Shown: positions 1 through 64,000 of the stretch, in pieces | Position numbering within the stretch: the first letter of the stretch is position 1 | How the letters are laid out: every line of letters begins with the position of its first letter | Source: Bradyrhizobium sp. ARR65 | GTDB lineage: Bacteria > Pseudomonadota > Alphaproteobacteria > Rhizobiales > Xanthobacteraceae | Assembly (NCBI RefSeq): GCF_000472385.1 | Contig: NZ_AWZU01000002.1 | Span: 1 to 64,000, forward strand | DNA length: 64,000 bases | Direction: 5' to 3' | Notes under the pieces: generated by a model | Seen by the model: only the letters and a program-made list of their open reading frames with translations | The model's database searches: none | What the model was told of the DNA's origin: nothing | Position numbers and translations under genes: made by a program

Positions 1-150
1 GCGCAAAAGGAGGCCGCGGTCCAGCATGGCTCGTTCGGCATCGGCAAGGGCGGTCTCGACCTCAAGGCCGCGCTGTTCTGGGCCTTCGTCGGCATCCCGC
101 TGGCCTGGGGCGTTTACCGCACGTTGCTGAGCGCGGCCAATATCTTCTGA
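1..150 (+). CDS. C-terminal end of a small membrane protein (possible MFS transporter small subunit)
   Basis: The reading frame is open from base 1 and ends at TGA 148-150. It gives about 49 residues that finish in a single hydrophobic helix (ALFWAFVGIPLAWGVY) and a short polar tail. The sequence resembles the very small membrane proteins encoded next to oxalate/formate-type MFS antiporters in Bradyrhizobium-like genomes. That would fit the formate dehydrogenase genes just downstream, but the identification rests on memory of the motif only. The start lies outside the window. It could equally be the last transmembrane helix of a larger transporter. Confidence 0.45.
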   Translation, partial: AQKEAAVQHGSFGIGKGGLDLKAALFWAFVGIPLAWGVYRTLLSAANIF

Positions 151-180
151 CCGCCATTTCTGGCCAGCGGCTTGCTTGAC

Positions 181-211
181 GGAGGGACGCCCGCAGAGCG
201 CGCGTCCCTCC
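181..211 (+). terminator. Stem-loop after the first gene
   Basis: Perfect 10-base arms, GGAGGGACGC (181-190) and GCGTCCCTCC (202-211), enclose an 11-base loop 30 bases after the upstream stop codon. No clear T-run follows, so it may be a weak or Rho-assisted terminator, or an mRNA-stabilising hairpin. Confidence 0.45.
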
Positions 212-247
212 GATCTGAAGAGCAAAAAATCATTTCAGGAGGAATTC

Positions 248-517
248 ATGTTTCGCATCATCGGTTGCGTTGTGGCGATCCTGATCTTGACCGTCCATCT
301 TCAAACCACATCCGCCCAGACCGCCACGGCACCAGCGGCCAGCAGCGAGGCCAAGCCCTCGAAGATGAAGCTGACGGTCCAAAAGCTGAAGGCGATGAAG
401 GCCAAATGGAGCACCAACAAGCCCAAGCTCGCCGCCTGCCGCAAGGAGGTGAAGGCCAAGGGACTTGCCGGCGACGACCGTTGGTTCTACATCGCCGACT
501 GCATGGAAAAGACTTGA
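248..517 (+). CDS. Secreted PsiF-repeat-like protein
   Basis: An 89-residue protein. The start is ATG 248, chosen because a strong AGGAGGA ribosome binding site sits just upstream at 237-243. Residues 1-23 form a signal peptide (positive N-terminus, hydrophobic core, SAQ cleavage region), so it is probably periplasmic. The mature part is lysine-rich. It ends in a motif with two cysteines separated by K-x-L-x-GDxR, which resembles the PsiF repeat (phosphate-starvation-inducible family, function unknown). The family normally has two repeats; only one good copy is visible here. It stands alone between the membrane-protein tail and the formate dehydrogenase genes, with no evidence of co-transcription. 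Confidence 0.75.
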   Translation: MFRIIGCVVAILILTVHLQTTSAQTATAPAASSEAKPSKMKLTVQKLKAMKAKWSTNKPKLAACRKEVKAKGLAGDDRWFYIADCMEKT

Positions 518-669
518 AGGGCCCGGCGCGGGCCGTCATCCAAAAGGGGCATGGCAGCAGCCCTCTCCGCCCCTTAAATCATTATTCAGACATTATAATT
601 TCTTCTTGGCATCTGGCATGCCAGCAGTTAGAGTCGTTCTAAACAGACGTGAGGGAACGAGACACATTC

Positions 670-2373
670 ATGAGTCATGACGTCCATCAGGTTCGCTCGT
701 TCGAGCATCCGGGTCAGGGGCGGAAACGGGCGAAGGCGACGCCGAAGGGACGCCAAGTCGATCCGGTCGCCGCCCATGAAATCGAGCAGTTGCTCGGCGA
801 CCGGCCGCGGCGGCGCGATCTTCTGATCGAGCACCTGCACCTGATCCAGGACACCTACAAGCAGATTTCCGCGGCCCATCTCGCGGCGCTCGCGGAAGCG
901 ATGCGGCTATCCTTTGCCGAAGTGTTCGAGACCGCGACCTTCTACGCGCATTTCGACGTGGTGAAGGAGGGCGAACCAAACATTCCGCCGCTGACCATCC
1001 GCGTCTGCGACTCCCTGACCTGCGCCATGATGGGCGGCGAACAATTGCTGCAGGACCTGCAGAGCAAATCAGGGCGGGGCATCCGCGTGGTGCGTGCGCC
1101 GTGCGTCGGCCGCTGCGATACGGCCCCTGCGGCCGAGATCGGCCACAACTTCGTCGATCATGCCAGCGTCGAGAGCGTCCTCGCGGCCGCGAAAGCCGGC
1201 GAGACCCATGCGCATCTGCCCGAATACATCGGCTATGAGGCCTATGTCGCGGATGGCGGCTACAAGCTGCTGCAGCGGCTGCGCGCGGGCGAATTGTCCA
1301 AGGAAGATGTGCTGAAGCAACTCGACGACGCGAGCCTGCGCGGCCTTGGCGGCGCGGGGTTCCCCACCGGACGCAAGTGGCGCGCCGTGCTCGGCGAGCC
1401 GGGACCGCGGCTGATGGCGATCAATGGCGATGAGGGCGAGCCCGGAACGTTCAAGGACCGCTATTATCTCGAGCGCGATCCGCACCGCTTTCTCGAGGGG
1501 ACGTTGATCGGCGCACATATCGTCGAGGCGAGCGACGTCTACATCTACATCCGCGACGAATATCCGGCCTGTCGCGACATCCTCGATCGCGAAATTGCGA
1601 AGTTGCCGCCGGGCGGTCCGGTCCTGCATTTGCGCCGCGGCGCCGGAGCCTACATCTGCGGCGAGGAATCCTCGCTCCTCGAGAGCATCGAGGGCAAGCG
1701 CGGCCTGCCGCGGCACAAGCCGCCTTATCCGTTCCAGGTCGGTTTGTTCGGCCTGCCGACATTGATCAACAATGTCGAAACCCTCTGGTGGGTGCGGGAC
1801 ATCGTCGAGAAAGGCGCCGATTGGTGGAAGAGCCACGGCCGCAATGGTCGACAAGGCCTGCGCAGCTATTCGGTCTCCGGCCGGGTCAAAAACCCCGGCG
1901 TGAAGCTCGCACCATCAGGCATTACGGTACGTGAACTGATCGACGAGTTCTGCGGCGGCATGGCCGACGGCCATACCTTCTACGCTTATCTGCCGGGCGG
2001 CGCCTCCGGCGGCATCCTTCCCGCGTCGATGGACGACATCCCGCTCGATTTCGGTACGCTGGAGAAATACGGCTGCTTCATCGGTTCGGCGGCGATCGTC
2101 ATCCTGTCGCAGCACGACAGCGTGAGGACGGCCGCGCTCAACCTGATGCGCTTCTTCGAGGATGAGAGTTGCGGCCAGTGCACGCCCTGCCGCGTCGGAA
2201 CTCAGAAGGCGGCGCAGCTCATGGAACGGCCGGTCTGGAACCGGCAATTGCTCGAAGAATTGAGCCAGGCGATGCGGGATGCATCGATTTGCGGGTTAGG
2301 CCAAGCGGCCTCCAATCCACTTACTTCCGTCATCAAATATTTCGCGGACGAGTTCAAGGACGCAGCGGAATGA
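670..2373 (+). CDS. fdh1B: NAD-dependent formate dehydrogenase, fused gamma/beta subunit
   Basis: A 567-residue diaphorase subunit that passes electrons from formate oxidation to NAD+. The N-terminal third is a NuoE-like thioredoxin-fold [2Fe-2S] domain with cysteines near 113, 118, 145 and 149 (CDSLTC, APCVGRC). The rest is NuoF-like: FMN/NADH-binding GLGGAGFPTGRKW and GDEGEPGTFKDRY, then the [4Fe-4S] motif ESCGQCTPCRVGT near the C-terminus. In Rhodobacter-type enzymes these are two proteins (FdsG, FdsB). The fused form and length match FDH1 of Methylobacterium. The start is uncertain: GTG 649 is in frame but has no ribosome site; ATG 670 follows GAGGGA at a long spacing. The stop overlaps the alpha subunit start (ATGA), indicating translational coupling. 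Confidence 0.93.
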   Translation: MSHDVHQVRSFEHPGQGRKRAKATPKGRQVDPVAAHEIEQLLGDRPRRRDLLIEHLHLIQDTYKQISAAHLAALAEAMRLSFAEVFETATFYAHFDVVKEGEPNIPPLTIRVCDSLTCAMMGGEQLLQDLQSKSGRGIRVVRAPCVGRCDTAPAAEIGHNFVDHASVESVLAAAKAGETHAHLPEYIGYEAYVADGGYKLLQRLRAGELSKEDVLKQLDDASLRGLGGAGFPTGRKWRAVLGEPGPRLMAINGDEGEPGTFKDRYYLERDPHRFLEGTLIGAHIVEASDVYIYIRDEYPACRDILDREIAKLPPGGPVLHLRRGAGAYICGEESSLLESIEGKRGLPRHKPPYPFQVGLFGLPTLINNVETLWWVRDIVEKGADWWKSHGRNGRQGLRSYSVSGRVKNPGVKLAPSGITVRELIDEFCGGMADGHTFYAYLPGGASGGILPASMDDIPLDFGTLEKYGCFIGSAAIVILSQHDSVRTAALNLMRFFEDESCGQCTPCRVGTQKAAQLMERPVWNRQLLEELSQAMRDASICGLGQAASNPLTSVIKYFADEFKDAAE

Positions 2374-5135
2374 CGAAAATCCAGTTCGAGCTCGACGGCA
2401 AACTGGTCGAAGCGAAACCCGGCGAGACCATCTGGCAGGTCGCCAAGCGCGAAGGCCAGGATATCCCGCATCTCTGCTATTCGCCGGCGCCGGACTATCG
2501 TCCCGACGGCAATTGCCGCGCCTGTATGGTCGAGATCGAAGGCGAGCGCGTGCTCGCCGCCTCCTGCAAGCGCACGCCGACCGTCGGCATGAAGGTGAGG
2601 ACCGCGAGCTCCCGCGCCGTTGCGGCGCAGAAGATGGTGATGGAGCTCTTGGTCGCCGACCAGCCCGCGCGCGAGACCTCGCACGATCCGGATTCAAAGT
2701 TCTGGCACTGGGCCGAAAAGGTGGGCGTCACCGAGAGCCGCTTTCCCGGGGCCGAGCGCTGGGAACCAGACGTCAGCCATTCGGCGATGCGGGTCAATCT
2801 GGATGCCTGCATCCAATGCGGCTTGTGCGTGCGCGCCTGCCGCGAGGTCCAGGTCAACGACGTCATCGGCATGGCCTATCGCAACCACGGCGCCAAGGTC
2901 GTGTTCGACTTCGACGACCCCATGGGCGAATCCACCTGCGTTGCCTGCGGCGAATGCGTGCAGGCCTGCCCGACCGGCGCCTTGATGCCGGCGGTGATGC
3001 TGGATGAAAAGCAGACCCGCGTCGTCTATCCGGATCGCAAGGTCGACTCGCTCTGCCCCTATTGCGGCGTCGGCTGCCAGGTGACCTACAACGTCAAGGA
3101 CGAGAAGGTGATCTATGCCGAGGGCCGCGACGGCCCGGCCAATCACAATCGCCTTTGCGTCAAGGGCCGCTTCGGCTTCGACTACATCCATCACCCGCAT
3201 CGCCTGACCAAGCCGCTCGTGCGGCTGCCGAATGCGAAGAAGGATGCAAACGACCAGGTCGATCCCGCCAACCCCTTCACCCATTTCCGTGAAGCGAGCT
3301 GGGAAGAGGCGCTCGACATCGCCGCCAAAGGCCTGGTCAAGATCCGAGACGAGAAGGGGCCGAAGGCGCTCGCCGGCTTCGGCTCGGCCAAGGGCTCGAA
3401 CGAAGAGGCTTATCTTTTCCAGAAGCTGGTGCGCACCGGCTTTGGCTCCAACAACGTCGACCACTGCACGCGTCTGTGCCACGCCTCCTCCGTGGCTGCA
3501 CTCACCGAGGGCTTGAACTCGGGCGCGGTCTCGGCGCCGTTCTCCGCTGCGCTCGAAGCCGAGGTGATCATCGTCATCGGCGCCAATCCAACGGTAAACC
3601 ACCCGGTCGCGGCGACTTTCATCAAGAACGCCGCCAAGCGCGGCGCCAAGCTGATCGTGATGGATCCTCGCCGGCAAGCGCTCTCGCGGCATGCCTACAA
3701 GCATCTCGCCTTCAAGCCGGGCAGCGACGTCGCGCTTCTGAACGCGATGATCAACACCATCATCACCGAGGGCCTGACCGACGAGCAATATATCGCGGGC
3801 TATACCGAAGGCTTCGAGGAGCTGAAGGCCAAGATCAAGGATTTCACACCGGAGAAGATGGCGCCGATCTGCGGCATTCCGGCGGAGACCCTGCGGGAGG
3901 TGGCGCGGCTGTATGCGCGCTCGCGTGCTTCCATCATCTTCTGGGGCATGGGTATCAGCCAACATGTGCACGGCACTGACAATGCGCGCTGCCTGATCGC
4001 GCTTGCGCTGATCACCGGTCAGGTCGGCCGTCCCGGTACCGGCCTGCATCCGCTGCGCGGCCAGAACAACGTGCAGGGCGCGTCCGACGCCGGTCTCATT
4101 CCGATGTTCCTGCCCGACTATCAGCCGGTCGGCCGCGCCGATCTGCGCGGTGCGTTCGAGAAGATGTGGCAGCAAGATCTCGATCCGGTGCGCGGGCTCA
4201 CCGTGGTCGAGATCATGAATGCGATCCACGCCGGCGAAATCCGGGGCATGTATATCGAGGGCGAGAATCCCGCGATGTCCGACCCCGACCTGCAGCATGC
4301 GCGCGAGGCATTGGCAAAACTCCAGCATCTGGTGGTGCAGGATCTTTTCGTCACCGAGACCGCATTCCATGCCGATGTCATCCTGCCGGCCTCGGCCTTT
4401 GCTGAGAAAGCGGGCACCTTCACCAACACTGACCGCCGCGTGCAGCTCGCGCGCGAGGTGATCAAGCCGCCGGGCGATGCGCGGCAGGATCTCTGGATCA
4501 TCCAGGAGATCGCGCGGCGCATGGGACTGCCCTGGAATTACAATGGCCCGGCCGATGTCTACGCGGAGATGGCGCAACTGATGCCCTCGCTCGACAACAT
4601 TAGCTGGGAGCGCTTGGTGCGCGAAGGCGCGGTGACCTATCCGGCCGACGATCCGGAGAGGCCCGGCAACGAGATCATCTTCACGACCGGTTTCCCCACC
4701 GAAAGCGGGCGCGGCAAGATCGTGCCGGCGCACGTGCGGCCGCCGGACGAATTGCCCGACGACGAATATCCGATGGTGCTGTCGACGGGACGTGTCCTCG
4801 AACATTGGCACACCGGCGCCATGACGCGGCGGGCCACCGTGCTCGACGAGATCGAGCCCGAGGCGGTCGCCTTCATGTCGCCGAAGGACATGCGGCGGAT
4901 GCAGCTTTCGCCCGGTGACTTCATTCGGCTGGAAACGCGCCGCGGCGCGGTGGAAGTGAAAGTGCGCGCCGACAGCGACGTGCCGCAGAACATGGTGTTC
5001 ATGCCGTTCTGTTACGCGGAGGCGGCGGCCAACCTGCTGACCAACCCCGCGCTCGATCCGTTCGGAAAAATTCCGGAGTTCAAATTCTGCGCGGTGCGGG
5101 TCGAACCGGTCGAGATACGCACTGCGGCGGAGTAG
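2370..5135 (+). CDS. fdh1A: NAD-dependent formate dehydrogenase, catalytic alpha subunit (Mo/W)
   Basis: A 921-residue molybdopterin oxidoreductase that oxidises formate to CO2 in the cytoplasm. The order of modules is: N-terminal NuoG-like [2Fe-2S] domain (Cys near 37-60), two [4Fe-4S] ferredoxin motifs CIQCGLCVRAC (near 146) and CVACGECVQAC (near 189), the CPYCGVGC cluster site (near 228), then the bis-MGD catalytic domains. The metal-binding active-site residue is Cys370 (in RLCHASS), encoded by TGC, so this is not a selenoprotein. The following His is present as expected. Start ATG 2370 overlaps the beta stop by 4 bases. The maturation genes usually linked to fds operons (fdsC/fdhD, fdsD) are absent downstream, as in the two-subunit FDH1 type. 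Mo versus W use cannot be told from the sequence. Confidence 0.94.
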   Translation: MTKIQFELDGKLVEAKPGETIWQVAKREGQDIPHLCYSPAPDYRPDGNCRACMVEIEGERVLAASCKRTPTVGMKVRTASSRAVAAQKMVMELLVADQPARETSHDPDSKFWHWAEKVGVTESRFPGAERWEPDVSHSAMRVNLDACIQCGLCVRACREVQVNDVIGMAYRNHGAKVVFDFDDPMGESTCVACGECVQACPTGALMPAVMLDEKQTRVVYPDRKVDSLCPYCGVGCQVTYNVKDEKVIYAEGRDGPANHNRLCVKGRFGFDYIHHPHRLTKPLVRLPNAKKDANDQVDPANPFTHFREASWEEALDIAAKGLVKIRDEKGPKALAGFGSAKGSNEEAYLFQKLVRTGFGSNNVDHCTRLCHASSVAALTEGLNSGAVSAPFSAALEAEVIIVIGANPTVNHPVAATFIKNAAKRGAKLIVMDPRRQALSRHAYKHLAFKPGSDVALLNAMINTIITEGLTDEQYIAGYTEGFEELKAKIKDFTPEKMAPICGIPAETLREVARLYARSRASIIFWGMGISQHVHGTDNARCLIALALITGQVGRPGTGLHPLRGQNNVQGASDAGLIPMFLPDYQPVGRADLRGAFEKMWQQDLDPVRGLTVVEIMNAIHAGEIRGMYIEGENPAMSDPDLQHAREALAKLQHLVVQDLFVTETAFHADVILPASAFAEKAGTFTNTDRRVQLAREVIKPPGDARQDLWIIQEIARRMGLPWNYNGPADVYAEMAQLMPSLDNISWERLVREGAVTYPADDPERPGNEIIFTTGFPTESGRGKIVPAHVRPPDELPDDEYPMVLSTGRVLEHWHTGAMTRRATVLDEIEPEAVAFMSPKDMRRMQLSPGDFIRLETRRGAVEVKVRADSDVPQNMVFMPFCYAEAAANLLTNPALDPFGKIPEFKFCAVRVEPVEIRTAAE

Positions 5136-5155
5136 GCCGCGCCGGACCTGCCCGG

Positions 5156-5431
5156 TTACAGACCGGGCGGTCGGCTTGCGGCGTCGCCGACATCGCGATC
5201 CCGCTTTGGACGGCTCCGGCGTGCCGCAATCGGGGCGAGCCCCACGGCGACCTGGCCGGGATCAAGGGTCCTGGCGGTCGTCAACAGGAGCAGAAACAGG
5301 GCCCGTTCGCCCTGATATTTGGCCTCGGCGCGGCTGATTTCCGAGGCGCCCATGATGGTCTTGCCGGACGAGTCGCAGACCCGCCATTCCCATCGCGCCC
5401 GGCCGCGCTTTGTAAGGAGCACTTCCAACAT
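5156..5431 (-). CDS. Small hypothetical protein
   Basis: A 91-residue protein on the opposite strand to fdh1A, 20 bases past its stop. The N-terminal 55 residues (LLTKRGRARWEWRVCDSSGK, then an alanine/leucine-rich helix) look like a small conserved protein seen in Bradyrhizobium-type genomes, possibly an alpha/beta fold. The C-terminal 35 residues are arginine/proline rich and less protein-like, so the gene may once have ended earlier. ATG 5431 was preferred over the in-frame GTG 5434; neither has a strong ribosome site. No function is known to me. Confidence 0.55.
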   Translation of the reverse strand: MLEVLLTKRGRARWEWRVCDSSGKTIMGASEISRAEAKYQGERALFLLLLTTARTLDPGQVAVGLAPIAARRSRPKRDRDVGDAASRPPGL

Positions 5432-5737
5432 CACTCATTGAGTATCATCCCGGGCCGTTTGGTTTCGCGTTACGTCAGTAAAATTTTTTGAAATAATTCG
5501 GGAATAAGTCGCCCCTCCCACCCAAAGGCGGACCGCTTGACCTCGGCGCGACGCCGCGAATTTGCAAGCGGTGGTCGGCGTCTCAGGTGCACCAAAACCA
5601 AAGCGCGAGAGAGTAGATCGCCATCTTCAGCGCGATGATTCCGCCAAAGCGCTGCTGCGGCAAATAGCAAGGCCGGCACGCATATGCAGGAAAGCTATAA
5701 AGAGGGTGGATAGCGCGCTGCGGGCAATGGCCAGAGT
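5432..5737. other. Intergenic stretch without a convincing gene
   Basis: This 306-base stretch contains an AT-rich patch around 5480-5510 that stands out from its GC-rich surroundings and could hold a promoter for the small minus-strand gene ending at 5156. I see no clear -35/-10 pair, repeat or RNA. Short open frames here have shadow-like composition. Confidence 0.4.
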
Positions 5738-6139
5738 TCAGGCGCGCATATTGCTTCGTGAAGGGAGCCCCTTCCACAGCGCGCCCGCGGGCTTCACGGC
5801 TCGCTTGATCGGCGCCGGCGCGCACTGGTCGATTTCGAGCGCCGCGGCAAGGGCGCGCTGCAAGCGGGGACTGTCAATTCGGGCCAGGTGCTGTCGCAAT
5901 ACGTGCGTGGCAGCATCGTTTGATGCGAGCACAGCCGCGCAGAACTCTGCGCTGATCCTGCGAAAGAAACCGAAATCCGACGTCGTATCCTGCGGTCGCC
6001 CAAGCCTGTCCATTTCATTGGCGATAGCAAGCACGCTTAGCCTGTCGGCATTGTCTCGCATGACGGCAAAGCGCAGAAGCGCCAGATGCCAGGCTTGCAG
6101 CATCCTCGCGTGCCATTCGGCTGAACCCGTCTGATCCAT
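5738..6139 (-). CDS. Hypothetical protein, helical
   Basis: A 133-residue protein of unknown function. The N-terminal part (WHARMLQAWHLALLRFAV, then RDNADRL and AIANEMDRLG) is predicted all-helical, with regular hydrophobic spacing and conserved-looking tryptophans. There is no signal peptide or membrane segment. The last 25 residues are basic and low in complexity. Start ATG 6139 lies 12 bases after the stop of the gene at 6152-6457, with GAAGAG upstream, so the two are very likely co-transcribed. I recognise similar proteins only as uncharacterised genes of Bradyrhizobiaceae. Confidence 0.65.
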   Translation of the reverse strand: MDQTGSAEWHARMLQAWHLALLRFAVMRDNADRLSVLAIANEMDRLGRPQDTTSDFGFFRRISAEFCAAVLASNDAATHVLRQHLARIDSPRLQRALAAALEIDQCAPAPIKRAVKPAGALWKGLPSRSNMRA

Positions 6140-6151
6140 AGGTATCGCTCT

Positions 6152-6457
6152 TCACTGTCGATCCGCGATCGGCGGAAGCGCTGCAGCGACATCAGCTTGG
6201 GCCGGCTCGCCCAACGCGACGAGCCGCGGACTCGGAGAGAGAATGTCGATCTCGACATCGCGCGGCAGCTCCACGATAGCTTCCGGATGATGGCCGTTCT
6301 CGAACAGCGCATATTTAATGGCTTGCGCGCGGTTGATGAACAGGCCGCCGAAGAGGCCGTGCTGTTCACGAGCAACCCATTCGCCGCGGCGGTTCCTGCC
6401 GATGAGGACGAGGGTAGATGAAGCAGAGCTGCGGGAGGGAGGTTCGAAGAGCTTCAT
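6152..6457 (-). CDS. Hypothetical protein with a glycine/tryptophan core
   Basis: A 101-residue protein. ATG 6457 was chosen because a good ribosome site (GGAAGGA) lies 8 bases upstream; the open frame runs further back but loses protein character. The core TLVLIGRNRRGEWVAREQHG followed by FGGLFINRAQAIKYALFENG suggests a small beta-hairpin plus helix: the first half reads like a strand pair and the second resembles a nucleic-acid or ligand-binding helix. It is uncharacterised. It probably forms an operon with 5738-6139. No stress promoter motif was found in the 200 bases upstream. Confidence 0.7.
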   Translation of the reverse strand: MKLFEPPSRSSASSTLVLIGRNRRGEWVAREQHGLFGGLFINRAQAIKYALFENGHHPEAIVELPRDVEIDILSPSPRLVALGEPAQADVAAALPPIADRQ

Positions 6458-6656
6458 GGTATTAGTCCTTCCAAAGGTCATGATCACCATGCTCCACTGC
6501 AGCCGGCCGCTTGGCCCATCATCAATTTCTGCCGATGTCCGAAGGCGCTCGGCCGCAGTCATGCTTGACTCGCGCATGCCCAAGATCTTTCTGGCCAAGT
6601 ATGAATTCGAGAGAGCCGGGACGCCGATCGCATAAGCGTTGCATAAGAGCCCGGCG

Positions 6657-6938
6657 TCAGACCGGCATTGAATGACTGACGGCGCTGGCCAGGCAGAACA
6701 CGGCTGCACAGGCCACCACCTCGTCCCAATGGTTGAGCGCGCCTGTAAAGGGCTGCTCACGCTTGATGATCGCAAGCAGCGCGGTGAACACGACTGCCAT
6801 CCACATCAGCGTCGCAAGGCTTCTGGCAAGGCCGATGCTGCCGAAGGCGGCAAAGGCAAACAGTATCGCCATTCGCGCTCCGAAGCGGGCCAGCACCTGG
6901 CCTGAACTCTGTTGCGGTAGATTTTGCGGCTGCGCCAC
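6657..6938 (-). CDS. Small integral membrane protein
   Basis: A 93-residue protein with two hydrophobic segments in the first two thirds (about 22-38 and 43-58) and a third near 73-88. A conserved-looking NHWDE motif lies between the second and third. GTG 6938 is supported by GGAGG seven bases upstream. Proteins with this layout occur as uncharacterised membrane proteins in Bradyrhizobium-like genomes. The gene starts 31 bases after the stop of 6970-7449, suggesting co-transcription. Confidence 0.7.
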   Translation of the reverse strand: MAQPQNLPQQSSGQVLARFGARMAILFAFAAFGSIGLARSLATLMWMAVVFTALLAIIKREQPFTGALNHWDEVVACAAVFCLASAVSHSMPV

Positions 6939-6969
6939 GATGCGGCCTCCGATGTTGACTCTTTTCGAC

Positions 6970-7449
6970 TTACGCGAAGTTCTCGCAGCAAAGCGAAATG
7001 TGATCTGAACTCATGTTTCGAAGAGCGGCCGGAACGCCGGGCCCCGAAGGTTGCTTTTCGGTGATTTGGGCTTCAACGAGCGCGCTCAGGATTGCAATCG
7101 CCAGGTCGGCGTGCCTGCTTTCGATCGACTGATCCAGCCAATCTGGAAGTTCGCGTTGCCGCGACAGCGCGCAGTACCAGTCGCCGGCATCATAGGCGAT
7201 GCGGCGGATTCGCCATGACGGCAGTTCCAGATCGACCAAGGCCAGCGCCGCGTCGGTCCAGGCGTGCGCATCGATCAAGCCTCTGATCCGCGCCGGGTTG
7301 GTGGTCTGTCTGCCGGCTGGAAGACGCCGGCAAGCGGCTTCGACGATTTCCATCATCAGCCCCGGCGTGACGATTGTTGCATTGCGGAGCCGGTCACAGA
7401 TGGCAAGAGGATCAGAATGTTCGGAAAACGGCATGACATCATCACGCAT
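6970..7449 (-). CDS. Hypothetical protein
   Basis: A 159-residue soluble protein, first gene of the minus-strand small-gene group. It is acidic and helical with a repeated pattern (NATIVTPGLMMEIVEAAC; DAALALVDLELPSWRIRRI; GDWYCALSRQRELPDWLD; HADLAIAILSAL) typical of a family I know only as uncharacterised in Bradyrhizobium. Possible starts are TTG 7455, ATG 7449 and ATG 7434; none has a strong ribosome site, so 7449 is a compromise. It has no membrane segment. It likely heads a transcript covering the membrane protein at 6657-6938. Confidence 0.65.
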   Translation of the reverse strand: MRDDVMPFSEHSDPLAICDRLRNATIVTPGLMMEIVEAACRRLPAGRQTTNPARIRGLIDAHAWTDAALALVDLELPSWRIRRIAYDAGDWYCALSRQRELPDWLDQSIESRHADLAIAILSALVEAQITEKQPSGPGVPAALRNMSSDHISLCCENFA

Positions 7450-7886
7450 GAACAAGTGCCAGCCCTCAACGAGCGGCTCCTGTCGACAAGATGGTCAGAA
7501 GCGCGTTTGAAAACGAGATGAGGCGAGGCAGCGAAATATAGGCGAGGCGTAAATGTCGCAAGACCGGCGGATGTTTATGGTTCTAGCCGTGGCTGGTCCT
7601 CCGCATGTAGACCGAGTGACGTTGCAACTGCGTTGATCGGCCGATGAAATCGAGCGCTTCTAACGCGGACGCGCATCGGATGGTCGTTCCGGGACGCTGA
7701 ATCTTTATAAGATTCTTATAACGTGGCCGATGCCCCCGTCTCGAAAACATATGCGCGGAGTGGCACCTCACGGCCAGCGATACCGGCAGGCGCACGGTCA
7801 CGACTAGGGTCGTTGATTTCGCAAGCCGTCCCTTCCGGAGTCGAGCAAATCATTGCGCACCGATTTGGTGCAACAAGGAGCAAGCC
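7450..7886. other. Divergent control region upstream of the kdp locus
   Basis: A 437-base region between the minus-strand small genes and the plus-strand kdp genes. It holds the AT-rich palindrome at 7705-7721 (listed separately). Otherwise I see no gene. A promoter for each direction is expected here but cannot be placed with confidence. Confidence 0.6.
7705..7721. promoter_or_regulatory. Palindromic AT-rich site, candidate KdpE operator
   Basis: TTATAAG-ATT-CTTATAA is an inverted repeat with 7-base arms and a 3-base spacer, in an otherwise GC-rich region. It lies 165 bases before the first kdp-locus gene. KdpE-type regulators bind AT-rich sites upstream of kdpFABC in other bacteria, and kdpE is encoded in this locus. 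Assignment to KdpE is inference. Confidence 0.4.
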
Positions 7887-7970
7887 ATGATGGATGTCCT
7901 GATGCTGGCGCTGGCGCTGTTATTCTTCGCGGTCGGGATTGGCTACACCTATGCCTGCGAACGGCTGTAA
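7887..7970 (+). CDS. Membrane micropeptide at the head of the kdp locus
   Basis: A 27-residue peptide consisting of one hydrophobic helix (LMLALALLFFAVGIGYTYA) ended by CERL. It is preceded by a good ribosome site (AAGGAG, 6 bases before ATG 7887) and followed 11 bases later by kdpF. I recall tiny membrane proteins of this pattern upstream of kdpF in several proteobacterial kdp operons, but I know of no function. It could be a second small subunit of the KdpFABC complex, or a leader peptide. ATG 7890 is an alternative start. Confidence 0.6.
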   Translation: MMDVLMLALALLFFAVGIGYTYACERL

Positions 7971-7981
7971 CGGATCAAGCC

Positions 7982-8071
7982 ATGATATTCGACTATTCGC
8001 TCGCTGGCCTCGTCTCCTGTGGCCTCTTGATCTACCTGACCTACGCCCTACTGCGACCCGAGCGGTTCTGA
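7982..8071 (+). CDS. kdpF: KdpF, small subunit of the potassium-transporting ATPase
   Basis: A 29-residue single-pass membrane peptide (MIFDYSLAGLVSCGLLIYLT, then YALLRPERF). It matches the KdpF family in length, in the C-terminal L-x-x-PE(R/K)F signature, and in its position directly before kdpA. KdpF stabilises the KdpABC complex in the inner membrane. The ribosome site is weak. It sits 42 bases before kdpA and 11 bases after a second micropeptide. Confidence 0.9.
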   Translation: MIFDYSLAGLVSCGLLIYLTYALLRPERF

Positions 8072-8113
8072 TCCGCCGGTCCTGAAAGCGCGTCTTCCCA
8101 AAGGCTCACTCCC

Positions 8114-9817
8114 ATGACCGTGATCGGTTGGCTTCAAATCATCCTTTATTGCATCGTCATAGTCGCGCTGGTCAAACCGCTTGGCTGGTACATGACGCGG
8201 GTCTTCAACGGCGAGCGCACCTTCCTGTCGCCGGTATTGCGTCCAGTGGAGGCAGGTATCTACTGGATCGGGGGCGTCGATGAGAGGCGCGAGCAGCATT
8301 GGCTGACCTATACGGCTGCCATGCTGCTCTTTCATGTCGGCGGCTTCCTCATCATCTATGGGCTGATGCGGCTGCAGGCATTGTTGCCGTTCAATCCGGC
8401 CGGTCAGTCCGCTGTTGCCGAGGACCTGTCGTTCAATACGGCGATCAGCTTCATCACCAACACCAACTGGCAGAACTACGGTGGAGAAAGCACGCTTTCC
8501 TACTTGACGCAGATGGTCGGTCTAACACATCAGAACTTTCTGTCCGCGGCTACCGGCATCGTGCTCGCGGTCGCGTTGATTCGCGGCTTTGCACGTGCCT
8601 CGATGCGAACCGTCGGTAATTTCTGGATCGACATCACCCGCTGCACGCTCTATGTGCTGCTGCCGATCTGTATCGTCTACACGCTCTTCCTCGTCTGGCA
8701 GGGCATGCCGCAGACGCTCGGCGATTACGTCGAAGCCGCCACATTGGAAGGCGCGAAGCAGACCATTGCGGTCGGCCCGGTTGCCTCGCAAGTCGCGATC
8801 AAGATGCTGGGCACCAATGGTGGCGGCTTCTTCAATGCCAACGCCGCGCATCCTTTCGAGAATCCCACGGCGCTCTCCAACTTCGTGCAAATCATTTCGA
8901 TCTTTGCGATCGGCGCCGCGCTGACGAACGTGTTCGGCCGTATGGTCGGAAACCAGCGCCAGGGCTGGGCGATTTTGGCCGTGATGGGCGTGCTGTTCAT
9001 CGCCGGCGTCGCCATCACTTATTGGGCGGAAGCAAATAGCACCACGATGATGCATACGCTGGGGCTGACCGGCGGCAACATGGAGGGCAAGGAAGTCCGC
9101 TTCGGCATCGTTGCCTCCTCGCTGTTTGCTGTCATCACCACTGCCGCATCATGCGGCGCGGTCAACGCCATGCATGACAGTTTCACCGGGCTCGGCGGCA
9201 TGATCCCGCTGATCAATATGCAGCTCGGCGAAATCATCGTCGGCGGCGTCGGCGCCGGTCTCTACGGCATGCTGCTCTTCGTCACCATCTCGATTTTCGT
9301 AGCAGGGCTCATGGTCGGCCGCACGCCGGAATATGTTGGCAAGAAGATCGAGGCGCGCGAAGTGAAGATGGCGATGCTGGCAATTTTGGTGCTGCCCCTG
9401 ATGTATCTCGGCTGGACCGCGGTTGCCGTGGTGTTGCCAGGACCGGTGTCCGCCATGAACAACGCCGGCCCGCATGGCTTTACCGAGGTGCTTTACGCTT
9501 ATACCTCGTCGACCGGGAATAATGGCTCGGCATTCGCGGGCCTCTCCGGCAACACTTTCTTTTACAACCTGACGCTCGCATGCGCGATGTTCGTCGGCCG
9601 TTTCTTCATGATCATCCCCGCGATGGCGATCGCGGGGTCATTGGCCGGCAAGAAATCGATTCCGCCGTCGATGGGTACGTTCCCAACCACTGGCGGCCTG
9701 TTCGTCGGTCTCGTCGTCGGCGTGATCCTGATCATCGGCGGCCTCACCTTCTTCCCGGCGCTCGCGCTTGGGCCAATCGTCGAACACCTCGCGATGACCG
9801 CGGGCGCGCTGTTCTGA
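8114..9817 (+). CDS. kdpA: KdpA, potassium-binding channel subunit
   Basis: A 567-residue polytopic inner-membrane protein, usual length for KdpA. It forms the K+-selective entry pathway of the high-affinity KdpFABC pump. All four selectivity-filter loops can be seen: [11 protein letters not shown] (about 115-125), GTNGGGFFN (233-241), ASCGAVN (345-351) and STGNNGSAF (466-474). The protein belongs to the superfamily of K+ transporters with four MPM repeats. It is co-directional with kdpF and kdpB, with a 24-base gap to kdpB. Expression is expected under low K+ or osmotic upshift through the KdpD/KdpE pair encoded downstream. Confidence 0.97.
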
Positions 9818-9841
9818 GCGAGCGCATTTGGAGCTACATCC

Positions 9842-11956
9842 ATGGAACCTGTCGTTAAGATGAATAAGCGGATGCCAGTCGCTACGATGCTGGATCCGAA
9901 GATCGTGGTGCCCGCGATCAAGGCCTCCTTCATCAAGCTCGATCCGCGAGTAATGATGAAGAACCCGGTGATGTTCGTGGTCGAGATCGTGGCTGCGTTG
10001 ACCACCGTGATCTTTCTGCGCGATCTCGTGACAGGGAGTGCCGATCTCGGGTTCACCTTCCAGATTATTCTCTGGCTGTGGTTCACGGTGCTGTTCGCCA
10101 ACTTCGCCGAAGCGGTCGCCGAGGGGCGTGGCAAGGCGCAGGCTGAATCGCTGCGCAAGACGCGAACGGAAAGCCAGGCCAAGCTGCTGAACGGCTCCGA
10201 CGGGACCTATCATCTGGTGCCCGGCACCAGCCTCAAGATGGGCGACATCGTTCTGGTCGAGGCCGGCGACATCATTCCGTCCGACGGCGAAGTCATTGAA
10301 GGTGTTGCGTCGGTCAACGAGGCGGCGATCACCGGGGAATCCGCGCCGGTGATCCGCGAATCCGGCGGTGACCGTTCGGCCGTCACCGGCGGCACCCAGG
10401 TGCTGTCGGACTGGATCCGCGTCCGCATCACGGCCGAGCAGGGCTCGACCTTCATCGACCGCATGATCAAGCTGGTCGAAGGTGCGGAGCGGCAGAAGAC
10501 GCCGAATGAGATCGCGCTCAACATCCTGCTCGCGGGGCTCACGATCATCTTCGTCTTTGCGACCGTTACCATCCCCAGCTACGCATCCTATGCGGGCGGA
10601 CAGATTTCGGTCGTGATCCTGGTCGCGCTGTTCGTGACCCTGATCCCGACCACCATCGGCGCGCTGTTGTCGGCGATCGGGATCGCGGGCATGGATCGCC
10701 TGGTACGCTTCAACGTGCTGGCGATGTCCGGCCGCGCGGTCGAAGCTGCCGGCGACGTCGATACCCTGCTGCTCGACAAGACCGGCACCATCACCCTTGG
10801 CAATCGTCAGGCCACCGCCTTCCGCCCCGTGCTCGGCGTGACCGAACAGGAGCTTGCGGATGCGGCGCAGCTTGCTTCGCTCGCCGACGAGACCCCGGAG
10901 GGTCGCTCGATTGTCGTGCTCGCGAAGGAGAAGTACGGTATCCGCGGTCGCGATATGGGCGAACTTGGCGCTATCTTCGTTCCGTTTACGGCGCAGACCC
11001 GCATGAGCGGCGTCGATGCGGGCGGCTCGTCGGTGCGCAAAGGCGCGGTCGACGCCATCCTCAACTATGTCACTGACGGTACCCAGCTCGTGGCCTCCGG
11101 CAACGTTGCGCGGATGGTGCAGCCGGCGGCGCTATCGGACGTGGGGCGTGAGGTCCAGTCGATTGCAGACGAGATCGCCAAGTCGGGCGGAACGCCGCTT
11201 GCGGTAGCGAAGGACGGCCGGCTGCTCGGCGTCGTGCACCTCAAGGACATCGTCAAGGGAGGCATCCGCGAGCGGTTTGCCGAACTGCGTCGTATGGGCA
11301 TCCGCACCATCATGATAACAGGCGATAATCCGATGACGGCGGCCGCTATCGCCGCCGAAGCCGGAGTGGACGACTTCCTTGCCCAGGCGACGCCCGAGGA
11401 CAAGCTGAAGCTGATCCGCGACGAACAGGCCAAGGGCAAGCTGGTGGCGATGTGCGGCGACGGCACCAACGACGCGCCTGCGCTGGCGCAAGCCGACGTC
11501 GGCGTTGCCATGAACACGGGCACGCAGGCCGCCCGCGAGGCCGGCAACATGGTCGATCTCGACTCCAATCCGACCAAACTGATCGAGGTCGTCGAGATCG
11601 GTAAGCAACTGTTGATGACGCGCGGTGCGCTGACGACGTTCTCGATTGCCAATGACGTCGCGAAATATTTCGCCATTATCCCCGCGATGTTCCTTGCCTT
11701 CTATCCGCAGCTCAGCGTGCTCAATGTCATGCACTTGGCGAGCCCGCAGAGCGCGATCCTGTCGGCGATCATCTTCAATGCGCTAGTCATCATCGCGCTG
11801 ATTCCGCTCGCTCTGAAAGGCGTGGCCTACCGTGCGATAGGTGCCGGCGCGCTCTTGCGGCGCAACCTGCTGATCTACGGTCTGGGTGGCATCGTTATTC
11901 CCTTCATCGGCATCAAGGCCATCGACCTCGCGGTCGCGGCCCTGCATTTGGCCTGA
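9842..11956 (+). CDS. kdpB: KdpB, P-type ATPase subunit
   Basis: A 704-residue P-type ATPase that energises K+ uptake. The phosphorylated aspartate is Asp312 in LDKTGT. The actuator loop TGES is at 164-167, and the hinge motif [10 protein letters not shown] is present in the P domain, so all catalytic hallmarks are intact. It has a hydrophobic N-terminal pair, a central pair ending in the [13 protein letters not shown] helix, and C-terminal helices. A ribosome site (GGAG) precedes ATG 9842. It follows kdpA by 24 bases. The 146-base gap to kdpC is longer than usual for this operon and contains repeat-like sequence. Confidence 0.97.
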
Positions 11957-12102
11957 TCGGCATTGCGAGCGAAGGGATGAAGGAGATGCGGAATATTACG
12001 CAGGTGCCATTCCAGGGCGCCTGGAGGAGGCGAGCCCGGGCCGGCCATGGGTCGGACCCGTTGGCATCGCCGCGTAATGACGGACGACATTAGGAGACAA
12101 AC
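11957..12102. repeat. Repeat-like spacer between kdpB and kdpC
   Basis: The 146-base gap carries CATTGCGAGCGAAG near 11963 and a tail GCATCGCCGCGTAATGACGG near 12064. Both resemble the outer parts of the palindromic repeat found at 16484-16602 and familiar from Bradyrhizobium intergenic DNA. The middle is GC-rich with possible short hairpins. Genes kdpA-kdpB and most other neighbours are much closer, so this looks like a decayed repeat inserted within an operon. The kdpC ribosome site TAGGAGA lies at its end. Confidence 0.4.
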
Positions 12103-12705
12103 ATGTTAAGAGAAATTCGTCCCGCGATATTTGTGCTTCTGGCACTCACGCTGATCACGGGCGTGGCCTATCCGCTCGTCATGACCGGCGTCGCCGGCGC
12201 GATCTTTCCGCAGCAGGCGCAAGGGAGCCTAATCGATAGAGACGGCAAGGTGGTCGGCTCCGCCCTGATCGGCCAGGAGTTCAAGAGTGAGGGATATTTC
12301 CATGGCCGTCCGTCCGCAACTACGGCGCCGGACCCGAACGATTCGACCAAGACCGTAGCGGCGCCTTACAATGCGGCCAATTCGGGCGGGTCCAATCTCG
12401 GTCCGACCAGCAAGGTGCTCAGCGATCGTCTCAAGGAGGGCGTCGAAAAACTGAAAGCGGAAAATCCTGCGAGCCCCGTCCCGGTCGATCTCGTCACGAC
12501 ATCGGCCAGCGGCCTCGATCCCGATATCTCGCCTGAGGCTGCACTGTTCCAGGTGCCTCGGGTCGCAAAGGCGCGCAACATGCCGCAGGAGCGCGTCCGC
12601 GACCTGGTCACCCAGAACACGCAAGGCCGCCTGCTCGGATTATTCGGCGAGCCACGGGTCAACGTGCTGGCGCTGAATCTTGCGCTCGACGCGGCGGCCA
12701 AATGA
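12103..12705 (+). CDS. kdpC: KdpC, accessory subunit of the potassium ATPase
   Basis: A 200-residue protein with one N-terminal membrane helix (about 8-32) and a soluble periplasmic domain. Family hallmarks are [17 protein letters not shown], the N-SGGSNLGP motif, the [10 protein letters not shown] motif and VNVLALN near the C-terminus. KdpC stabilises the complex and is thought to increase K+ affinity. A clear ribosome site (AGGAGA) precedes ATG 12103. The sensor kinase gene follows after 47 bases. Confidence 0.96.
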
Positions 12706-12752
12706 GGCATGCGAGGCTCGCGCAGCCACCTTGCCTGTGCCTATAATAGTCC

Positions 12753-15476
12753 ATGGCAAATCAGCGTCGCGATCCCGAACAACGGCCCCTGCCGGAAGCC
12801 CTGCTGCAGGCAGCAAAGCGCGAGCATGGCGGCGTCGGACGGCTGAAGATTTTCGTCGGCGCCGCGCCTGGAGTCGGCAAAACCTACGAGATGCTGCAGA
12901 GCGCGCATGCCCGGTTGAAGGGCGGGGCCGATATCTTGATCGGCTTCGTCGAGACCCACGGCCGCGCGGAGACAGAGGCATTGCTGCGTGGGTTCGAAAT
13001 CATTCCCCGCAAGCGGCTCGAATATAGGGGCCAGATCATCGAGGAGATGGACCTTGATGCAGTGATCGCACGCCACCCGCAGATCGCTGTCGTCGACGAG
13101 CTGGCCCACACCAACGCGCCAGGCAGTCGCCACCCCAAGCGCTACCTGGACGTCGAGGAGCTGCTGTCGCGCGGCATCGACGTCCATACGGCGGTCAACA
13201 TCCAGCACATTGAAAGTCTCAACGACGTGGTCGCCCAGATCACGCATGTGCGGGTGCGCGAGACCGTGCCGGATTCGGTGTTCGACCGTGCGGATGAGAT
13301 CGAGCTCATCGATCTCACGCCGGACGATCTGATCCAGCGGCTGAAGGAGGGCAAGGTCTATGTCCCCAAACAGGCCGAGCGCGCGCTGGAGCATTATTTC
13401 TCGCCGGGAAACCTGACCGCCCTGCGCGAGCTGGCGCTCCGCCGCACCGCCGAGCGGGTCGATGAGCAGCTACTCACGCACATGCAAGCCAATGCGATCG
13501 CCGGGCCGTGGGCCGCCGGCGAGCGCATCCTGGTCTGCGTCAGTGAGGACCCGCGCGCGGCGGGGCTCGTGCGCTATACCAAGCGGCTGGCCGATCGGGT
13601 GCACGCGCCCTGGACCGCGATCAGCATCGAAACCCGGCGCAGCCTGCAACTGACCGATGAGGAGCGTGATCGGCTGGCGGATACCTTGCGGCTCGCCGAG
13701 GCGCTGGGGGGCGAGGCCCTCACCATTCCGGGCGTGGAGCGGCGCATCGCCGACGACATCATCAAATTCGCGCAGGCCAATAACGTCACGCAGATCATCA
13801 TCGGCAAATCCACACGTTCGCGACTGTTCGAGATCATGCGCGGCTCGGTGGTGCATGATCTGGTGCGGCGTGCCGGGAATATCACCATCAACGTGATCGC
13901 CGGCGAGGAATTGCCGGCGGCGCCGGTTCTGAAGAATACGGTGCAGACGGCCGCGCGCAGTGAACCCTTTAATGCGCGGCCCTATCTGATGGCGCTTGCT
14001 ATCTCGGCAGTTGGTCTTGCCGTCGCTGAGTTGATCCAGCCATGGTTCGGGGTCGAGAACGTCGATTTGGTATTCCTGACCGCCGTGGTAGTGGTTGCCG
14101 TGCGCTACGGCTTGTGGCCATCGCTCTTGGCGAGCGTCGCGGCCTCGTTGTGCTACAATTTCTTCTTCCTGCCACCGGTCTATACCTTCACGATCACCGA
14201 CCCGACCAACATCGCGGCCTTCTTCTTTTTCATGCTGATCGCGATCCTGGTGTCGAATGTCGCGGGCCGCGTGCGCACCCAAGCCGACACGGCGATCGGC
14301 CGCATCAGGATGACCGAACAACTTTATGCATTCAGCCGCAAGCTTGCGGGTACGGCGACTCTGGATGACGTGTTGTGGGCAACCGCGTATCAGACCGCGC
14401 TGATGCTGAAGGTCCGCGTCGTGCTGTTGCTGCCCGAACAGGGCGTGCTGACGGTGAAGGCCGGCTATCCGCCCGAGGATCAGCTCGACCAGGCCGATCT
14501 TGCCGCCGCGAACTGGGCGTGGAGCAACGACCGGCCCGCGGGCCGCGGTTCGGACACGCTGCCGGGCGCCAAGCGCTTGTTCCTGCCCATGCGCACCGGC
14601 CGCGGCTCGATCGGCGTGATCGGCATCGATAACGACCGAACCGGGCCATTGCTGACGCCGGACCAGCGCCGGCTGCTCGACGCGCTGGTCGACCAGGGAG
14701 CGCTTGCGATCGAACGGGTCCTGCTGGTGGAGGACATGGATCAGGTCAAGCGCACGATTGAATCGGAGCGGCTGCGCTCGGCGCTGCTGACCTCGATCTC
14801 CCATGATTTGAAGACGCCGCTCGCCTCAGTGCTCGGCGCCGCGTCCGCTATGCGTGATCTCGAGAGCGGTCTTTCCGACCAGCAAAAGCGCGACCTGCTG
14901 GCCACGGTGATCGACGAATCCGAACGGCTCAACCGTTTCATCGCCAATTTGCTCGATATGACCAAGCTGGAATCCGGTGCCATCGTGCCGAACACCGCGC
15001 TCCATGATGTCGGCGAGATCGTGGGCAGCGCGCTTCGGCGCGCCGGCAAGATCCTGGCGCGGCACAAGATCTCGCTGGAGTCGGACGCGGATCTGCCGAT
15101 GCTGGAGCTTGACGCCGTGCTGTTCGAACAGGTGCTGTTCAATCTGCTGGACAATGCCGCCAAATATTCGCCGCCGGACACCACGATCTCGATCCGGACT
15201 TTGCGCGACAAGGATTCGGTGTCGCTGCAGGTCGCCGATGAAGGCGAGGGCATTCCGCCGGGAGAGCTCGAGAGCGTGTTCGACAAGTTTTATCGGGTAC
15301 AGAAGACCGACCATGTGCGTCCCGGCACCGGTCTGGGCCTTGCGATCTCGCGCGGCTTTATCGAAGCGATGCATGGCAAGATCTTTGCCGCCAACCGCAG
15401 CGACCGCCGCGGCGCCGTGCTGACCATCCGCTTGCCGATTCCGGCGCAAGTCAAGACTCTGGACACCGCGGCATGA
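12753..15476 (+). CDS. kdpD: KdpD, sensor histidine kinase for K+ / turgor
   Basis: A 907-residue membrane kinase that controls kdp expression. Order of parts: N-terminal KdpD domain with Walker A GAAPGVGKT near 32-40 and the VDELAHTN segment, a universal-stress-like domain (to about 380), four closely spaced membrane helices (about 405-500), a GAF-like region, the HisKA box with phospho-accepting His684 (SISHDLKTPLASVLG), and a C-terminal ATPase domain with N box, DEGEGIP (G1) and GTGLGLAI (G2). Length is normal. No good ribosome site is visible before ATG 12753. The stop overlaps kdpE by 4 bases. Confidence 0.96.
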   Translation: MANQRRDPEQRPLPEALLQAAKREHGGVGRLKIFVGAAPGVGKTYEMLQSAHARLKGGADILIGFVETHGRAETEALLRGFEIIPRKRLEYRGQIIEEMDLDAVIARHPQIAVVDELAHTNAPGSRHPKRYLDVEELLSRGIDVHTAVNIQHIESLNDVVAQITHVRVRETVPDSVFDRADEIELIDLTPDDLIQRLKEGKVYVPKQAERALEHYFSPGNLTALRELALRRTAERVDEQLLTHMQANAIAGPWAAGERILVCVSEDPRAAGLVRYTKRLADRVHAPWTAISIETRRSLQLTDEERDRLADTLRLAEALGGEALTIPGVERRIADDIIKFAQANNVTQIIIGKSTRSRLFEIMRGSVVHDLVRRAGNITINVIAGEELPAAPVLKNTVQTAARSEPFNARPYLMALAISAVGLAVAELIQPWFGVENVDLVFLTAVVVVAVRYGLWPSLLASVAASLCYNFFFLPPVYTFTITDPTNIAAFFFFMLIAILVSNVAGRVRTQADTAIGRIRMTEQLYAFSRKLAGTATLDDVLWATAYQTALMLKVRVVLLLPEQGVLTVKAGYPPEDQLDQADLAAANWAWSNDRPAGRGSDTLPGAKRLFLPMRTGRGSIGVIGIDNDRTGPLLTPDQRRLLDALVDQGALAIERVLLVEDMDQVKRTIESERLRSALLTSISHDLKTPLASVLGAASAMRDLESGLSDQQKRDLLATVIDESERLNRFIANLLDMTKLESGAIVPNTALHDVGEIVGSALRRAGKILARHKISLESDADLPMLELDAVLFEQVLFNLLDNAAKYSPPDTTISIRTLRDKDSVSLQVADEGEGIPPGELESVFDKFYRVQKTDHVRPGTGLGLAISRGFIEAMHGKIFAANRSDRRGAVLTIRLPIPAQVKTLDTAA

Positions 15477-16162
15477 GTGCGCCCCTGATCAAGGTGCTTG
15501 TCATTGACGACGAGCCGCCGATCCGCAAATTGCTGCGGATGGGCCTGACCACCCAAGGCTATGAAATTCTCGAGGCGCCGAACGGCAAGACGGCGCTCGA
15601 ATTGCTCGCGCAGCGCCCCGCGCTGATCATTCTGGACTTGGGTCTGCCGGACATCCAGGGGCATGAACTGTTGCGGGTGATCCGGGCACGCGACGAGAGC
15701 GTGCCGATCGTGGTATTGTCGAGCCGGGGCGATGAGGCCGGCAAGGTGCAGGCGCTCGATCTCGGCGCCGACGACTACCTGACGAAGCCTTTCGGGATGG
15801 ACGAGCTGCTGGCGCGCCTGCGCGCGGCGCTGCGGCATCAATTGCAGGTCCAGGGCGAGCGGCCGGTGTTTCGCACAGGCGACCTCTCGGTCGATCTGGT
15901 GCGTCGCATGGTCAAGGTCGGCGACCGCGATATAAAGCTGTCACCAAAGGAATACGAGCTCTTGCGCGTGCTGGTGCAGCACGCCGGCAAGGTGCTGACT
16001 CACCGCTTCCTCTTGAAGGAGCTTTGGGACGAGCTGACCGACGCGCAATATCTTCGCGTCTATGTGCGTCAGCTTCGGCAGAAGATCGAAGCCGATCCCG
16101 AACGTCCGCAATTCGTGCTGACCGAGACAGGCATCGGCTATCGCCTGCGCGCGCCCGACTAG
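15473..16162 (+). CDS. kdpE: KdpE, response regulator
   Basis: A 229-residue OmpR-family regulator. Receiver domain 1-120 has acidic pocket DDE at 12-14, phospho-acceptor Asp55 (LIILDLGLPD), a switch Ser/Thr (VVLSSR) and Lys in YLTKPFG. The C-terminal winged-helix domain includes LSPKEYELLRVLVQHAG and the recognition helix region YLRVYVRQLRQKI. It starts with an ATGA overlap on kdpD, so the pair is co-translated. It presumably activates the kdp promoter region; the palindrome at 7705-7721 is a candidate target. Confidence 0.96.
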   Translation: MSAPLIKVLVIDDEPPIRKLLRMGLTTQGYEILEAPNGKTALELLAQRPALIILDLGLPDIQGHELLRVIRARDESVPIVVLSSRGDEAGKVQALDLGADDYLTKPFGMDELLARLRAALRHQLQVQGERPVFRTGDLSVDLVRRMVKVGDRDIKLSPKEYELLRVLVQHAGKVLTHRFLLKELWDELTDAQYLRVYVRQLRQKIEADPERPQFVLTETGIGYRLRAPD

Positions 16163-16235
16163 CGTCGTCCTTGTTGCAAATGTGGAACCAACGCCTGCGG
16201 CAACGATTTACACCATCGCTACCGGGAGGATCACC

Positions 16236-16478
16236 ATGGCACGGAAATACTCCAGAAAAGCATCCGCGAAGGTCGGCCGCGCGATGAAGAAACGCAAAGC
16301 CGGCACATTGAGAAGCGGACGTTCGGGCCGCAAGGTCAAGGGCCGCAAACAGGCGATTGCGATCGGGCTGTCGGAAGCGCGTCGGGAAGGCAAGAAAGTG
16401 CCGCCCAAGAAGTCTTCGAAAAAGCGAAAGGGCGCAAAAAAGCGGAAGACGTCGAAGAAGCGGAAGTCGAAGAGGTAG
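16236..16478 (+). CDS. DUF6496 lysine-rich protein
   Basis: An 80-residue, extremely basic protein. ATG 16236 is preceded by GGGAGGA. Residues 1-52 match my memory of the DUF6496 pattern (KAGTLRSGRSGRKVKGRKQA, then IAIGLSEARREGKKVP). Residues 53-80 are almost pure Lys/Arg/Ser with a repeated KKRK motif, like a histone H1 tail, which suggests DNA binding. It lies between kdpE and the convergent ku gene. Similar small basic genes occur near ku/ligD in other genomes as far as I recall, but no function is established. Link to end joining is inference. No clear promoter; a GGAAC at 16184 lacks a proper partner. Confidence 0.75.
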   Translation: MARKYSRKASAKVGRAMKKRKAGTLRSGRSGRKVKGRKQAIAIGLSEARREGKKVPPKKSSKKRKGAKKRKTSKKRKSKR

Positions 16479-16483
16479 GCTCC

Positions 16484-16602
16484 GTCCTTGCGAGGAGCGA
16501 AGCGGCGAAGCAATCCAGAGCCCAAATCGCGGCTCTGGATTGCTTCGCGGAGCCTTTCATCGGAGGGAGCTTCGCGCCCACCCGTTGGCTCGCAATAGCG
16601 AT
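16484..16602. repeat. Intergenic palindromic repeat, possible bidirectional terminator
   Basis: Perfect 18-base arms, GCGAAGCAATCCAGAGCC at 16505-16522 and its complement at 16531-16548, with an 8-base loop. They are flanked by GTCCTTGCGAGGAGCGAAG on one side and GGCTCGCAATAG on the other. I associate the GAAGCAATCCAG / CTGGATTGCTTC core with abundant palindromic elements in Bradyrhizobium genomes. It sits exactly between two convergent genes (DUF6496 and ku), where it could end both transcripts. Confidence 0.7.
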
Positions 16603-17487
16603 TTAGCCGGCCTTGCGGTGTCTTGCGGGCGAGCGCTGTGCCTTCCTTGCCGCGCGGCGGTGCGAGGTGCGACGGCGTTCTGCCGCATGGCTTGGCCGTT
16701 TTGCGGCGGCTCTGCCCTTCAGGCTCTGCTTCAACGCATCCATCAGATTGATGACATTGCTTGGCCGCTCCTCCGGCTCGGGCAGCTTGATCGGTTTGCC
16801 GGCGGCCTTGCGCCGCACCAGCGTCTTCAATGCGTTTTCATACTCGTCCTTGAACTGCGAGGGATCGAAATGCGCCGCCTTGCTGCGCAGGATATGTCCT
16901 GCAAGCTCGACCATGTCCTTCGTGATCCTTGGATTCCTGATGCCCTCGAAATAGTCGCCGGCGTCGCGCATTTCGTAGGGAAAGCGCAGCGTCGTGCCGA
17001 GCAGGCCCCTGCCGCAGGGTTCGATCGCGATCACATGCTCGCGGTTAGTGAGCACGATCCGGGCAAGCGCCACCCGGTCCTGGTCTTTCATGGCGTCGCG
17101 AATGACGGCAAAGGCATCGACACCGGCCGCTCCGTCCGGGGCGATGTAGTAGGGATGGTTGAGGTAGCGTTCGTCGATCTCGTCCTTGGGTACAAAACTG
17201 TCGATGTCGATCGTATGCGTACTTTCGATCTGGATGGCGTCCAGCTCCTCCTTGTCGATCTCGACATAGTTGCCCTTGCTGATTTCATAGCCGCGCGCCT
17301 TCTGTTCGCCCTCGACGACGTCGCCGGTCTCGGAATCCACCATCTGCTGCTTCAGCCGGTTGCCCGTCTCTTTGTTGATGAGATGAAAGCGGGTCTTTGC
17401 CACCGCAGTTGTTGCCGGATAAAGGACGACCGGACAGGTCACCAGCGAAAGCTTGAGCGAGCCTTTCCAATAGGCGCGGGGGGCCAT
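16603..17487 (-). CDS. ku: Ku, DNA end-binding protein for non-homologous end joining
   Basis: A 294-residue bacterial Ku. The Ku core spans about residues 5-255 and includes the N-terminal YWKGSLKLSLVTCPV, the KGYE-like segment ARGYEISKGNYVEID, and the C-terminal MVELAGHIL and YENAL-LVRRK. Ku forms a homodimer ring on broken DNA ends and recruits LigD. The last 40 residues are Arg/Lys rich, a basic tail that in other Ku proteins aids DNA binding and threading. ATG 17487 is 115 bases from divergent ligD. A good EcfG-type promoter (17552 down to 17528, minus strand) precedes it, suggesting general-stress control. Confidence 0.96.
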   Translation of the reverse strand: MAPRAYWKGSLKLSLVTCPVVLYPATTAVAKTRFHLINKETGNRLKQQMVDSETGDVVEGEQKARGYEISKGNYVEIDKEELDAIQIESTHTIDIDSFVPKDEIDERYLNHPYYIAPDGAAGVDAFAVIRDAMKDQDRVALARIVLTNREHVIAIEPCGRGLLGTTLRFPYEMRDAGDYFEGIRNPRITKDMVELAGHILRSKAAHFDPSQFKDEYENALKTLVRRKAAGKPIKLPEPEERPSNVINLMDALKQSLKGRAAAKRPSHAAERRRTSHRRAARKAQRSPARHRKAG

Positions 17488-17519
17488 TCACAATCTCCGA
17501 ACGTTTCCAGCACGTTACA

Positions 17520-17544
17520 GGAACCCCAACGGGTGTTGCGGGTT
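17520..17544 (+). promoter_or_regulatory. EcfG-like promoter for ligD (variant -10)
   Basis: GGAAC (17520-17524), 16-base spacer, GGTT (17541-17544). It differs from the GGAAC-N16/17-CGTT consensus in one base of the -10 element. It lies about 58 bases before the ligD start and overlaps the minus-strand ku promoter. Confidence 0.45.
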
Positions 17545-17552
17545 TTGGTTCC
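17528..17552 (-). promoter_or_regulatory. EcfG-type promoter for ku
   Basis: On the minus strand GGAAC (17552-17548), a 16-base spacer and CGTT (17531-17528) match the alphaproteobacterial EcfG general-stress sigma consensus exactly. It is placed about 40 bases before the ku start codon. Confidence 0.7.
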
Positions 17553-17602
17553 GGATAGGTGCGTGATAGAGTTTCGCGCCGTCCGAACCAGCGAGATCGA
17601 TC

Positions 17603-20233
17603 GTGCTGCTGAGAGAGCTCTCTACCTATCGGAAGAAGCGGGATTTCGGGAAGACCTCCGAGCCGTCGGGCGAGACGCCGGTCTCGCCATCCAAGCGGTT
17701 GCGTTTTGTGATCCAGAAGCATGCTGCGACGCGGCTGCACTATGATCTGCGGCTCGAGTTCGATGGCGTCTTCAAATCCTGGGCGGTGACCCGCGGGCCC
17801 TCGCTCGATCCGCATGACAAGCGGCTGGCGGTCGAGGTGGAGGATCATCCGCTCGACTACGGCGATTTCGAAGGCACCATTCCAAAAGGCGAATATGGCG
17901 GCGGCACCGTGATGATCTGGGACCGCGGCTATTGGGAAGGCGACGATCCCGCACGCGGCTTCAAGAAGGGCGACCTGAAGTTCACGCTCGACGGCGATAA
18001 GCTGCATGGGAGCTGGGTGCTTGTGCGCATGCGTCATGACCGCACCGGCGGCAAGCGCACCAACTGGCTCCTCATCAAGCACCGGGACGAGTTTGTCCGC
18101 GAAGGCGAGGCCAACGATATTCTTGAGGAAGATCGCTCCGTCGCCTCAGGCCGGACCATGGAAGAGATCGCGGAAGGAAGGGGCAGGTCGCCCAAACCGT
18201 TCATGACGGCAAAGAACGGCCGCGGCAAGCCCGACGCCGTCTGGCATTCCAATCGCGGCGATGGTGCCGCTGCCCGTCCCACAACCAAGGCGTCCGCGAA
18301 GGCCAGGAAGGTCTCGTTAATGCCCGACTTCGTGGCACCGGAGCTGTGCACCTCGGTGGAGCATCCGCCCAGCGGAGACGGATGGGGCCATGAGATCAAG
18401 TTCGACGGTTATCGGGTGCAGTTGCGGGTCGAGAACCGCGAGGCCACTCTGAAGACGCGCAAGGGACTGGACTGGACCGACAAGTTTGCCTCGATCGCCA
18501 AGGAGGCAAGCGCGCTGCCCGATGTGATGATCGATGGCGAGATCGTTGCACTCGATGCCAAAGGCGTGCCGAATTTCTCCGCGTTGCAAGCCGCAATCGC
18601 GGACGGCAAAACCGACAAGCTGATCTTTTTTGCCTTCGATCTGCTGTTCGCGGAGGGCATGGACTTGCGGCGCCTGCCGCTCTCCGAGCGCAAGGCGCGG
18701 CTCAAGCAGGTCCTTGACGCGCAGCGGGGCAAGGCGAAATGCATCCGCTATGTCGAGCATTTCGAGGCAGACGGCGAGGCGGTGATGGAGTCGGCGCGAA
18801 AGCTCGCGATGGAAGGGATCATCTCCAAGAAGCTCAGCGCGCCCTATCGTTCCGGCCGCTCGGAAAGCTGGACCAAGACGAAGACGCGGCCGGGGCATGA
18901 GGTCGTCCTCGGTGGCTACAAGACGACCAACGGCAAATTCCGCTCGCTGCTCGCCGGCGCCTATCGCGACGGCCATCTTGCCTATGTCGGAACGGTCGGC
19001 ACCGGCTTTGGACAGGATACGGTGCGGCGGATCATGCCGGCGCTCAAAAAAGCGCAGTCCGATGAGAATCCGTTCAGTGGCAAGAACGCGCCGCGCAAGA
19101 CGCGCGAGGTGCATTGGCTGACACCCGAGCTCGTTGCCGAAATCGAATTCGCAGGTTGGACCGGCGACGGCAATATCCGGCAGGCGTCGTTTAAGGGCTT
19201 GCGGCAGGACAAGCCGGCGAGCGAGGTCAAGGCGGAAGAGCCCGTGATGACCAAGGTCGCCAGGCCGGTTGCGCGCGCAAGCACGGCTTCGCCGCAGCGC
19301 ACCGCGCGGCCGGAGCGCAACGGCTCCGAAGTGATGGGCGTTGTGATCTCGAAGCCCGACAAGGAGTTCTGGCCCGACGGCGGCGATGGCGAGCCAATCA
19401 CCAAGCTCGATCTGGCCCGCTATTTCGAAGCGGTCGGCGACTGGCTGATGCCTCACATCAAGGGCCGGCCCTGCTCGATCATCCGCGGTCCCGACGGCAT
19501 CACCGGCGAATGCTTCTTCCAGCGGCACGCGATGCAGGGAACGCCGAAATATCTGGACCTCGCCAAAGTCTCGGGCGATCGCAAGCCATATTTGCAGATC
19601 GACCGGATCGAAGGACTTGCCGCTGTGGCGCAGATTGGCGGACTTGAGCTGCATCCCTGGAATTGCGCGCCTTATGCGTACGATACGCCCGGGCGCCTGG
19701 TGTTCGATCTCGATCCGGCGCCTGACGTCGACTTCACTGAGGTGGTTGCGGGCGCCAGGGAGATGCGGCAGCGCCTCGCCGATGTCGGCATGGAGAGCTT
19801 CTGCAAAACAACCGGCGGCAAGGGCCTGCACGTCGTGGTGCCGCTGCTCCACGGCGCCAAGGACAAGGTGAGCTGGAAAGAAGCAAAGTCCTTCGCGCAG
19901 GGCATCTGCCGGTGGATGGCGAGCGACGCGCCGGAGCGCTACCTCCTCAACATGTCGAAGCGGCTGCGCAAGGGAAAGATTTTTTTGGACTACCTGCGCA
20001 ACGACCGCATGTCGACCGCGGTCGCGCCACTATCGCCGCGGGCGCGCGTGGGCGCCACCGTCTCGATGCCGCTGACGTGGACGCAGGTGAAAGCCGATCT
20101 CGATCCGAAGCGCTTCACCATGCGCACTGTGCCGACGCTGCTTGCGAAAAGCAAAGCGTGGCAGGGCTACGATGACGCGGCGTACTCGATCAAGGCGGCG
20201 ATCGCGAAGCTCGCAAAGAAGAAGGCAGGCTGA
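17603..20233 (+). CDS. ligD: LigD, multifunctional end-joining DNA ligase
   Basis: An 876-residue ATP-dependent ligase with the full three-part layout. The N-terminal 3'-phosphoesterase domain is at about 25-180 ([23 protein letters not shown]). The central ligase domain (about 235-530) has adenylated Lys266 in KFDGYR, then DGEIVAL, EGIISKK and a GKTKTR-like [10 protein letters not shown] motif. The C-terminal AEP polymerase/primase (about 570-870) has the catalytic DLDP at 702-705 and a conserved [10 protein letters not shown] 50-residue basic linker separates ligase from polymerase. GTG 17603 is the only plausible start before the YRKKRDF motif; its ribosome site is weak. It is divergent from ku, with overlapping stress-type promoters. 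Confidence 0.96.
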
Positions 20234-20250
20234 TTGCGGCGCACTCGCCC

Positions 20251-20323
20251 GTCATCCTCCGCGAAGGCGGACCGCCGCGGCTCTGCGGAATACTGGATCA
20301 CCCGCTTTCGCGGGCCATCCAGC
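20251..20323. repeat. Intergenic palindromic repeat (GTCATCC / GGATCACCCGC type)
   Basis: GTCATCCTCCGCGAAGGCGG, then GAATACTGGATCACCCGC-TTTC-GCGGGCCATCC. It forms a hairpin with CCCGC/GCGGG and GGAT/ATCC pairing (20295-20320). It resembles a widespread rhizobial repeat with the pattern GTCATCCCCGCGAAAGCGGG...ATCCAGTA. It lies between the convergent ligD and DUF3309 genes, and may act as terminator. Confidence 0.55.
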
Positions 20324-20343
20324 CTGGGAAAAAGGAGTGAGCT

Positions 20344-20508
20344 CTAAATCCTGCCCAACAAAATCAGGATCAGCAGGATGATGATGACGAGCCCGAGTCC
20401 GCCGCCGCCGTAATAGCCGGTGCCATAGAACGGTCCGCCGCCGACGCCGGAGAATCCGCCGAGCAAGGCGATGATGAGAATAATCAGGACAATCGTTCCA
20501 ATCGACAT
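20344..20508 (-). CDS. DUF3309 family membrane mini-protein
   Basis: A 54-residue protein with two hydrophobic segments (IGTIVLIILIIALLGG at the start, LGLVIIILLILILLGRI at the end) joined by a glycine/tyrosine-rich loop. This is the DUF3309 pattern: tiny proteins common in Alphaproteobacteria and often seen among stress genes; function unknown. ATG 20508 has a strong GAGGAGG site. The open frame continues 41 codons upstream but lacks protein character. A GGAAC-N16-GGTT element lies about 45-70 bases upstream on the same strand, suggesting EcfG control. Confidence 0.8.
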   Translation of the reverse strand: MSIGTIVLIILIIALLGGFSGVGGGPFYGTGYYGGGGLGLVIIILLILILLGRI

Positions 20509-20553
20509 AAACACCTCCTCGAGCTCGCCGTTGAGCGAGCGCCTCGGGCGGAA

Positions 20554-20578
20554 AACCGATTCCAAAGTTGAAGGTTCC
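20554..20578 (-). promoter_or_regulatory. EcfG-like promoter for the DUF3309 gene (variant -10)
   Basis: On the minus strand GGAAC (20578-20574), 16-base spacer, GGTT (20557-20554), followed by TT. This is the same one-base variant as the element in front of ligD. The -10 lies 46 bases from the start codon. Confidence 0.45.
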
Positions 20579-20665
20579 GGTGTTGCGATGCGATAATTCG
20601 CGCCGTGATCTTTATTTCGAGCCGTGGGCAATTACATCGATGGGCGTTGCAAGGACTTCACCGAG

Positions 20666-20977
20666 ATGTCCGCACCGCTCGTCGTCTCGATTCCGCATCA
20701 GCTCGGCCGCGAGGAGGCAACGCGCCGCCTCAAGGGCGGATTGACGCGTGCGGCTGCGAGCGTGCCTGTTCTGAAGGTCGATGAAGAACGCTGGGAGGAG
20801 AACCGCATGTTCTTTCGTGTGCGCGCGCTCGGGCAAACCGCTTCAGGCCAGGTCGATGTCACCGATGATCAAGTTCGGCTGGAAGTGATGTTGCCCTGGC
20901 TGCTGCAGCGATTTGCCGAGGTCGCGCAGGCTGCGATTCGCAATCGCGGACAGTTGCTTCTGGGCAAGAAGAGCTGA
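20666..20977 (+). CDS. Polyhydroxyalkanoic acid system family protein
   Basis: A 103-residue protein of the small family annotated as PHA system / granule-region proteins. Recognised elements are VVSIPHQLGREEATRRL, the central RMFFRVRALGQTASGQVDV, and LPWLLQRFAEV near the end. The fold is probably a small alpha/beta sandwich. ATG 20666 fits the family N-terminus; GTG 20624 is an in-frame alternative with no better support. No phaC, phaZ or phasin gene is nearby, so a direct role in PHA metabolism cannot be argued from context. It is divergent from the DUF3309 gene. Confidence 0.8.
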   Translation: MSAPLVVSIPHQLGREEATRRLKGGLTRAAASVPVLKVDEERWEENRMFFRVRALGQTASGQVDVTDDQVRLEVMLPWLLQRFAEVAQAAIRNRGQLLLGKKS

Positions 20978-21101
20978 GCATCTTCTGCGCGCGAACGCTT
21001 CGCTTCGTCGCACTGGCGCGACGGTCTTCCGATCACACCCTCATCTCGCCGCGTTGCAGCAATGAAGTCTGTGTAAATCGTCGCTCCGCGCCGGCATTAA
21101 C

Positions 21102-21220
21102 TTGTCGTTAACCAACTCTCAAAATACTGAAGTACGCGCGGAGGGAGGGAACCGACCTGGAGTCGGCACGAGATCCGCCGGGCCGTCCGGCCGTTCGATC
21201 CCGGACGGCCTTTCGCTTTT
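21102..21220 (+). ncRNA. Candidate small RNA with own promoter and terminator
   Basis: A possible promoter (TTGTCG at 21102-21107, AATACT at 21123-21128, 15-base spacing) is followed by a short region without coding character. It contains a small hairpin CCGAC-ctgga-GTCGG near 21152 and then a strong terminator at 21181-21220. The implied transcript is about 85 bases starting near 21135. The alternative is simply the end of the mRNA of the gene at 20666-20977, 200 bases upstream. Confidence 0.35.
21181..21220 (+). terminator. Strong intrinsic terminator
   Basis: Perfect 10-base stem GGCCGTCCGG (21181-21190) / CCGGACGGCC (21201-21210), 10-base loop, followed by TTTCGCTTTT. The T-rich side shows it acts on the plus strand. 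It ends exactly at the stop codon of the convergent treY gene. Confidence 0.85.
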
Positions 21221-24012
21221 CAGGCACTCGCGCGCTGTCGAATTCGTTTGGTCGGCGCTTCGCTTCGCGCTTTCAGGACGGCGGCAGGAAAATGCACAAA
21301 CAGCGAGGAGAGGCTGATCTCGCCGCTGCGCGCCTGTGCGCCTTCGAGCCTCAAACCACGCAGATCGATGCTGCCCTCAAACTGTTCGGCGCGCGGCCAG
21401 GTACGGCCGTCTTGCGTGAATGGTGCGAATGATCTTGCTGCCACGGTGATTGCCGCATCGCGGCCGCGGCGTCGCGCAAAGGCAATAACGTGATTGCGAT
21501 CACGGCCTGTGACATCGAGCGGCCGATAATCACCATGCGTGAAAACGTCGGCGAGTTCGTTTCGCAATTTCAATAGATACCGTGTCCAGGCGAATTTGAC
21601 CTCGCCGCTTCGCCACTTTTCCGCAAGGCCGCCCCAGTCAGGCCTTTCGATCATGGCCAGGAGCTCCTCGCGCGCGGCAAAATTGACGGGCCTGCGGTTG
21701 TCGGGATCGACCAGGGAAAAGTCCCAGAGCTCGGTGCCCTGGTAGAAATCGGGTACGCCCGGCAGCGTCGCTTTCAGCGAAAGCTGGCTCAAGGAATTGA
21801 GTGCCCCGAGCAGCGCAAGCCGCTGGGCCACCGCGTCCAGCGCGCTCAAGAATTCGCCTGAGATGGAGGGATCGAGAACGCGTGCGATGAAGTCTCGCAA
21901 TCCCGCCTCATAGGCCGCGTTGGGATTGAGCCAGCTCGTCTCCTGCTTGCCCTCGCGCGCCGCCTTCAACGCATAGGCCTGGAAGCGCTCCAGGAAGGTC
22001 GGATCGTGGCCAGTCACCGGCCAGGCGCCGAGAAGGGACTGGTAGACCATGTATTCCGCGGTGACCGAAGGCGCGCGCATCTCGCCCGTGATGAAAAGGT
22101 GCTGCGCGTTCAAAACCTTCCATCGGCCCACGATCGCCGCCCATTCATCGGCAATTTCGGTGAGCGCGACCAATCGCGCTCGCGCATCCTCGCCGCGCTT
22201 GGTATCGTGCGTTGCCGTGGCCGTCATTCCATGCGGCCATTGCTCGTTGCGCGCCGACATCATCGCGTGAAATGCCGGGATCGAGAGCCCGTTTGAGGCA
22301 GGATTGCCCCCGACCTCGTTGAGTGCCAGCAGGCGATGGTAGCGATAGAAGCCCGTGTCTTCGAGCGACTTCGCCATCACCGGACCGGTGAACTGTTGCA
22401 GCTTCAGGGCAAAGCGGCGCACGCGCAGCGCGCTGTGCGCCGGCCGCCCCGGCTTGAGCAGGTCCATGGTGATGGTATCGCGCAGAAAATCGAAGATGCC
22501 GTCATCGGCGGCAAACCAGTCCGCGCGCGCCAGCTCGATCGTCCGGTCGATCAGCGCTCGGTCGTGTGCGGTCGGGCCCGGCACGGTGATGTAGGTGCGG
22601 TAGACGGGGAAATGCAGGATGTAGAGCTCCAGCGCCTGCCGCAGGCTGTCTGCAGAATAGTCGCGGGTCGAATAATGACCGTTGGCAATCCTGGCAAGCA
22701 GGCGCGACAGCACGATAAATTCGCTGGTCAACAAGGTTTCGAGCACGCGCCGCTTGGCTTGCTTCAACACCGGATCGAGCCTCGGCGGGGTGTTGCTGAT
22801 CTGGCGCCAGATCTCGTCGAGCGATCGCAATCCGTTGGCCTCGATCAGCACCTGCGTGATGGCGTTCATCCATTCATAGCCGGTCGTGCCATGCACGCCG
22901 GAGAAGGCGGGCACCTGCTCACCCTCGCCAAGGATCTTTTCGATCACGACATAGAGGGGCGCAGTGTGCTTTCCCTGCGCTTCGCGGATCAGGCGACGCA
23001 GCCTCTGGCAATATTGCGCGGGATCGCGCAGGCCGTCGATATGGTCCAGCCGAATGCCCTGCAGCTTGTCCTCAGCGACCAGGCGCTTGACCAGGCGGTG
23101 GATGGCCTCAAACGTGCCGGCATCTTCGACGCGCAGGCCGGCGAGCGTGTTGATATCGAAGAACCGCCGATAGTTGATGTCGCTCGAAGCGAGCCGCCAA
23201 TGGCCGAGCTTGTAATGCTGGCGTTCGAGCAGATGGTGCAGGGCGAGCGTTTGCGCTGTGCGACCGGGACCTGCACCATAGGCGGAAACGCCGCGGGCGA
23301 TGATGTCGGCGGAGCCTTCGATGCCTCTCAGCTCCGCCTTGAAGGCGGGCGCTTCCTTGCGGTTGGGATGACGGAGGCCCCGGTAGCGCGAGCCAAGCTC
23401 GAGCATGCGCCTGCCCGATTCGCTGTTGTCTGCCTCCGCGTGCTTGACGATCACGCGCAAGATTTCGCCATAGCGTTCTGGCGCAATCGGCAGGCGGTGT
23501 TCGAAATACCAGCAGGAAAAGCTGCCTTCATCGGGATCATAGCGCAGCTCGATCTCGCCGGCTTCCAGCGCCTCTCCATAAGCGGAGCCGAGGATCGGAA
23601 TGAGGACCCCGCCGCGTGCGCGATAGGGCAGTTGCTCCCAATCGATATCGAACGAGACCGCATAGGGCGAGGCCTCGCCCCATTCCAACACATCAAGCCA
23701 CCGGGGATTGTCGGCAAAATGCACCCCGACATGATTGGGCACGAAATCCAGGATCAGGCCGAGATCGTGCGCCTTCAGCGCCCGGCTCAGCCGTTCAAAG
23801 CCTTTCTCCCCGCCAAGCTCCGGGTTGAGCCTGGTGTGATCGACAATGTCATAGCCGTGGGTCGAACCGTGGCGCGCCTTCATGAAGGGCGAGGCATAGA
23901 GATGCGTGATGCCGAGCGCTTGCAGATAGGGGATGATGTCGGCCGCCTTGGCGAAATCGAAATCGGCGGAGAGCTGCAAGCGGTAGGTCGCCCGCGGGAT
24001 GGCGGGAGGCAT
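21220..24012 (-). CDS. treY: TreY, maltooligosyl trehalose synthase
   Basis: A 930-residue GH13 enzyme that turns the reducing-end glucose of a glucan chain into an alpha,alpha-1,1 (trehalosyl) end. The N-terminal ATYRLQLSADFDF and THLYASPFMKARHGSTHGYD are family hallmarks. The catalytic nucleophile is Asp323 in RLDHIDGLRDP, followed by the acid region YVVIEKILGEGE and the GTTGYEW motif. ATG 24012 was chosen for the GGAGGGTGAC ribosome site one base after the treZ stop; upstream in-frame sequence belongs to treZ. It is the last gene of the six-gene glucan/trehalose operon and works with TreZ. Confidence 0.96.
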   Translation of the reverse strand: MPPAIPRATYRLQLSADFDFAKAADIIPYLQALGITHLYASPFMKARHGSTHGYDIVDHTRLNPELGGEKGFERLSRALKAHDLGLILDFVPNHVGVHFADNPRWLDVLEWGEASPYAVSFDIDWEQLPYRARGGVLIPILGSAYGEALEAGEIELRYDPDEGSFSCWYFEHRLPIAPERYGEILRVIVKHAEADNSESGRRMLELGSRYRGLRHPNRKEAPAFKAELRGIEGSADIIARGVSAYGAGPGRTAQTLALHHLLERQHYKLGHWRLASSDINYRRFFDINTLAGLRVEDAGTFEAIHRLVKRLVAEDKLQGIRLDHIDGLRDPAQYCQRLRRLIREAQGKHTAPLYVVIEKILGEGEQVPAFSGVHGTTGYEWMNAITQVLIEANGLRSLDEIWRQISNTPPRLDPVLKQAKRRVLETLLTSEFIVLSRLLARIANGHYSTRDYSADSLRQALELYILHFPVYRTYITVPGPTAHDRALIDRTIELARADWFAADDGIFDFLRDTITMDLLKPGRPAHSALRVRRFALKLQQFTGPVMAKSLEDTGFYRYHRLLALNEVGGNPASNGLSIPAFHAMMSARNEQWPHGMTATATHDTKRGEDARARLVALTEIADEWAAIVGRWKVLNAQHLFITGEMRAPSVTAEYMVYQSLLGAWPVTGHDPTFLERFQAYALKAAREGKQETSWLNPNAAYEAGLRDFIARVLDPSISGEFLSALDAVAQRLALLGALNSLSQLSLKATLPGVPDFYQGTELWDFSLVDPDNRRPVNFAAREELLAMIERPDWGGLAEKWRSGEVKFAWTRYLLKLRNELADVFTHGDYRPLDVTGRDRNHVIAFARRRGRDAAITVAARSFAPFTQDGRTWPRAEQFEGSIDLRGLRLEGAQARSGEISLSSLFVHFPAAVLKARSEAPTKRIRQRASA

Positions 24013-24013
24013 G

Positions 24014-25780
24014 TCACCCTCCGAGACGCCAGAACACCGACCAGGGCGGGAGCCGGTCGCCGGGTTCGCCGCCCCAGATCGGCGAGCCCTGGCTTTGTGT
24101 TGCGTGGTGGGTGATCTCGGCGGAGGACAGGTTGGCCAGGAGATGCAGGCGCGCACCGTCGCCCATGCGCCAGTCCGCCATCAACAAGCCGTCGTCGTGC
24201 GCCTGCGCCTTGCCAAAACTCGCGCCCGACAGCCGCGGCGCGATCTCGCGTTGGCGCACCTTGAGCAGCCGCTGCACCAGCGCCAGCCGCGCCTGTCCTG
24301 CCGGCGTGTGGCGCGATTGCCAGTCGAGCACGGCGGATTGGAAGGTGGTGATGTCGAGCGGATCGGGTACCTCTTCGCCATAGCGCGCATAGGCCCAGGC
24401 ATATTCACGGCGACGTCCCTTGCGGACGGCCTCGGCGAGTTCGCCGTGAAAGTCGCAGAAAAAAGGAAATGGCGCTTTCGAGCCCCATTCCTCGCCCATG
24501 AACAGCATTGGCGTCATCGGCGCGAGCAGGGTTACAGTCAGCGCCGCCTCGATGCCCTTTGCGCCAGCCAGCGACTCGAGCCGATCGCCCAGCGGCCGGT
24601 TACCGATCTGATCGTGGTTCTGCAGGAAATTCACGAAGGCGGTGGGAGCGAGATGGCCGCTCGGCTCGCCGCGCGGCCTGCCGCCCCAAAACTCCGAGAC
24701 TTCACCCTGATAGACAAAGCCGGAAGCAAGCGAGCGCGCCATGTCGGCGAGCGGCGAACGCTGATAGTCGCCGTAGTAGCCGTGGGATTCGCCGGTCAAG
24801 AGCACATGCCAGACATGGTGATAATCGTCGTTCCATTGAGCGCGGTACTTGCCGCGCGGCGGCTCCTCGACGGTGTCGAGCAGGCTTGCGATATTGTCGC
24901 CATTCTCCAGCACGAGATGAATGTGCCGGCCGGTTTCGGCGGCGAGTTCGCCGGCCGCGCGGCTCAAGTCATGCAGCATCGGGACCTCGCCCGGCTCGGT
25001 GAGGATCTGGTTGATGGCATCCAGCCGCAAGCCGTCGAAGCGATAGTCGCGCAGCCAATGCAGCGCGTTCTCGATGGCAAAGGCGCGCACCTCCGACACG
25101 CGATAGTCGATCGCGCTACCCCAAGGCGTATGCGCGTCGGTGAAGAAGCTCGGTGCATAGCGGCCGAGATAATTCCCCTCCGGGCCGAAATGGTTATAGA
25201 CCACGTCAAGAAACATCATCAATCCGCGCTGATGTGCGGCATCGATCAGCGCCTTGAGATCGTCGGGGTGGCCGTAGGCGCTGTCGGGGGCGTACCACAG
25301 CACGCCGTCATAGCCCCAGTTGCGCTGTCCCGCGAAATCGGCGAGCGGCATCAGCTCGAGCGCGGTGATGCCGGTCTCGACGAGGTGGTCGAGCTTGCCG
25401 ATCATGGCGCGATAGCTGCCTTCGCGTGTGAAGGTGCCGACATGGCTTTCCAGTAGAACAACCTCGTGCCAGGGGCGTCCACGCCAGTCGCTTGCGCTCC
25501 ATTGGAAGCGATTGTGGTCGATCAGCTCGCTCGGCCCGTTGACGTCTTCCGGCTGGAAGTCGGAGGCCGGATCGGGCACATCGATCTCGTCATCGATGCG
25601 AAATTTGTAGCGCGTGCCGCCCTTGAGTCCGGCAACGCCGGCGGAAAACCAGCCGTCTTGGCCGCGCTGCATTGGCTGCGGTTGGTCCAGGATCAGGTCC
25701 ACGCGCCTTGCGGCTGGCGCCCAGAGGCGAAACATGGCCCCAGCGTCGGTCAGGCTGGCGCCAAATTGCCGCGCCCTCAT
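24014..25780 (-). CDS. treZ: TreZ, malto-oligosyltrehalose trehalohydrolase
   Basis: A 588-residue GH13 hydrolase that releases free trehalose from the product of TreY. An N-terminal carbohydrate-binding-like domain (1-100; MFRLWAPAARRVDLIL) is followed by the barrel: LDVVYNHFGPEGNYL, nucleophile Asp254 in DGLRLDAINQI, acid Glu292 in LVLENGDN, and FLQNHDQIGNRPLG, the TreZ form of the third catalytic region. Length is normal. ATG 25780 overlaps the glgX stop by 4 bases, and treY follows after 1 base. Confidence 0.96.
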   Translation of the reverse strand: MRARQFGASLTDAGAMFRLWAPAARRVDLILDQPQPMQRGQDGWFSAGVAGLKGGTRYKFRIDDEIDVPDPASDFQPEDVNGPSELIDHNRFQWSASDWRGRPWHEVVLLESHVGTFTREGSYRAMIGKLDHLVETGITALELMPLADFAGQRNWGYDGVLWYAPDSAYGHPDDLKALIDAAHQRGLMMFLDVVYNHFGPEGNYLGRYAPSFFTDAHTPWGSAIDYRVSEVRAFAIENALHWLRDYRFDGLRLDAINQILTEPGEVPMLHDLSRAAGELAAETGRHIHLVLENGDNIASLLDTVEEPPRGKYRAQWNDDYHHVWHVLLTGESHGYYGDYQRSPLADMARSLASGFVYQGEVSEFWGGRPRGEPSGHLAPTAFVNFLQNHDQIGNRPLGDRLESLAGAKGIEAALTVTLLAPMTPMLFMGEEWGSKAPFPFFCDFHGELAEAVRKGRRREYAWAYARYGEEVPDPLDITTFQSAVLDWQSRHTPAGQARLALVQRLLKVRQREIAPRLSGASFGKAQAHDDGLLMADWRMGDGARLHLLANLSSAEITHHATQSQGSPIWGGEPGDRLPPWSVFWRLGG

Positions 25781-27852
25781 GCCGAACCCGCAAAGGCCAG
25801 CACCGAGCGGGGTGGCGCCTTGTGATCGGCGCCCGCGACAAAATCGGCCGGGGTTTGTTTAGCCTCGGTTGTGTTGAGGACCTGTCGCCAGCTCTTGTAT
25901 TCGGTCATCGTCGGTAGCTTGAAGGCGATCTCTTCGAGGGCGGCATTCAAAACGATAAAGATCGGCGGCCGTCCTTGTTCCAAAGGACCGAGCACATAGG
26001 CGAGAAAACGCCCTTCGGGAAACTTCCAGTCTTCCTCCTTCATTTCTTCGGCGTCCGGCCGCAGCCACAACACGCCGAAGGAGCCATCGGAGCGCCGCCC
26101 GTCGAGCCAGCGCCGGTTGCGCAACTGCGGAAAGCGGCGGCGCAACTCGGTCATGTGGCCGACGAAATCTATCAGATCGTCACCTTCGCGGCCGAGCCCA
26201 TCCCACAATACCCAGCCCACCTCATTGTCCTGGCAATAGGCATTGTTGTTGCCGAACTGGGTGTTGCCGACCTCGTCGCCTGCTAAGATGAGAGGCACGC
26301 CTTGCGCCATAAAGAGGCAGGTTAGCTGGTTCTTGCGAAGCTGGCGCCGTAGCGCGAGGATGTCGGGATCGTCGGTCGGCCCTTCGACGCCGCAATTATT
26401 GCTGTGGTTGTCGTTGGAGCCGTCGCGGTTGTCCTCGCCATTGGCCTCATTGTGCTTCTGGTTGTAGCTGAACAAATCGGCCAAGGTGAAACCGTCGTGG
26501 ACGGTGATGTGATTGATGCTCGCGCGCGGCACGCGGCCATCGTGATTGAACAGGTCGGAGGAGCCGGTCATGCGTCCCGAGATCTCCCCGATCAGGCTGC
26601 CTTCGCCGCTCCAGTAACGCCGCATCGCGCTGCGATAGCGGTCGTTCCATTCCGACCATTGCGAGGGAAATGCGCCCACCTGGTAGCCGCCGAGCCCAAG
26701 GTCCCACGGCTCGGCAACGAGCTTTACACTTGCCAGCACCGGGTCCTGGCGCACCGCAGTCAGAAAGGAAGAGCGGCGATCGAAGCCGTTCGGGCCGCGG
26801 CACAGCGTCGTGGCAAGATCGAAGCGGAAGCCGTCGACATGGCAAACCTCGACCCAGTAACGGAGCGAGTCCATCACCATTTGCAGCACGCGCGGATGAC
26901 TGAGATTCACCGATGAGCCGCAGCCGGTGAAGTCGTCATAATAGCGCGGGTTGTCCGGCATCAGCCAATAATACGAGGCATTGTCGATGCCGCGGAAGCA
27001 GAGCGTGGGGCCGAGGTGATTGCCCTCCGCGGTGTGATTATAGACGACGTCGAGCATCACCTCGATGCCGGCATCGTGCAGGCGCGCCACTGTGGTGCGA
27101 AAGGCATCGAGCGCATTGTCCTGCGCATAGCGCGGCTCCGGCGCGAAGAAGGCGAGCGTGTTGTAGCCCCAGTAATTGGCAAGCTTCCGCTCCACCAGCG
27201 CCCGATCGTCGATGAAGCCGTGGATCGGCAACAGCTCGATCGTGGTGACGCCGAGCCGCTTCAGATGCGCAATCACAGCTGGCGATGACAGGCCGCCATA
27301 GGTGCCGCGCAGATTGGGCGCCACATCTTCGCGCTTCTGCGTCAGTCCCTTGACGTGCGCCTCATAGATGATGGTCTCCTCCCAGGGAATGCTCGGGCGG
27401 ATTTCGCGACGGCCCCAGTTGAAGGTCTCGTCCGCCACGACGGCCTTCGGCATGCCGCGCGCATTGTCACGACGGTCGAAGGAAAGGTCCTCGCGCGGGC
27501 TCCCGGTGCGGTAGCCGAAATGCGCGTCACTCCACACCAGCCTGCCTGCGAGGCGCTTGGCGTAGGGATCGAGCAGGAGCTTGTTGGGATTGAAGCGATG
27601 CCCATGCTCCGGCTCATAGGGGCCGTGAACGCGATAGCCGTAAAGCTGTCCCGGCGAAACGTCGTTGAGATAGCAGTGCCAGACATCCTCGGTGCGTTCG
27701 GGCAATTCGATACGTTCAAGCTCGCGACGGCCCTGGCTGTCGAAGAGGCATAGTTCGACCTTGGTGGCGTTGGCGGAGAACAAGGCAAAATTGGTGCCCC
27801 GGCCGTCCCAGCTTGCACCGAGGCGGGCATGGGTTCCGGCGCTCAATCGCAT
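25777..27852 (-). CDS. glgX: GlgX, glycogen debranching enzyme
   Basis: A 691-residue GH13 isoamylase-type enzyme that hydrolyses alpha-1,6 branches of phosphorylase-limit or short-branch glucan. It has an N-terminal CBM48-like domain (LGASWDGRGTNFALFSANAT), then VMLDVVYNHTAEGNHLGPTL, nucleophile Asp345 in HVDGFRFDLATTL, the acid region VKLVAEPWDLGLGGYQVG, and ITVHDGFTLADL. The start ATG 27852 follows the glgB stop by 3 bases. It can feed linear chains to TreY and MalQ, linking branched glucan to trehalose. Confidence 0.95.
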   Translation of the reverse strand: MRLSAGTHARLGASWDGRGTNFALFSANATKVELCLFDSQGRRELERIELPERTEDVWHCYLNDVSPGQLYGYRVHGPYEPEHGHRFNPNKLLLDPYAKRLAGRLVWSDAHFGYRTGSPREDLSFDRRDNARGMPKAVVADETFNWGRREIRPSIPWEETIIYEAHVKGLTQKREDVAPNLRGTYGGLSSPAVIAHLKRLGVTTIELLPIHGFIDDRALVERKLANYWGYNTLAFFAPEPRYAQDNALDAFRTTVARLHDAGIEVMLDVVYNHTAEGNHLGPTLCFRGIDNASYYWLMPDNPRYYDDFTGCGSSVNLSHPRVLQMVMDSLRYWVEVCHVDGFRFDLATTLCRGPNGFDRRSSFLTAVRQDPVLASVKLVAEPWDLGLGGYQVGAFPSQWSEWNDRYRSAMRRYWSGEGSLIGEISGRMTGSSDLFNHDGRVPRASINHITVHDGFTLADLFSYNQKHNEANGEDNRDGSNDNHSNNCGVEGPTDDPDILALRRQLRKNQLTCLFMAQGVPLILAGDEVGNTQFGNNNAYCQDNEVGWVLWDGLGREGDDLIDFVGHMTELRRRFPQLRNRRWLDGRRSDGSFGVLWLRPDAEEMKEEDWKFPEGRFLAYVLGPLEQGRPPIFIVLNAALEEIAFKLPTMTEYKSWRQVLNTTEAKQTPADFVAGADHKAPPRSVLAFAGSA

Positions 27853-27855
27853 GTT

Positions 27856-30003
27856 TTAGTTTTCCGGTACCAGGAATATCGCTGCCAGCGGCGGGATCGT
27901 GAGGCTGAGCTCGGGTACGAGCTCCTCTGAAGCGAGAACCTCACCGATATTTCCGACATTGCTGCCGCCGTAATGCGCCGAGTCCGAATTGAAAACCTCG
28001 TACCACTTGCCGGCAAACGGCACGCGGACGCGGTAATTATAATAGACATTTGGCGAGAAATTCACCATGACCAGGCAACGCGCCCGCGCCTCATTGCCCT
28101 TGCGCATCCAGGCAAACACGTTGTTGTCGGCGTCATCCGTGATCAGCCATTCGAAGCCTGCGGGATCGCAATCCAGCTCGTGTAGCGCGGGCAGTGCGCG
28201 ATAGAGCCGGTTGAGATCGCGGACCAGCGACTGGATGCCGGCGTATTTCTTCTGCTCGAGCAGGTGCCAGTCGAGCGAATGTTCATGCGCCCATTCGCGT
28301 TCCTGGCCAAATTCGCAGCCCATGAACATCAGCTTCTTGCCGGGATGGCCGAACATGAAGCTGTAATAGGCGCGCAGGTTCGCAAAGCGCCGCCACTCGT
28401 CGCCGGGCATGCGTCCCAGGATCGAGCGTTTGCCGTGGACGACCTCGTCATGCGACAGCGGCAGGATGAAATTTTCCGAGAAGGCGTAGTGCAGGCCGAA
28501 CAGGATGTCGCCATGGTGATGTCTGCGATAGATCGGATCCTTGCCGATGTAGCGCAGCGTGTCGTGCATCCACCCCATGTTCCACTTGTAGCCGAAGCCC
28601 AAGCCGCCGAATTCGACCGGGCGCGACACCTGTGGCCAGGCCGTGGATTCTTCGGCCGCCGTGGTGGCGTGCGGAAAACGGGCGAACACTTCGGTATTGA
28701 AGCGGCGCAGGAACTCGATGGCCTCGAGATTTTCTCTGCCGCCATATTTATTGGGAATCCAGGCTCCGGCCGGGCGGCTGTAGTCGAGATAAAGCATGGA
28801 GGCGACGGCGTCGACGCGAAGCCCGTCGACGCCATAGCGCTCCAGCCAGAACAGCGCATTCGACACCAGAAAATTGACCACTTCGGTGCGGCCATAATTG
28901 TAGATCAACGTGCCCCAGTCGAGGTGCCGGCCCTGCAGCGGGTTGGCGTGCTCATAAAGCGCGGTGCCGTCGAAATGCCCGAGCCCGTGCGGGTCGTCCG
29001 GAAAATGTCCGGGCACCCAGTCGATCAAGACGCCAAGCCCCTCGCGATGGCAGGCATCGACCAAAGCGGCAAAGTCCTGCGGCTGGCCGAAGCGGCTGGT
29101 CGGTGCGAACAGGCCCGTCGGCTGATAGCCCCAGGAGCCGTCGAAGGGATGCTCGCTGACGGGCAGAAACTCGACGTGTGTGAAGCCGAGATCGCGGGCA
29201 TAGGCGGGTAGCTGCTCGGCCAGTTCGCGATAGGTCAGCCACTCATTGTTGCCCTTGCGGCGCCAGGAGCCCAGGTGCACCTCATAGATCGAGATCGGGG
29301 CGCCCAGCGCGTTGATGCCCGCGGGCAGCGGACGCGGATGCGGAATCTTGCTCTCGTCAAAAACGATCGATGCGGTCTTGGGGCGCACCTCCGTCGCAAA
29401 GGCCAGCGGGTCGGCCTTCAGCGGCAGCGGCTGGCCTTGCGGGCCGACAATGTCGAACTTGTAGTGATCGCCGACCTTGGCGTGCGGGATGAACAGCTCC
29501 CAGTAGCCGACGCCGCGCACGCGCATCGGATGCCGCCGCGCGTCCCAGAAATTGAAATCGCCGACCACGCTGACCCGCCGCGCGTTCGGCGCCAGTACCA
29601 CGAAGGCGATGCCCTCGACGTCGTCAAGTATGAGCGGGTGGGCTCCGAGCTTGTCATAGAGCCGCTGATGCGTGCCTTCGCCGAGCAAATAGAGATCGAA
29701 GTCGCTCAAGACGGGAGGAAAGCGGTAGGGGTCTTCGAGATCGACGACGTTGTCGCCGAACTGGGCGCGCAATTGATAGCGTTCTGGGCCGTTCGGCAGC
29801 GCGCCTGCAAACAAGCCGGCGTCATGAATGCGGGCGAGCGATGCGACGTCGCCGCGCTCGCCGATCGCCTCGACTTTGGAGGCTTCGGGCAGGAAGGCGC
29901 GCACCACGGTCTTGTCGCCTTCCTTGTGCAGGCCGAGGTAGCGGAACGGATCGGAGTGGCGGCCTTCGATGATGGCGTAGGCCTCCGCGGAGAGCTTGTT
30001 CAT
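27856..30003 (-). CDS. glgB: GlgB, 1,4-alpha-glucan branching enzyme
   Basis: A 715-residue GH13 branching enzyme with two N-terminal beta-sandwich domains (N1 from about 10, CBM48 near 120-220) and the catalytic barrel. Nucleophile Asp398 ([15 protein letters not shown]), acid Glu451 ([10 protein letters not shown]) and [11 protein letters not shown] are all present. It introduces alpha-1,6 branches into the chains made by GlgE. ATG 30003 overlaps the treS stop (ATGA) and fits the family length; the open frame extends 22 codons further into treS. No glgA or glgC is present in this window, so GlgE is the only visible chain-elongating partner. Confidence 0.96.
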
Positions 30004-33000
30004 GAGGCCTCGTGGACGGGTTCGGGGGTCAAGATGCGAATGGCTCCGGTGAGCGGGACGCGCAGCCATTCCGGCCGGTGCGACAGCTCATATTCGATCT
30101 CGTAGAACGCTTTTTCCAGCAGGAAGAAGTTCAAGAGCTCTTGCGCGGCGCGCGGATCGGCCGGCCACAGCCGCTGGTTGGTCATGATCTCGCGGTAACC
30201 GGCTATGAAGGCGGCGGTCGAGCGGTCGCGCCAATCGGCCAGCGCCGCGGCCAGTTTGCCCTGTTCGTCCGCCGCCACCTTCAGCGCGCGCTCGAGCGCG
30301 GCCGTCACCGAATAGTCGATGGAGCGGATCAGGCCCGCGACGTCGCGCGCGGCCGGGGCCTTGCGCCGCCGTTCGATCAACGACCGGCGCGGCTCTCCTT
30401 CGAAATCGATGATGAAGATATCGTCCTTGACGATCAGCATCTGGCCCAGATGAAAATCGCCGTGATGGCGGATGTTGAGCCCGTCGATGTCGGGCGGCAA
30501 CAGGGCCCGGAGCTGGTCTTCCAGCCTGGGGTGCTGCGCGAGCAGTTGATCGACCAGCGGACGATCGGCCTCCTTGAGGCTATCGCGGCGCTGCTTCAGC
30601 GTGTCGAATACGCGCTCGACCCGCGTCATGACGTCGGCGATCCAGCGCTCGGTATCCTCCGGCCGGGTCGGCTCAGGCACAAAGTCGGCAAGCTCGGAAT
30701 TGCTCGCAAGCGCCAGGTGCATCTCGGCGACCCGCCGCCCGGTTTGCGAGATCAGGCGCAGATAGGGCGGCAGTTGTTCGCTTTCACTGGGATGCTCGCT
30801 CGCGGCCAGCACGCGCTGCTCGTCGACGAAGCGATCGAGATAGGCCGACGTCACGGTCCAGCCATCGCCCTGGTTCTGCACGAAGGCATGGACCACGCCG
30901 ATCGCGCTGTGCTGATCGCCTTCGGTGAATTCGCAGCTCCCGAGCAGCGCCGGGGTGTTGGCAAAGCCCGCGACTTCGGTGAGGAAGCGGCCGACCTCGA
31001 TCTCGGGATTAATGCCAGGCTCCAGCTTGCGATAGATCTTCACGACGTAGTCGTTGTCGACCAGGGCGGTGGAGTTGGACTGTTCGGTCTCGACCGCGCG
31101 AACGCTGTGGGGCTGGTGGATCGGCCGGTCCGAAAACTTGCTGGTCGGCCGGAATTCCAGTCTCAGGCCGTTCTCGTCGACTACAAGGTGCTGCCGCAAA
31201 TTGCGCAGGAACAGGGCGATGAAGATATGATCGCTCGCAACATCGAGCAGCGTGCCTTCGCGCGCGCCCTGGCGCACGGCCGCCAACGCCTTGGGATTAT
31301 AGCGCTCGCGATCGAAGCGCACCCATTCGATCTGCATGGGCAGTACGTAGCGGCTGGTGATGCCGTGTAGCGTAGTCTCGAAGAATGCGAGCCAGGGGCG
31401 ATTGTCGCCGATGTCGCAGAACGGCACCGCGGACGTCACGTGAGGGTGGATTTGCTTCGGGTCGCGCTCGGGGAACCAGCGCGTCCGCGCCAAGTGCCCC
31501 GGCAGCACGTCGCGCTCGAATACGCCGCGCGTGCGGGCGAGCGACACCCAGGTCGAATTGACCGGCACCACCAGCGTCTCGAATTCGGGCAGCGCGCGCG
31601 GCGGCGGCGGCTCCGATTTGTCGCGCTCCTGCAGCTGGAACCAATAGAAGCCGTAGGGCGCGAGCGTAACCATGTAAGGCAGTTCGCCGATTGCCGGAAA
31701 GCGCGTGCGGCCGAGCATTTCCAGCGGAATGCGCTCCTTCCAGGGCGACAGGTCGAGCTCGGTCGCCTGCGCCGCGCGCGAGAGGTTGGCGACGCAGAGA
31801 ATGACCTCGTCCTTGTACTGCCTGACATAGGCCAGCACCGCGCGATTGGTCGGGCGGATGAAGGTCATGCTGCCGCGGCCGAAGGCCAGCGTCGATTTGC
31901 GCACCGAGATCAGTCGTTTGGTGGCGGATAACAGTGAGGACAGGCTGCGCGACTGCGCCTCGACATTGACCGCCTCATAGCCGTAGACCGGGTCCATGAT
32001 CAGCGGTGCATAAAGCCGCGCGGGGTCGCAACGCGAGAAGCCGCCATTGCGGTCGGGACTCCACTGCATCGGCGTGCGCACGCCGTTGCGGTCGCCTAGA
32101 TAGATGTTGTCGCCCATCCCGATCTCGTCGCCGTAATAGATGATCGGCGTGCCCGGAAACGAGAACAGAAGCGAGTTCATCAGCTCGATCTTGCGCCGGT
32201 CATTGTCCATCAGCGGCGCAAGCCGCCGGCGGATGCCGAGATTGATGCGCGCGCGGGGGTCATGCGCGTAGGTCGACCACAGATAGTCGCGCTCGACGTC
32301 CGTGACCATTTCCAGCGTCAGCTCGTCATGGTTACGCAGGAACAGCGCCCATTGGCAGTTCGGCGGGATATCCGGCGTCTGGCGCAGGATGTCGGTGATG
32401 GGAAAGCGGTCTTCCTGCGCAATCGCCATGTAGATGCGAGGCATCAGCGGGAAGTGATAGGCCATGTGGCACTCGTCGCCCTGGCCGAAATACTCCTGGA
32501 CGTCCTCCGGCCATTGATTGGCCTCCGCCAGGAACACCTTGTTCTTGGAATAAGCGTCGAGCTCGACCCTCAGGCGCTTGATGATGGCGTGGGTCTCGGG
32601 CAGGTTCTCGTTGTTGGTGCCTTCGCGCTCGCACAGATAAGGAATAGCGTCGAGCCGGAATCCGTCAACGCCCGCATCGAGCCAGCGCTTCATCACCTGC
32701 ATGATGGCGCTGACCACGCGTGGATTGTCAAAGTTGAGATCGGGCTGGTGCGAGAAGAAACGATGCCAGTAAAACTGGCCGGCTTCCGGATCCCAGGTCC
32801 AGTTCGATTTCTCGGTATCGGTGAAGATGATGCGCGTGCCCGTATATTTCTGATCGGTGTCGCTCCACACATACCAGTTGCGCGCGCTCGAATTGGGATG
32901 GCTGCGCCGGGCGCGCTTGAACCATTGATGCTGGTCGGAAGTATGGTTGATCACGAGTTCGGTGATCACCCGCAAGCCCCGCTTCTTCGCCTCCTGGATG

Positions 33001-33317
33001 AAGCGCTTGAAATCCTTCATCGTCCCGAAATCGGGATTGACGGAGCCATAATCGGAAATGTCATAGCCGTCATCGCGCCCGGGCGAGGGGTAGAACGGCA
33101 GCAGCCACAACGTGGTGACGCCGAGATCCTGTAAATACCCGAGCTTCTCGGTCAGGCCAGCAAAATCGCCGATGCCGTCATTGTTGCTGTCGGCAAAGGC
33201 CTTGACGTGCAACTGATAGATGATCGCGTCCTTGTACCAGAGCTCGTCGCCGTCAAGAGCGGTGACGGGTAGCTCTTCGGTATCGATGGCTGACAGCACG
33301 TTCATGGCGCCACTCAT
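30000..33317 (-). CDS. treS: Trehalose synthase - maltokinase fusion (TreS-Pep2)
   Basis: An 1105-residue bifunctional enzyme. The N-terminal 1-580 is GH13 TreS, which interconverts trehalose and maltose: nucleophile Asp223 ([13 protein letters not shown]), acid Glu265 (FLAEANQWP), Asp331 ([11 protein letters not shown]). Residues about 600-1105 form a maltokinase of the aminoglycoside-phosphotransferase fold that makes maltose-1-phosphate: catalytic Asp954 in HHGDFHLGQ and metal-binding Asp971 in IDFEGEP. Both halves keep their key residues. In mycobacteria the two are separate proteins that form a complex; fusion is common in proteobacteria. Start ATG 33317 overlaps the glgE stop by 4 bases; ATG 33305 is possible. 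Confidence 0.96.
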
Positions 33318-35269
33318 GCAAGGCAGCGGAAGAACAGCGCGGGGTCGCGATCAGGATCGATCCGCAAGCGGATGCCGCCCCAATCCAGCGCGGATCGTTC
33401 GCCGGTGACAAGGTTCTCCACCGCCGCCACGTGCCGGCGCTCGCCATTCACGGTGACCAGCGTATCACCAAGCGGCAGCCAGAATTCGTGAATGCCGTGC
33501 GACAGCGCGACCGCCACCGCAACCGTATTGGTCTGGTCGACCGACTGCTTCACAAACGCAGTGACGTTGCCGTCTTCGATCCCGACGAAGCGCAGGTTGG
33601 AGGTCTGCTGCAGCGCCGAGTTCTCGCGCCGGATGCGGTTGAGCTCGCTGATATAAGGCTTGATATTGCCGGGCTTATTCCAGTCGCGCACCTTGATCTC
33701 GTATTTCTCGGAATCGAGATATTCCTCGCGGCCCGGGATCGGCTCGTACTCCAGCAGCTCGAAGCCGTTGTAAATGCCGTAGGTCGACGAGAGCGTGCCC
33801 GCGAGCGCAACGCGCGATTTGAACATCCAGGGCTCGCCGCCCTGCAGATGGTAGGGCAGGATATCCGGCGTGTTGGTGAAGAAGTTCGGGCGGTAGAAAT
33901 CCCGCTCCGGATAACCGGTGAGCTCGCTCAGATATTGCTCGATTTCCCACTTCTGCGTGCGCCAGGTGAAATAAGTGTAGGACTGGGTGAAGCCGAGCTT
34001 CGCGAGGCCCTTCATCAGTTTCGGGCGGGTAAAAGCTTCGGCCAGGAAGATGACGTCGGGATGGCGGCGCTGCACCTCCTTGATCAGCCATTCCCAGAAC
34101 CGCAACGGCTTCGTGTGCGGATTATCGACCCGGAAGATCTTGACCCCCTGATCGACCCAGAACAGCACGACATCGCGCAGCGCATTCCACAGACTTCCGG
34201 CGTCCTCCGATGCAAAATCGGGGTTGACGATATCCTCATATTTCTTCGGCGGATTTTCCGCATAGCGCATCGAGCCGTCGGGCCGTCGCCTGAACCATTG
34301 CGGGTGCTCTTTGAGCCAGGGATGATCGGGTGAGCACTGCACCGCAAAATCAAGCGCGACTTCCATGCCAAGCGCGGTGCAGGCCGCGACGAACTCGCGA
34401 AAATCCTGCAAGCTGCCCAATTCCGGATGCACGGCATCATGGCCGCCCTCGGCGGCACCGATGGCATAGGGGCTGCCGGGATCGCCTTCCGCAGCGGTCA
34501 CTGAATTGTTACGGCCCTTGCGGTTGATCCGGCCGATCGGATGGATCGGGGTGAAGTAGATCACGTCGAAGCCCATGGCCCCGACATCCGGAAGGCGCGC
34601 GATGCAGTCCTTGAAGGTGCCGTGCTGACCCGCGACCGTGCTCTGGCTGCGCGGGATCATCTCGTACCAGGTGCCGTAGCGCGCCCGCGGCCGGTCGATC
34701 ACGAGTGGAAAGAGCTGCGACCGCGTCAGGTCCGGCCGCGCCTGACTTGCAGCCATCGCATCCTGCAACTCTGCCGTGAGCAGGGCGGAGCTATCGCCGT
34801 TCTGCAGGAACAGTTCGCATTGCCGGACGATCAGGGCAGCTGTCTCCGGGTCCGGAGCTTCCGCCTTCGTCAGCATGCCCGCGCCTTCGATGGCGTCGAC
34901 GCTCACGTCGACACCCGCCTTCTGCTTCAACTCGAAACCGTGGCGCCAGGTCGCGAATTCATCGGTCCAGGCTTCGATGGCATAAACATGGCGACCAAGC
35001 GTGTCGGGCACGAAAGCGGCGAACCAGCGATCGTTGCTGTGCAGAGTCATCGGCGTGCGGCGCCACTCGCGCTCATTCTCGGGTCGCCAGATCAGCGCCG
35101 CCGCAGTGACGTCATGTCCGTCACGATAGATATCCGCCCACACCTCGATACGCTCGCCGACGATCCGTTTCACCGGAAAGCGGCCGCCGTCGATCAATGG
35201 GTAGACGTCTTCAATATGGAAGGCGCCGCTGGTCGTGGCGCCCTCGACAATTTGAGCAGTTTTGTTCAC
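33314..35269 (-). CDS. glgE: GlgE, alpha-1,4-glucan:maltose-1-phosphate maltosyltransferase
   Basis: A 651-residue GH13_3 enzyme that adds maltose units from maltose-1-phosphate to growing glucan. Hallmarks: FPVKRIVGERIEVWADIY at the N-terminus, DVIYFTPIHPIGRINRKGRN, LDFAVQCSPDHPWL, nucleophile Asp382 (FRVDNPHTKP), acid Glu411 (FLAEAFTRPK). It is the first gene of the minus-strand operon. The start is unclear: GTG 35269 gives MNKTAQ and a normal length, but no ribosome site is visible; an in-frame TTG 35332 would add 21 residues. The substrate is made by the TreS-maltokinase fusion directly downstream. Confidence 0.95.
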   Translation of the reverse strand: MNKTAQIVEGATTSGAFHIEDVYPLIDGGRFPVKRIVGERIEVWADIYRDGHDVTAAALIWRPENEREWRRTPMTLHSNDRWFAAFVPDTLGRHVYAIEAWTDEFATWRHGFELKQKAGVDVSVDAIEGAGMLTKAEAPDPETAALIVRQCELFLQNGDSSALLTAELQDAMAASQARPDLTRSQLFPLVIDRPRARYGTWYEMIPRSQSTVAGQHGTFKDCIARLPDVGAMGFDVIYFTPIHPIGRINRKGRNNSVTAAEGDPGSPYAIGAAEGGHDAVHPELGSLQDFREFVAACTALGMEVALDFAVQCSPDHPWLKEHPQWFRRRPDGSMRYAENPPKKYEDIVNPDFASEDAGSLWNALRDVVLFWVDQGVKIFRVDNPHTKPLRFWEWLIKEVQRRHPDVIFLAEAFTRPKLMKGLAKLGFTQSYTYFTWRTQKWEIEQYLSELTGYPERDFYRPNFFTNTPDILPYHLQGGEPWMFKSRVALAGTLSSTYGIYNGFELLEYEPIPGREEYLDSEKYEIKVRDWNKPGNIKPYISELNRIRRENSALQQTSNLRFVGIEDGNVTAFVKQSVDQTNTVAVAVALSHGIHEFWLPLGDTLVTVNGERRHVAAVENLVTGERSALDWGGIRLRIDPDRDPALFFRCLA

Positions 35270-35362
35270 GGTGATGCCATAGACATGGAATTGAGGTCCC
35301 GTTTCGTCAGACAGACAAGGAGACGCTCGCAACCCATATAAAAAGCCTATTCCCGGCCATTG

Positions 35363-35396
35363 GTTCCCCGGGGAACGCCGAGGATATCTGAGAGTT
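35363..35396 (+). promoter_or_regulatory. GTTCCCCGGGGAAC palindrome with possible EcfG-like promoter toward malQ
   Basis: A perfect 14-base palindrome (35363-35376) lies in the divergent glgE/malQ region. Its right half gives GGAAC (35372-35376) followed, after 16 bases, by AGTT (35393-35396), a three-of-four match to the EcfG -10. The left half offers GGAAC toward glgE but without an acceptable -10. It may instead be an operator. Confidence 0.3.
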
Positions 35397-35474
35397 AGAC
35401 ACGGCTATCCTCTTCCGGTATTTGGAGAAATTTGCGACGGCCCGCGAGGGCCTCGCGTGCAAAGCGCGTGCCGA

Positions 35475-37427
35475 ATGGACATCTACGCTACAGCCAGAAA
35501 TCTCGGAATCCAGAGCGAATATATCGACGGTCAAGGTCGCGCCCGTGTGACGGATCAGGCCGCGCTCCAGATTATTGTCGACGCCATGCCGGCGTCGGCG
35601 CCGTGTCGCCTCTTGCCGGGCCCGGTGGTGATCCGACAAGGACATCCCTCGCAAAGCGAGTTCAGCCGGGAGGCGGCCTTGCGCTGGAAAATTGTCGCAG
35701 GCGGGCAAACTGTCGCAGAGGGGCAGGCGGCGGAGCCGGCCGTGCACTGGCCCAATGATCTCGCAATCGGCGTCTACCGCCTGCATTTGGCCGATGCTGC
35801 GGGGAGCAACGAAGACCTGCCGCTGATCGTGACGCCGCGCCGGGCGTTCGGGGGTGATTTCGACCGCTGCTGGCTGCTCGCGGTCCAACTCTACGGCGTT
35901 CGTTCCCAGCGCAACTGGGGCATTGGCGATTTCACCGATCTTGAAGCGCTGCTGAGGCTCGCCTGCCACCTCGGCGCGGATGGCGTCGGTCTCAATCCGC
36001 TGCATGTGTTGTTTGATGATCGACCCGCGGATTGCAGTCCTTACGCGCCGAACAGCCGGCTGTTTCTCAATCCGCTCTATGTCGATGTGGAGAGAATCCC
36101 CGAATTGGCGCACGATACGGCTTCGCGCAACCGCGAGACGCTGACGCGGCTGCGCGCGCTCGATGTTGTCGATTATGTTGCGGTTGCCGAGCTGAAGTGG
36201 TCGGCGCTGCGGCTTGCTTTCGAGCATTTCACGTCTAGTCCTGCGCTCGAACGTCGGCGTGATTTTGACCAATTCCGCAAGGAACGTGGCGCGCTCTTGC
36301 AGCGCTTCGCCTGCTTCGAAGTGCTGCGGCACCGTTTCGGTATCCCATGGTGGGAATGGCCGGAGGAGTGGCGGCGCCCCAGCGAGGCCAAATGCGCCGA
36401 CATGCGCGCGGGCGCCGATGGGCGGGAGATCGAATTCATCGAATTCGTGCAATGGACGGCCGATCGGCAGCTCCAAGCCTGCAAGGATTTTGCCGGTCGG
36501 CTCGGGATGAAGGTCGGGCTCTATCTCGATGTCGCCGTCGGGGTGCAATCCGATGGGTTTGATGCCTGGAACGAGCAGGACGCGATCTCGCGACAACTCG
36601 CGGTTGGCGCGCCGCCCGATGCCCTTAATACCCAAGGCCAGGATTGGGGCTTGGCGGGCTTCAATGCGGCGGGCCTGGAGCTCCACTCGTTCCAGCCGTT
36701 CCGCGACATGCTCCGCGCCTCAATGCGCTATGCCGGCGCAATCAGGCTCGACCACGTGCTCGGGTTGAAGCGGCTTTATCTCGTGCCGCGCGGCTTCCGT
36801 CCCGACAATGGCGCCTATGTGCAAATGCCCTTCGAGGCGCTGCTTGCCGTTGCCGCGCTGGAGAGCGTCGCGCACGCCTGCGTCATCATTGGCGAGGACC
36901 TCGGCACGGTGCCGGCGGGCTTTCGCGAGCAGATGGCTGATTGGGGCGTCTGGTCCTACCAGGTGATGATGTTCGAGCGCGACGAGCAGGGACGCTTTCG
37001 CGGCATTGATCATTATTCGGCTAATGCGCTCATCACCTTCAACACCCACGATCTGGCAAGTTACGCCGGCTGGCGCTCGTTCAGCGATCTCAAGCTGAAG
37101 CGCTCGCTCGGGATCGATCCGGGCGAAAGCGAGGACGCGCGCTGGTATGCGCTCGGCATGCTGGACGAGGCGCTGCGCAGTTGCGGCATCGGAGGGCATG
37201 ACCTCTATTCGGTCGTGAGCTTCCTGGCGCGGACCAGATCGCGCCTGCTTGCGATCTCGTTGGAGGATTTGTTGGGCGTCATCGACCAGCCCAACATTCC
37301 CGGCACGATCAATGAACACCCGAACTGGCGGCAGCGGGTGCCCGTTGCGGTCGATCAGATCGCCTCGGCCGTTGACGTCGCGGCGCTGAAGGCGGCAACG
37401 GGGGAACGCACGCACATCAAGGGCTAG
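35475..37427 (+). CDS. malQ: MalQ, 4-alpha-glucanotransferase (amylomaltase)
   Basis: A 650-residue GH77 disproportionating enzyme that moves glucan segments between chains. Seen: SPYAPNSRLFLNPLYVDV, GLYLDVAVGVQSDGFD, nucleophile Asp426 in IRLDHVLGL, acid Glu474 in IIGEDLGTVP, and FNTHDLASYAGW. The first 130 residues form the extra N-terminal domain seen in proteobacterial MalQ. ATG 35475 was chosen; an earlier in-frame start at 35457 has no ribosome site. It is divergent from glgE and followed after 25 bases by the GH15 gene. Confidence 0.95.
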   Translation: MDIYATARNLGIQSEYIDGQGRARVTDQAALQIIVDAMPASAPCRLLPGPVVIRQGHPSQSEFSREAALRWKIVAGGQTVAEGQAAEPAVHWPNDLAIGVYRLHLADAAGSNEDLPLIVTPRRAFGGDFDRCWLLAVQLYGVRSQRNWGIGDFTDLEALLRLACHLGADGVGLNPLHVLFDDRPADCSPYAPNSRLFLNPLYVDVERIPELAHDTASRNRETLTRLRALDVVDYVAVAELKWSALRLAFEHFTSSPALERRRDFDQFRKERGALLQRFACFEVLRHRFGIPWWEWPEEWRRPSEAKCADMRAGADGREIEFIEFVQWTADRQLQACKDFAGRLGMKVGLYLDVAVGVQSDGFDAWNEQDAISRQLAVGAPPDALNTQGQDWGLAGFNAAGLELHSFQPFRDMLRASMRYAGAIRLDHVLGLKRLYLVPRGFRPDNGAYVQMPFEALLAVAALESVAHACVIIGEDLGTVPAGFREQMADWGVWSYQVMMFERDEQGRFRGIDHYSANALITFNTHDLASYAGWRSFSDLKLKRSLGIDPGESEDARWYALGMLDEALRSCGIGGHDLYSVVSFLARTRSRLLAISLEDLLGVIDQPNIPGTINEHPNWRQRVPVAVDQIASAVDVAALKAATGERTHIKG

Positions 37428-37452
37428 AGCGGGACGGCATCGGTGAACGAAA

Positions 37453-39258
37453 TTGTCCTCGAGAATTGAAGATTATGGCCTGATCGGCGATTGCGAAACC
37501 GCAGCTCTCGTGGGCCGCGACGGATCGATCGACTGGTTATGCTGGCCTGCTTTCGATTCGGACGCCTGCTTTGCCGCACTGCTCGGCGACAGGAGAAACG
37601 GCCGCTGGCGGATCGCGCCAGCCGATGAGGTTACAAGATCCTCGCGCCGCTATTGGGACGACACGCTGATTCTGGAGACTCAGTTCGAGACTGCCGATGG
37701 CGCCGTGGCCTTGATTGATTTCATGCCCCCGCGCGGGAAGGCCTCCGATATCGTTCGTCTGGTGCGGGGCTTGCGCGGAAGGGTCAAAATGCGGATGGAA
37801 TTGATCATCCGCTTCGGCTTCGGCAACGACATTCCCTGGGTCAAGCGCAGCGAGGACCGCTCCGCGTTGCTTGCGATCTGTGGGCAGGATATGACGGTGT
37901 TGCGTACGCCCGTGGAGACGCGAGGCGAGGACCTGACCACGGTCGCCGATTTCGACGTCGGCGCGGGCGAGACCATTCCCTTCGTGCTCTCCTACGGTCC
38001 GTCGCATCTGCCGCCGCCCGACCCGATCGATCCCGCAACCGCGTTGCAGGAAACCGAAGATTTCTGGACCGACTGGTGCAGCCGTTCCACTTACCGGGGC
38101 GAGCACCGCAAGCTCGTCATGCGGTCCCTGATGACCCTGAAGGCGCTGACCTATGATCCGACCGGCGGCATCGTCGCCGCACCCACGACCTCATTGCCTG
38201 AAAAGCTCGGCGGCGCCAGGAACTGGGATTACCGCTTCTGTTGGCTGCGTGATGCCACTTTCACCCTGCTGGCCGCGATGAATTCGGGCTACACCGAAGA
38301 AGCCATGGCCTGGCACAATTGGCTGTTGCGTGCCGCCGCGGGCAGCCCGGCCAACATGCAGATCATGTACGGCATCAAGGGCCAGCGCCGGCTCTGGGAG
38401 TGGGAGGCGGATTGGCTACCCGGCTACCAAGGCGCCCAGCCGGTGCGGATCGGCAATGCCGCGCATGCGCAGCTTCAGTTGGACGTGTATGGCGAGTTGA
38501 TCGACGTATTTCACCAGTCGCGCATGACCAAACTGCAGCTCGGGGAGGAAAGCTGGGGCCTGGAATGCGCGGTGCTCGACCATCTCACTGAGGTCTGGGA
38601 CAAGCCGGATCACGGTATTTGGGAGCGGCGCGGCGATCCCAAGCACTACGTGTTTTCCAAGGTGATGACCTGGGTCGCGTTCGACCGCGGTATCAAGAGT
38701 GCCGAGACTTTCGGCTTCAAGGCGCCGCTCGAGAATTGGCGATCGCTGCGCGAGCGCATTCACCGCGACGTTTGTGCGAAGGGCTTTGACAGCGCGCAGA
38801 ACACGTTCGTCGAATCCTACGGCTCGCGCCTGCTCGATGCCAGCATCCTGCTGTTGCCCTCGGTCGGATTCCTGCCGCCGTCGGACCCGCGGGTGCGCGG
38901 CACGATCGCCGCGATCGAGCAGCACATGATGCGCGATGGTTTTGTCCTGCGCCATGATCCGCGCGAGGTCAGCGACGAGCGACAGCCGATCGAGGGCGCC
39001 TTTCTCGCCTGCACGCTGTGGCTTGCCGACGCCCATGTGCTGGCTGGAAATATCGAGAAGGCGCAGGTGCTGTTCGATCGGATCGTGAAGATCGCCAACG
39101 ATCTCGGGCTGCTCGCGGAGGAATTCGATTCGGACGTCGGCCGTCAGCTCGGCAATTTCCCGCAGGCGCTCACGCACATCGCGCTGATCAATACGGCCCA
39201 CAACCTGGACGAAGCGCGCATCTCCAGCGAAAAGCCTGCGATGCAGCGCTCGCAATAG
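37453..39258 (+). CDS. Glycoside hydrolase family 15 (glucoamylase- or trehalase-like)
   Basis: A 601-residue GH15 protein. The N-terminal beta domain has IEDYGLIGDCETAALVGRDG and IDWLCWPAFDSDACF, characteristic of bacterial GH15. The (alpha/alpha)6 barrel has NWDYRFCWLRDATF and the catalytic-acid region DHGIWERRG (Glu391). Members hydrolyse glucan ends to glucose or, in Mycobacterium, trehalose; sequence alone does not decide between these. TTG 37453 is the only start that keeps the conserved N-terminus. It lies 25 bases after malQ, likely on the same transcript, and would be a catabolic outlet of the cluster. Confidence 0.92.
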   Translation: MSSRIEDYGLIGDCETAALVGRDGSIDWLCWPAFDSDACFAALLGDRRNGRWRIAPADEVTRSSRRYWDDTLILETQFETADGAVALIDFMPPRGKASDIVRLVRGLRGRVKMRMELIIRFGFGNDIPWVKRSEDRSALLAICGQDMTVLRTPVETRGEDLTTVADFDVGAGETIPFVLSYGPSHLPPPDPIDPATALQETEDFWTDWCSRSTYRGEHRKLVMRSLMTLKALTYDPTGGIVAAPTTSLPEKLGGARNWDYRFCWLRDATFTLLAAMNSGYTEEAMAWHNWLLRAAAGSPANMQIMYGIKGQRRLWEWEADWLPGYQGAQPVRIGNAAHAQLQLDVYGELIDVFHQSRMTKLQLGEESWGLECAVLDHLTEVWDKPDHGIWERRGDPKHYVFSKVMTWVAFDRGIKSAETFGFKAPLENWRSLRERIHRDVCAKGFDSAQNTFVESYGSRLLDASILLLPSVGFLPPSDPRVRGTIAAIEQHMMRDGFVLRHDPREVSDERQPIEGAFLACTLWLADAHVLAGNIEKAQVLFDRIVKIANDLGLLAEEFDSDVGRQLGNFPQALTHIALINTAHNLDEARISSEKPAMQRSQ

Positions 39259-39271
39259 CCGCCGTATCAGG

Positions 39272-41014
39272 CTATTTGCGCTCCATGTGCCAGGAGCCGT
39301 TCCAGTCGGCCGCCGGCGGCTTGCTCTGGAAATCGTCGATCCGCTTCAAAAGCGCCAGTGAAGGCCCGTCGTTGTCGACCGCCTCAAGCGCGGCCGTGAA
39401 GGCGCTGCGGGCCTCCGCCCACTTCTGAGCTCTATAGGCGGCGAGCCCTTCGGCATATCTGGCGCGCAAAGCCAATTGGTCTGGCGTAAGCGCCCCGTTC
39501 CTGCCCATGAGCTCGAACACCGGCTGCGCATGGGTTTGTCCGACCACGGCCAAGCGATCGATTTCCCTTACCTCCACCATCGAGCCCGCCGCGGCTATCG
39601 TAGCCTCCGAGACTAGCGCGCGGGTGCCGTATTCCTTGTTCACCGCCTCGAGCCGGGATGCGAGATTCACCGCATCGCCCATCACGGTGTAACTCATCAT
39701 GAATTCCGAGCCGATGCTGCCGGCAAGCACTTCGCCGGTGGCAATGCCGATCCGGATATCGCATTCCAAGGAGATCGAGCGCACGTCGAGCAGATCAGGC
39801 AGTCGCTTGTGCAAGGTCTCGAGGCTGTTGATCATGTCGATCGCGGCGAGGCAGGCAAGGCCGGCCTGGTCCTTCTCGTCCACGAATGGCGGGCCCCAAT
39901 AGGCCATGATCGCGTCGCCAATATATTTGTCGATAATTCCCCGGTGCTTTCGGATCGGACCGGACATGGTCGACAGATAGCAGTTTATGATCTTGACGAG
40001 GCCTTGCGGCGTGACGCCCTCACTCAGAGGCGTGAAGCCCTTCATGTCGCAGAACAGCACCGTCATGACGCGGCGCTGCCCCTTGGTGGCGCTCAGCTCG
40101 GTGTCACCAATCATTCCTTCGGCGATCTTGGGGTCGAAATATCTGCCGAAGGTTTCCCTGATCTTTTCGTTGCGGCGGAGCCGTTCGACCATGCGATTGA
40201 AGGCGGCGGAGAGCTGGCCGATTTCGTCTGTCGTCGACACGCTGATCGGCCGGTCGAGATGACCGGCCTCGACCTCGCGCGCGCCTTGCAACAGGCGGAG
40301 CACCGGGCGCGTGATGCCGCTGCTGACCAGCAGGGCAAAGCCCAATCCGATCGTTGCCGCCAGCGCGGTGACCGCCGTGGAGATCAATATGGCTTGTTGC
40401 TGCTTGCGGATGATGGTCGACGTGCTGGCATAGACCTGCTTCAGCATGTCGGCGCGTATTTCATCGATTTTCTGCGTGTATTCATCGCGAAGCGAATCGG
40501 CTCGTGCAAGCGAGTTTCTGACCTCCGTATAGTTCTTCGCCTCGAGCTGCCGCATCAATGCCGCATCCTCGTCGTTCAAGTGACGACGGAAATCGTTGGT
40601 GACGTCTTCAATTCGGGTCTCGATGCGGCCCAACGCAGCGTTGTCGGAAGGCGTGCTGGGGTCTTCGATAATGGAGATAATGAGCTTGCGCGCTGCTTCC
40701 GCCTCTTGCTCGACCTCGGCATTCTTGCTCTGAAACATACGCAGCCGCGCCGTATAGGCCTGCTCGTCCGGCGGGTTCTGCATCCGGGCGATCATCATCT
40801 GGCGCAACGAGAGCGCGCGCTCGAGCGAGCGGATATCGACCCGGGCCAGATGGCCGTAGGCGGGTATGTATTTTGCGAGCAGCTCGTCCAGCAGATGGCC
40901 GACTGTGTTCGCCATGAACACGGAAAGAACTGACGTAAATATCATCAGGGCGATCAGCCCGATCGCGATTCCGACGATCTTCCTCCTGATCGACGGGCGA
41001 AATATCCAGTTCAT
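39272..41014 (-). CDS. Membrane class III adenylate cyclase with HAMP domain
   Basis: A 580-residue sensor cyclase. Layout: membrane helix 12-35, periplasmic four-helix-like domain 36-205, membrane helix 208-232, HAMP 233-285, cyclase 312-490, then a short tail with one TPR-like pair of helices (about 512-560). Metal-binding Asp323 (FCDMKGFT) and Asp367 (KYIGDAIMA), Lys363, Thr443 (adenine-specifying position), Asn450 and Arg454 (GDAVNLASR) are all present, so it should be active and make cAMP. It converges on the GH15 gene with 13 bases between stops. The signal it senses is unknown. Confidence 0.92.
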   Translation of the reverse strand: MNWIFRPSIRRKIVGIAIGLIALMIFTSVLSVFMANTVGHLLDELLAKYIPAYGHLARVDIRSLERALSLRQMMIARMQNPPDEQAYTARLRMFQSKNAEVEQEAEAARKLIISIIEDPSTPSDNAALGRIETRIEDVTNDFRRHLNDEDAALMRQLEAKNYTEVRNSLARADSLRDEYTQKIDEIRADMLKQVYASTSTIIRKQQQAILISTAVTALAATIGLGFALLVSSGITRPVLRLLQGAREVEAGHLDRPISVSTTDEIGQLSAAFNRMVERLRRNEKIRETFGRYFDPKIAEGMIGDTELSATKGQRRVMTVLFCDMKGFTPLSEGVTPQGLVKIINCYLSTMSGPIRKHRGIIDKYIGDAIMAYWGPPFVDEKDQAGLACLAAIDMINSLETLHKRLPDLLDVRSISLECDIRIGIATGEVLAGSIGSEFMMSYTVMGDAVNLASRLEAVNKEYGTRALVSEATIAAAGSMVEVREIDRLAVVGQTHAQPVFELMGRNGALTPDQLALRARYAEGLAAYRAQKWAEARSAFTAALEAVDNDGPSLALLKRIDDFQSKPPAADWNGSWHMERK

Positions 41015-41164
41015 CGGGCGCCCTGAGGAGCTATTTTGGTAAAAGGCTGGCGCCTGACAATGCCTGAATTCCGCTCGCCGGCCAATGAATAGAAGCCCAT
41101 CCCCGGGGCATGGTGCGCCCGGGCGGCTGATTTTGTGCGATGCAAGGAACGCGAAGGGCGACGG

Positions 41165-41977
41165 CTACCGCTTCGAATTTTCTTCCAGGATCATCTCCAT
41201 CGCTATCGCAAATCCCTCCTCGTCGTTGGAGGCGGTGACGCGATCGGCGTGTTTCTTGACCTCGTCGGTGGCATTGCCCATCGCGATGGAAAAGCCGCTG
41301 ACGTCGAACATCGCCAAATCGTTCTGCATGTCACCGATGCTGGCGACAGCGTCGGTCGCAATGCCGAGCCGCTTTGCGATGGCCTGGACGAAGGTGCCCT
41401 TGTTGTGGCCGGGCGGAGTGACGTCGAGATAGTAGCTCTGGGAGCGGACGGCGGTTGCCTGGCCGCCCAGGGTTTCTTGCATGAGCTGTTCACAGCGGAT
41501 CAAGAGGTCGGGGTCCGAGCTGGAGCCGACCACCTTGCAGGCGCGCGTGACGTAGGGCGTGAAATCGTCGATCACGGTCGGATCGGCCTTGATCGCCCGT
41601 TTCTCGTGCGGAACGTATTCGCCATGGCCGTTGCGTGTGAGCCACAGCTCGTTCGTGAACAGCCAGATGTCGATGCCGTACTCGGCGAGCAGATCGAGAC
41701 TGCTCTGCGTGGCGGAGGCGGGCAGCAGGTGCTGCTCGATTGGCTTCATCTGGGGATCGACGATCGAGCTGCCGTTGAACGGGCCAATCGGCAAGCTGAT
41801 TGCCAGCGGTGCGGCGAGAAAATGCATGCCGATGGTCGGCCGGCTGGAGGTGATGGTGAAGCCGATGCCGCGCTGGTGCAATTGATGCACGGCGGCCCTT
41901 GCGCGGTCGGTCAGGGCTTTGTCTCTGGTCAACAGCGTGCCATCGACGTCGGAGACCACGAGTTCGATACGGTTCAT
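41165..41977 (-). CDS. HAD-superfamily (Cof-type) sugar-phosphate phosphatase
   Basis: A 270-residue class IIB HAD hydrolase. Motif I is DVDGT with Asp10/Asp12; motif II TSSRP; motif III Lys near GHNKGTFVQAI; motif IV GDMQNDLAMF. The cap domain (about 85-190) would set substrate choice. It overlaps the gntK stop by 4 bases and is the last gene of the pentose-phosphate operon, so a sugar phosphate such as 6-phosphogluconate or an overflow intermediate is a likely substrate. This is inference from position. No known named homologue can be assigned. Confidence 0.88.
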   Translation of the reverse strand: MNRIELVVSDVDGTLLTRDKALTDRARAAVHQLHQRGIGFTITSSRPTIGMHFLAAPLAISLPIGPFNGSSIVDPQMKPIEQHLLPASATQSSLDLLAEYGIDIWLFTNELWLTRNGHGEYVPHEKRAIKADPTVIDDFTPYVTRACKVVGSSSDPDLLIRCEQLMQETLGGQATAVRSQSYYLDVTPPGHNKGTFVQAIAKRLGIATDAVASIGDMQNDLAMFDVSGFSIAMGNATDEVKKHADRVTASNDEEGFAIAMEMILEENSKR

Positions 41978-42531
41978 GTGCGGCTCCGGCGCGGCAGGAT
42001 GGTCTCGGGATGGCCAAAACCGAGCTGACCCAGGATAGCATCGACAATGTCCTGCACCGGCGGCTCGATCGAGACCGTCACTGGGCGCTCGTCCGCGCCT
42101 GGCGGCTCCAGGGTGGCGAATTGGCTCGCGAGCAGGCCGGCTGGCATGAAGTGGCCCTTGCGGCGACCGAGCCGCCTCGCGATCAGGGGTTCCGTGCCGT
42201 TAAGATAGACGATCCGGACGTCAGTTCGACCGTGCACGAGGATGTCGCGATAGGCGTGCCGTAGCGCAGAGCAGGCGATAACGACACGCTCGTCGGCCGC
42301 AGAGGCGCGGTCGATCTCGGCGGCGATGGCGCGCAGCCAGGGCCAGCGGTCCTCGTCCGTGAGCGGCTGTCCCGCGCTCATTTTGGCGACGTTGCTCGGT
42401 GGGTGAAAGGCGTCGCCATCCTCGAAGCGCCAGCCGAGCCGCGCCGCCAGGGCCTGGCCGATCGTGCTCTTGCCCGATCCCGACACACCCATGACCACCA
42501 GCGCGCAGGGTATTTCCTCGCCCTCATTCAC
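41974..42531 (-). CDS. gntK: Gluconokinase
   Basis: A 185-residue kinase that phosphorylates gluconate to 6-phosphogluconate. P-loop MGVSGSGKST lies near the N-terminus, followed by the GntK signature EDGDAFHPPSNVAKM and DEDRWPWL, and CSALRHAYRD. GTG 42531 is preferred over TTG 42537 because GGAG sits 10 bases upstream. It overlaps the end of pgl by 8 bases. Its product is the substrate of Gnd, so the operon can accept external gluconate as well as glucose-6-phosphate. Confidence 0.94.
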   Translation of the reverse strand: MNEGEEIPCALVVMGVSGSGKSTIGQALAARLGWRFEDGDAFHPPSNVAKMSAGQPLTDEDRWPWLRAIAAEIDRASAADERVVIACSALRHAYRDILVHGRTDVRIVYLNGTEPLIARRLGRRKGHFMPAGLLASQFATLEPPGADERPVTVSIEPPVQDIVDAILGQLGFGHPETILPRRSRT

Positions 42532-43270
42532 CGCCAAAGCTCTCCGGGAGCGCGCCCTTGTCGATCAGCCAGACCGTCTCGCCGACCGATTGCGCGCGAT
42601 TCGCCGGCAGGTTCTCCCCGGCGAGCAGGCGCGTCAAGATCGCACGCTTCTCGCCGCCTGCCACTTCGAACAGCATTTCGCGGCAGGCCTCGAGTGCCGG
42701 GAAGGTCAGGGTCACCCTCGGCACGTGCGGTTCGACCGGCGCGGTCGGCACGCCCACCACCCAGCGCGCGCGCTCGTCAAGCGCGGCATAACCCGGAAAT
42801 AGCGAGGCGGTATGGCCGTCGGGCCCGGCGCCCATCAGCACGACATCGAAGAGCGGTTTTGCGGGGTCCGGTTGCTCGGCGCCATAGAAGGATTTCAGCT
42901 CGCGCTCATAGCGACGGGCGCACTCATCCGGGCTCGGATGATCGGTCGGAATCGGATGGATGTTATCGGCCGGTGCGCACCGATCGAGCAAGATCTCTCG
43001 CGCCATGCTCATGTTGTGCAGGGGATCGCCGGGCGCGACAAGCCGTTCATCGCCAATGAACCAGTGTACGCGCTCCCAGGGGATCCGCCTGCGATAGGGG
43101 TCCTGCGCCAAAAGACCATAGAGCCGCTTCGGGCTCGAACCGCCGGTCAGACATATCGCGATCCGTCCGGGATTGCCGGCGATTCTTGTGAGCAGCCGCT
43201 CGGCGGCGGTTTGCGCAAGCGCGTCCGGATCGGAAACTGTAATCAGCCGCCGATGGTCGCCCAAGCCCAT
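42524..43270 (-). CDS. pgl: 6-phosphogluconolactonase
   Basis: A 248-residue member of the NagB/DevB fold. Seen: LTGGSSPKRLYGLL, HWFIGDERLVAPGDPLHNM and VLMGAGPDGHTASLFPG, all hallmark regions. It hydrolyses the lactone made by Zwf. It begins one base after the zwf stop, in the standard zwf-pgl order. Confidence 0.95.
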   Translation of the reverse strand: MGLGDHRRLITVSDPDALAQTAAERLLTRIAGNPGRIAICLTGGSSPKRLYGLLAQDPYRRRIPWERVHWFIGDERLVAPGDPLHNMSMAREILLDRCAPADNIHPIPTDHPSPDECARRYERELKSFYGAEQPDPAKPLFDVVLMGAGPDGHTASLFPGYAALDERARWVVGVPTAPVEPHVPRVTLTFPALEACREMLFEVAGGEKRAILTRLLAGENLPANRAQSVGETVWLIDKGALPESFGGE

Positions 43271-43271
43271 T

Positions 43272-44783
43272 TCAGAGCTTCCGCCAGCTACGGCCGTCGC
43301 GCTTCAACAGGTCGACTGCGCCCTGCGGGCCCTCGCTGCCGGCCGCGTAGGATTCCAGCCCCTTCGCACCGGCTTTCTTCCAGGCGTCCAGGAAGGGCTG
43401 CACAGCCTGCCAGCCGGCCTCGACGCTGTCGGCGCGCTGGAAGAGAATATTGTCGCCGATCATGCAGTCATAGATCAGCGTCTCGTAACCCGTTGCCGGC
43501 TCGGCTTTGAAATAGTCCTTATAGTGGAACTTCATCTGCACGCCGTCGATCCGGACCGTCGGCCCCGGCACCTTGGTGTTGAATTGCAGAGTGATGCCTT
43601 CGGTGGGTTCGATGCCGATCACGAGATAATTTTCAGTGAGCTGCTCGACCGGCGTGCATTGGAACATCGCGAACGGCGCCTCGCGGAATTTGATCGCGAC
43701 TTCCGTCCGCTTGGCGCTGAGCGACTTGCCGGTGCGAAGATAGAAGGGCACGCCGGCCCAGCGCCAATTGTCGATGTTGAGTTTCAGCGCGACATAGGTT
43801 TCCGTCGTGGTGTCGGGCCTGACATCCTTGATCTTGCGATAATCAGGGACCTCAGTGTCGCCGATCTTGCCGGCGGTGTACTGGGCGCGCACGGAATTTT
43901 TCAGCGCGTCTTGCTCGCTCTCGGTCTGGATCGCGGCCAGCACCTCGCCCTTTTCCGTACGCACCGTATGCGCGTCGAAGCGCGCCGGCGGCTCCATCGC
44001 GATCAGGGATAGGAGCTGAAACAGATGGTTCGGCACCATGTCGCGCAGCGCGCCGGTCGAGTCATAGAAGCTGCCGCGGTGGGGAACGACGGGAAGCTTC
44101 TCCTCGACCGTGATCTGCACGTGATCGATGTGATGCCGGTTCCAGATCGGCTCGAACATGCCGTTGGCGAAGCGCAGAACCAGGATGTTCTGGACCGTCT
44201 CCTTGCCGAGATAATGATCGATCCGGTAGATCTGGTGCTCGTCCAGGATGCCGAGCAGCTCCGCATTGAGGGCGCGCGCCGAGGCAAGATCGGTCCCGAA
44301 CGGCTTTTCGACGACCAGCCTGCGCCAGGCGCCGTGATCTTCCTTGAGCAGGCCGACGCGGCCGAGCTGTTGGGCAATCGGAGCGAACGCGTTGGGTGGC
44401 GTCGCAAGGTAAAACAGGCGGTTGCCGCCGGTATTGCGGTTGGCTTCCAGCTTTTCGATCCGCTCCTTGAGGCGATCGATCGAACGTGGATCGCCGGGAT
44501 CGGCCTCGACCGAGGTCACGCATTCAAGCAGACGGTTCGCGATCTTGTCGTCCACGGGACGGGTGGCGAACTGCCGCAGGCCTTTCATGAGGCTGTCGCG
44601 CAGTGCGTCATGCGACATGCCGCGGCGGGCGACGCCGACCACGCAGAATGGATCCGGCAAAAGCCCGCCGGCCGCGAGATTGTAGAGGGCGGGAATCACC
44701 AGGCGGTGCGTCAGGTCACCGGTGACGCCGAAGATGACGAAAGCGCAGGGCGGTGGCTTCTGGTTGGGCTGGAAGTCTGTCAC
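43272..44783 (-). CDS. zwf: Glucose-6-phosphate dehydrogenase
   Basis: A 503-residue enzyme that oxidises glucose-6-phosphate with NADP+ (or NAD+). The N-terminal Rossmann motif [11 protein letters not shown], the active-site [13 protein letters not shown] and the [11 protein letters not shown] segment are intact. The GTG start at 44783 overlaps the gnd stop (GTGA-type, 4 bases). It is the committing step of the oxidative pentose-phosphate / Entner-Doudoroff branch and a major NADPH source. No edd/eda genes are visible here. Confidence 0.97.
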
Positions 44784-45817
44784 GAACGGCCGGCCTTGGG
44801 TTTGACGATGTCGGGTGCGTTCTGCCGCGCCGGGTCGGCGTGCTGTTGCGGCTCCTTATGGCCGCCAAATCCGGCGCGCATTGCCGAGAGAATTTTTTCC
44901 GCAAAGGTGTGTTCCTTGCGGGAGCGAAAACGCGCAAACAGCGCCGCGGTGAGGACTTCGGCCGGCACCGCCTCGTCGATGGCCGCGTTCACGGTCCAGC
45001 GGCCTTCGCCGGAATCCTCGACATAGCCGGAATAGCCGCTCAGGCTGGGGCTGTCGGCCAGCGCCGTCGCGGTCAGGTCGAGCAGCCAGGAGGGAATGAC
45101 GCTGCCGCGCCGCCAGACCTCGGCGACATCGGCGATGTCGAAGTCAAAACGATGGTCGGGCGGCAGCCCCTCGCTGTTGGCGTTCTTGAGGATGTCAAAG
45201 CCTTCCGCATAGGCCTGCATCAGGCCGTATTCGATACCGTTGTGGATCATCTTGACGAAGTGACCGGCACCGATCGGACCGGCGTGGATATAACCTTGCT
45301 CGACACGGGGGTCACGGCCGTCCCGCCCGGGCGTGCGCGGAACGTCGCCGGCGCCCGGCGCGAGTTTGGCGAAGATCGGATCGAGCCGGTCGACCACGGC
45401 CTTGTCGCCGCCGATCATCATGCAATAGCCGCGTTCGATGCCCCAGATGCCGCCGGAGGTGCCGACATCGACATAATGGATGCCGCGCTCCTTCAGCGCC
45501 TTGCCGCGGCGGACATCATCCTGCCAAAAGGTGTTGCCGCCGTCGATGACGACGTCGCCGCTTTCCATCAGCTTCGACAGCGCGTCGATCGTGGCCTCGG
45601 TGATGGCGCCGGCCGGCAACATCACCCAGGCGGTGCGTGGTTTGTCGAGCTTTGCGACGAAGTCTTCCAGCGTGGCGGCGCCCGTTGCGCCGTCTTCCGC
45701 AAGGCTCGCGACCGCCCTGGAATCCTTGTCGTAGACGACGGCCGTATGTCCGTTCCGCATCAGCCGGCGGACTATATTGCCTCCCATCCGTCCCAAGCCG
45801 ATCATACCAAGCTGCAT
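44780..45817 (-). CDS. gnd: 6-phosphogluconate dehydrogenase, decarboxylating (short type)
   Basis: A 345-residue protein with N-terminal [11 protein letters not shown]-like Rossmann motif, [13 protein letters not shown], the substrate motif [14 protein letters not shown] and catalytic [19 protein letters not shown]. At about 345 residues it belongs to the short GndA/YqeC class, often NAD-preferring, rather than the 470-residue enteric form. ATG 45817 was chosen for its AGAGGTGG ribosome site; earlier in-frame codons lie across the upstream gene. The last 25 residues are proline/lysine rich. Confidence 0.94.
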
Positions 45818-45827
45818 GTGACCACCT

Positions 45828-48683
45828 CTAAGCCAGCGCCTGCTCGATGGCCGCATCGAGCATTTTCAGGCCCTTTTCGAGATCGCCCTTGAGGTGCACG
45901 CGCAGCGCGCGCCGGCCGCGCTCGGTCAGCACGTCGAAATCGCCGCGCGCCTGCGCCGCCTTGATCACGCCGAAGCTGGCCTTCTGGCCGGGGATTTTCA
46001 GGTCCTTGGTGTCATCGGCGGTGATCTGCAGGAACACACCGCTGTCCGGACCGCCCTTATAGGCCTGTCCCGTCGAATGCAGGAAACGCGGGCCGAACTC
46101 GGCGCAGGTCGCGACACGGCGGTTGTCGCGTAGCCTCAGCCGCATACGCTGCAGGGCATCGATATGTTCGGCGTCGCGCTCGATATAGGCGAGCAGCGCC
46201 ACATAGTCGCCGCTCTGTACGCGCGACAGGTGCGCTTTCAGCCATGAGCCGAGCTCGCCATTGGCGCCGGCCTTGCGCAGATCCGTCGCGTTGCCGTCGT
46301 CCGTGAAGATATCGGCCGCTTTGGAGGCCACCACCGGTTTTTCCGCCGGCAGCTTGCCGGTTTTCTCAAACGCCCCGGTCAATTCGCGCGTCTTGATCTT
46401 GGCGCTTTCGACGTCCGGCTGATTGAAAGGATTGATGCCAAGGACGGCGCCGGCGACGGCGGTCGCCATTTCAAAGCGGAAGAATTCCTGGCCGAGGTGC
46501 TCGATCGACTTCATGACGATGCGCGCCACCGGGTGCCCCGCCTTCTCCAGCGCCGTGAGCTTGTCGTCGTGGCCGGGGTCGTCTTCGCCCTCGGTGCGGA
46601 TATCGATGAAGAAGCGGTCGTCGCCATAAAGGTGAGGTTCGCCCAGCGGCTCGCCGTCGATCGGGATCAGCCCCTTGCCTTCCTTGCCCGTGGACTCCGC
46701 GATCAACTGCTCCGCCCAGGCGCCGAAATCGGCAATCTTCTTGGACGAGATGATCGTCACCTTGTCGCGGCCTTCAAGGCCGGCCTGTCCCAGAGCCAGC
46801 CCGAGCTGCACGCCGGGATTTTCATGGGGCGGTACGTCGGCGGCGCAGGAGCGCACCATGGAGAGCGCGTGCGCAATCAGGCTGCGGACGTCGATGCCGG
46901 CGGCTGCCGCCGGCACGAGGCCAAAGGGCGAGAGCACGGAATACCGGCCGCCGATGGAAGGCTCGCCGTGAAAAACGCGCGCAAAGCCCTGCCTGATCGC
47001 CGTCTTCTCCAGCGAGGAGCCGGGGTCGGTGACCGCGATGAAGCGGTGGCCGGCCTTCTTGGCGCCGATCGTCTTGGCGACGCGATCGAAGAAATAGTCC
47101 TTCATTGCGTTAGGCTCGGTGGTTGAGCCGGATTTGCTGGAGACGATGAACAGGGTCTTTCCGATATCGACCCGCGCCTCCATGGCGCGCACTTCGGCCG
47201 GATCGGTCGAATCCAGGATGTGCAGTTTCGGGAAGCCCGGCTTTTTCGGGAAGGTCATCGCAAGGACCTCTGGCCCGAGGCTCGAACCGCCCATCCCCAG
47301 GACGACAGCGTCGGAAAAATTTTGCCCCTTCACGCGCTGGGCAAAGTCCTCGTAATCGGCGACGTCGGCCTTGGCGGGACTGGTCAGCCAGCCCAGCCAT
47401 TTGTCCTCGTCGGTGCCGGTCCACACCGTCTCGTCGTGGTGCCAAAGCCTGCGCACCTTCGCAGAGGCACGCCATTCCTCGGTGTCCTTGGCGACCGCCT
47501 TGCCAAGCTCGCTCGTCAGCGCAAGGTGCTGCGGATCGAGGGCGCCGCCCAATACGGTGACGCGCTTGTGCGCGACCGCGCCATAGAGCTTGTCGGCGGA
47601 GTCGGCGAACAGCCTGACGCCATCCTTCACCAGCTCGGCCGTGATGGCGTCAAGCGAGATGCCGGATTTCTCCAGCTCGCTGAGAACCTGCCTCGCCTCG
47701 TCGATATTCTCTTCCAGGCTGTCGCGCAGCTTCCCGTGGTCACGGAAGGCGTCGAGCGTCGCCGGCGGCATGGTGTTGACGGTATCGGGACCGATCAGCT
47801 CTTCGATATAGAGGACGTCGCTGTAATCCTTGTTCTTGGTGCCGGTCGAGGCCCACAGCAGCCGCTGCGGCCTGGCGCCCTTGGCGGCGAGCTTCTCCCA
47901 GCGGGCATCCGCGATGAGCTTCTTGTATTCCTGATAGGCGAGTTTTGCGTTCGCGATCGCGACCTTGCCCTTGAGCGCGGCAAGCCGTTCCTTTTCGGTC
48001 GGATCGTTGGCCTTGGCGATCTTCTCGTCAAGCTGCTTGTCGACCATCGTGTCGATACGGCTGACGAAAAAACTGGCGACGCTGGCGACATGGGAGGGAT
48101 CGCCGCCGCCTTCGATGTACTTCTCCAGTCCCGTCAGATAGGCCTCCGCCACCTGCAGATAGACCTTTTGCGAGAACAGAAGCGTGATGTTGACGCTGAT
48201 TCCTTCGCTGGTCAGTTGCTCGATGGCGGGCAAGCCCTCGGGCGTGGCCGGCACCTTGATCATCAGGTTCTTTCGGTGAACGTCTTTCCAGAGCCGGCGC
48301 GCCTCCGCGATCGTGGCTTTGGTGTCGGTGGCGAGATAGGGTGAGACCTCCAGGCTGACAAAGCCGTCCTTGCCGTCCATCGAGTCATAGACCGGGCGCA
48401 GCACGTCGGCGGCGTGCTGGATATCGGCCACCGCGAGCTCCTCGAACAGCTCAGTCACCGGCCGGTCGGCGCGGTTCAGCGCCTTGCCGATCGCGCCGTC
48501 ATATTCGTCGGAGGAGCCGATCGCCTTCTCGAAGATCGAAGGATTGGAGGTGATGCCTTTGACGCCATCCTCGTCAATCAGTTCTTTTAGGTCGCCCTTG
48601 GCGACGAAGCCGCGGGCCAGGAAATCCAACCAGACCGACTGGCCGTGCTTTTCGAGTGCTTTGACGGGATTGACGGGATTCAT
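45828..48683 (-). CDS. tal-pgi: Bifunctional transaldolase / glucose-6-phosphate isomerase
   Basis: A 951-residue fusion. Residues 1-365 are transaldolase with Schiff-base Lys143 ([13 protein letters not shown]), GITSNPSIF and SVNITLLFS. Residues about 375-951 are a phosphoglucose isomerase: [27 protein letters not shown], and later HxxE-type and RHLGQEFFR-like segments. The two activities link fructose-6-phosphate, sedoheptulose-7-phosphate and glucose-6-phosphate. ATG 48683 gives the family N-terminus; AAGG lies 6 bases upstream. First gene of the operon tal-pgi, gnd, zwf, pgl, gntK, HAD. The promoter must lie in 48684-48900 but I cannot place it. Confidence 0.95.
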
Positions 48684-49815
48684 GATGCCTTTTTCCGTTC
48701 GAGCTGGTTCTACTTCCGGAACTCCGCCAGCTTTCTGGCGCCACAATGGATTGTCAACCGGCCTACCGCCGCGGACGGAAAATAGTGCCCGAGGAAAGGT
48801 AACGCTGGTCGCGCCGCTTCGATCCAGAAAATCTGCCCCCACTTAGCGGCAATTGCGGAACAATTTCGTGACAATGCCGGGCCTGCGGGTCGCTAGGGCC
48901 GCAATCCTATTCAAGGCGGTAAGAGGCCCCGCTGCTGCAGCTCAGCGATGCGCATTACGCTGCCCGTATCGGCGCGGACGGGATCGCCGGGCTCCCGCAA
49001 GCGAAACGAATGTCGTCATTGTTTTTTCGACGAACGCACAATTGCAACCGTCGCCGGTATGTGATGCCAAGGCGGAGCGGATAGCCGGCATTTCGGTGCT
49101 CTCCAGAGCTTCGCCGCGGCAACTTCCTGTTTGGGGTATGCCGGCGACCTGCGTCATAGCGGCGCATAAATGTGCGCACAGACCTTGCGGTTCTGTGCCG
49201 CGCCAACATTTGTTTATCGAACGCCTCGGCTTTGGTCGTCGCAATCATGTCCTAAGCGTGGCCCGTGCGTGCAGGCCGGCAAACGCCGCCTCCGCGAGAA
49301 CAAAAACAAGCGCGACACTCCGCAGACATCTTATGCTAATCTTCCAGTATTGCTTCTCTTCCGCTCACCCATTTCAAAACTGGATTGGCGGTGACGGGCG
49401 ATTGCGTAGGAAATTCGTCGTGCCGCGGGGCGTCACGTTCGGCTGCCTGGCGCCGACGCTCAAAAGCGTTCATTTCGTGTTCATTTTGGTCGGGCGGAGG
49501 CGCCTTCACGCGTCTTCACAAACCGTTGTGCGGCGCAGGGAAAAGCCTCGGAAAAGCATATCTCCGGATTCGTACGGATGTTGCGAACCCGCTACAATAG
49601 GCCAAAACTAATGCGCTGGAAGGGTTTTTGCCGAACTATTGAGCGAACTGCTTGTTGATATGGCAATCACTGCATGCGGTACGCATTGCGAAGAGGAGCT
49701 CAGCGAGCGTTCAATAGAGGCAGCGTGCTCAGTTTGATTCGTCGTTGAGCAGGAACGCACCCCTACTCAGCCCGTTTCAAAGTGCAGCGGGACATATCGC
49801 GGAGAGAGAGGGATC
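48684..49815. other. 1.1-kb intergenic region without a convincing gene
   Basis: Divergent region between tal-pgi (minus) and prkA (plus). Open frames occur (for example 48853-49611 plus and 48942-49244 minus), but they are rich in Cys, Arg and Ser, lack motifs and have no ribosome sites, so I do not call them. The part after about 49590 is less GC-rich than its surroundings. An EcfG promoter lies at 49753-49777. The region may hold a decayed gene or an unrecognised RNA. Confidence 0.55.
49753..49777 (+). promoter_or_regulatory. EcfG-type promoter of the prkA-yeaH-spoVR operon
   Basis: GGAAC (49753-49757), 16-base spacer, CGTT (49774-49777): an exact match to the general-stress sigma factor consensus of Alphaproteobacteria. 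Predicted start near 49784, leaving a leader of about 32 bases with the GGAGAGAGAGGG ribosome site before ATG 49816. Confidence 0.8.
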
Positions 49816-51759
49816 ATGTACAACGATTCTCTATTCAATGCTTTCGCTCGATCGTTCGAGGCGCGAAGCCAGACCGACATGTCGATGGCGGAATATCTGG
49901 AATCGTGTCGAACAGATCCGATGCGATATGCAAATGCGGCCGAACGACTACTAGCGGCGATCGGTGAGCCCCAGATGATCGACACGGCCAAGGACCCACG
50001 CCTTGGCCGTATCTTTTTGAACCGCACGATACGCAGCTATCCGGCCTTCGCCGGCTTCCACGGCATGGAAGATACGATCGAGCGTATCGTCGGATTCTTC
50101 CGCCACGCCGCGCAGGGGCTCGAAGAGCGCAAGCAAATCCTCTATCTGCTTGGCCCGGTCGGCGGCGGCAAGTCCTCTCTCGCCGAGCGGTTGAAGCAAT
50201 TGATGGAAGTGCATCCCATCTATGTGCTGAAGGCGGGCGATGAGCTGAGCCCGGTGTTCGAGTCTCCGCTCGGTCTGTTCGACCCCGATACGCTCGGGCC
50301 GATGCTCGAGGAGAAATACGGCATTCCGCGCCGCCGTCTCACCGGCCTGATGAGTCCGTGGTGCTACAAGCGGCTGGAATCCTTCGGCGGCGACATCTCG
50401 CAATTCCGCGTCGCCAAGATTCAGCCCTCGCGCCTGCGCCAGATCGCGATCTCCAAGACTGAGCCAGGTGACGAGAACAACCAGGATATCTCCTCGCTCG
50501 TCGGCAAGGTCGACATCCGCAAGCTCGAGACCTTCGCCCAGAACGATCCCGACGCCTACAGCTATTCGGGCGGCCTCAATCGCGCCAACCAGGGCATTCT
50601 CGAATTCGTCGAGATGTTCAAGGCGCCGATCAAGATGCTGCATCCGCTGCTGACGGCGACGCAGGAGGGCAATTACATCGGCACCGAAAACATCGGCGCC
50701 ATTCCTTTCAGCGGCATCATCCTCGCGCACTCCAACGAGGCCGAATGGCAGAGCTTCAAGGCCAACAAGAACAACGAGGCCTTTATCGACCGCATCTGTG
50801 TGATCAAGGTCCCGTACGTCCTGCGTGTCACCGAGGAGCGCAAGATCTACGAGAAGCTGATCCAGAGTTCGGAGCTTGCGAATGCGCCTTGCGCGCCGGC
50901 GACGCTCGATACGATGGCTCGCTTCTCGGTGATGTCGCGCCTGCGCAGGCACGAGAACTCGACGCTCTTTTCCAAGATGCGTGTCTATGACGGCGAGAGT
51001 CTGAAGGAGTCCGATCCGAAGGCCCGCAGCGTCCAGGAATACAGGGACGCGGCCGGCGTCGACGAGGGCATGGATGGAGTTTCCACCCGCTTTGCCTTCA
51101 AGGTTCTCGCGGCGACCTTCAACCACGATACCCAGGAGGTCGGCGCCGACGCCGTCCATCTGATGTATGTGCTGGAGCACGCGATCCGTCGCGAGCAGCT
51201 CCCCGAGGAGCTCGAGAAACGCTATCTGGAATTCATCAAGGCGGAGCTGGCGCCGCGCTACGCGGAGTTCATCGGCAACGAGATCCAGAAGGCCTATCTG
51301 GAATCCTACTCCGATTACGGCCAGAACCTCTTCGACCGCTACGTCGACTATGCCGACGCCTGGATCGAGGATCAGGACTTCAAGGATCCCGACACCGGCC
51401 AGCTTCTGGATCGTGAACTGCTCAACCAGGAACTGACGAAGATCGAAAAGCCCGCCGGAATTGCCAATCCCAAGGACTTCCGCAACGAGGTGGTCAAGTT
51501 CTCGCTGCGGTCGCGGGCCCAGAACGGCGGGAAGAATCCGAAGTGGACCTCCTACGAGAAGATTCGCGAGGTGATCGAAAAACGGATATTCTCGCAGGTC
51601 GAGGACCTGCTTCCCGTGATCTCGTTCGGGTCCAAGAAGGACGGCGAGACCGAGAAGAAGCACGCCGATTTCGTCGCGCGGATGATCGAACGCGGTTACA
51701 CCGAGCGGCAGGTCCGGCGGCTGGTCGAGTGGTACATGCGCGTGAAGCAGGCCGGATAG
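49816..51759 (+). CDS. prkA: PrkA family serine protein kinase / AAA+ ATPase
   Basis: A 647-residue PrkA (YeaG-type) protein. The N-terminal AAA+ domain has Walker A GPVGGGKS at 113-120 and continues through GLFDPDTL and GYFSGGLNRANQG-like sequence SYSGGLNRANQGILEFVEMF. The C-terminal PrkA kinase-like domain starts near 390. In enterics YeaG acts in nitrogen starvation and stress survival; its kinase activity is reported but its targets are poorly known. The strong ribosome site and EcfG promoter upstream support stress induction. It is the first of three co-directional genes; 18 bases separate it from yeaH. Confidence 0.95.
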   Translation: MYNDSLFNAFARSFEARSQTDMSMAEYLESCRTDPMRYANAAERLLAAIGEPQMIDTAKDPRLGRIFLNRTIRSYPAFAGFHGMEDTIERIVGFFRHAAQGLEERKQILYLLGPVGGGKSSLAERLKQLMEVHPIYVLKAGDELSPVFESPLGLFDPDTLGPMLEEKYGIPRRRLTGLMSPWCYKRLESFGGDISQFRVAKIQPSRLRQIAISKTEPGDENNQDISSLVGKVDIRKLETFAQNDPDAYSYSGGLNRANQGILEFVEMFKAPIKMLHPLLTATQEGNYIGTENIGAIPFSGIILAHSNEAEWQSFKANKNNEAFIDRICVIKVPYVLRVTEERKIYEKLIQSSELANAPCAPATLDTMARFSVMSRLRRHENSTLFSKMRVYDGESLKESDPKARSVQEYRDAAGVDEGMDGVSTRFAFKVLAATFNHDTQEVGADAVHLMYVLEHAIRREQLPEELEKRYLEFIKAELAPRYAEFIGNEIQKAYLESYSDYGQNLFDRYVDYADAWIEDQDFKDPDTGQLLDRELLNQELTKIEKPAGIANPKDFRNEVVKFSLRSRAQNGGKNPKWTSYEKIREVIEKRIFSQVEDLLPVISFGSKKDGETEKKHADFVARMIERGYTERQVRRLVEWYMRVKQAG

Positions 51760-51777
51760 GCGGAGGCGGATGTAACA

Positions 51778-53058
51778 GTGGCCTTTCATATCATCGATCG
51801 GCGCCTGAACCCGGGAGGCAAGAGCCTCGAGAACCGCCAGCGTTTTTTGCGGCGGGCCAAGGCTCAGGTTCAAAGCGCGGTCAAGAAGTCCTCGCAGGAT
51901 CGCGACATCAAGGATGTCCTGGAGGGCGGCGAGGTCAGTATCGCGCTCGACGGCATGGACGAGCCGCGCTTTCGCCGCGAGGGCGGCACGCGCGATATGG
52001 TGCTCCCCGGCAACAAGAAGTTCGTGGAGGGTGACATCCTGCCGCGTTCGAACGAAGGCGGCGGGAGGAAATCCCAGCCGGGGCAGGGCGACAGCGAAGA
52101 TGCCTTCCGCTTCGTGCTGAGCCGGGAAGAGTTCGTCAACCTGTTCCTCGATGATCTGGAGCTGCCGGATCTCGCCAAGCGCAAGCTTGCCGATACGGAA
52201 AGCGAGGGTCTGCAGCGCGCCGGCTATGCCACTTCGGGCTCGCCCGCCAACATCTCGATCAGCCGCACGGTGAGCCGTGCGCTGATGCGCCGCGTGGCAC
52301 TGCGCCGGCCGCGGCCGCAAGAGATAGCCGCGCTCGAGGCGGAACTCGCCGAATGCGAAGACGAAGCGCGCCGCGCCGAGCTGATCGCCGAGATCGAGGC
52401 GCTGAAGGCTAAAGCCAAACGAATCCCCTTCATCGATCCGATCGACATCCGCTACCGCCGGTTCGAGACCATTCCGAAGCCGGTGGCGCAGGCGGTGATG
52501 TTCTGCCTGATGGACGTTTCGGGCTCGATGTCCGAGCACATGAAGGACCTCGCCAAGCGGTTCTACATGCTGCTCTACGTGTTCCTGAAGCGGCGTTACC
52601 GCCATGTCGAGATCGTGTTCATCCGTCATACCGATCGCGCCGAAGAGGTCGACGAGCAGACCTTCTTCTACGGCCCGGCCTCGGGCGGCACGCTCGTCTC
52701 CAGCGCGTTGCAGGCGATGCACGAGATCGTCCGCTCGCGCTTCCGTCCCTCGGATTGGAACATCTACGCCGCGCAGGCATCCGACGGCGACAACTCGATC
52801 TCCGACAGCGAGCCCGTGTCCCGCATTCTGACTGAGCACATCCTGCCGGTCTGTCAGTTCTTCGCCTATCTCGAGGTCGGCGAGGCCGGCGGCTATTCGT
52901 TCGAAATGCCGGATTCCTCGCTGTGGTCGCTCTACGAGCGGCTGCGCGGGAACGGCGCGGAGCTCTCGATGCGCAAGGTTCGGGACCGCAGCGAGATCTT
53001 CCCGGTCTTCCATGATCTGTTTCAGCGCCGCGCCAAGCAGGAGAAGGCCGCTTCATGA
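51778..53058 (+). CDS. yeaH: YeaH/YhbH family protein (DUF444, von Willebrand A-like)
   Basis: A 426-residue DUF444 protein. The N-terminal MAFHIIDRRLNPGGKSLENR is typical. A charged low-complexity region lies at about 90-110. The vWA-like domain begins near 240 with the metal-site motif DVSGSMSEHMKD. Its partner is PrkA; the pair is almost always co-encoded. GTG 51778 is used, with GGAGG 11 bases upstream. It overlaps spoVR by 4 bases. Function is unclear; vWA domains usually mediate metal-dependent protein binding. Confidence 0.94.
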   Translation: MAFHIIDRRLNPGGKSLENRQRFLRRAKAQVQSAVKKSSQDRDIKDVLEGGEVSIALDGMDEPRFRREGGTRDMVLPGNKKFVEGDILPRSNEGGGRKSQPGQGDSEDAFRFVLSREEFVNLFLDDLELPDLAKRKLADTESEGLQRAGYATSGSPANISISRTVSRALMRRVALRRPRPQEIAALEAELAECEDEARRAELIAEIEALKAKAKRIPFIDPIDIRYRRFETIPKPVAQAVMFCLMDVSGSMSEHMKDLAKRFYMLLYVFLKRRYRHVEIVFIRHTDRAEEVDEQTFFYGPASGGTLVSSALQAMHEIVRSRFRPSDWNIYAAQASDGDNSISDSEPVSRILTEHILPVCQFFAYLEVGEAGGYSFEMPDSSLWSLYERLRGNGAELSMRKVRDRSEIFPVFHDLFQRRAKQEKAAS

Positions 53059-54596
53059 CAGGGCAACGTCTCTTCGAGGGTGCGGATTGGGACTTTGCCA
53101 CGCTGCAGCGTATCCACGATGCATGCGAGGAGATCGCGCGCTCCGAACTCGGCCTCGACACCTATATCAACCAGATCGAGGTCATTACCGCCGAGCAGAT
53201 GCTGGACGCCTATTCGTCCGTCGGCATGCCGCTGTTCTACAAGCATTGGTCGTTCGGCAAGCACTTTGCCTTCCACGAAGCCTCCTACCGCAAGGGGCTG
53301 ATGGGGCTTGCCTACGAGATCGTCATCAACTCGTCGCCCTGTATTTCCTACCTGATGGAGGAAAACACCGCGACGATGCAGGCGCTGGTGATCGCGCATG
53401 CCGCGTTCGGCCACAATCATTTCTTCAAGAACAACTATCTGTTCAAGCAATGGACCGACGCCGACGGCATTCTCGACTATCTGGAGTTCGCCAAGCGCTA
53501 TGTGACCCAGTGCGAGGAGCGCTACGGCCATGTCGCGGTCGAGCAGACGCTCGATGCCGCGCACGCCTTGATGTCGCACGGCGTCGATCGCTATCCCGGC
53601 AAGAAGAAGCTCGACCTGCGTGATGAAGAGAAGCGCGCGGGCAAGCGCCGTCTGCATGAGGAACGCGCCTTTAACGACCTGTGGCGCACGGTTCCGACCG
53701 GACCCGCCAAGAGCCGCCAGGTGCTCAATATCGAGCGACGCCGCAAACTGCTCGGCCTGCCCCAGGAAAATCTCCTGTACTTCCTGGAAAAGAGCGCTCC
53801 GCGTCTCGCCCCCTGGCAGCGCGAGCTCCTGCGTATCGTGCGCCACATCGCGCAATATTTCTATCCGCAGAGCCAGACCAAGGTTATGAACGAGGGCACC
53901 GCGACCTATGTTCATTACCGGATGATGAACCGACTGCACCAGCAGGGGCGCATCTCCGACGGCAACTTCCTCGAATTCCTGCAATCGCACACCAACGTGG
54001 TGTTCCAGCCGGAGTTCGATGATCCACGCTTCTCCGGCTTTAATCCCTACGCGCTCGGCTTTGCGATGATGCAGGACATCGAGCGCATCGTGACCAATCC
54101 GGAGGACGAGGACCGCGAGTGGTTTCCGGAAATAGCCGGCTGCGGCGATGTCGAGGATGTGCTGCGCGGCATCTGGGCCAACTATCGGGACGAGAGCTTC
54201 GTCGGCCAGTTCCTGAGCCCCAATCTGATCCGTCAGCTACGGCTGTTCCACCTGCATGACGATCCGGAAGAGCGCGCCGGCATCAAGGTGGACGCCATCC
54301 ACAATGAACGCGGCTATCGCCGCATCCGCCGCGAATTGTCGCGCCAGTACGACATCGGCTACATCGACCCCAACATCGAGGTTGTCGATGTCGATCTCGC
54401 CGGCGATCGCAGACTGATGCTGCGCCACACGGTCGTGAAAGGCGCCCAGCTCAACGAGCTGGATGCCAAGCGCGTGCTGCAGCATCTGGCGGACCTCTGG
54501 AGCTACGACGTATCCCTGGTGGAAGTCGATGCCAGCACCGACAAGGTCCTGAAGGAGTACGTTCTCAATCCGCGGATACAACCGGCGGCCGCCTGA
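53055..54596 (+). CDS. spoVR: SpoVR family protein
   Basis: A 513-residue SpoVR/YcgB family protein, third gene of the module. Family hallmarks: MPLFYKHWSFGKHF, YEIVINSSPCISYLMEENT, HAAFGHNHFFKNNYLF, and MNEGTATYVHYRMMNRLH. Conserved histidines and glutamates in these motifs hint at a metal site. The name comes from a Bacillus gene affecting spore cortex, but this organism need not sporulate; in proteobacteria the role is unknown. ATG overlaps the yeaH stop (ATGA). Its last codons overlap a 14-base direct repeat at 54584-54613. Confidence 0.94.
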   Translation: MTGQRLFEGADWDFATLQRIHDACEEIARSELGLDTYINQIEVITAEQMLDAYSSVGMPLFYKHWSFGKHFAFHEASYRKGLMGLAYEIVINSSPCISYLMEENTATMQALVIAHAAFGHNHFFKNNYLFKQWTDADGILDYLEFAKRYVTQCEERYGHVAVEQTLDAAHALMSHGVDRYPGKKKLDLRDEEKRAGKRRLHEERAFNDLWRTVPTGPAKSRQVLNIERRRKLLGLPQENLLYFLEKSAPRLAPWQRELLRIVRHIAQYFYPQSQTKVMNEGTATYVHYRMMNRLHQQGRISDGNFLEFLQSHTNVVFQPEFDDPRFSGFNPYALGFAMMQDIERIVTNPEDEDREWFPEIAGCGDVEDVLRGIWANYRDESFVGQFLSPNLIRQLRLFHLHDDPEERAGIKVDAIHNERGYRRIRRELSRQYDIGYIDPNIEVVDVDLAGDRRLMLRHTVVKGAQLNELDAKRVLQHLADLWSYDVSLVEVDASTDKVLKEYVLNPRIQPAAA

Positions 54597-54613
54597 GTGG
54601 GCGGCCGCCTGAG
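54584..54613. repeat. Short tandem direct repeat at the spoVR stop
   Basis: GGCGGCCGCCTGAG occurs at 54584-54597 and again at 54600-54613. The first copy contains the spoVR stop codon. The repeat includes the palindrome GGCGGCCGCC. Confidence 0.8.
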
Positions 54614-54782
54614 CGAAGCGGAAAGCCGGCCACATAGTCGCCTTCCTCGATCGATCGGGCCAGCGGGCTCTGTTCACCTCGCCACGCGCTTTGGTCGGTG
54701 GCGACCGGCCAAAGCGCTAAGTCGCCTCCATCCCACAAATTCTGGTCGTGCGGATACACAGGGGGACTATCCACCCACCGAC

Positions 54783-54840
54783 ATTGCGGAGAGTCCTCCT
54801 CATCTCGACCTTCTCCCCGCAAGCGGGGACAAGGGGAGCG
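54783..54840. repeat. Intergenic repeat with CCCCGC-AA-GCGGGG hairpin
   Basis: CTCATCTCGACCTTCTCCCC-GCAAGCGGGGACAAGGGGAG resembles a widespread repeat with the core CTCTCCCCGC..GCGGGGAGAGG. Arms CCCCGC (54815-54820) and GCGGGG (54823-54828). It lies between convergent spoVR and korB and could serve as a terminator. Confidence 0.5.
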
Positions 54841-54869
54841 ACGTTCTTCGCGTCAAATTGAGAGCCGCG

Positions 54870-55925
54870 CTACCGCAAGCTCGCGTTGATCTTGTCCAGC
54901 ACCGTTGAGCCTGGACACAGATCCTGCGCTTCGAGCGAGTTGAGCGGCGCATCCACCGTGTTGAGGTGGCTGTGCAGGTCTTCCGCCTCGGGATCGACAT
55001 AGAGCAGCCCGGTGACGATCTGTCCTTTCGCGGCGTGTTTCTGCAGGAAAGCCTGTGCGGCAACACGGTCATGCACGTCGTAATCGGCGTCGATCTTGCG
55101 CAATGCGAGCCTCGATCCGTCGTGCTGCTCGACGATCTGCACGGTGCCCGGGGCATAGTCGACGGTGATCGGATCGCGACCGGTGATGACATCGAGGCGG
55201 TTCACCGCGTCATTATGTTCGCGGACATAATCGAAGCTTTTGGTCGAGCCGGCGTGATTATTGAAGGCGACGCATGGGCTGATCACGTCGATGAAGGCGG
55301 CGCCCTTGTGTTGCAACGCGCCCGCGATCACGGGTACGAGCTGACGCTTGTCGCCGGAGAAGCTGCGTGCCACGTAAGTCGCTCCTAGCTGCAGCGCAAT
55401 CGCCACGAGATCGATGGCGTTATCGGTGTTCATGACGCCTTTCTTGGATTTCGACCCGCGGTCGGCGGTGGCGGAGAACTGTCCCTTGGTCAAGCCGTAG
55501 ACGCCATTGTTCTCGACGATATAGGTCATGTTGACGCCGCGCCGGATCGAATGCGCGAATTGGCCGAAGCCGATCGAGGCGGAATCGCCATCGCCGGAGA
55601 CGCCGAGATAAATCAGGTCGCGGTTGGCGAGATTGGCGCCGGTGAGGACCGAGGGCATGCGGCCGTGCACGGAGTTGAAGCCGTGCGAATTGCCAAGGAA
55701 ATAGTCGGGCGTCTTCGACGAACAGCCGATACCGGAGATTTTCGCCACGCGATGCGGCTCGATCGAGAGCTCGAAGCAGGCTTCGATGATCGAGGCGGTG
55801 ATCGAGTCGTGGCCGCAGCCGGCACACAGCGTCGAGATCTTGCCCTCGTAGTCGCGATGGGTGAAGCCGAGCGCGTTCTTCTTCAGGCCCGGGTGATGAA
55901 ATCTGGGTTTTGCAATATAAGTCAT
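54870..55925 (-). CDS. korB: 2-oxoacid:ferredoxin oxidoreductase, beta subunit (TPP-binding)
   Basis: A 351-residue beta subunit, probably acting on 2-oxoglutarate. Cys34, Cys37 (CAGCGH) and Cys68 (GIGCSS) could hold an Fe-S cluster. The TPP motif runs from GDGDS (111) to NN (139-140). It starts with ATG 55925, overlapping the korA stop by 4 bases. Together with KorA it decarboxylates a 2-oxoacid to its CoA ester and reduces ferredoxin. In aerobic Alphaproteobacteria this can bypass or complement the 2-oxoglutarate dehydrogenase complex. Substrate choice is inferred from overall resemblance. Confidence 0.9.
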   Translation of the reverse strand: MTYIAKPRFHHPGLKKNALGFTHRDYEGKISTLCAGCGHDSITASIIEACFELSIEPHRVAKISGIGCSSKTPDYFLGNSHGFNSVHGRMPSVLTGANLANRDLIYLGVSGDGDSASIGFGQFAHSIRRGVNMTYIVENNGVYGLTKGQFSATADRGSKSKKGVMNTDNAIDLVAIALQLGATYVARSFSGDKRQLVPVIAGALQHKGAAFIDVISPCVAFNNHAGSTKSFDYVREHNDAVNRLDVITGRDPITVDYAPGTVQIVEQHDGSRLALRKIDADYDVHDRVAAQAFLQKHAAKGQIVTGLLYVDPEAEDLHSHLNTVDAPLNSLEAQDLCPGSTVLDKINASLR

Positions 55926-57769
55926 GACACGGCCTTGCGGAGAGGCGTCACCTTGAGGTGATCCTGGTGATCGCCGATGGCATTGGCAATGAAGCGCGCG
56001 GTGATCGGCGTGCCGTCGTAGTGCACGATCGACACCAGCCGCACCGGGTCGATGCCGTTCTCGTTGACGATCAGCGTGCGCAACTGCCCGTCGCGATTCT
56101 GCTCGACGACGTAAACGAAATCATGATCGGCGATGAAGCTCGCTACGCTGGAATGGAACGGGAAGGCGCGGATGCGCAGGCGATCGAGGTGGTGGCCCCG
56201 TGCCTCCAGCAGTCCGATCGCCTCATCCATCGCGGGCGCGGTGGAGCCGAAATAGATCACGCCGTATTTGGTCGGCTTGCCGGCATTGGCCTGCAGCGGC
56301 CGCGGCACCAGGTCCTGCGCGGTCTCAAACTTGCGCATGAGCCGCTGCATGTTGTCGGCATAAACAGGGCCTTCCTCGGAATAGCGCGCATAGCGATCGC
56401 GCGACGTGCCGCGGGTGAAGTAGGAGCCTTTGGTCGGATGCGTGCCGGGCAGGGTGCGATAGGGGATGCCGTCGCCGTCGACGTCGAGATAGCGGCCGAA
56501 GTCGCGTCCCTCCTCGAGCATCTCCGCTGTCATGAGCTTGCCGCGGTCATATTGCCGCGCATCGTCCCATTTCAGCGGACGGCACAGGCGATGGTTCATG
56601 CCAATGTCGAGATCGAGCATCAGGAAGATTACGGTCTGCAGCCGCTCGGCGAGGTCGAAGGCGGTGGCCGCGAACTCGAACGCTTCCGCCGGATCCTCCG
56701 GAAACAGCAGCACATGCTTGGTATCGCCATGCGAGGCGTAGGCGCAGGCGATGATGTCGCATTGCTGGGTGCGGGTCGGCATGCCCGTCGAGGGACCGGC
56801 GCGCTGCACATCCATGATTACCGCCGGAATCTCGGCGAAGTAGGACAGGCCGATGAACTCGGTCATCAGCGAAATGCCGGGGCCGGAGGTCGCGGTGAAG
56901 GCGCGGGCGCCGTTCCAGGAGGCGCCGATCACGATACCGATCGAGGCCAATTCGTCCTCACCCTGGACGATGGCGTATTTCGCTTTGCCTGTTTCCGGAT
57001 CGTGGCGATATTTTCTGCAATGCGCGGCGAAGGCGTCCGCGAGCGACGACGACGGCGTGATCGGATACCAAGCGCACACCGTGGCGCCGCCGTAGACGGC
57101 TCCCAACGCAGCCGCGCTGTTGCCCTCGATGAAGATGCGGTCGCCGACCTTGTCGGCTTTCTTCACCCGCAAGCCGATCGGGCATTTCAGGTTCTGCAGC
57201 GCCCAGTCGCGGCCCAGATGCAGGGCGTGGACGTTGGAGGACAAGAGCTTCTCCTTGCCCTTGTACTGCTCGCCGATCAATTGCTCGACCAGCTTCGGGT
57301 CCATGTCGAGCAACGCACAGAGCGCGCCGAGATAGATGATGTTCTTGAACAACTGGCGCTGGCGCGGATCGGTATAGGTGGAATTGGTGATCGCGGTCAG
57401 CGGCACGCCGATCACCGTAATGTCGTCGCGGAATTTCGAGGATGGCATCGGCTTGGTCGAGTCGTAGAACAGATAGCCGCCGGGCTCGATTCCGGCGACG
57501 TCCTTGTCCCAGGTCTGCGGGTTCATTGCTACCATCATGTCGACGCCGCCGCGCGCGCCGAGATGGCCGGCTTCGGTTACCCGCACCTCGTACCAGGTCG
57601 GCAGGCCCTGGATGTTGGAAGGGAAGATGTTGCGTGGGCTGACCGGCACGCCGTGGCGGAGGATGGCGCGGGCGAACAGCTCATTGGCGGAAGCAGAGCC
57701 CGAGCCGTTGACGTTGGCGAAGCGGACGACGAAATCGTTTACGCTGCTGATCGGCGCTTGCTCGGGCAT
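55922..57769 (-). CDS. korA: 2-oxoacid:ferredoxin oxidoreductase, fused gamma/alpha subunit
   Basis: A 615-residue subunit. Residues 1-190 are the gamma domain (FANVNGSGSASANELFARAI); residues about 215-600 are the alpha domain with GNSAAALGAVYGGATVCAWY, FTATSGPGISLMTEFIG and the RAGPSTGMPTRTQQ motif that binds 2-oxoacid/CoA. ATG 57769 is preceded by GCAGGT and overlaps the upstream FAD/Fe-S gene by 31 bases. Gamma-alpha fusion is typical of KorA-type enzymes. No delta ferredoxin subunit is encoded; the upstream gene's Fe-S domains may supply that role. Confidence 0.92.
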   Translation of the reverse strand: MPEQAPISSVNDFVVRFANVNGSGSASANELFARAILRHGVPVSPRNIFPSNIQGLPTWYEVRVTEAGHLGARGGVDMMVAMNPQTWDKDVAGIEPGGYLFYDSTKPMPSSKFRDDITVIGVPLTAITNSTYTDPRQRQLFKNIIYLGALCALLDMDPKLVEQLIGEQYKGKEKLLSSNVHALHLGRDWALQNLKCPIGLRVKKADKVGDRIFIEGNSAAALGAVYGGATVCAWYPITPSSSLADAFAAHCRKYRHDPETGKAKYAIVQGEDELASIGIVIGASWNGARAFTATSGPGISLMTEFIGLSYFAEIPAVIMDVQRAGPSTGMPTRTQQCDIIACAYASHGDTKHVLLFPEDPAEAFEFAATAFDLAERLQTVIFLMLDLDIGMNHRLCRPLKWDDARQYDRGKLMTAEMLEEGRDFGRYLDVDGDGIPYRTLPGTHPTKGSYFTRGTSRDRYARYSEEGPVYADNMQRLMRKFETAQDLVPRPLQANAGKPTKYGVIYFGSTAPAMDEAIGLLEARGHHLDRLRIRAFPFHSSVASFIADHDFVYVVEQNRDGQLRTLIVNENGIDPVRLVSIVHYDGTPITARFIANAIGDHQDHLKVTPLRKAVS

Positions 57770-59538
57770 GATGTACCTGCGTGGACCATATCGATGAGAT
57801 ATTTCTGCATGTCCCACGCTCCGGTGGGGCAGCGTTCGGCGCACAGGCCGCAATGCAAGCAGACGTCCTCGTCCTTCACCATGACGCGACCTGTCTTCAG
57901 CTCAGTCGAAACGTAAAGGTCCTGGTCGGGGTGCGGCGTGGGTGCTTTAAGCCGACCCCGCAACTCCGCTTCCTCGCCGTTCTCCGTGAAGGTGATGCAG
58001 TCCATCGGACAGATGTCGGCGCAGGCATCGCATTCGATGCAGAGCGGCGCCGAAAACACCGTCTGCACGTCGCAGTTCAGGCAGCGATGCGCTTCGCCGA
58101 GCGCGAGCTTCACGTCATAGCCAAGCTCCACCTCGGCGCGGATGTCCTTGAGCGCAATCACCTTGTCGCGATGCGGTACCTTGAAGCGCTTCTCGGGGGA
58201 GATGTCGTTGTCGTAGCTCCACTCGTGAATGCCCATCTTCTGCGAGGTGACATGTACCTCAGGCAGCGGCCGCTCGTTGACATCTTCGCCGGACAGCAGC
58301 CGGTGGATCGACAGCGCCGCATCGTGGCCATGCGCCACCGCCCAGATGATGTTCTTCGGACCGAACGCGGCATCGCCGCCGAAGAACACTTTTGGATGCG
58401 TCGAAGCCATGGTCTTCGGATCGACTTTGGGCATATCCCATTTGTCGAACGCGATGCCGCAATCGCGCTCGATCCAGGGGAAGGCGTTCTCCTGGCCGAC
58501 TGCGACCAGCACGTCGTCGCAGGCGATGGTCACGTCAGGCTCGCCCGCGGGAACGAGACTGCGCTTGCCCTTCGCGTCGTACTCGGCGCGCACCTTCTGG
58601 AAGGTGACGCCGGTGAGCTTGCCATTGTCGTGGGTAAACGCGATCGGCACCATGTAATTGAGGATCGGGATGTCCTCGTGCATGGCATCTTCTTTTTCCC
58701 AGGGCGAGGCCTTCATCTCCTCGAAGCCGGAGCGCACGATCACCTTGACATCCACGCCGCCCAGGCGGCGTGCGGTGCGGCAGCAGTCCATCGCGGTGTT
58801 GCCGCCGCCAAGCACGATCACGCGCTTGCCGATCTTGTCGGTATGGCCGAACGAGACGCTGGAGAGCCAGTCGATGCCGATGTGGATGTTGCTTGCTGCT
58901 TCTTTGCGGCCTGGGATGTTGAGCTCGCGGCCGCGCGGCGCGCCGGAGCCGACGAAGACCGCATCATAGCCCTCCGCGAGCAACTGCTTCATGCTGTCGA
59001 TGCGCTGCCCGCCCTTGAACTCGATGCCGAGACTGAGGATGTAATCGGTCTCCTCGTCGATCACTGAGTCGGGCAGGCGGAATTTGGGGATCTGCGTCCG
59101 CATCATGCCGCCGGCCTTCGGATCGGCATCGAACACCGTGCAGTGATAGCCGAGCGGAGCGAGATCGCGCGCCACGGTCAGCGAGGCCGGACCGCCGCCA
59201 ACCAGCGCGATGCGCTTCCCATTCCTGGGCGCGGATCGCGGCAAACGCTGCTTGATATCGTCCTTGAAATCGGCGGCCACGCGCTTCAAGCGGCAGATCG
59301 CCACCGGCTTCTCTTCGACTCGTCCGCGGCGGCAGGCGGGCTCGCAGGGGCGGTCGCAGGTGCGTCCCAAAATTCCGGGAAACACGTTGGACTTCCAATT
59401 GATCATGTAGGCGTCGCTATAGCGGCCTTCGGCGATCAAGCGGATGTATTCGGGAACAGGTGTATGTGCGGGACAGGCCCATTGGCAATCGACCACTTTG
59501 TGAAAGTAGTCGGGGGCCGAAATATCAGTCGGTTTCAT
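57739..59538 (-). CDS. GltD-like FAD/NAD(P) oxidoreductase with four Fe-S sites, partner of KorAB
   Basis: A 599-residue protein. The N-terminal Fe-S segment has Cys18, Cys22, Cys61, Cys65 and Cys69 as in glutamate synthase small subunit and NfnB. It is followed by FAD-binding VGGGPASLTVARDLA (114-), NAD(P)-binding VLGGGNTAMDCCRTA, and two C-terminal ferredoxin motifs CIECDACADICPMDC and CLHCGLCAERCPTGA. ATG 59538 has a GTAGGA site. It overlaps korA by 31 bases, so it is probably the electron carrier between reduced ferredoxin/KorAB and NAD(P). Direction (reductive or oxidative) cannot be told. It lacks any glutamate synthase large-subunit neighbour. Confidence 0.9.
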   Translation of the reverse strand: MKPTDISAPDYFHKVVDCQWACPAHTPVPEYIRLIAEGRYSDAYMINWKSNVFPGILGRTCDRPCEPACRRGRVEEKPVAICRLKRVAADFKDDIKQRLPRSAPRNGKRIALVGGGPASLTVARDLAPLGYHCTVFDADPKAGGMMRTQIPKFRLPDSVIDEETDYILSLGIEFKGGQRIDSMKQLLAEGYDAVFVGSGAPRGRELNIPGRKEAASNIHIGIDWLSSVSFGHTDKIGKRVIVLGGGNTAMDCCRTARRLGGVDVKVIVRSGFEEMKASPWEKEDAMHEDIPILNYMVPIAFTHDNGKLTGVTFQKVRAEYDAKGKRSLVPAGEPDVTIACDDVLVAVGQENAFPWIERDCGIAFDKWDMPKVDPKTMASTHPKVFFGGDAAFGPKNIIWAVAHGHDAALSIHRLLSGEDVNERPLPEVHVTSQKMGIHEWSYDNDISPEKRFKVPHRDKVIALKDIRAEVELGYDVKLALGEAHRCLNCDVQTVFSAPLCIECDACADICPMDCITFTENGEEAELRGRLKAPTPHPDQDLYVSTELKTGRVMVKDEDVCLHCGLCAERCPTGAWDMQKYLIDMVHAGTSCPSKRRSAA

Positions 59539-59709
59539 TCCTACCCGTCCGCGCCACAAGCAACAACCGCGCGGCCTTTATGTCCGTCAGGACGCCGACA
59601 TGACGTCCATTCGGTTCTCGAATTGCATCATGGACTTACCTTATTGAGATTAGAGCCATTCAACTTCATGCACAAAGGCAAATTTGGCTGATCGTTCGCT
59701 TTTGCGTGT

Positions 59710-59744
59710 GCAGCGCCATAACGTTGCCGTGTATGTGGCGCTGC
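59710..59744 (-). terminator. Stem-loop downstream of the DUF4286-type gene
   Basis: Perfect 9-base arms GCAGCGCCA (59710-59718) and TGGCGCTGC (59736-59744), 17-base loop, 35 bases after the stop of the minus-strand gene at 59779. No T-run follows, so termination is only possible. The rest of the 240-base gap 59539-59778 shows nothing else I can support. Confidence 0.4.
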
Positions 59745-59778
59745 AGCATGCCGCATATGTGTGAATTCGCGTATTGAA

Positions 59779-60450
59779 TCAGGTCGATGCAATGTCGCTC
59801 TTGGCGAGGTCCCACATCAGGTCATAGATGCCCGACGATATCTGCGTTGCAGGCATGGGAGCTGCGTTGCCGGTGAAGCGCGCGGCCTGCAGCGACGCTA
59901 TCGCGCCGACACTCGTCCCGTCGATCAGCACGAACCAATCGGCGGCGCCTGCTGCGGTCGCCAGTTCGGCCGTCGGTCCCGACAGTCTTGCGTCGCTCTC
60001 AATGAGGTGTATGGAGATGATGCCGTCGAGGTCCTTCGGGTCGAGCCGCGATTGCAAGCTTGTGCGCAGTTCGTCGGTGCGGCCTTCTTGCGGGCGCAGC
60101 CGTACGATGCCGAGCACCGCGCCGCGGCCGGTACCGTTGCTGACGGTGATGCGCGCCACCGCGCGGATCATGTTCTTGAACCGCGCCATCGTCTTGGCCG
60201 ACCACGCGGTCGGATGCGCGAGCTTGTCGCGATAGGCCGGGCTGTCCAGCACCTCGATCGCTTGCGTCGAATAGAGGCAGAGATATTTCGGGCTGCCGAT
60301 ATGCGCGACATAGCGCCTGGCCTCGATGAAGCCCTCGATCGCCACCCGCTCTTCCAGATGTTCGCGGTCGTACCAGCGGTTGAAGTCGGCCTCATCGGCG
60401 GGATCGATATCCATCGACGTCAGCAGCATGCCTTTTCCGGCGAGCGGCAT
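59779..60450 (-). CDS. DUF4286 family protein (dimeric alpha/beta barrel-like)
   Basis: A 223-residue soluble protein. The first half, MLLTSMDIDPADEADFNRWY and DREHLEERV-EGFIEARRY, resembles the stress-responsive dimeric alpha/beta barrel fold; the second half appears to repeat that fold (VLGIVRLRPQEGRTDELRTS ... IHLIESD). ATG 60450 was chosen for its AAGGAG site six bases upstream. It stands alone between the kor operon and the pqq operon with a repeat on its 5' side. I know no biochemical role for the family. Confidence 0.75.
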   Translation of the reverse strand: MPLAGKGMLLTSMDIDPADEADFNRWYDREHLEERVAIEGFIEARRYVAHIGSPKYLCLYSTQAIEVLDSPAYRDKLAHPTAWSAKTMARFKNMIRAVARITVSNGTGRGAVLGIVRLRPQEGRTDELRTSLQSRLDPKDLDGIISIHLIESDARLSGPTAELATAAGAADWFVLIDGTSVGAIASLQAARFTGNAAPMPATQISSGIYDLMWDLAKSDIAST

Positions 60451-60491
60451 CTTGTTCTCCTTTGATCTGCTCTTGTTTTGCTCCGCTCTCA

Positions 60492-60630
60492 ACCTTCATG
60501 GTGAGGAGGCGCAGGCGCCGTCACCGGACGATGCTACGCATCACTTAGAGAACCACGAGGCCCCGAGCGTTGTCCGGGCCTCATACTTCGAGACGGCCGC
60601 TTCGCGACCTCCTCAGGATGAGAGGAGAGG
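60492..60630. repeat. Long intergenic inverted repeat (CCTCATGGTGAGGAG type)
   Basis: CCTTCATGGTGAGGAGGCGC at the left pairs imperfectly with ACCTCCTCAGGATGAGAGG at the right (60607-60625). The middle holds AACCACGAGGCCCCGAGCG and GCCTCATACTTCGAGACGGC. I recognise this as a common repeat of Bradyrhizobium/Rhodopseudomonas genomes, though from memory. It lies between two minus-strand genes, just after the end of pip. Confidence 0.6.
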
Positions 60631-60634
60631 TTCA

Positions 60635-61633
60635 TTACGACGTAACAGACGCGCGCTCAATCTTTGCCGCCAGATCCGCGATCGAGTGCATCACGGCATT
60701 CCTGACGCCGGGATCGTACAGCGTGTGCCCTGCGCCCTCGACGATGCGAATCTCGGCATCCGGCCAGCGGCTCGAAAGAGCATGCGATGTTGCAGGCGGA
60801 CAGAGCAGGTCGTAGCGGCCCTGCACGATGATCCCTGGAATGCCTCCGAGCCTTGCCGCCTCCTCGACCAACTGATCCGGTCGCATGAAGCAGTCGTTGT
60901 CGAAATAGTGGGCTTCCATGAAGGGCGTTGCAGGCAGAGTGCCGTTCGCATTCAGCGAGGCGGGATCAAGGCGGGTACGCGCTGCCATATGCTCGGATAG
61001 GATGCGTTCAGTATCGTGCCAGGCGCGCGCGGCGGGCCCGTGAATGGCGGGATCCGGATCGAGAATGCGGCGCCAATAGGATTGCAGCGGCTGCCGGCGC
61101 TCTTCGTCTGGAAGCAGGCCAAGGAAATCCGCAGACAGATCGGGATAGAAGCGCGGCAGCGTCTGGCAGAACGCCGTCTCGATCTCGCGGTAAGTGCCGA
61201 GAAAAGTCGCGCGCAAGCCGATCCCCGAGACGCGTTCGGGATGCGCCTGTGCATAAGCCAGCGCCAGGGTCGCGCCCCAGGAGCCGCCGACCAACATCCA
61301 GCGCTCAAATCCGAACTTCTCGCGGATCAGCTCCATATCCGCGATCAGATGCGACAGCGTATTGGCCTCGCGGTTGCCCTTGGGCCGGCTGCGGCCCGAG
61401 CCCCGTTGGTCGAACAGAACGGCATGAAAACGCTCGGGATCGAACAGCCGGCGGTGATCCGGCTGGCAGCCGCTGCCGGGCCCGCCATGCAGGTAGACCG
61501 CGGGCAAGCCGCGTTCGCAGCCGACGCTTTCGACATAGATTTCGTGGCCCTCGCCGACGCCCAGCCATTCCGATGTGAGCGGTGCAAAGGGATCGGCGCG
61601 CCTCAGCTTGCCGGCATCGGCGTCAGGCGCCAT
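60635..61633 (-). CDS. pip: Proline iminopeptidase (S33 alpha/beta hydrolase)
   Basis: A 332-residue peptidase that removes N-terminal proline from peptides. Seen: VYLHGGPGSG (oxyanion region), LFDQRGSGRSRP, the nucleophile elbow GGSWGATLAL, WRRILDPDP, IIVQGRYDLLCPP (Asp) and EGAGHTLYDPG (His). ATG 61633 overlaps pqqE by 11 bases, so it is translated from the pqq mRNA. A peptidase in a pqq operon is suggestive because PqqA-derived peptide must be trimmed, but the known PqqF/PqqG proteases are metalloproteases of another family. Confidence 0.92.
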   Translation of the reverse strand: MAPDADAGKLRRADPFAPLTSEWLGVGEGHEIYVESVGCERGLPAVYLHGGPGSGCQPDHRRLFDPERFHAVLFDQRGSGRSRPKGNREANTLSHLIADMELIREKFGFERWMLVGGSWGATLALAYAQAHPERVSGIGLRATFLGTYREIETAFCQTLPRFYPDLSADFLGLLPDEERRQPLQSYWRRILDPDPAIHGPAARAWHDTERILSEHMAARTRLDPASLNANGTLPATPFMEAHYFDNDCFMRPDQLVEEAARLGGIPGIIVQGRYDLLCPPATSHALSSRWPDAEIRIVEGAGHTLYDPGVRNAVMHSIADLAAKIERASVTS

Positions 61634-62828
61634 CGTCGCTCGGCTCCAGCGTGCCGCCGGCGAAATTGCGGTAGAGGAAGCGGTTACTTCCCGACGCCGC
61701 TTCCTGCTCCGCCTGCTTGAAGATCTGCTGGTGCAGCGGCGACAGCGTGCAGGCGGGATCGGTGTTGCCGGCATCCCCCGTCAACGCAAAGGCCTGGCAG
61801 CGGCAGCCGCCGAAATCGACTTCCTTGAATTCGCAGGAGCGGCAGGGCTCGGGCATCCATCCCGTGCCGCGATAGCGGTTGAAGGCTTCCGAGTTCTGCC
61901 AGATCCAGGCAATGGAATGATTGGAGCGCACGGATTCGAATTGCAGGCCGGTGATGCTTTCCGCAGCGTGACATGGCAGCACCTTGCCCGCCGGCGAGAT
62001 GTTGAAGAACTGCCGGCCCCAGCCGCCCATGCATTTCTTCGGCCGCAACGCGTAATAATCGGGAATGACGTAGTCGATGGTGAGCACGCCCTTCAGCCGT
62101 TCCCGCGCCTCCTCGACGATGCACGTAGTCTCCTCGAGCTGCGCAAAGGTCGGCATCAAGGCGGCGCGGTTCTTCAACGCCCAGCCGTAATATTGCACAT
62201 TGGCGACCTCGAGCCGGTCGGCATCGAGATCGACCGCCATCTGGATGATGTCGGGCAACTGGTGCAGGTTCTGGCGGTGCATCACCGCGTTCACGGTCAG
62301 CGGCAGCTCCAACTCGCGGGTCCATTTCGCGGCCTGGATCTTTTTCTGATGCGCCGCTCTGTATCCAGCGACGCGATCGGCGCTCGCGGCCTCGCTGCCC
62401 TGGAAACTGATCTGCACATGGCACAGCCCGGCCTCGGCAAGCGCTGCGATCTTGTCGCGCGTCAGCAGCACGGCCGAGGTGATCAGGTTGGTGTAAAGCC
62501 CGACGTCGCTCGCATGCTGCACGAGCTCGACCAGGTCCTTGCGCGCGGTCGGCTCGCCGCCGGAGAAATGCACCTGCAGCACGCCGATTTCGGCGAGCTC
62601 GGAGAGCACCTTGTTCCATTCCGCCGTCGTGAGCTCGGTGCTGGCGCGATCGAGCTCGACCGGGTTGGAGCAATAGGGACATTGCAGCGGACAGCGATGG
62701 GTCAATTCCGCCAGCACGGCGAGCGGAATGCCGAAAGCCTCCGCGGTCGTGCTTTGTTTCTCCAGCACCGCGAGCCCGTCATTCGGATCGCGCGCCGTCA
62801 TTTTGGTTTCAACCAGCTCATCGCTCAT
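61623..62828 (-). CDS. pqqE: PqqE, radical SAM PqqA cross-linking enzyme
   Basis: A 401-residue radical SAM enzyme that forms the Glu-Tyr carbon-carbon bond in PqqA. The SAM cluster motif is Cys46, Cys50, Cys53 (CPLQCPYC), followed by HFSGGEPTARKDL. The SPASM-type C-terminal Fe-S region includes CMGGWGRQ, LPCHAAE and CRSCEFKEVDFGGCRCQAF. ATG 62828 overlaps the pqqD stop (ATGA); PqqD delivers the peptide to it. Length is normal for the family, slightly extended at the N-terminus. Confidence 0.97.
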   Translation of the reverse strand: MSDELVETKMTARDPNDGLAVLEKQSTTAEAFGIPLAVLAELTHRCPLQCPYCSNPVELDRASTELTTAEWNKVLSELAEIGVLQVHFSGGEPTARKDLVELVQHASDVGLYTNLITSAVLLTRDKIAALAEAGLCHVQISFQGSEAASADRVAGYRAAHQKKIQAAKWTRELELPLTVNAVMHRQNLHQLPDIIQMAVDLDADRLEVANVQYYGWALKNRAALMPTFAQLEETTCIVEEARERLKGVLTIDYVIPDYYALRPKKCMGGWGRQFFNISPAGKVLPCHAAESITGLQFESVRSNHSIAWIWQNSEAFNRYRGTGWMPEPCRSCEFKEVDFGGCRCQAFALTGDAGNTDPACTLSPLHQQIFKQAEQEAASGSNRFLYRNFAGGTLEPSDDGA

Positions 62829-63136
62829 GGCGTCTTCTCGCGCGCTTCGGTCAAAAATCCCTTGTCCGCAAGGTCCTGCAGCATGGCAACGACGTCGGCC
62901 GAAATATCCGCGCGCGGCGCGGCATATTTCGCCGCGAGGTCATCGACGATCCCTGCGACGCTGCGCACCCCGTCGCAGAGTTGCAGCACTTCGACCGCGA
63001 TTTCGTCCGGCGCCAGCACGCGTTCCGGTGCCAAAATCACCCAGACCTTGCGCGTCTCGTCGAACTTCAGCTTCGTGTGCCGCGGCAGCATCGGCCGGCT
63101 TGCCTCGCTGACGCTGATATGCCGCGGTCCAGCCAT
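62825..63136 (-). CDS. pqqD: PqqD, peptide chaperone
   Basis: A 103-residue protein of the RiPP recognition element fold that binds PqqA and presents it to PqqE. Typical features: RHTKLKFDETRKVWVILAPE, EIAVEVLQLCDG, and DVVAMLQDLADKGFL. It starts 12 bases after the pqqC stop and overlaps pqqE by 4 bases. Confidence 0.95.
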   Translation of the reverse strand: MAGPRHISVSEASRPMLPRHTKLKFDETRKVWVILAPERVLAPDEIAVEVLQLCDGVRSVAGIVDDLAAKYAAPRADISADVVAMLQDLADKGFLTEAREKTP

Positions 63137-63148
63137 TGCTTCGTCTCT

Positions 63149-63928
63149 CTAGCTCGCCTTGGGCACGAACGCGCCCGGCGGAATGTGACCATTGACATAG
63201 GCGTGATAGAGCGCATCGAGCTGGACCCAAAGCACGTTGGTCTTGAAGATCAGTGCATTGCAGACGGCGTCGCGCTGTTCCGGCGTCCTGGCGTGCGCCT
63301 TGACGTATTCGAGCGCAAAGTTGGCGTCGCGCGGCGCCTGGGTGAGCCGGCGCTTGAAATAGCTCATGATGTCGGGATTGACGAAATCATAGTGCTGCAG
63401 CATCCCGGAAATGCGCTCTTCGTGGAGGCTCGGTGCGAAGAGTTCGGTCAGCGAGGAGGCGATCGCCTCGAGCGGCGTCCGGTCGCGGCAGAAATGCACA
63501 TAGGCTTCCACAGCAAAGCGCGTGGCTGGCAGGATGCCTTCGGTCGATTCCACATAGGCCCTGTCGAGGCCCAGGCCATCGGTCAGCTTCAGCCAGCGCT
63601 CGATGCCGCCTTCGCTTCCGGCATCGCCGTCATGATCCTCGATGCGACGCCGCCATTCCACGCGCGTGGCGCGGTCGCGGAAGCGCGAGATCACCACGGC
63701 ATCCTTGATCGGGATCGTACTCTGGTAATAGTAGCGGTTGAGCGCCCAGGCCTGCACCTGGCCCTTGTTCAATTTGCCGCCGTGCAACAGTTTATGGAAC
63801 GGGTGCAGATTATGGTACCGCGCAGCGCCGATCTGGCGCAGTGCATCTTCGAGCTCGCTCGAACTGTTGAGCGAGATGCCCTTGCCGATCGAAAGCGCGG
63901 TCATCGTGGTCGCAACACTAGCGTTCAC
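63149..63928 (-). CDS. pqqC: PqqC, pyrroloquinoline-quinone synthase
   Basis: A 259-residue cofactor-free oxidase that performs the last ring closure and eight-electron oxidation in PQQ synthesis. Family motifs: YHNLHPFHKLLHGG, VQAWALNRYYYQ, IPIKDA, RIEDHDG, and the C-terminal NVLWVQLDALYHAY. The GTG start (63928) is supported by GGAG at suitable spacing and overlaps the pqqB stop (GTGA). An internal ATG at 63904 is a weaker alternative. Confidence 0.96.
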   Translation of the reverse strand: MNASVATTMTALSIGKGISLNSSSELEDALRQIGAARYHNLHPFHKLLHGGKLNKGQVQAWALNRYYYQSTIPIKDAVVISRFRDRATRVEWRRRIEDHDGDAGSEGGIERWLKLTDGLGLDRAYVESTEGILPATRFAVEAYVHFCRDRTPLEAIASSLTELFAPSLHEERISGMLQHYDFVNPDIMSYFKRRLTQAPRDANFALEYVKAHARTPEQRDAVCNALIFKTNVLWVQLDALYHAYVNGHIPPGAFVPKAS

Positions 63929-64000
63929 AACACAATCTCCGTTCCGTCCCTAGGTATTTGCCAGCCCGCGCGCTCTACGATGGCGCGCTCTTGCGAGGTC
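63925..64000 (-). CDS. pqqB: PqqB, 3' end only
   Basis: The last 24 residues are visible on the minus strand: TSQERAIVERAGWQIPRDG followed by TEIVL and TGA at 63927-63925. The pattern (ERA..ERAGW....DG.EI.L) is the usual PqqB C-terminus, and the position directly before pqqC is the standard operon order. PqqB is a metallo-beta-lactamase-fold protein that hydroxylates the PqqE product in PQQ synthesis. The rest lies beyond the window. Confidence 0.85.
   Translation of the reverse strand, partial: TSQERAIVERAGWQIPRDGTEIVL

Follow-up and report, generated by a model that had tools for sequence, protein, structure and literature searches.

Probable promoter elements between ku and ligD

In the 8.6-Mb genome of Bradyrhizobium sp. 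ARR65, the end-joining genes ku (minus strand) and ligD (plus strand) are divergent, and the short gap between them raises the question of whether both are transcribed from one site read by the general stress response sigma factor EcfG and, if so, what the overlap of the two promoters means for their expression. A sequence-only reading of the window (the whole 64,000-nucleotide stretch of DNA that was analysed) had proposed that end joining belongs to the general stress response and that the two partners may be expressed alternately or in a fixed ratio.

Family scans identified a Ku core and a three-domain LigD, the two components of a Ku-plus-LigD end-joining system. With the ku ATG at 17487 (minus strand) and the ligD GTG at 17603 (plus strand), the gap is 115 bases long, as that reading had stated, and the motifs that it had placed within 33 bases, GGAAC-N16-CGTT toward ku on the minus strand and GGAAC-N16-GGTT toward ligD on the plus strand, were confirmed when the window sequence was read again. 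Transcription from ECF promoters starts about 7 nt from the -10 element, and the start positions listed here were predicted at that distance.

16603..17487, minus strand: ku, 294 aa (Pfam PF02735 and NCBIfam TIGR02772, both above cut-off)
17603..20233, plus strand: ligD, 876 aa, GTG start (phosphoesterase, ligase and polymerase domains, by family scans)
17520..17552, no strand assigned: interlocked frame GGAAC-N3-AACS-N9-SGTT-N3-GTTCC, 33 bp, candidate bidirectional promoter (motif match and conservation)
17520..17524, plus strand: predicted -35 element of the ligD promoter, GGAAC (motif; GGAAC in 43 of 44 distinct frames, one change in the other)
17541..17544, plus strand: predicted -10 element of the ligD promoter, GGTT, spacer 16 (GGTT in 53 and TGTT in 2 of 55 interlocked loci)
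17552-17548, minus strand: predicted -35 element of the ku promoter, GGAAC (invariant in 44 of 44 distinct frames)
17531-17528, minus strand: predicted -10 element of the ku promoter, CGTT, spacer 16 (in 55 interlocked loci CGTT 23, GGTT 24, TGTT 6, AGTT 2)
17519..17522, minus strand: predicted ku transcription start, about 7 nt from the -10 element
17550..17553, plus strand: predicted ligD transcription start, about 7 nt from the -10 element

Both directions thus carry the GGAAC -35 element of EcfG-type promoters, with spacers of 16 and 16 that fall within the 16-17 of that class. The ku -10 element is an exact CGTT, and the ligD element, GGTT, is a published variant within the other known NGTT boxes. 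Each -10 element sits within the spacer of the opposite promoter. No LexA box was seen in the 33-bp frame on inspection by eye.

Sequence and comparison establish the elements, their geometry and conservation, the gene assignments and the cascade genes described below; EcfG as the sigma factor, exclusion between polymerases, and induction by stress are what we infer. The 33 bp are very probably a bidirectional EcfG promoter from which stress induces both end-joining genes together. Stress would act through the PhyR-NepR switch to free EcfG, the EcfG holoenzyme would bind the 33 bp in either orientation and fire either ku or ligD, and both end-joining genes would be co-induced from the single site. 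Judging from the geometry, two polymerases probably cannot occupy the overlapping sites at once.

Occurrence of the interlocked frame

Single motifs of this type are not above chance in the window. The exact consensus has 2 matches against 0.77 expected, a number reached in 17 of 100 shuffles, and GGAAC-N16/17-NGTT has 5 matches against 2.04 expected, a number that 10 of 100 shuffles reached. What exceeds chance is the interlocked frame, together with its conservation. The frame occurs at one site in the ARR65 genome, where the reversed-pattern control gave 0 matches. Within the genus it is present in 212 of 265 genomes (ARR65 included), and the reversed-pattern controls again gave 0. In the order as a whole it was found in 13 of 397 genomes, all 13 within the family of the window, and the control matched in one genome.

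A scan of named genomes returned at least 119 loci, at least 98 of them flanked by ku or ligD and at least 21 unflanked. Among the matches listed, at least 95 lay between ku and ligD, with each gene no more than 260 bp away, at least 3 had one of the two genes and at least 21 had neither. The 98 listed flanked loci came from Bradyrhizobium (80), Rhodopseudomonas (5), Tardiphaga (4), Nitrobacteraceae (2), Afipia (1) and other or broad labels (6). The 21 listed unflanked loci were spread over many phyla, with 5 from other Alphaproteobacteria. They fit chance, since 15 of the 21 lie within stop-free frames of at least 200 codons and about 7-16 matches are expected from base composition in the 257 Gb of named genomes.

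The listed matches also included the frame beside ku/ligD on contigs labelled Mucilaginibacter (L190) and Frankia, which are probably misplaced Bradyrhizobium-type contigs.

A wider search of the ARR65 genome, for GGAAC-N17-GTT with a facing GTTCC no more than 30 bp away, found 11 matches in 10 places, and its reversed control exceeded this number (13 forward and 8 reverse, against 11). Among the nine places other than the ku-ligD gap, an opposing motif was present in two (contigs C56 and C66), neither with the ku-ligD geometry. The pair on C56 adjoins coding sequence that by eye is glycosyltransferase-like and asparagine-synthase-like, and was dropped; on C66 the two motifs follow one another end to end and together span 52 bp.

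Conservation in related genomes

Comparison of the gap among relatives had been suggested as a check on the conservation of both motifs, and this was carried out on 74 loci that were retrieved by the ku protein, avoiding loci found by the motif itself. Eleven further loci (L093-L103), with ku below 70% identity, were left out of this set. The overlapping pair was present in 55 of 59 divergent short-gap loci from six genera, in a set that over-represents genomes without the exact frame because these were searched on purpose. In the other four (L024, L086, L091 and L092), one half lay outside the pattern. The interlocked span was 33 bp in 50 of the 55 loci, 34 bp in 4 and 32 bp in 1, within gaps of 95-152 bp. 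In five sister genera, 11 of 14 loci were interlocked. The comparison supports the view that the interlock is old and has been kept, with its spacing almost unchanged in Bradyrhizobium and close relatives.

Across the 44 distinct 33-bp frames, information was concentrated in the -35 elements and in the AAC/GTT of the -10 elements (1.7-2.0 bits), and the central columns 14-20 held 0.04-0.51 bits. The ligD half was conserved about as well as the ku half. A near-invariant TT at frame columns 26-27 (17545-17546, plus strand), 3' of the ligD -10 element, is unexplained by the promoter consensus.

The -10 elements of the two halves differ in their letters. The prevalence of GGTT, with some TGTT, at ligD, set against the frequency of CGTT at ku, makes it possible that ligD output is lower than that of ku. 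A fixed Ku:LigD ratio is possible. A supposition that ligD never carries CGTT proved wrong: among the 95 listed, doubly flanked loci that were found by the pattern, 2 have CGTT as the ligD -10 element, with CGTT at ku as well, and a locus with separated genes (L139) also has it.

In the 11 distant ku loci of the family, GGAAC-N16/17-CGTT was present upstream of 5 and absent from 6. The presence of the motif in some of these loci suggests that stress control of ku may predate the frame. The four ku paralogues of the ARR65 genome had no GGAAC-N15-17-NGTT upstream (0 of 4). Upstream of two of them (L105 and L106), GGAAC-N16-TCTTGAATC was noticed, which by eye resembles an ECF promoter with a different -10 element.

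Two-copy and separated versions of the candidate promoters

In the 53 genomes of the genus that lack the exact frame, a close ku (E below 1e-110) was found in 31 and none in 22. Two clades of the Ku tree are informative about what happens when the two promoters are no longer interlocked. The first comprises four genomes (G195, G196, G197 and G012; support 100/94), in which a frame-like copy adjoins each gene. Both copies are in one locus in G195, and in the other three genomes ku and ligD are on different contigs. The two copies in G195 (L113) align at 90% over 29 bp, and from this likeness the frames of the clade were inferred to be duplicates. The ku-side copy has kept GGAAC-N16-CGTT in all four genomes, with the ligD -35 element decayed in three of them; the ligD-side copy has kept GGAAC-N16-GGTT in all four, and its ku -35 element is lost in all four.

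In the second clade (support 99/95), ten loci have the genes apart, by gaps of 373-821 bp in eight, by about 1.4 kb in G251 and by megabases in G129; the clade also contains one interlocked locus (L111). All ten ku genes have GGAAC-N16/17-NGTT and all ten ligD genes have GGAAC-N16-NGTT. These comparisons indicate that the interlock came apart at least twice and that neither gene lost its promoter motif.

In the congeneric genome G236, whose ku is 66% identical, no such motif was found before ku (L135) or before ligD (L137). In G004, ligD and the frame are present and ku is absent from the locus. In G025 (L104), ku has shrunk to a 46-residue match beside ligD and a full frame, so that the main Ku appears to have been lost recently.

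Significance of the overlap

Two things were known separately: EcfG control of ku/ligD, which is reported for ku-ligD or ku in Sphingopyxis and Sphingomonas, and bidirectional promoters. The latter, as reported by Warman, Grainger and colleagues, are pseudo-symmetric DNA that polymerase could bind in two mutually exclusive orientations to give divergent mRNAs (PMC12825309, PMC10268837); they are described for the housekeeping sigma factor and share a -10 element, and their starts lie 18 bp apart in most cases, with distances of 10 and 23 also given (PMC12825309, PMC10268837). In contrast, the ku-ligD site has an ECF-type signature and, in place of a shared symmetric -10 element, two separate ones nine bases apart (17528-17531 and 17541-17544). 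Its starts, which are predicted positions only, are about 30 bp apart, against 7-25 bp for that class. The site would work like the class, insofar as exclusion follows from overlap only, yet its separate -10 elements place it outside.

The same sigma signature in both directions implies that ku and ligD should be induced together, and exclusion would operate only between single initiation events. This part of the sequence-only reading, the alternate expression of the partners, is therefore not upheld; its placing of end joining in the general stress response is in keeping with the conserved motifs of each gene, the encoded cascade and the age of the interlock. Since at least two lineages keep both promoters apart, exclusion is not required and the interlock is dispensable.

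What, then, has preserved the geometry? We lean toward the explanation that the interlock is a passive trap: both promoters are real, and because one or the other would be disrupted by almost any insertion, deletion or shift, the geometry persists without any benefit from exclusion. This explanation bears on the purpose of the site and not on its identity. It agrees with the clades in which the genes have moved apart and both still have EcfG-type motifs, and with the survival of the 34-bp and 32-bp variants; the long persistence of the interlock, which extends to most loci of the sister genera, counts against it. The contrasting possibility is that the interlock is a selected device, in which occlusion between EcfG polymerases under full stress would fix the Ku:LigD ratio and lower cell-to-cell noise, with the -10 letters setting the ratio clade by clade. 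We regard this as doubtful; the analogy is with bidirectional promoters of E. coli. The five such housekeeping promoters tested in E. coli reportedly showed no competition at basal activity (PMC12825309), but strong activation in one direction repressed the opposite one, and noise fell at one promoter (PMC12825309). If the analogy with these housekeeping promoters holds, competition at the 33 bp would matter only under strong stress. Because locked, two-copy and separated versions occur within one genus, the role of promoter competition for two cooperating proteins is directly testable.

The EcfG cascade and other candidate targets

The ARR65 genome contains one NepR match, located beside genes for an ECF sigma factor and a PhyR protein, and so encodes an EcfG-type sigma factor, NepR and PhyR. 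GGAAC-N15-17-NGTT had no match in the phyR/nepR-ecfG gap of this genome, and the promoters of the cascade itself therefore give no confirmation of the motif there. The ku-ligD site resembles EcfG-type (sigma-T, RpoE2) promoters of Alphaproteobacteria in its GGAAC, 16-17 bp spacer and NGTT, in the ku/ligD targets of other species and in the accompanying PhyR, NepR and EcfG genes. It differs from them in that two promoters are interlocked face to face in a fixed 33 bp that is kept across genera.

GGAAC-like -35 boxes are common to several ECF groups, and another ECF sigma factor of the same genome might read both promoters in place of EcfG. We consider this improbable, as GGAAC-N16-CGTT is a published EcfG signature and ku or ku-ligD is reported to depend on EcfG in two other alphaproteobacteria. 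For Sphingopyxis, the EcfG motif is reported as GGAAC-N16-CGTT, with GGTT among the most frequent other -10 boxes; ku-ligD is placed within the EcfG regulon, and a GGTT promoter was chosen for in vitro transcription. Changing CGTT to CATT or TGTT lowered in vitro transcription from one promoter there, and some non-consensus promoters outdid the consensus. In Sphingomonas (S. melonis), the Ku gene 1102 is reported as EcfG-dependent, and in Mesorhizobium loti heat reportedly induces three of the four homologues of ku and one of the three of ligD.

That the ku promoter alone works, with the ligD half a decoration and ligD driven from elsewhere, appears highly improbable. In its favour, none of the 55 ku-retrieved interlocked loci has CGTT as its ligD -10 element. 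Against it, the two halves show about equal conservation, the ligD-side copies have retained the ligD half alone (4 of 4), and a consensus scan for E. coli-type housekeeping promoters, the one type that it covered, gave 0 in 17380-17700. The least credible reading takes the site as a palindromic operator bound by a dimeric regulator, which the symmetric outer arms GGAAC...GTTCC might suggest; it was rejected because the inner parts are asymmetric (YYC on the left, TTG on the right) and because two promoters, each with its own direction, emerge at the two-copy and separated loci. There, each duplicated frame is missing one arm and retains a complete promoter, and each separated gene has its own -35/-10 pair.

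The bidirectional EcfG promoter remains the preferred reading of the site, and a further target is likely beside it. A small membrane protein gene (20508-20344, minus strand), presumably DUF3309-like, is convergent to ligD and has GGAAC-N16-GGTT upstream; GGAAC-N16-NGTT precedes this gene in 19 of 19 loci (ARR65 and 18 relatives), and on the basis of this conservation it is likely a further EcfG target. The motif-bearing region (20508-20578, minus strand) lies beside the end-joining genes. Elsewhere in the window, an exact GGAAC-N16-CGTT was observed at 49752-49816 (plus strand), 39 nt upstream of a gene (49816-51759) that we take to encode a PrkA-like serine kinase.

Dupuy's work of 2017 and 2019 is said to tie Ku-based end joining in Sinorhizobium meliloti to stress and stationary phase, and the present site would be like that stress-inducible end joining in linking Ku to stress. 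In the open PMC literature (titles and beginnings of abstracts), no description of interlocked EcfG promoters or of the Bradyrhizobium ku-ligD gap was found. If the proposed reading is correct, a large group of bacteria associated with soil and plants would have end joining as part of its general stress response, connected to it by a single, deeply conserved site that locks two alternative-sigma promoters together.

A dispersed element in enlarged gaps

Enlarged ku-ligD gaps contained a dispersed element of about 400 bp (L117:2633-3093, and L113), of which 14 copies were taken from the ARR65 genome (L332-L345). The element was matched in 7 of 7 Bradyrhizobium genomes searched, with at least 10-48 matches each; for the most part the best 40 candidates were scored, from 100 first-look candidates in ARR65 and 37-189 in the others. 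The element had no Rfam family at gathering score, and at E up to 1 four copies gave only neighbouring tRNA and weak microRNA chance matches. The RNA fold of a 22-row alignment reached -116.9 kcal/mol, compared with a mean of -26.6 and a lowest value of -33.7 in 20 column shuffles and with -56.4 for the other strand. Two-sided changes were counted in 33 of 91 pairs, a count that ignores relatedness. The element may be a structured RNA or a mobile element, highly repeated and so far undescribed.
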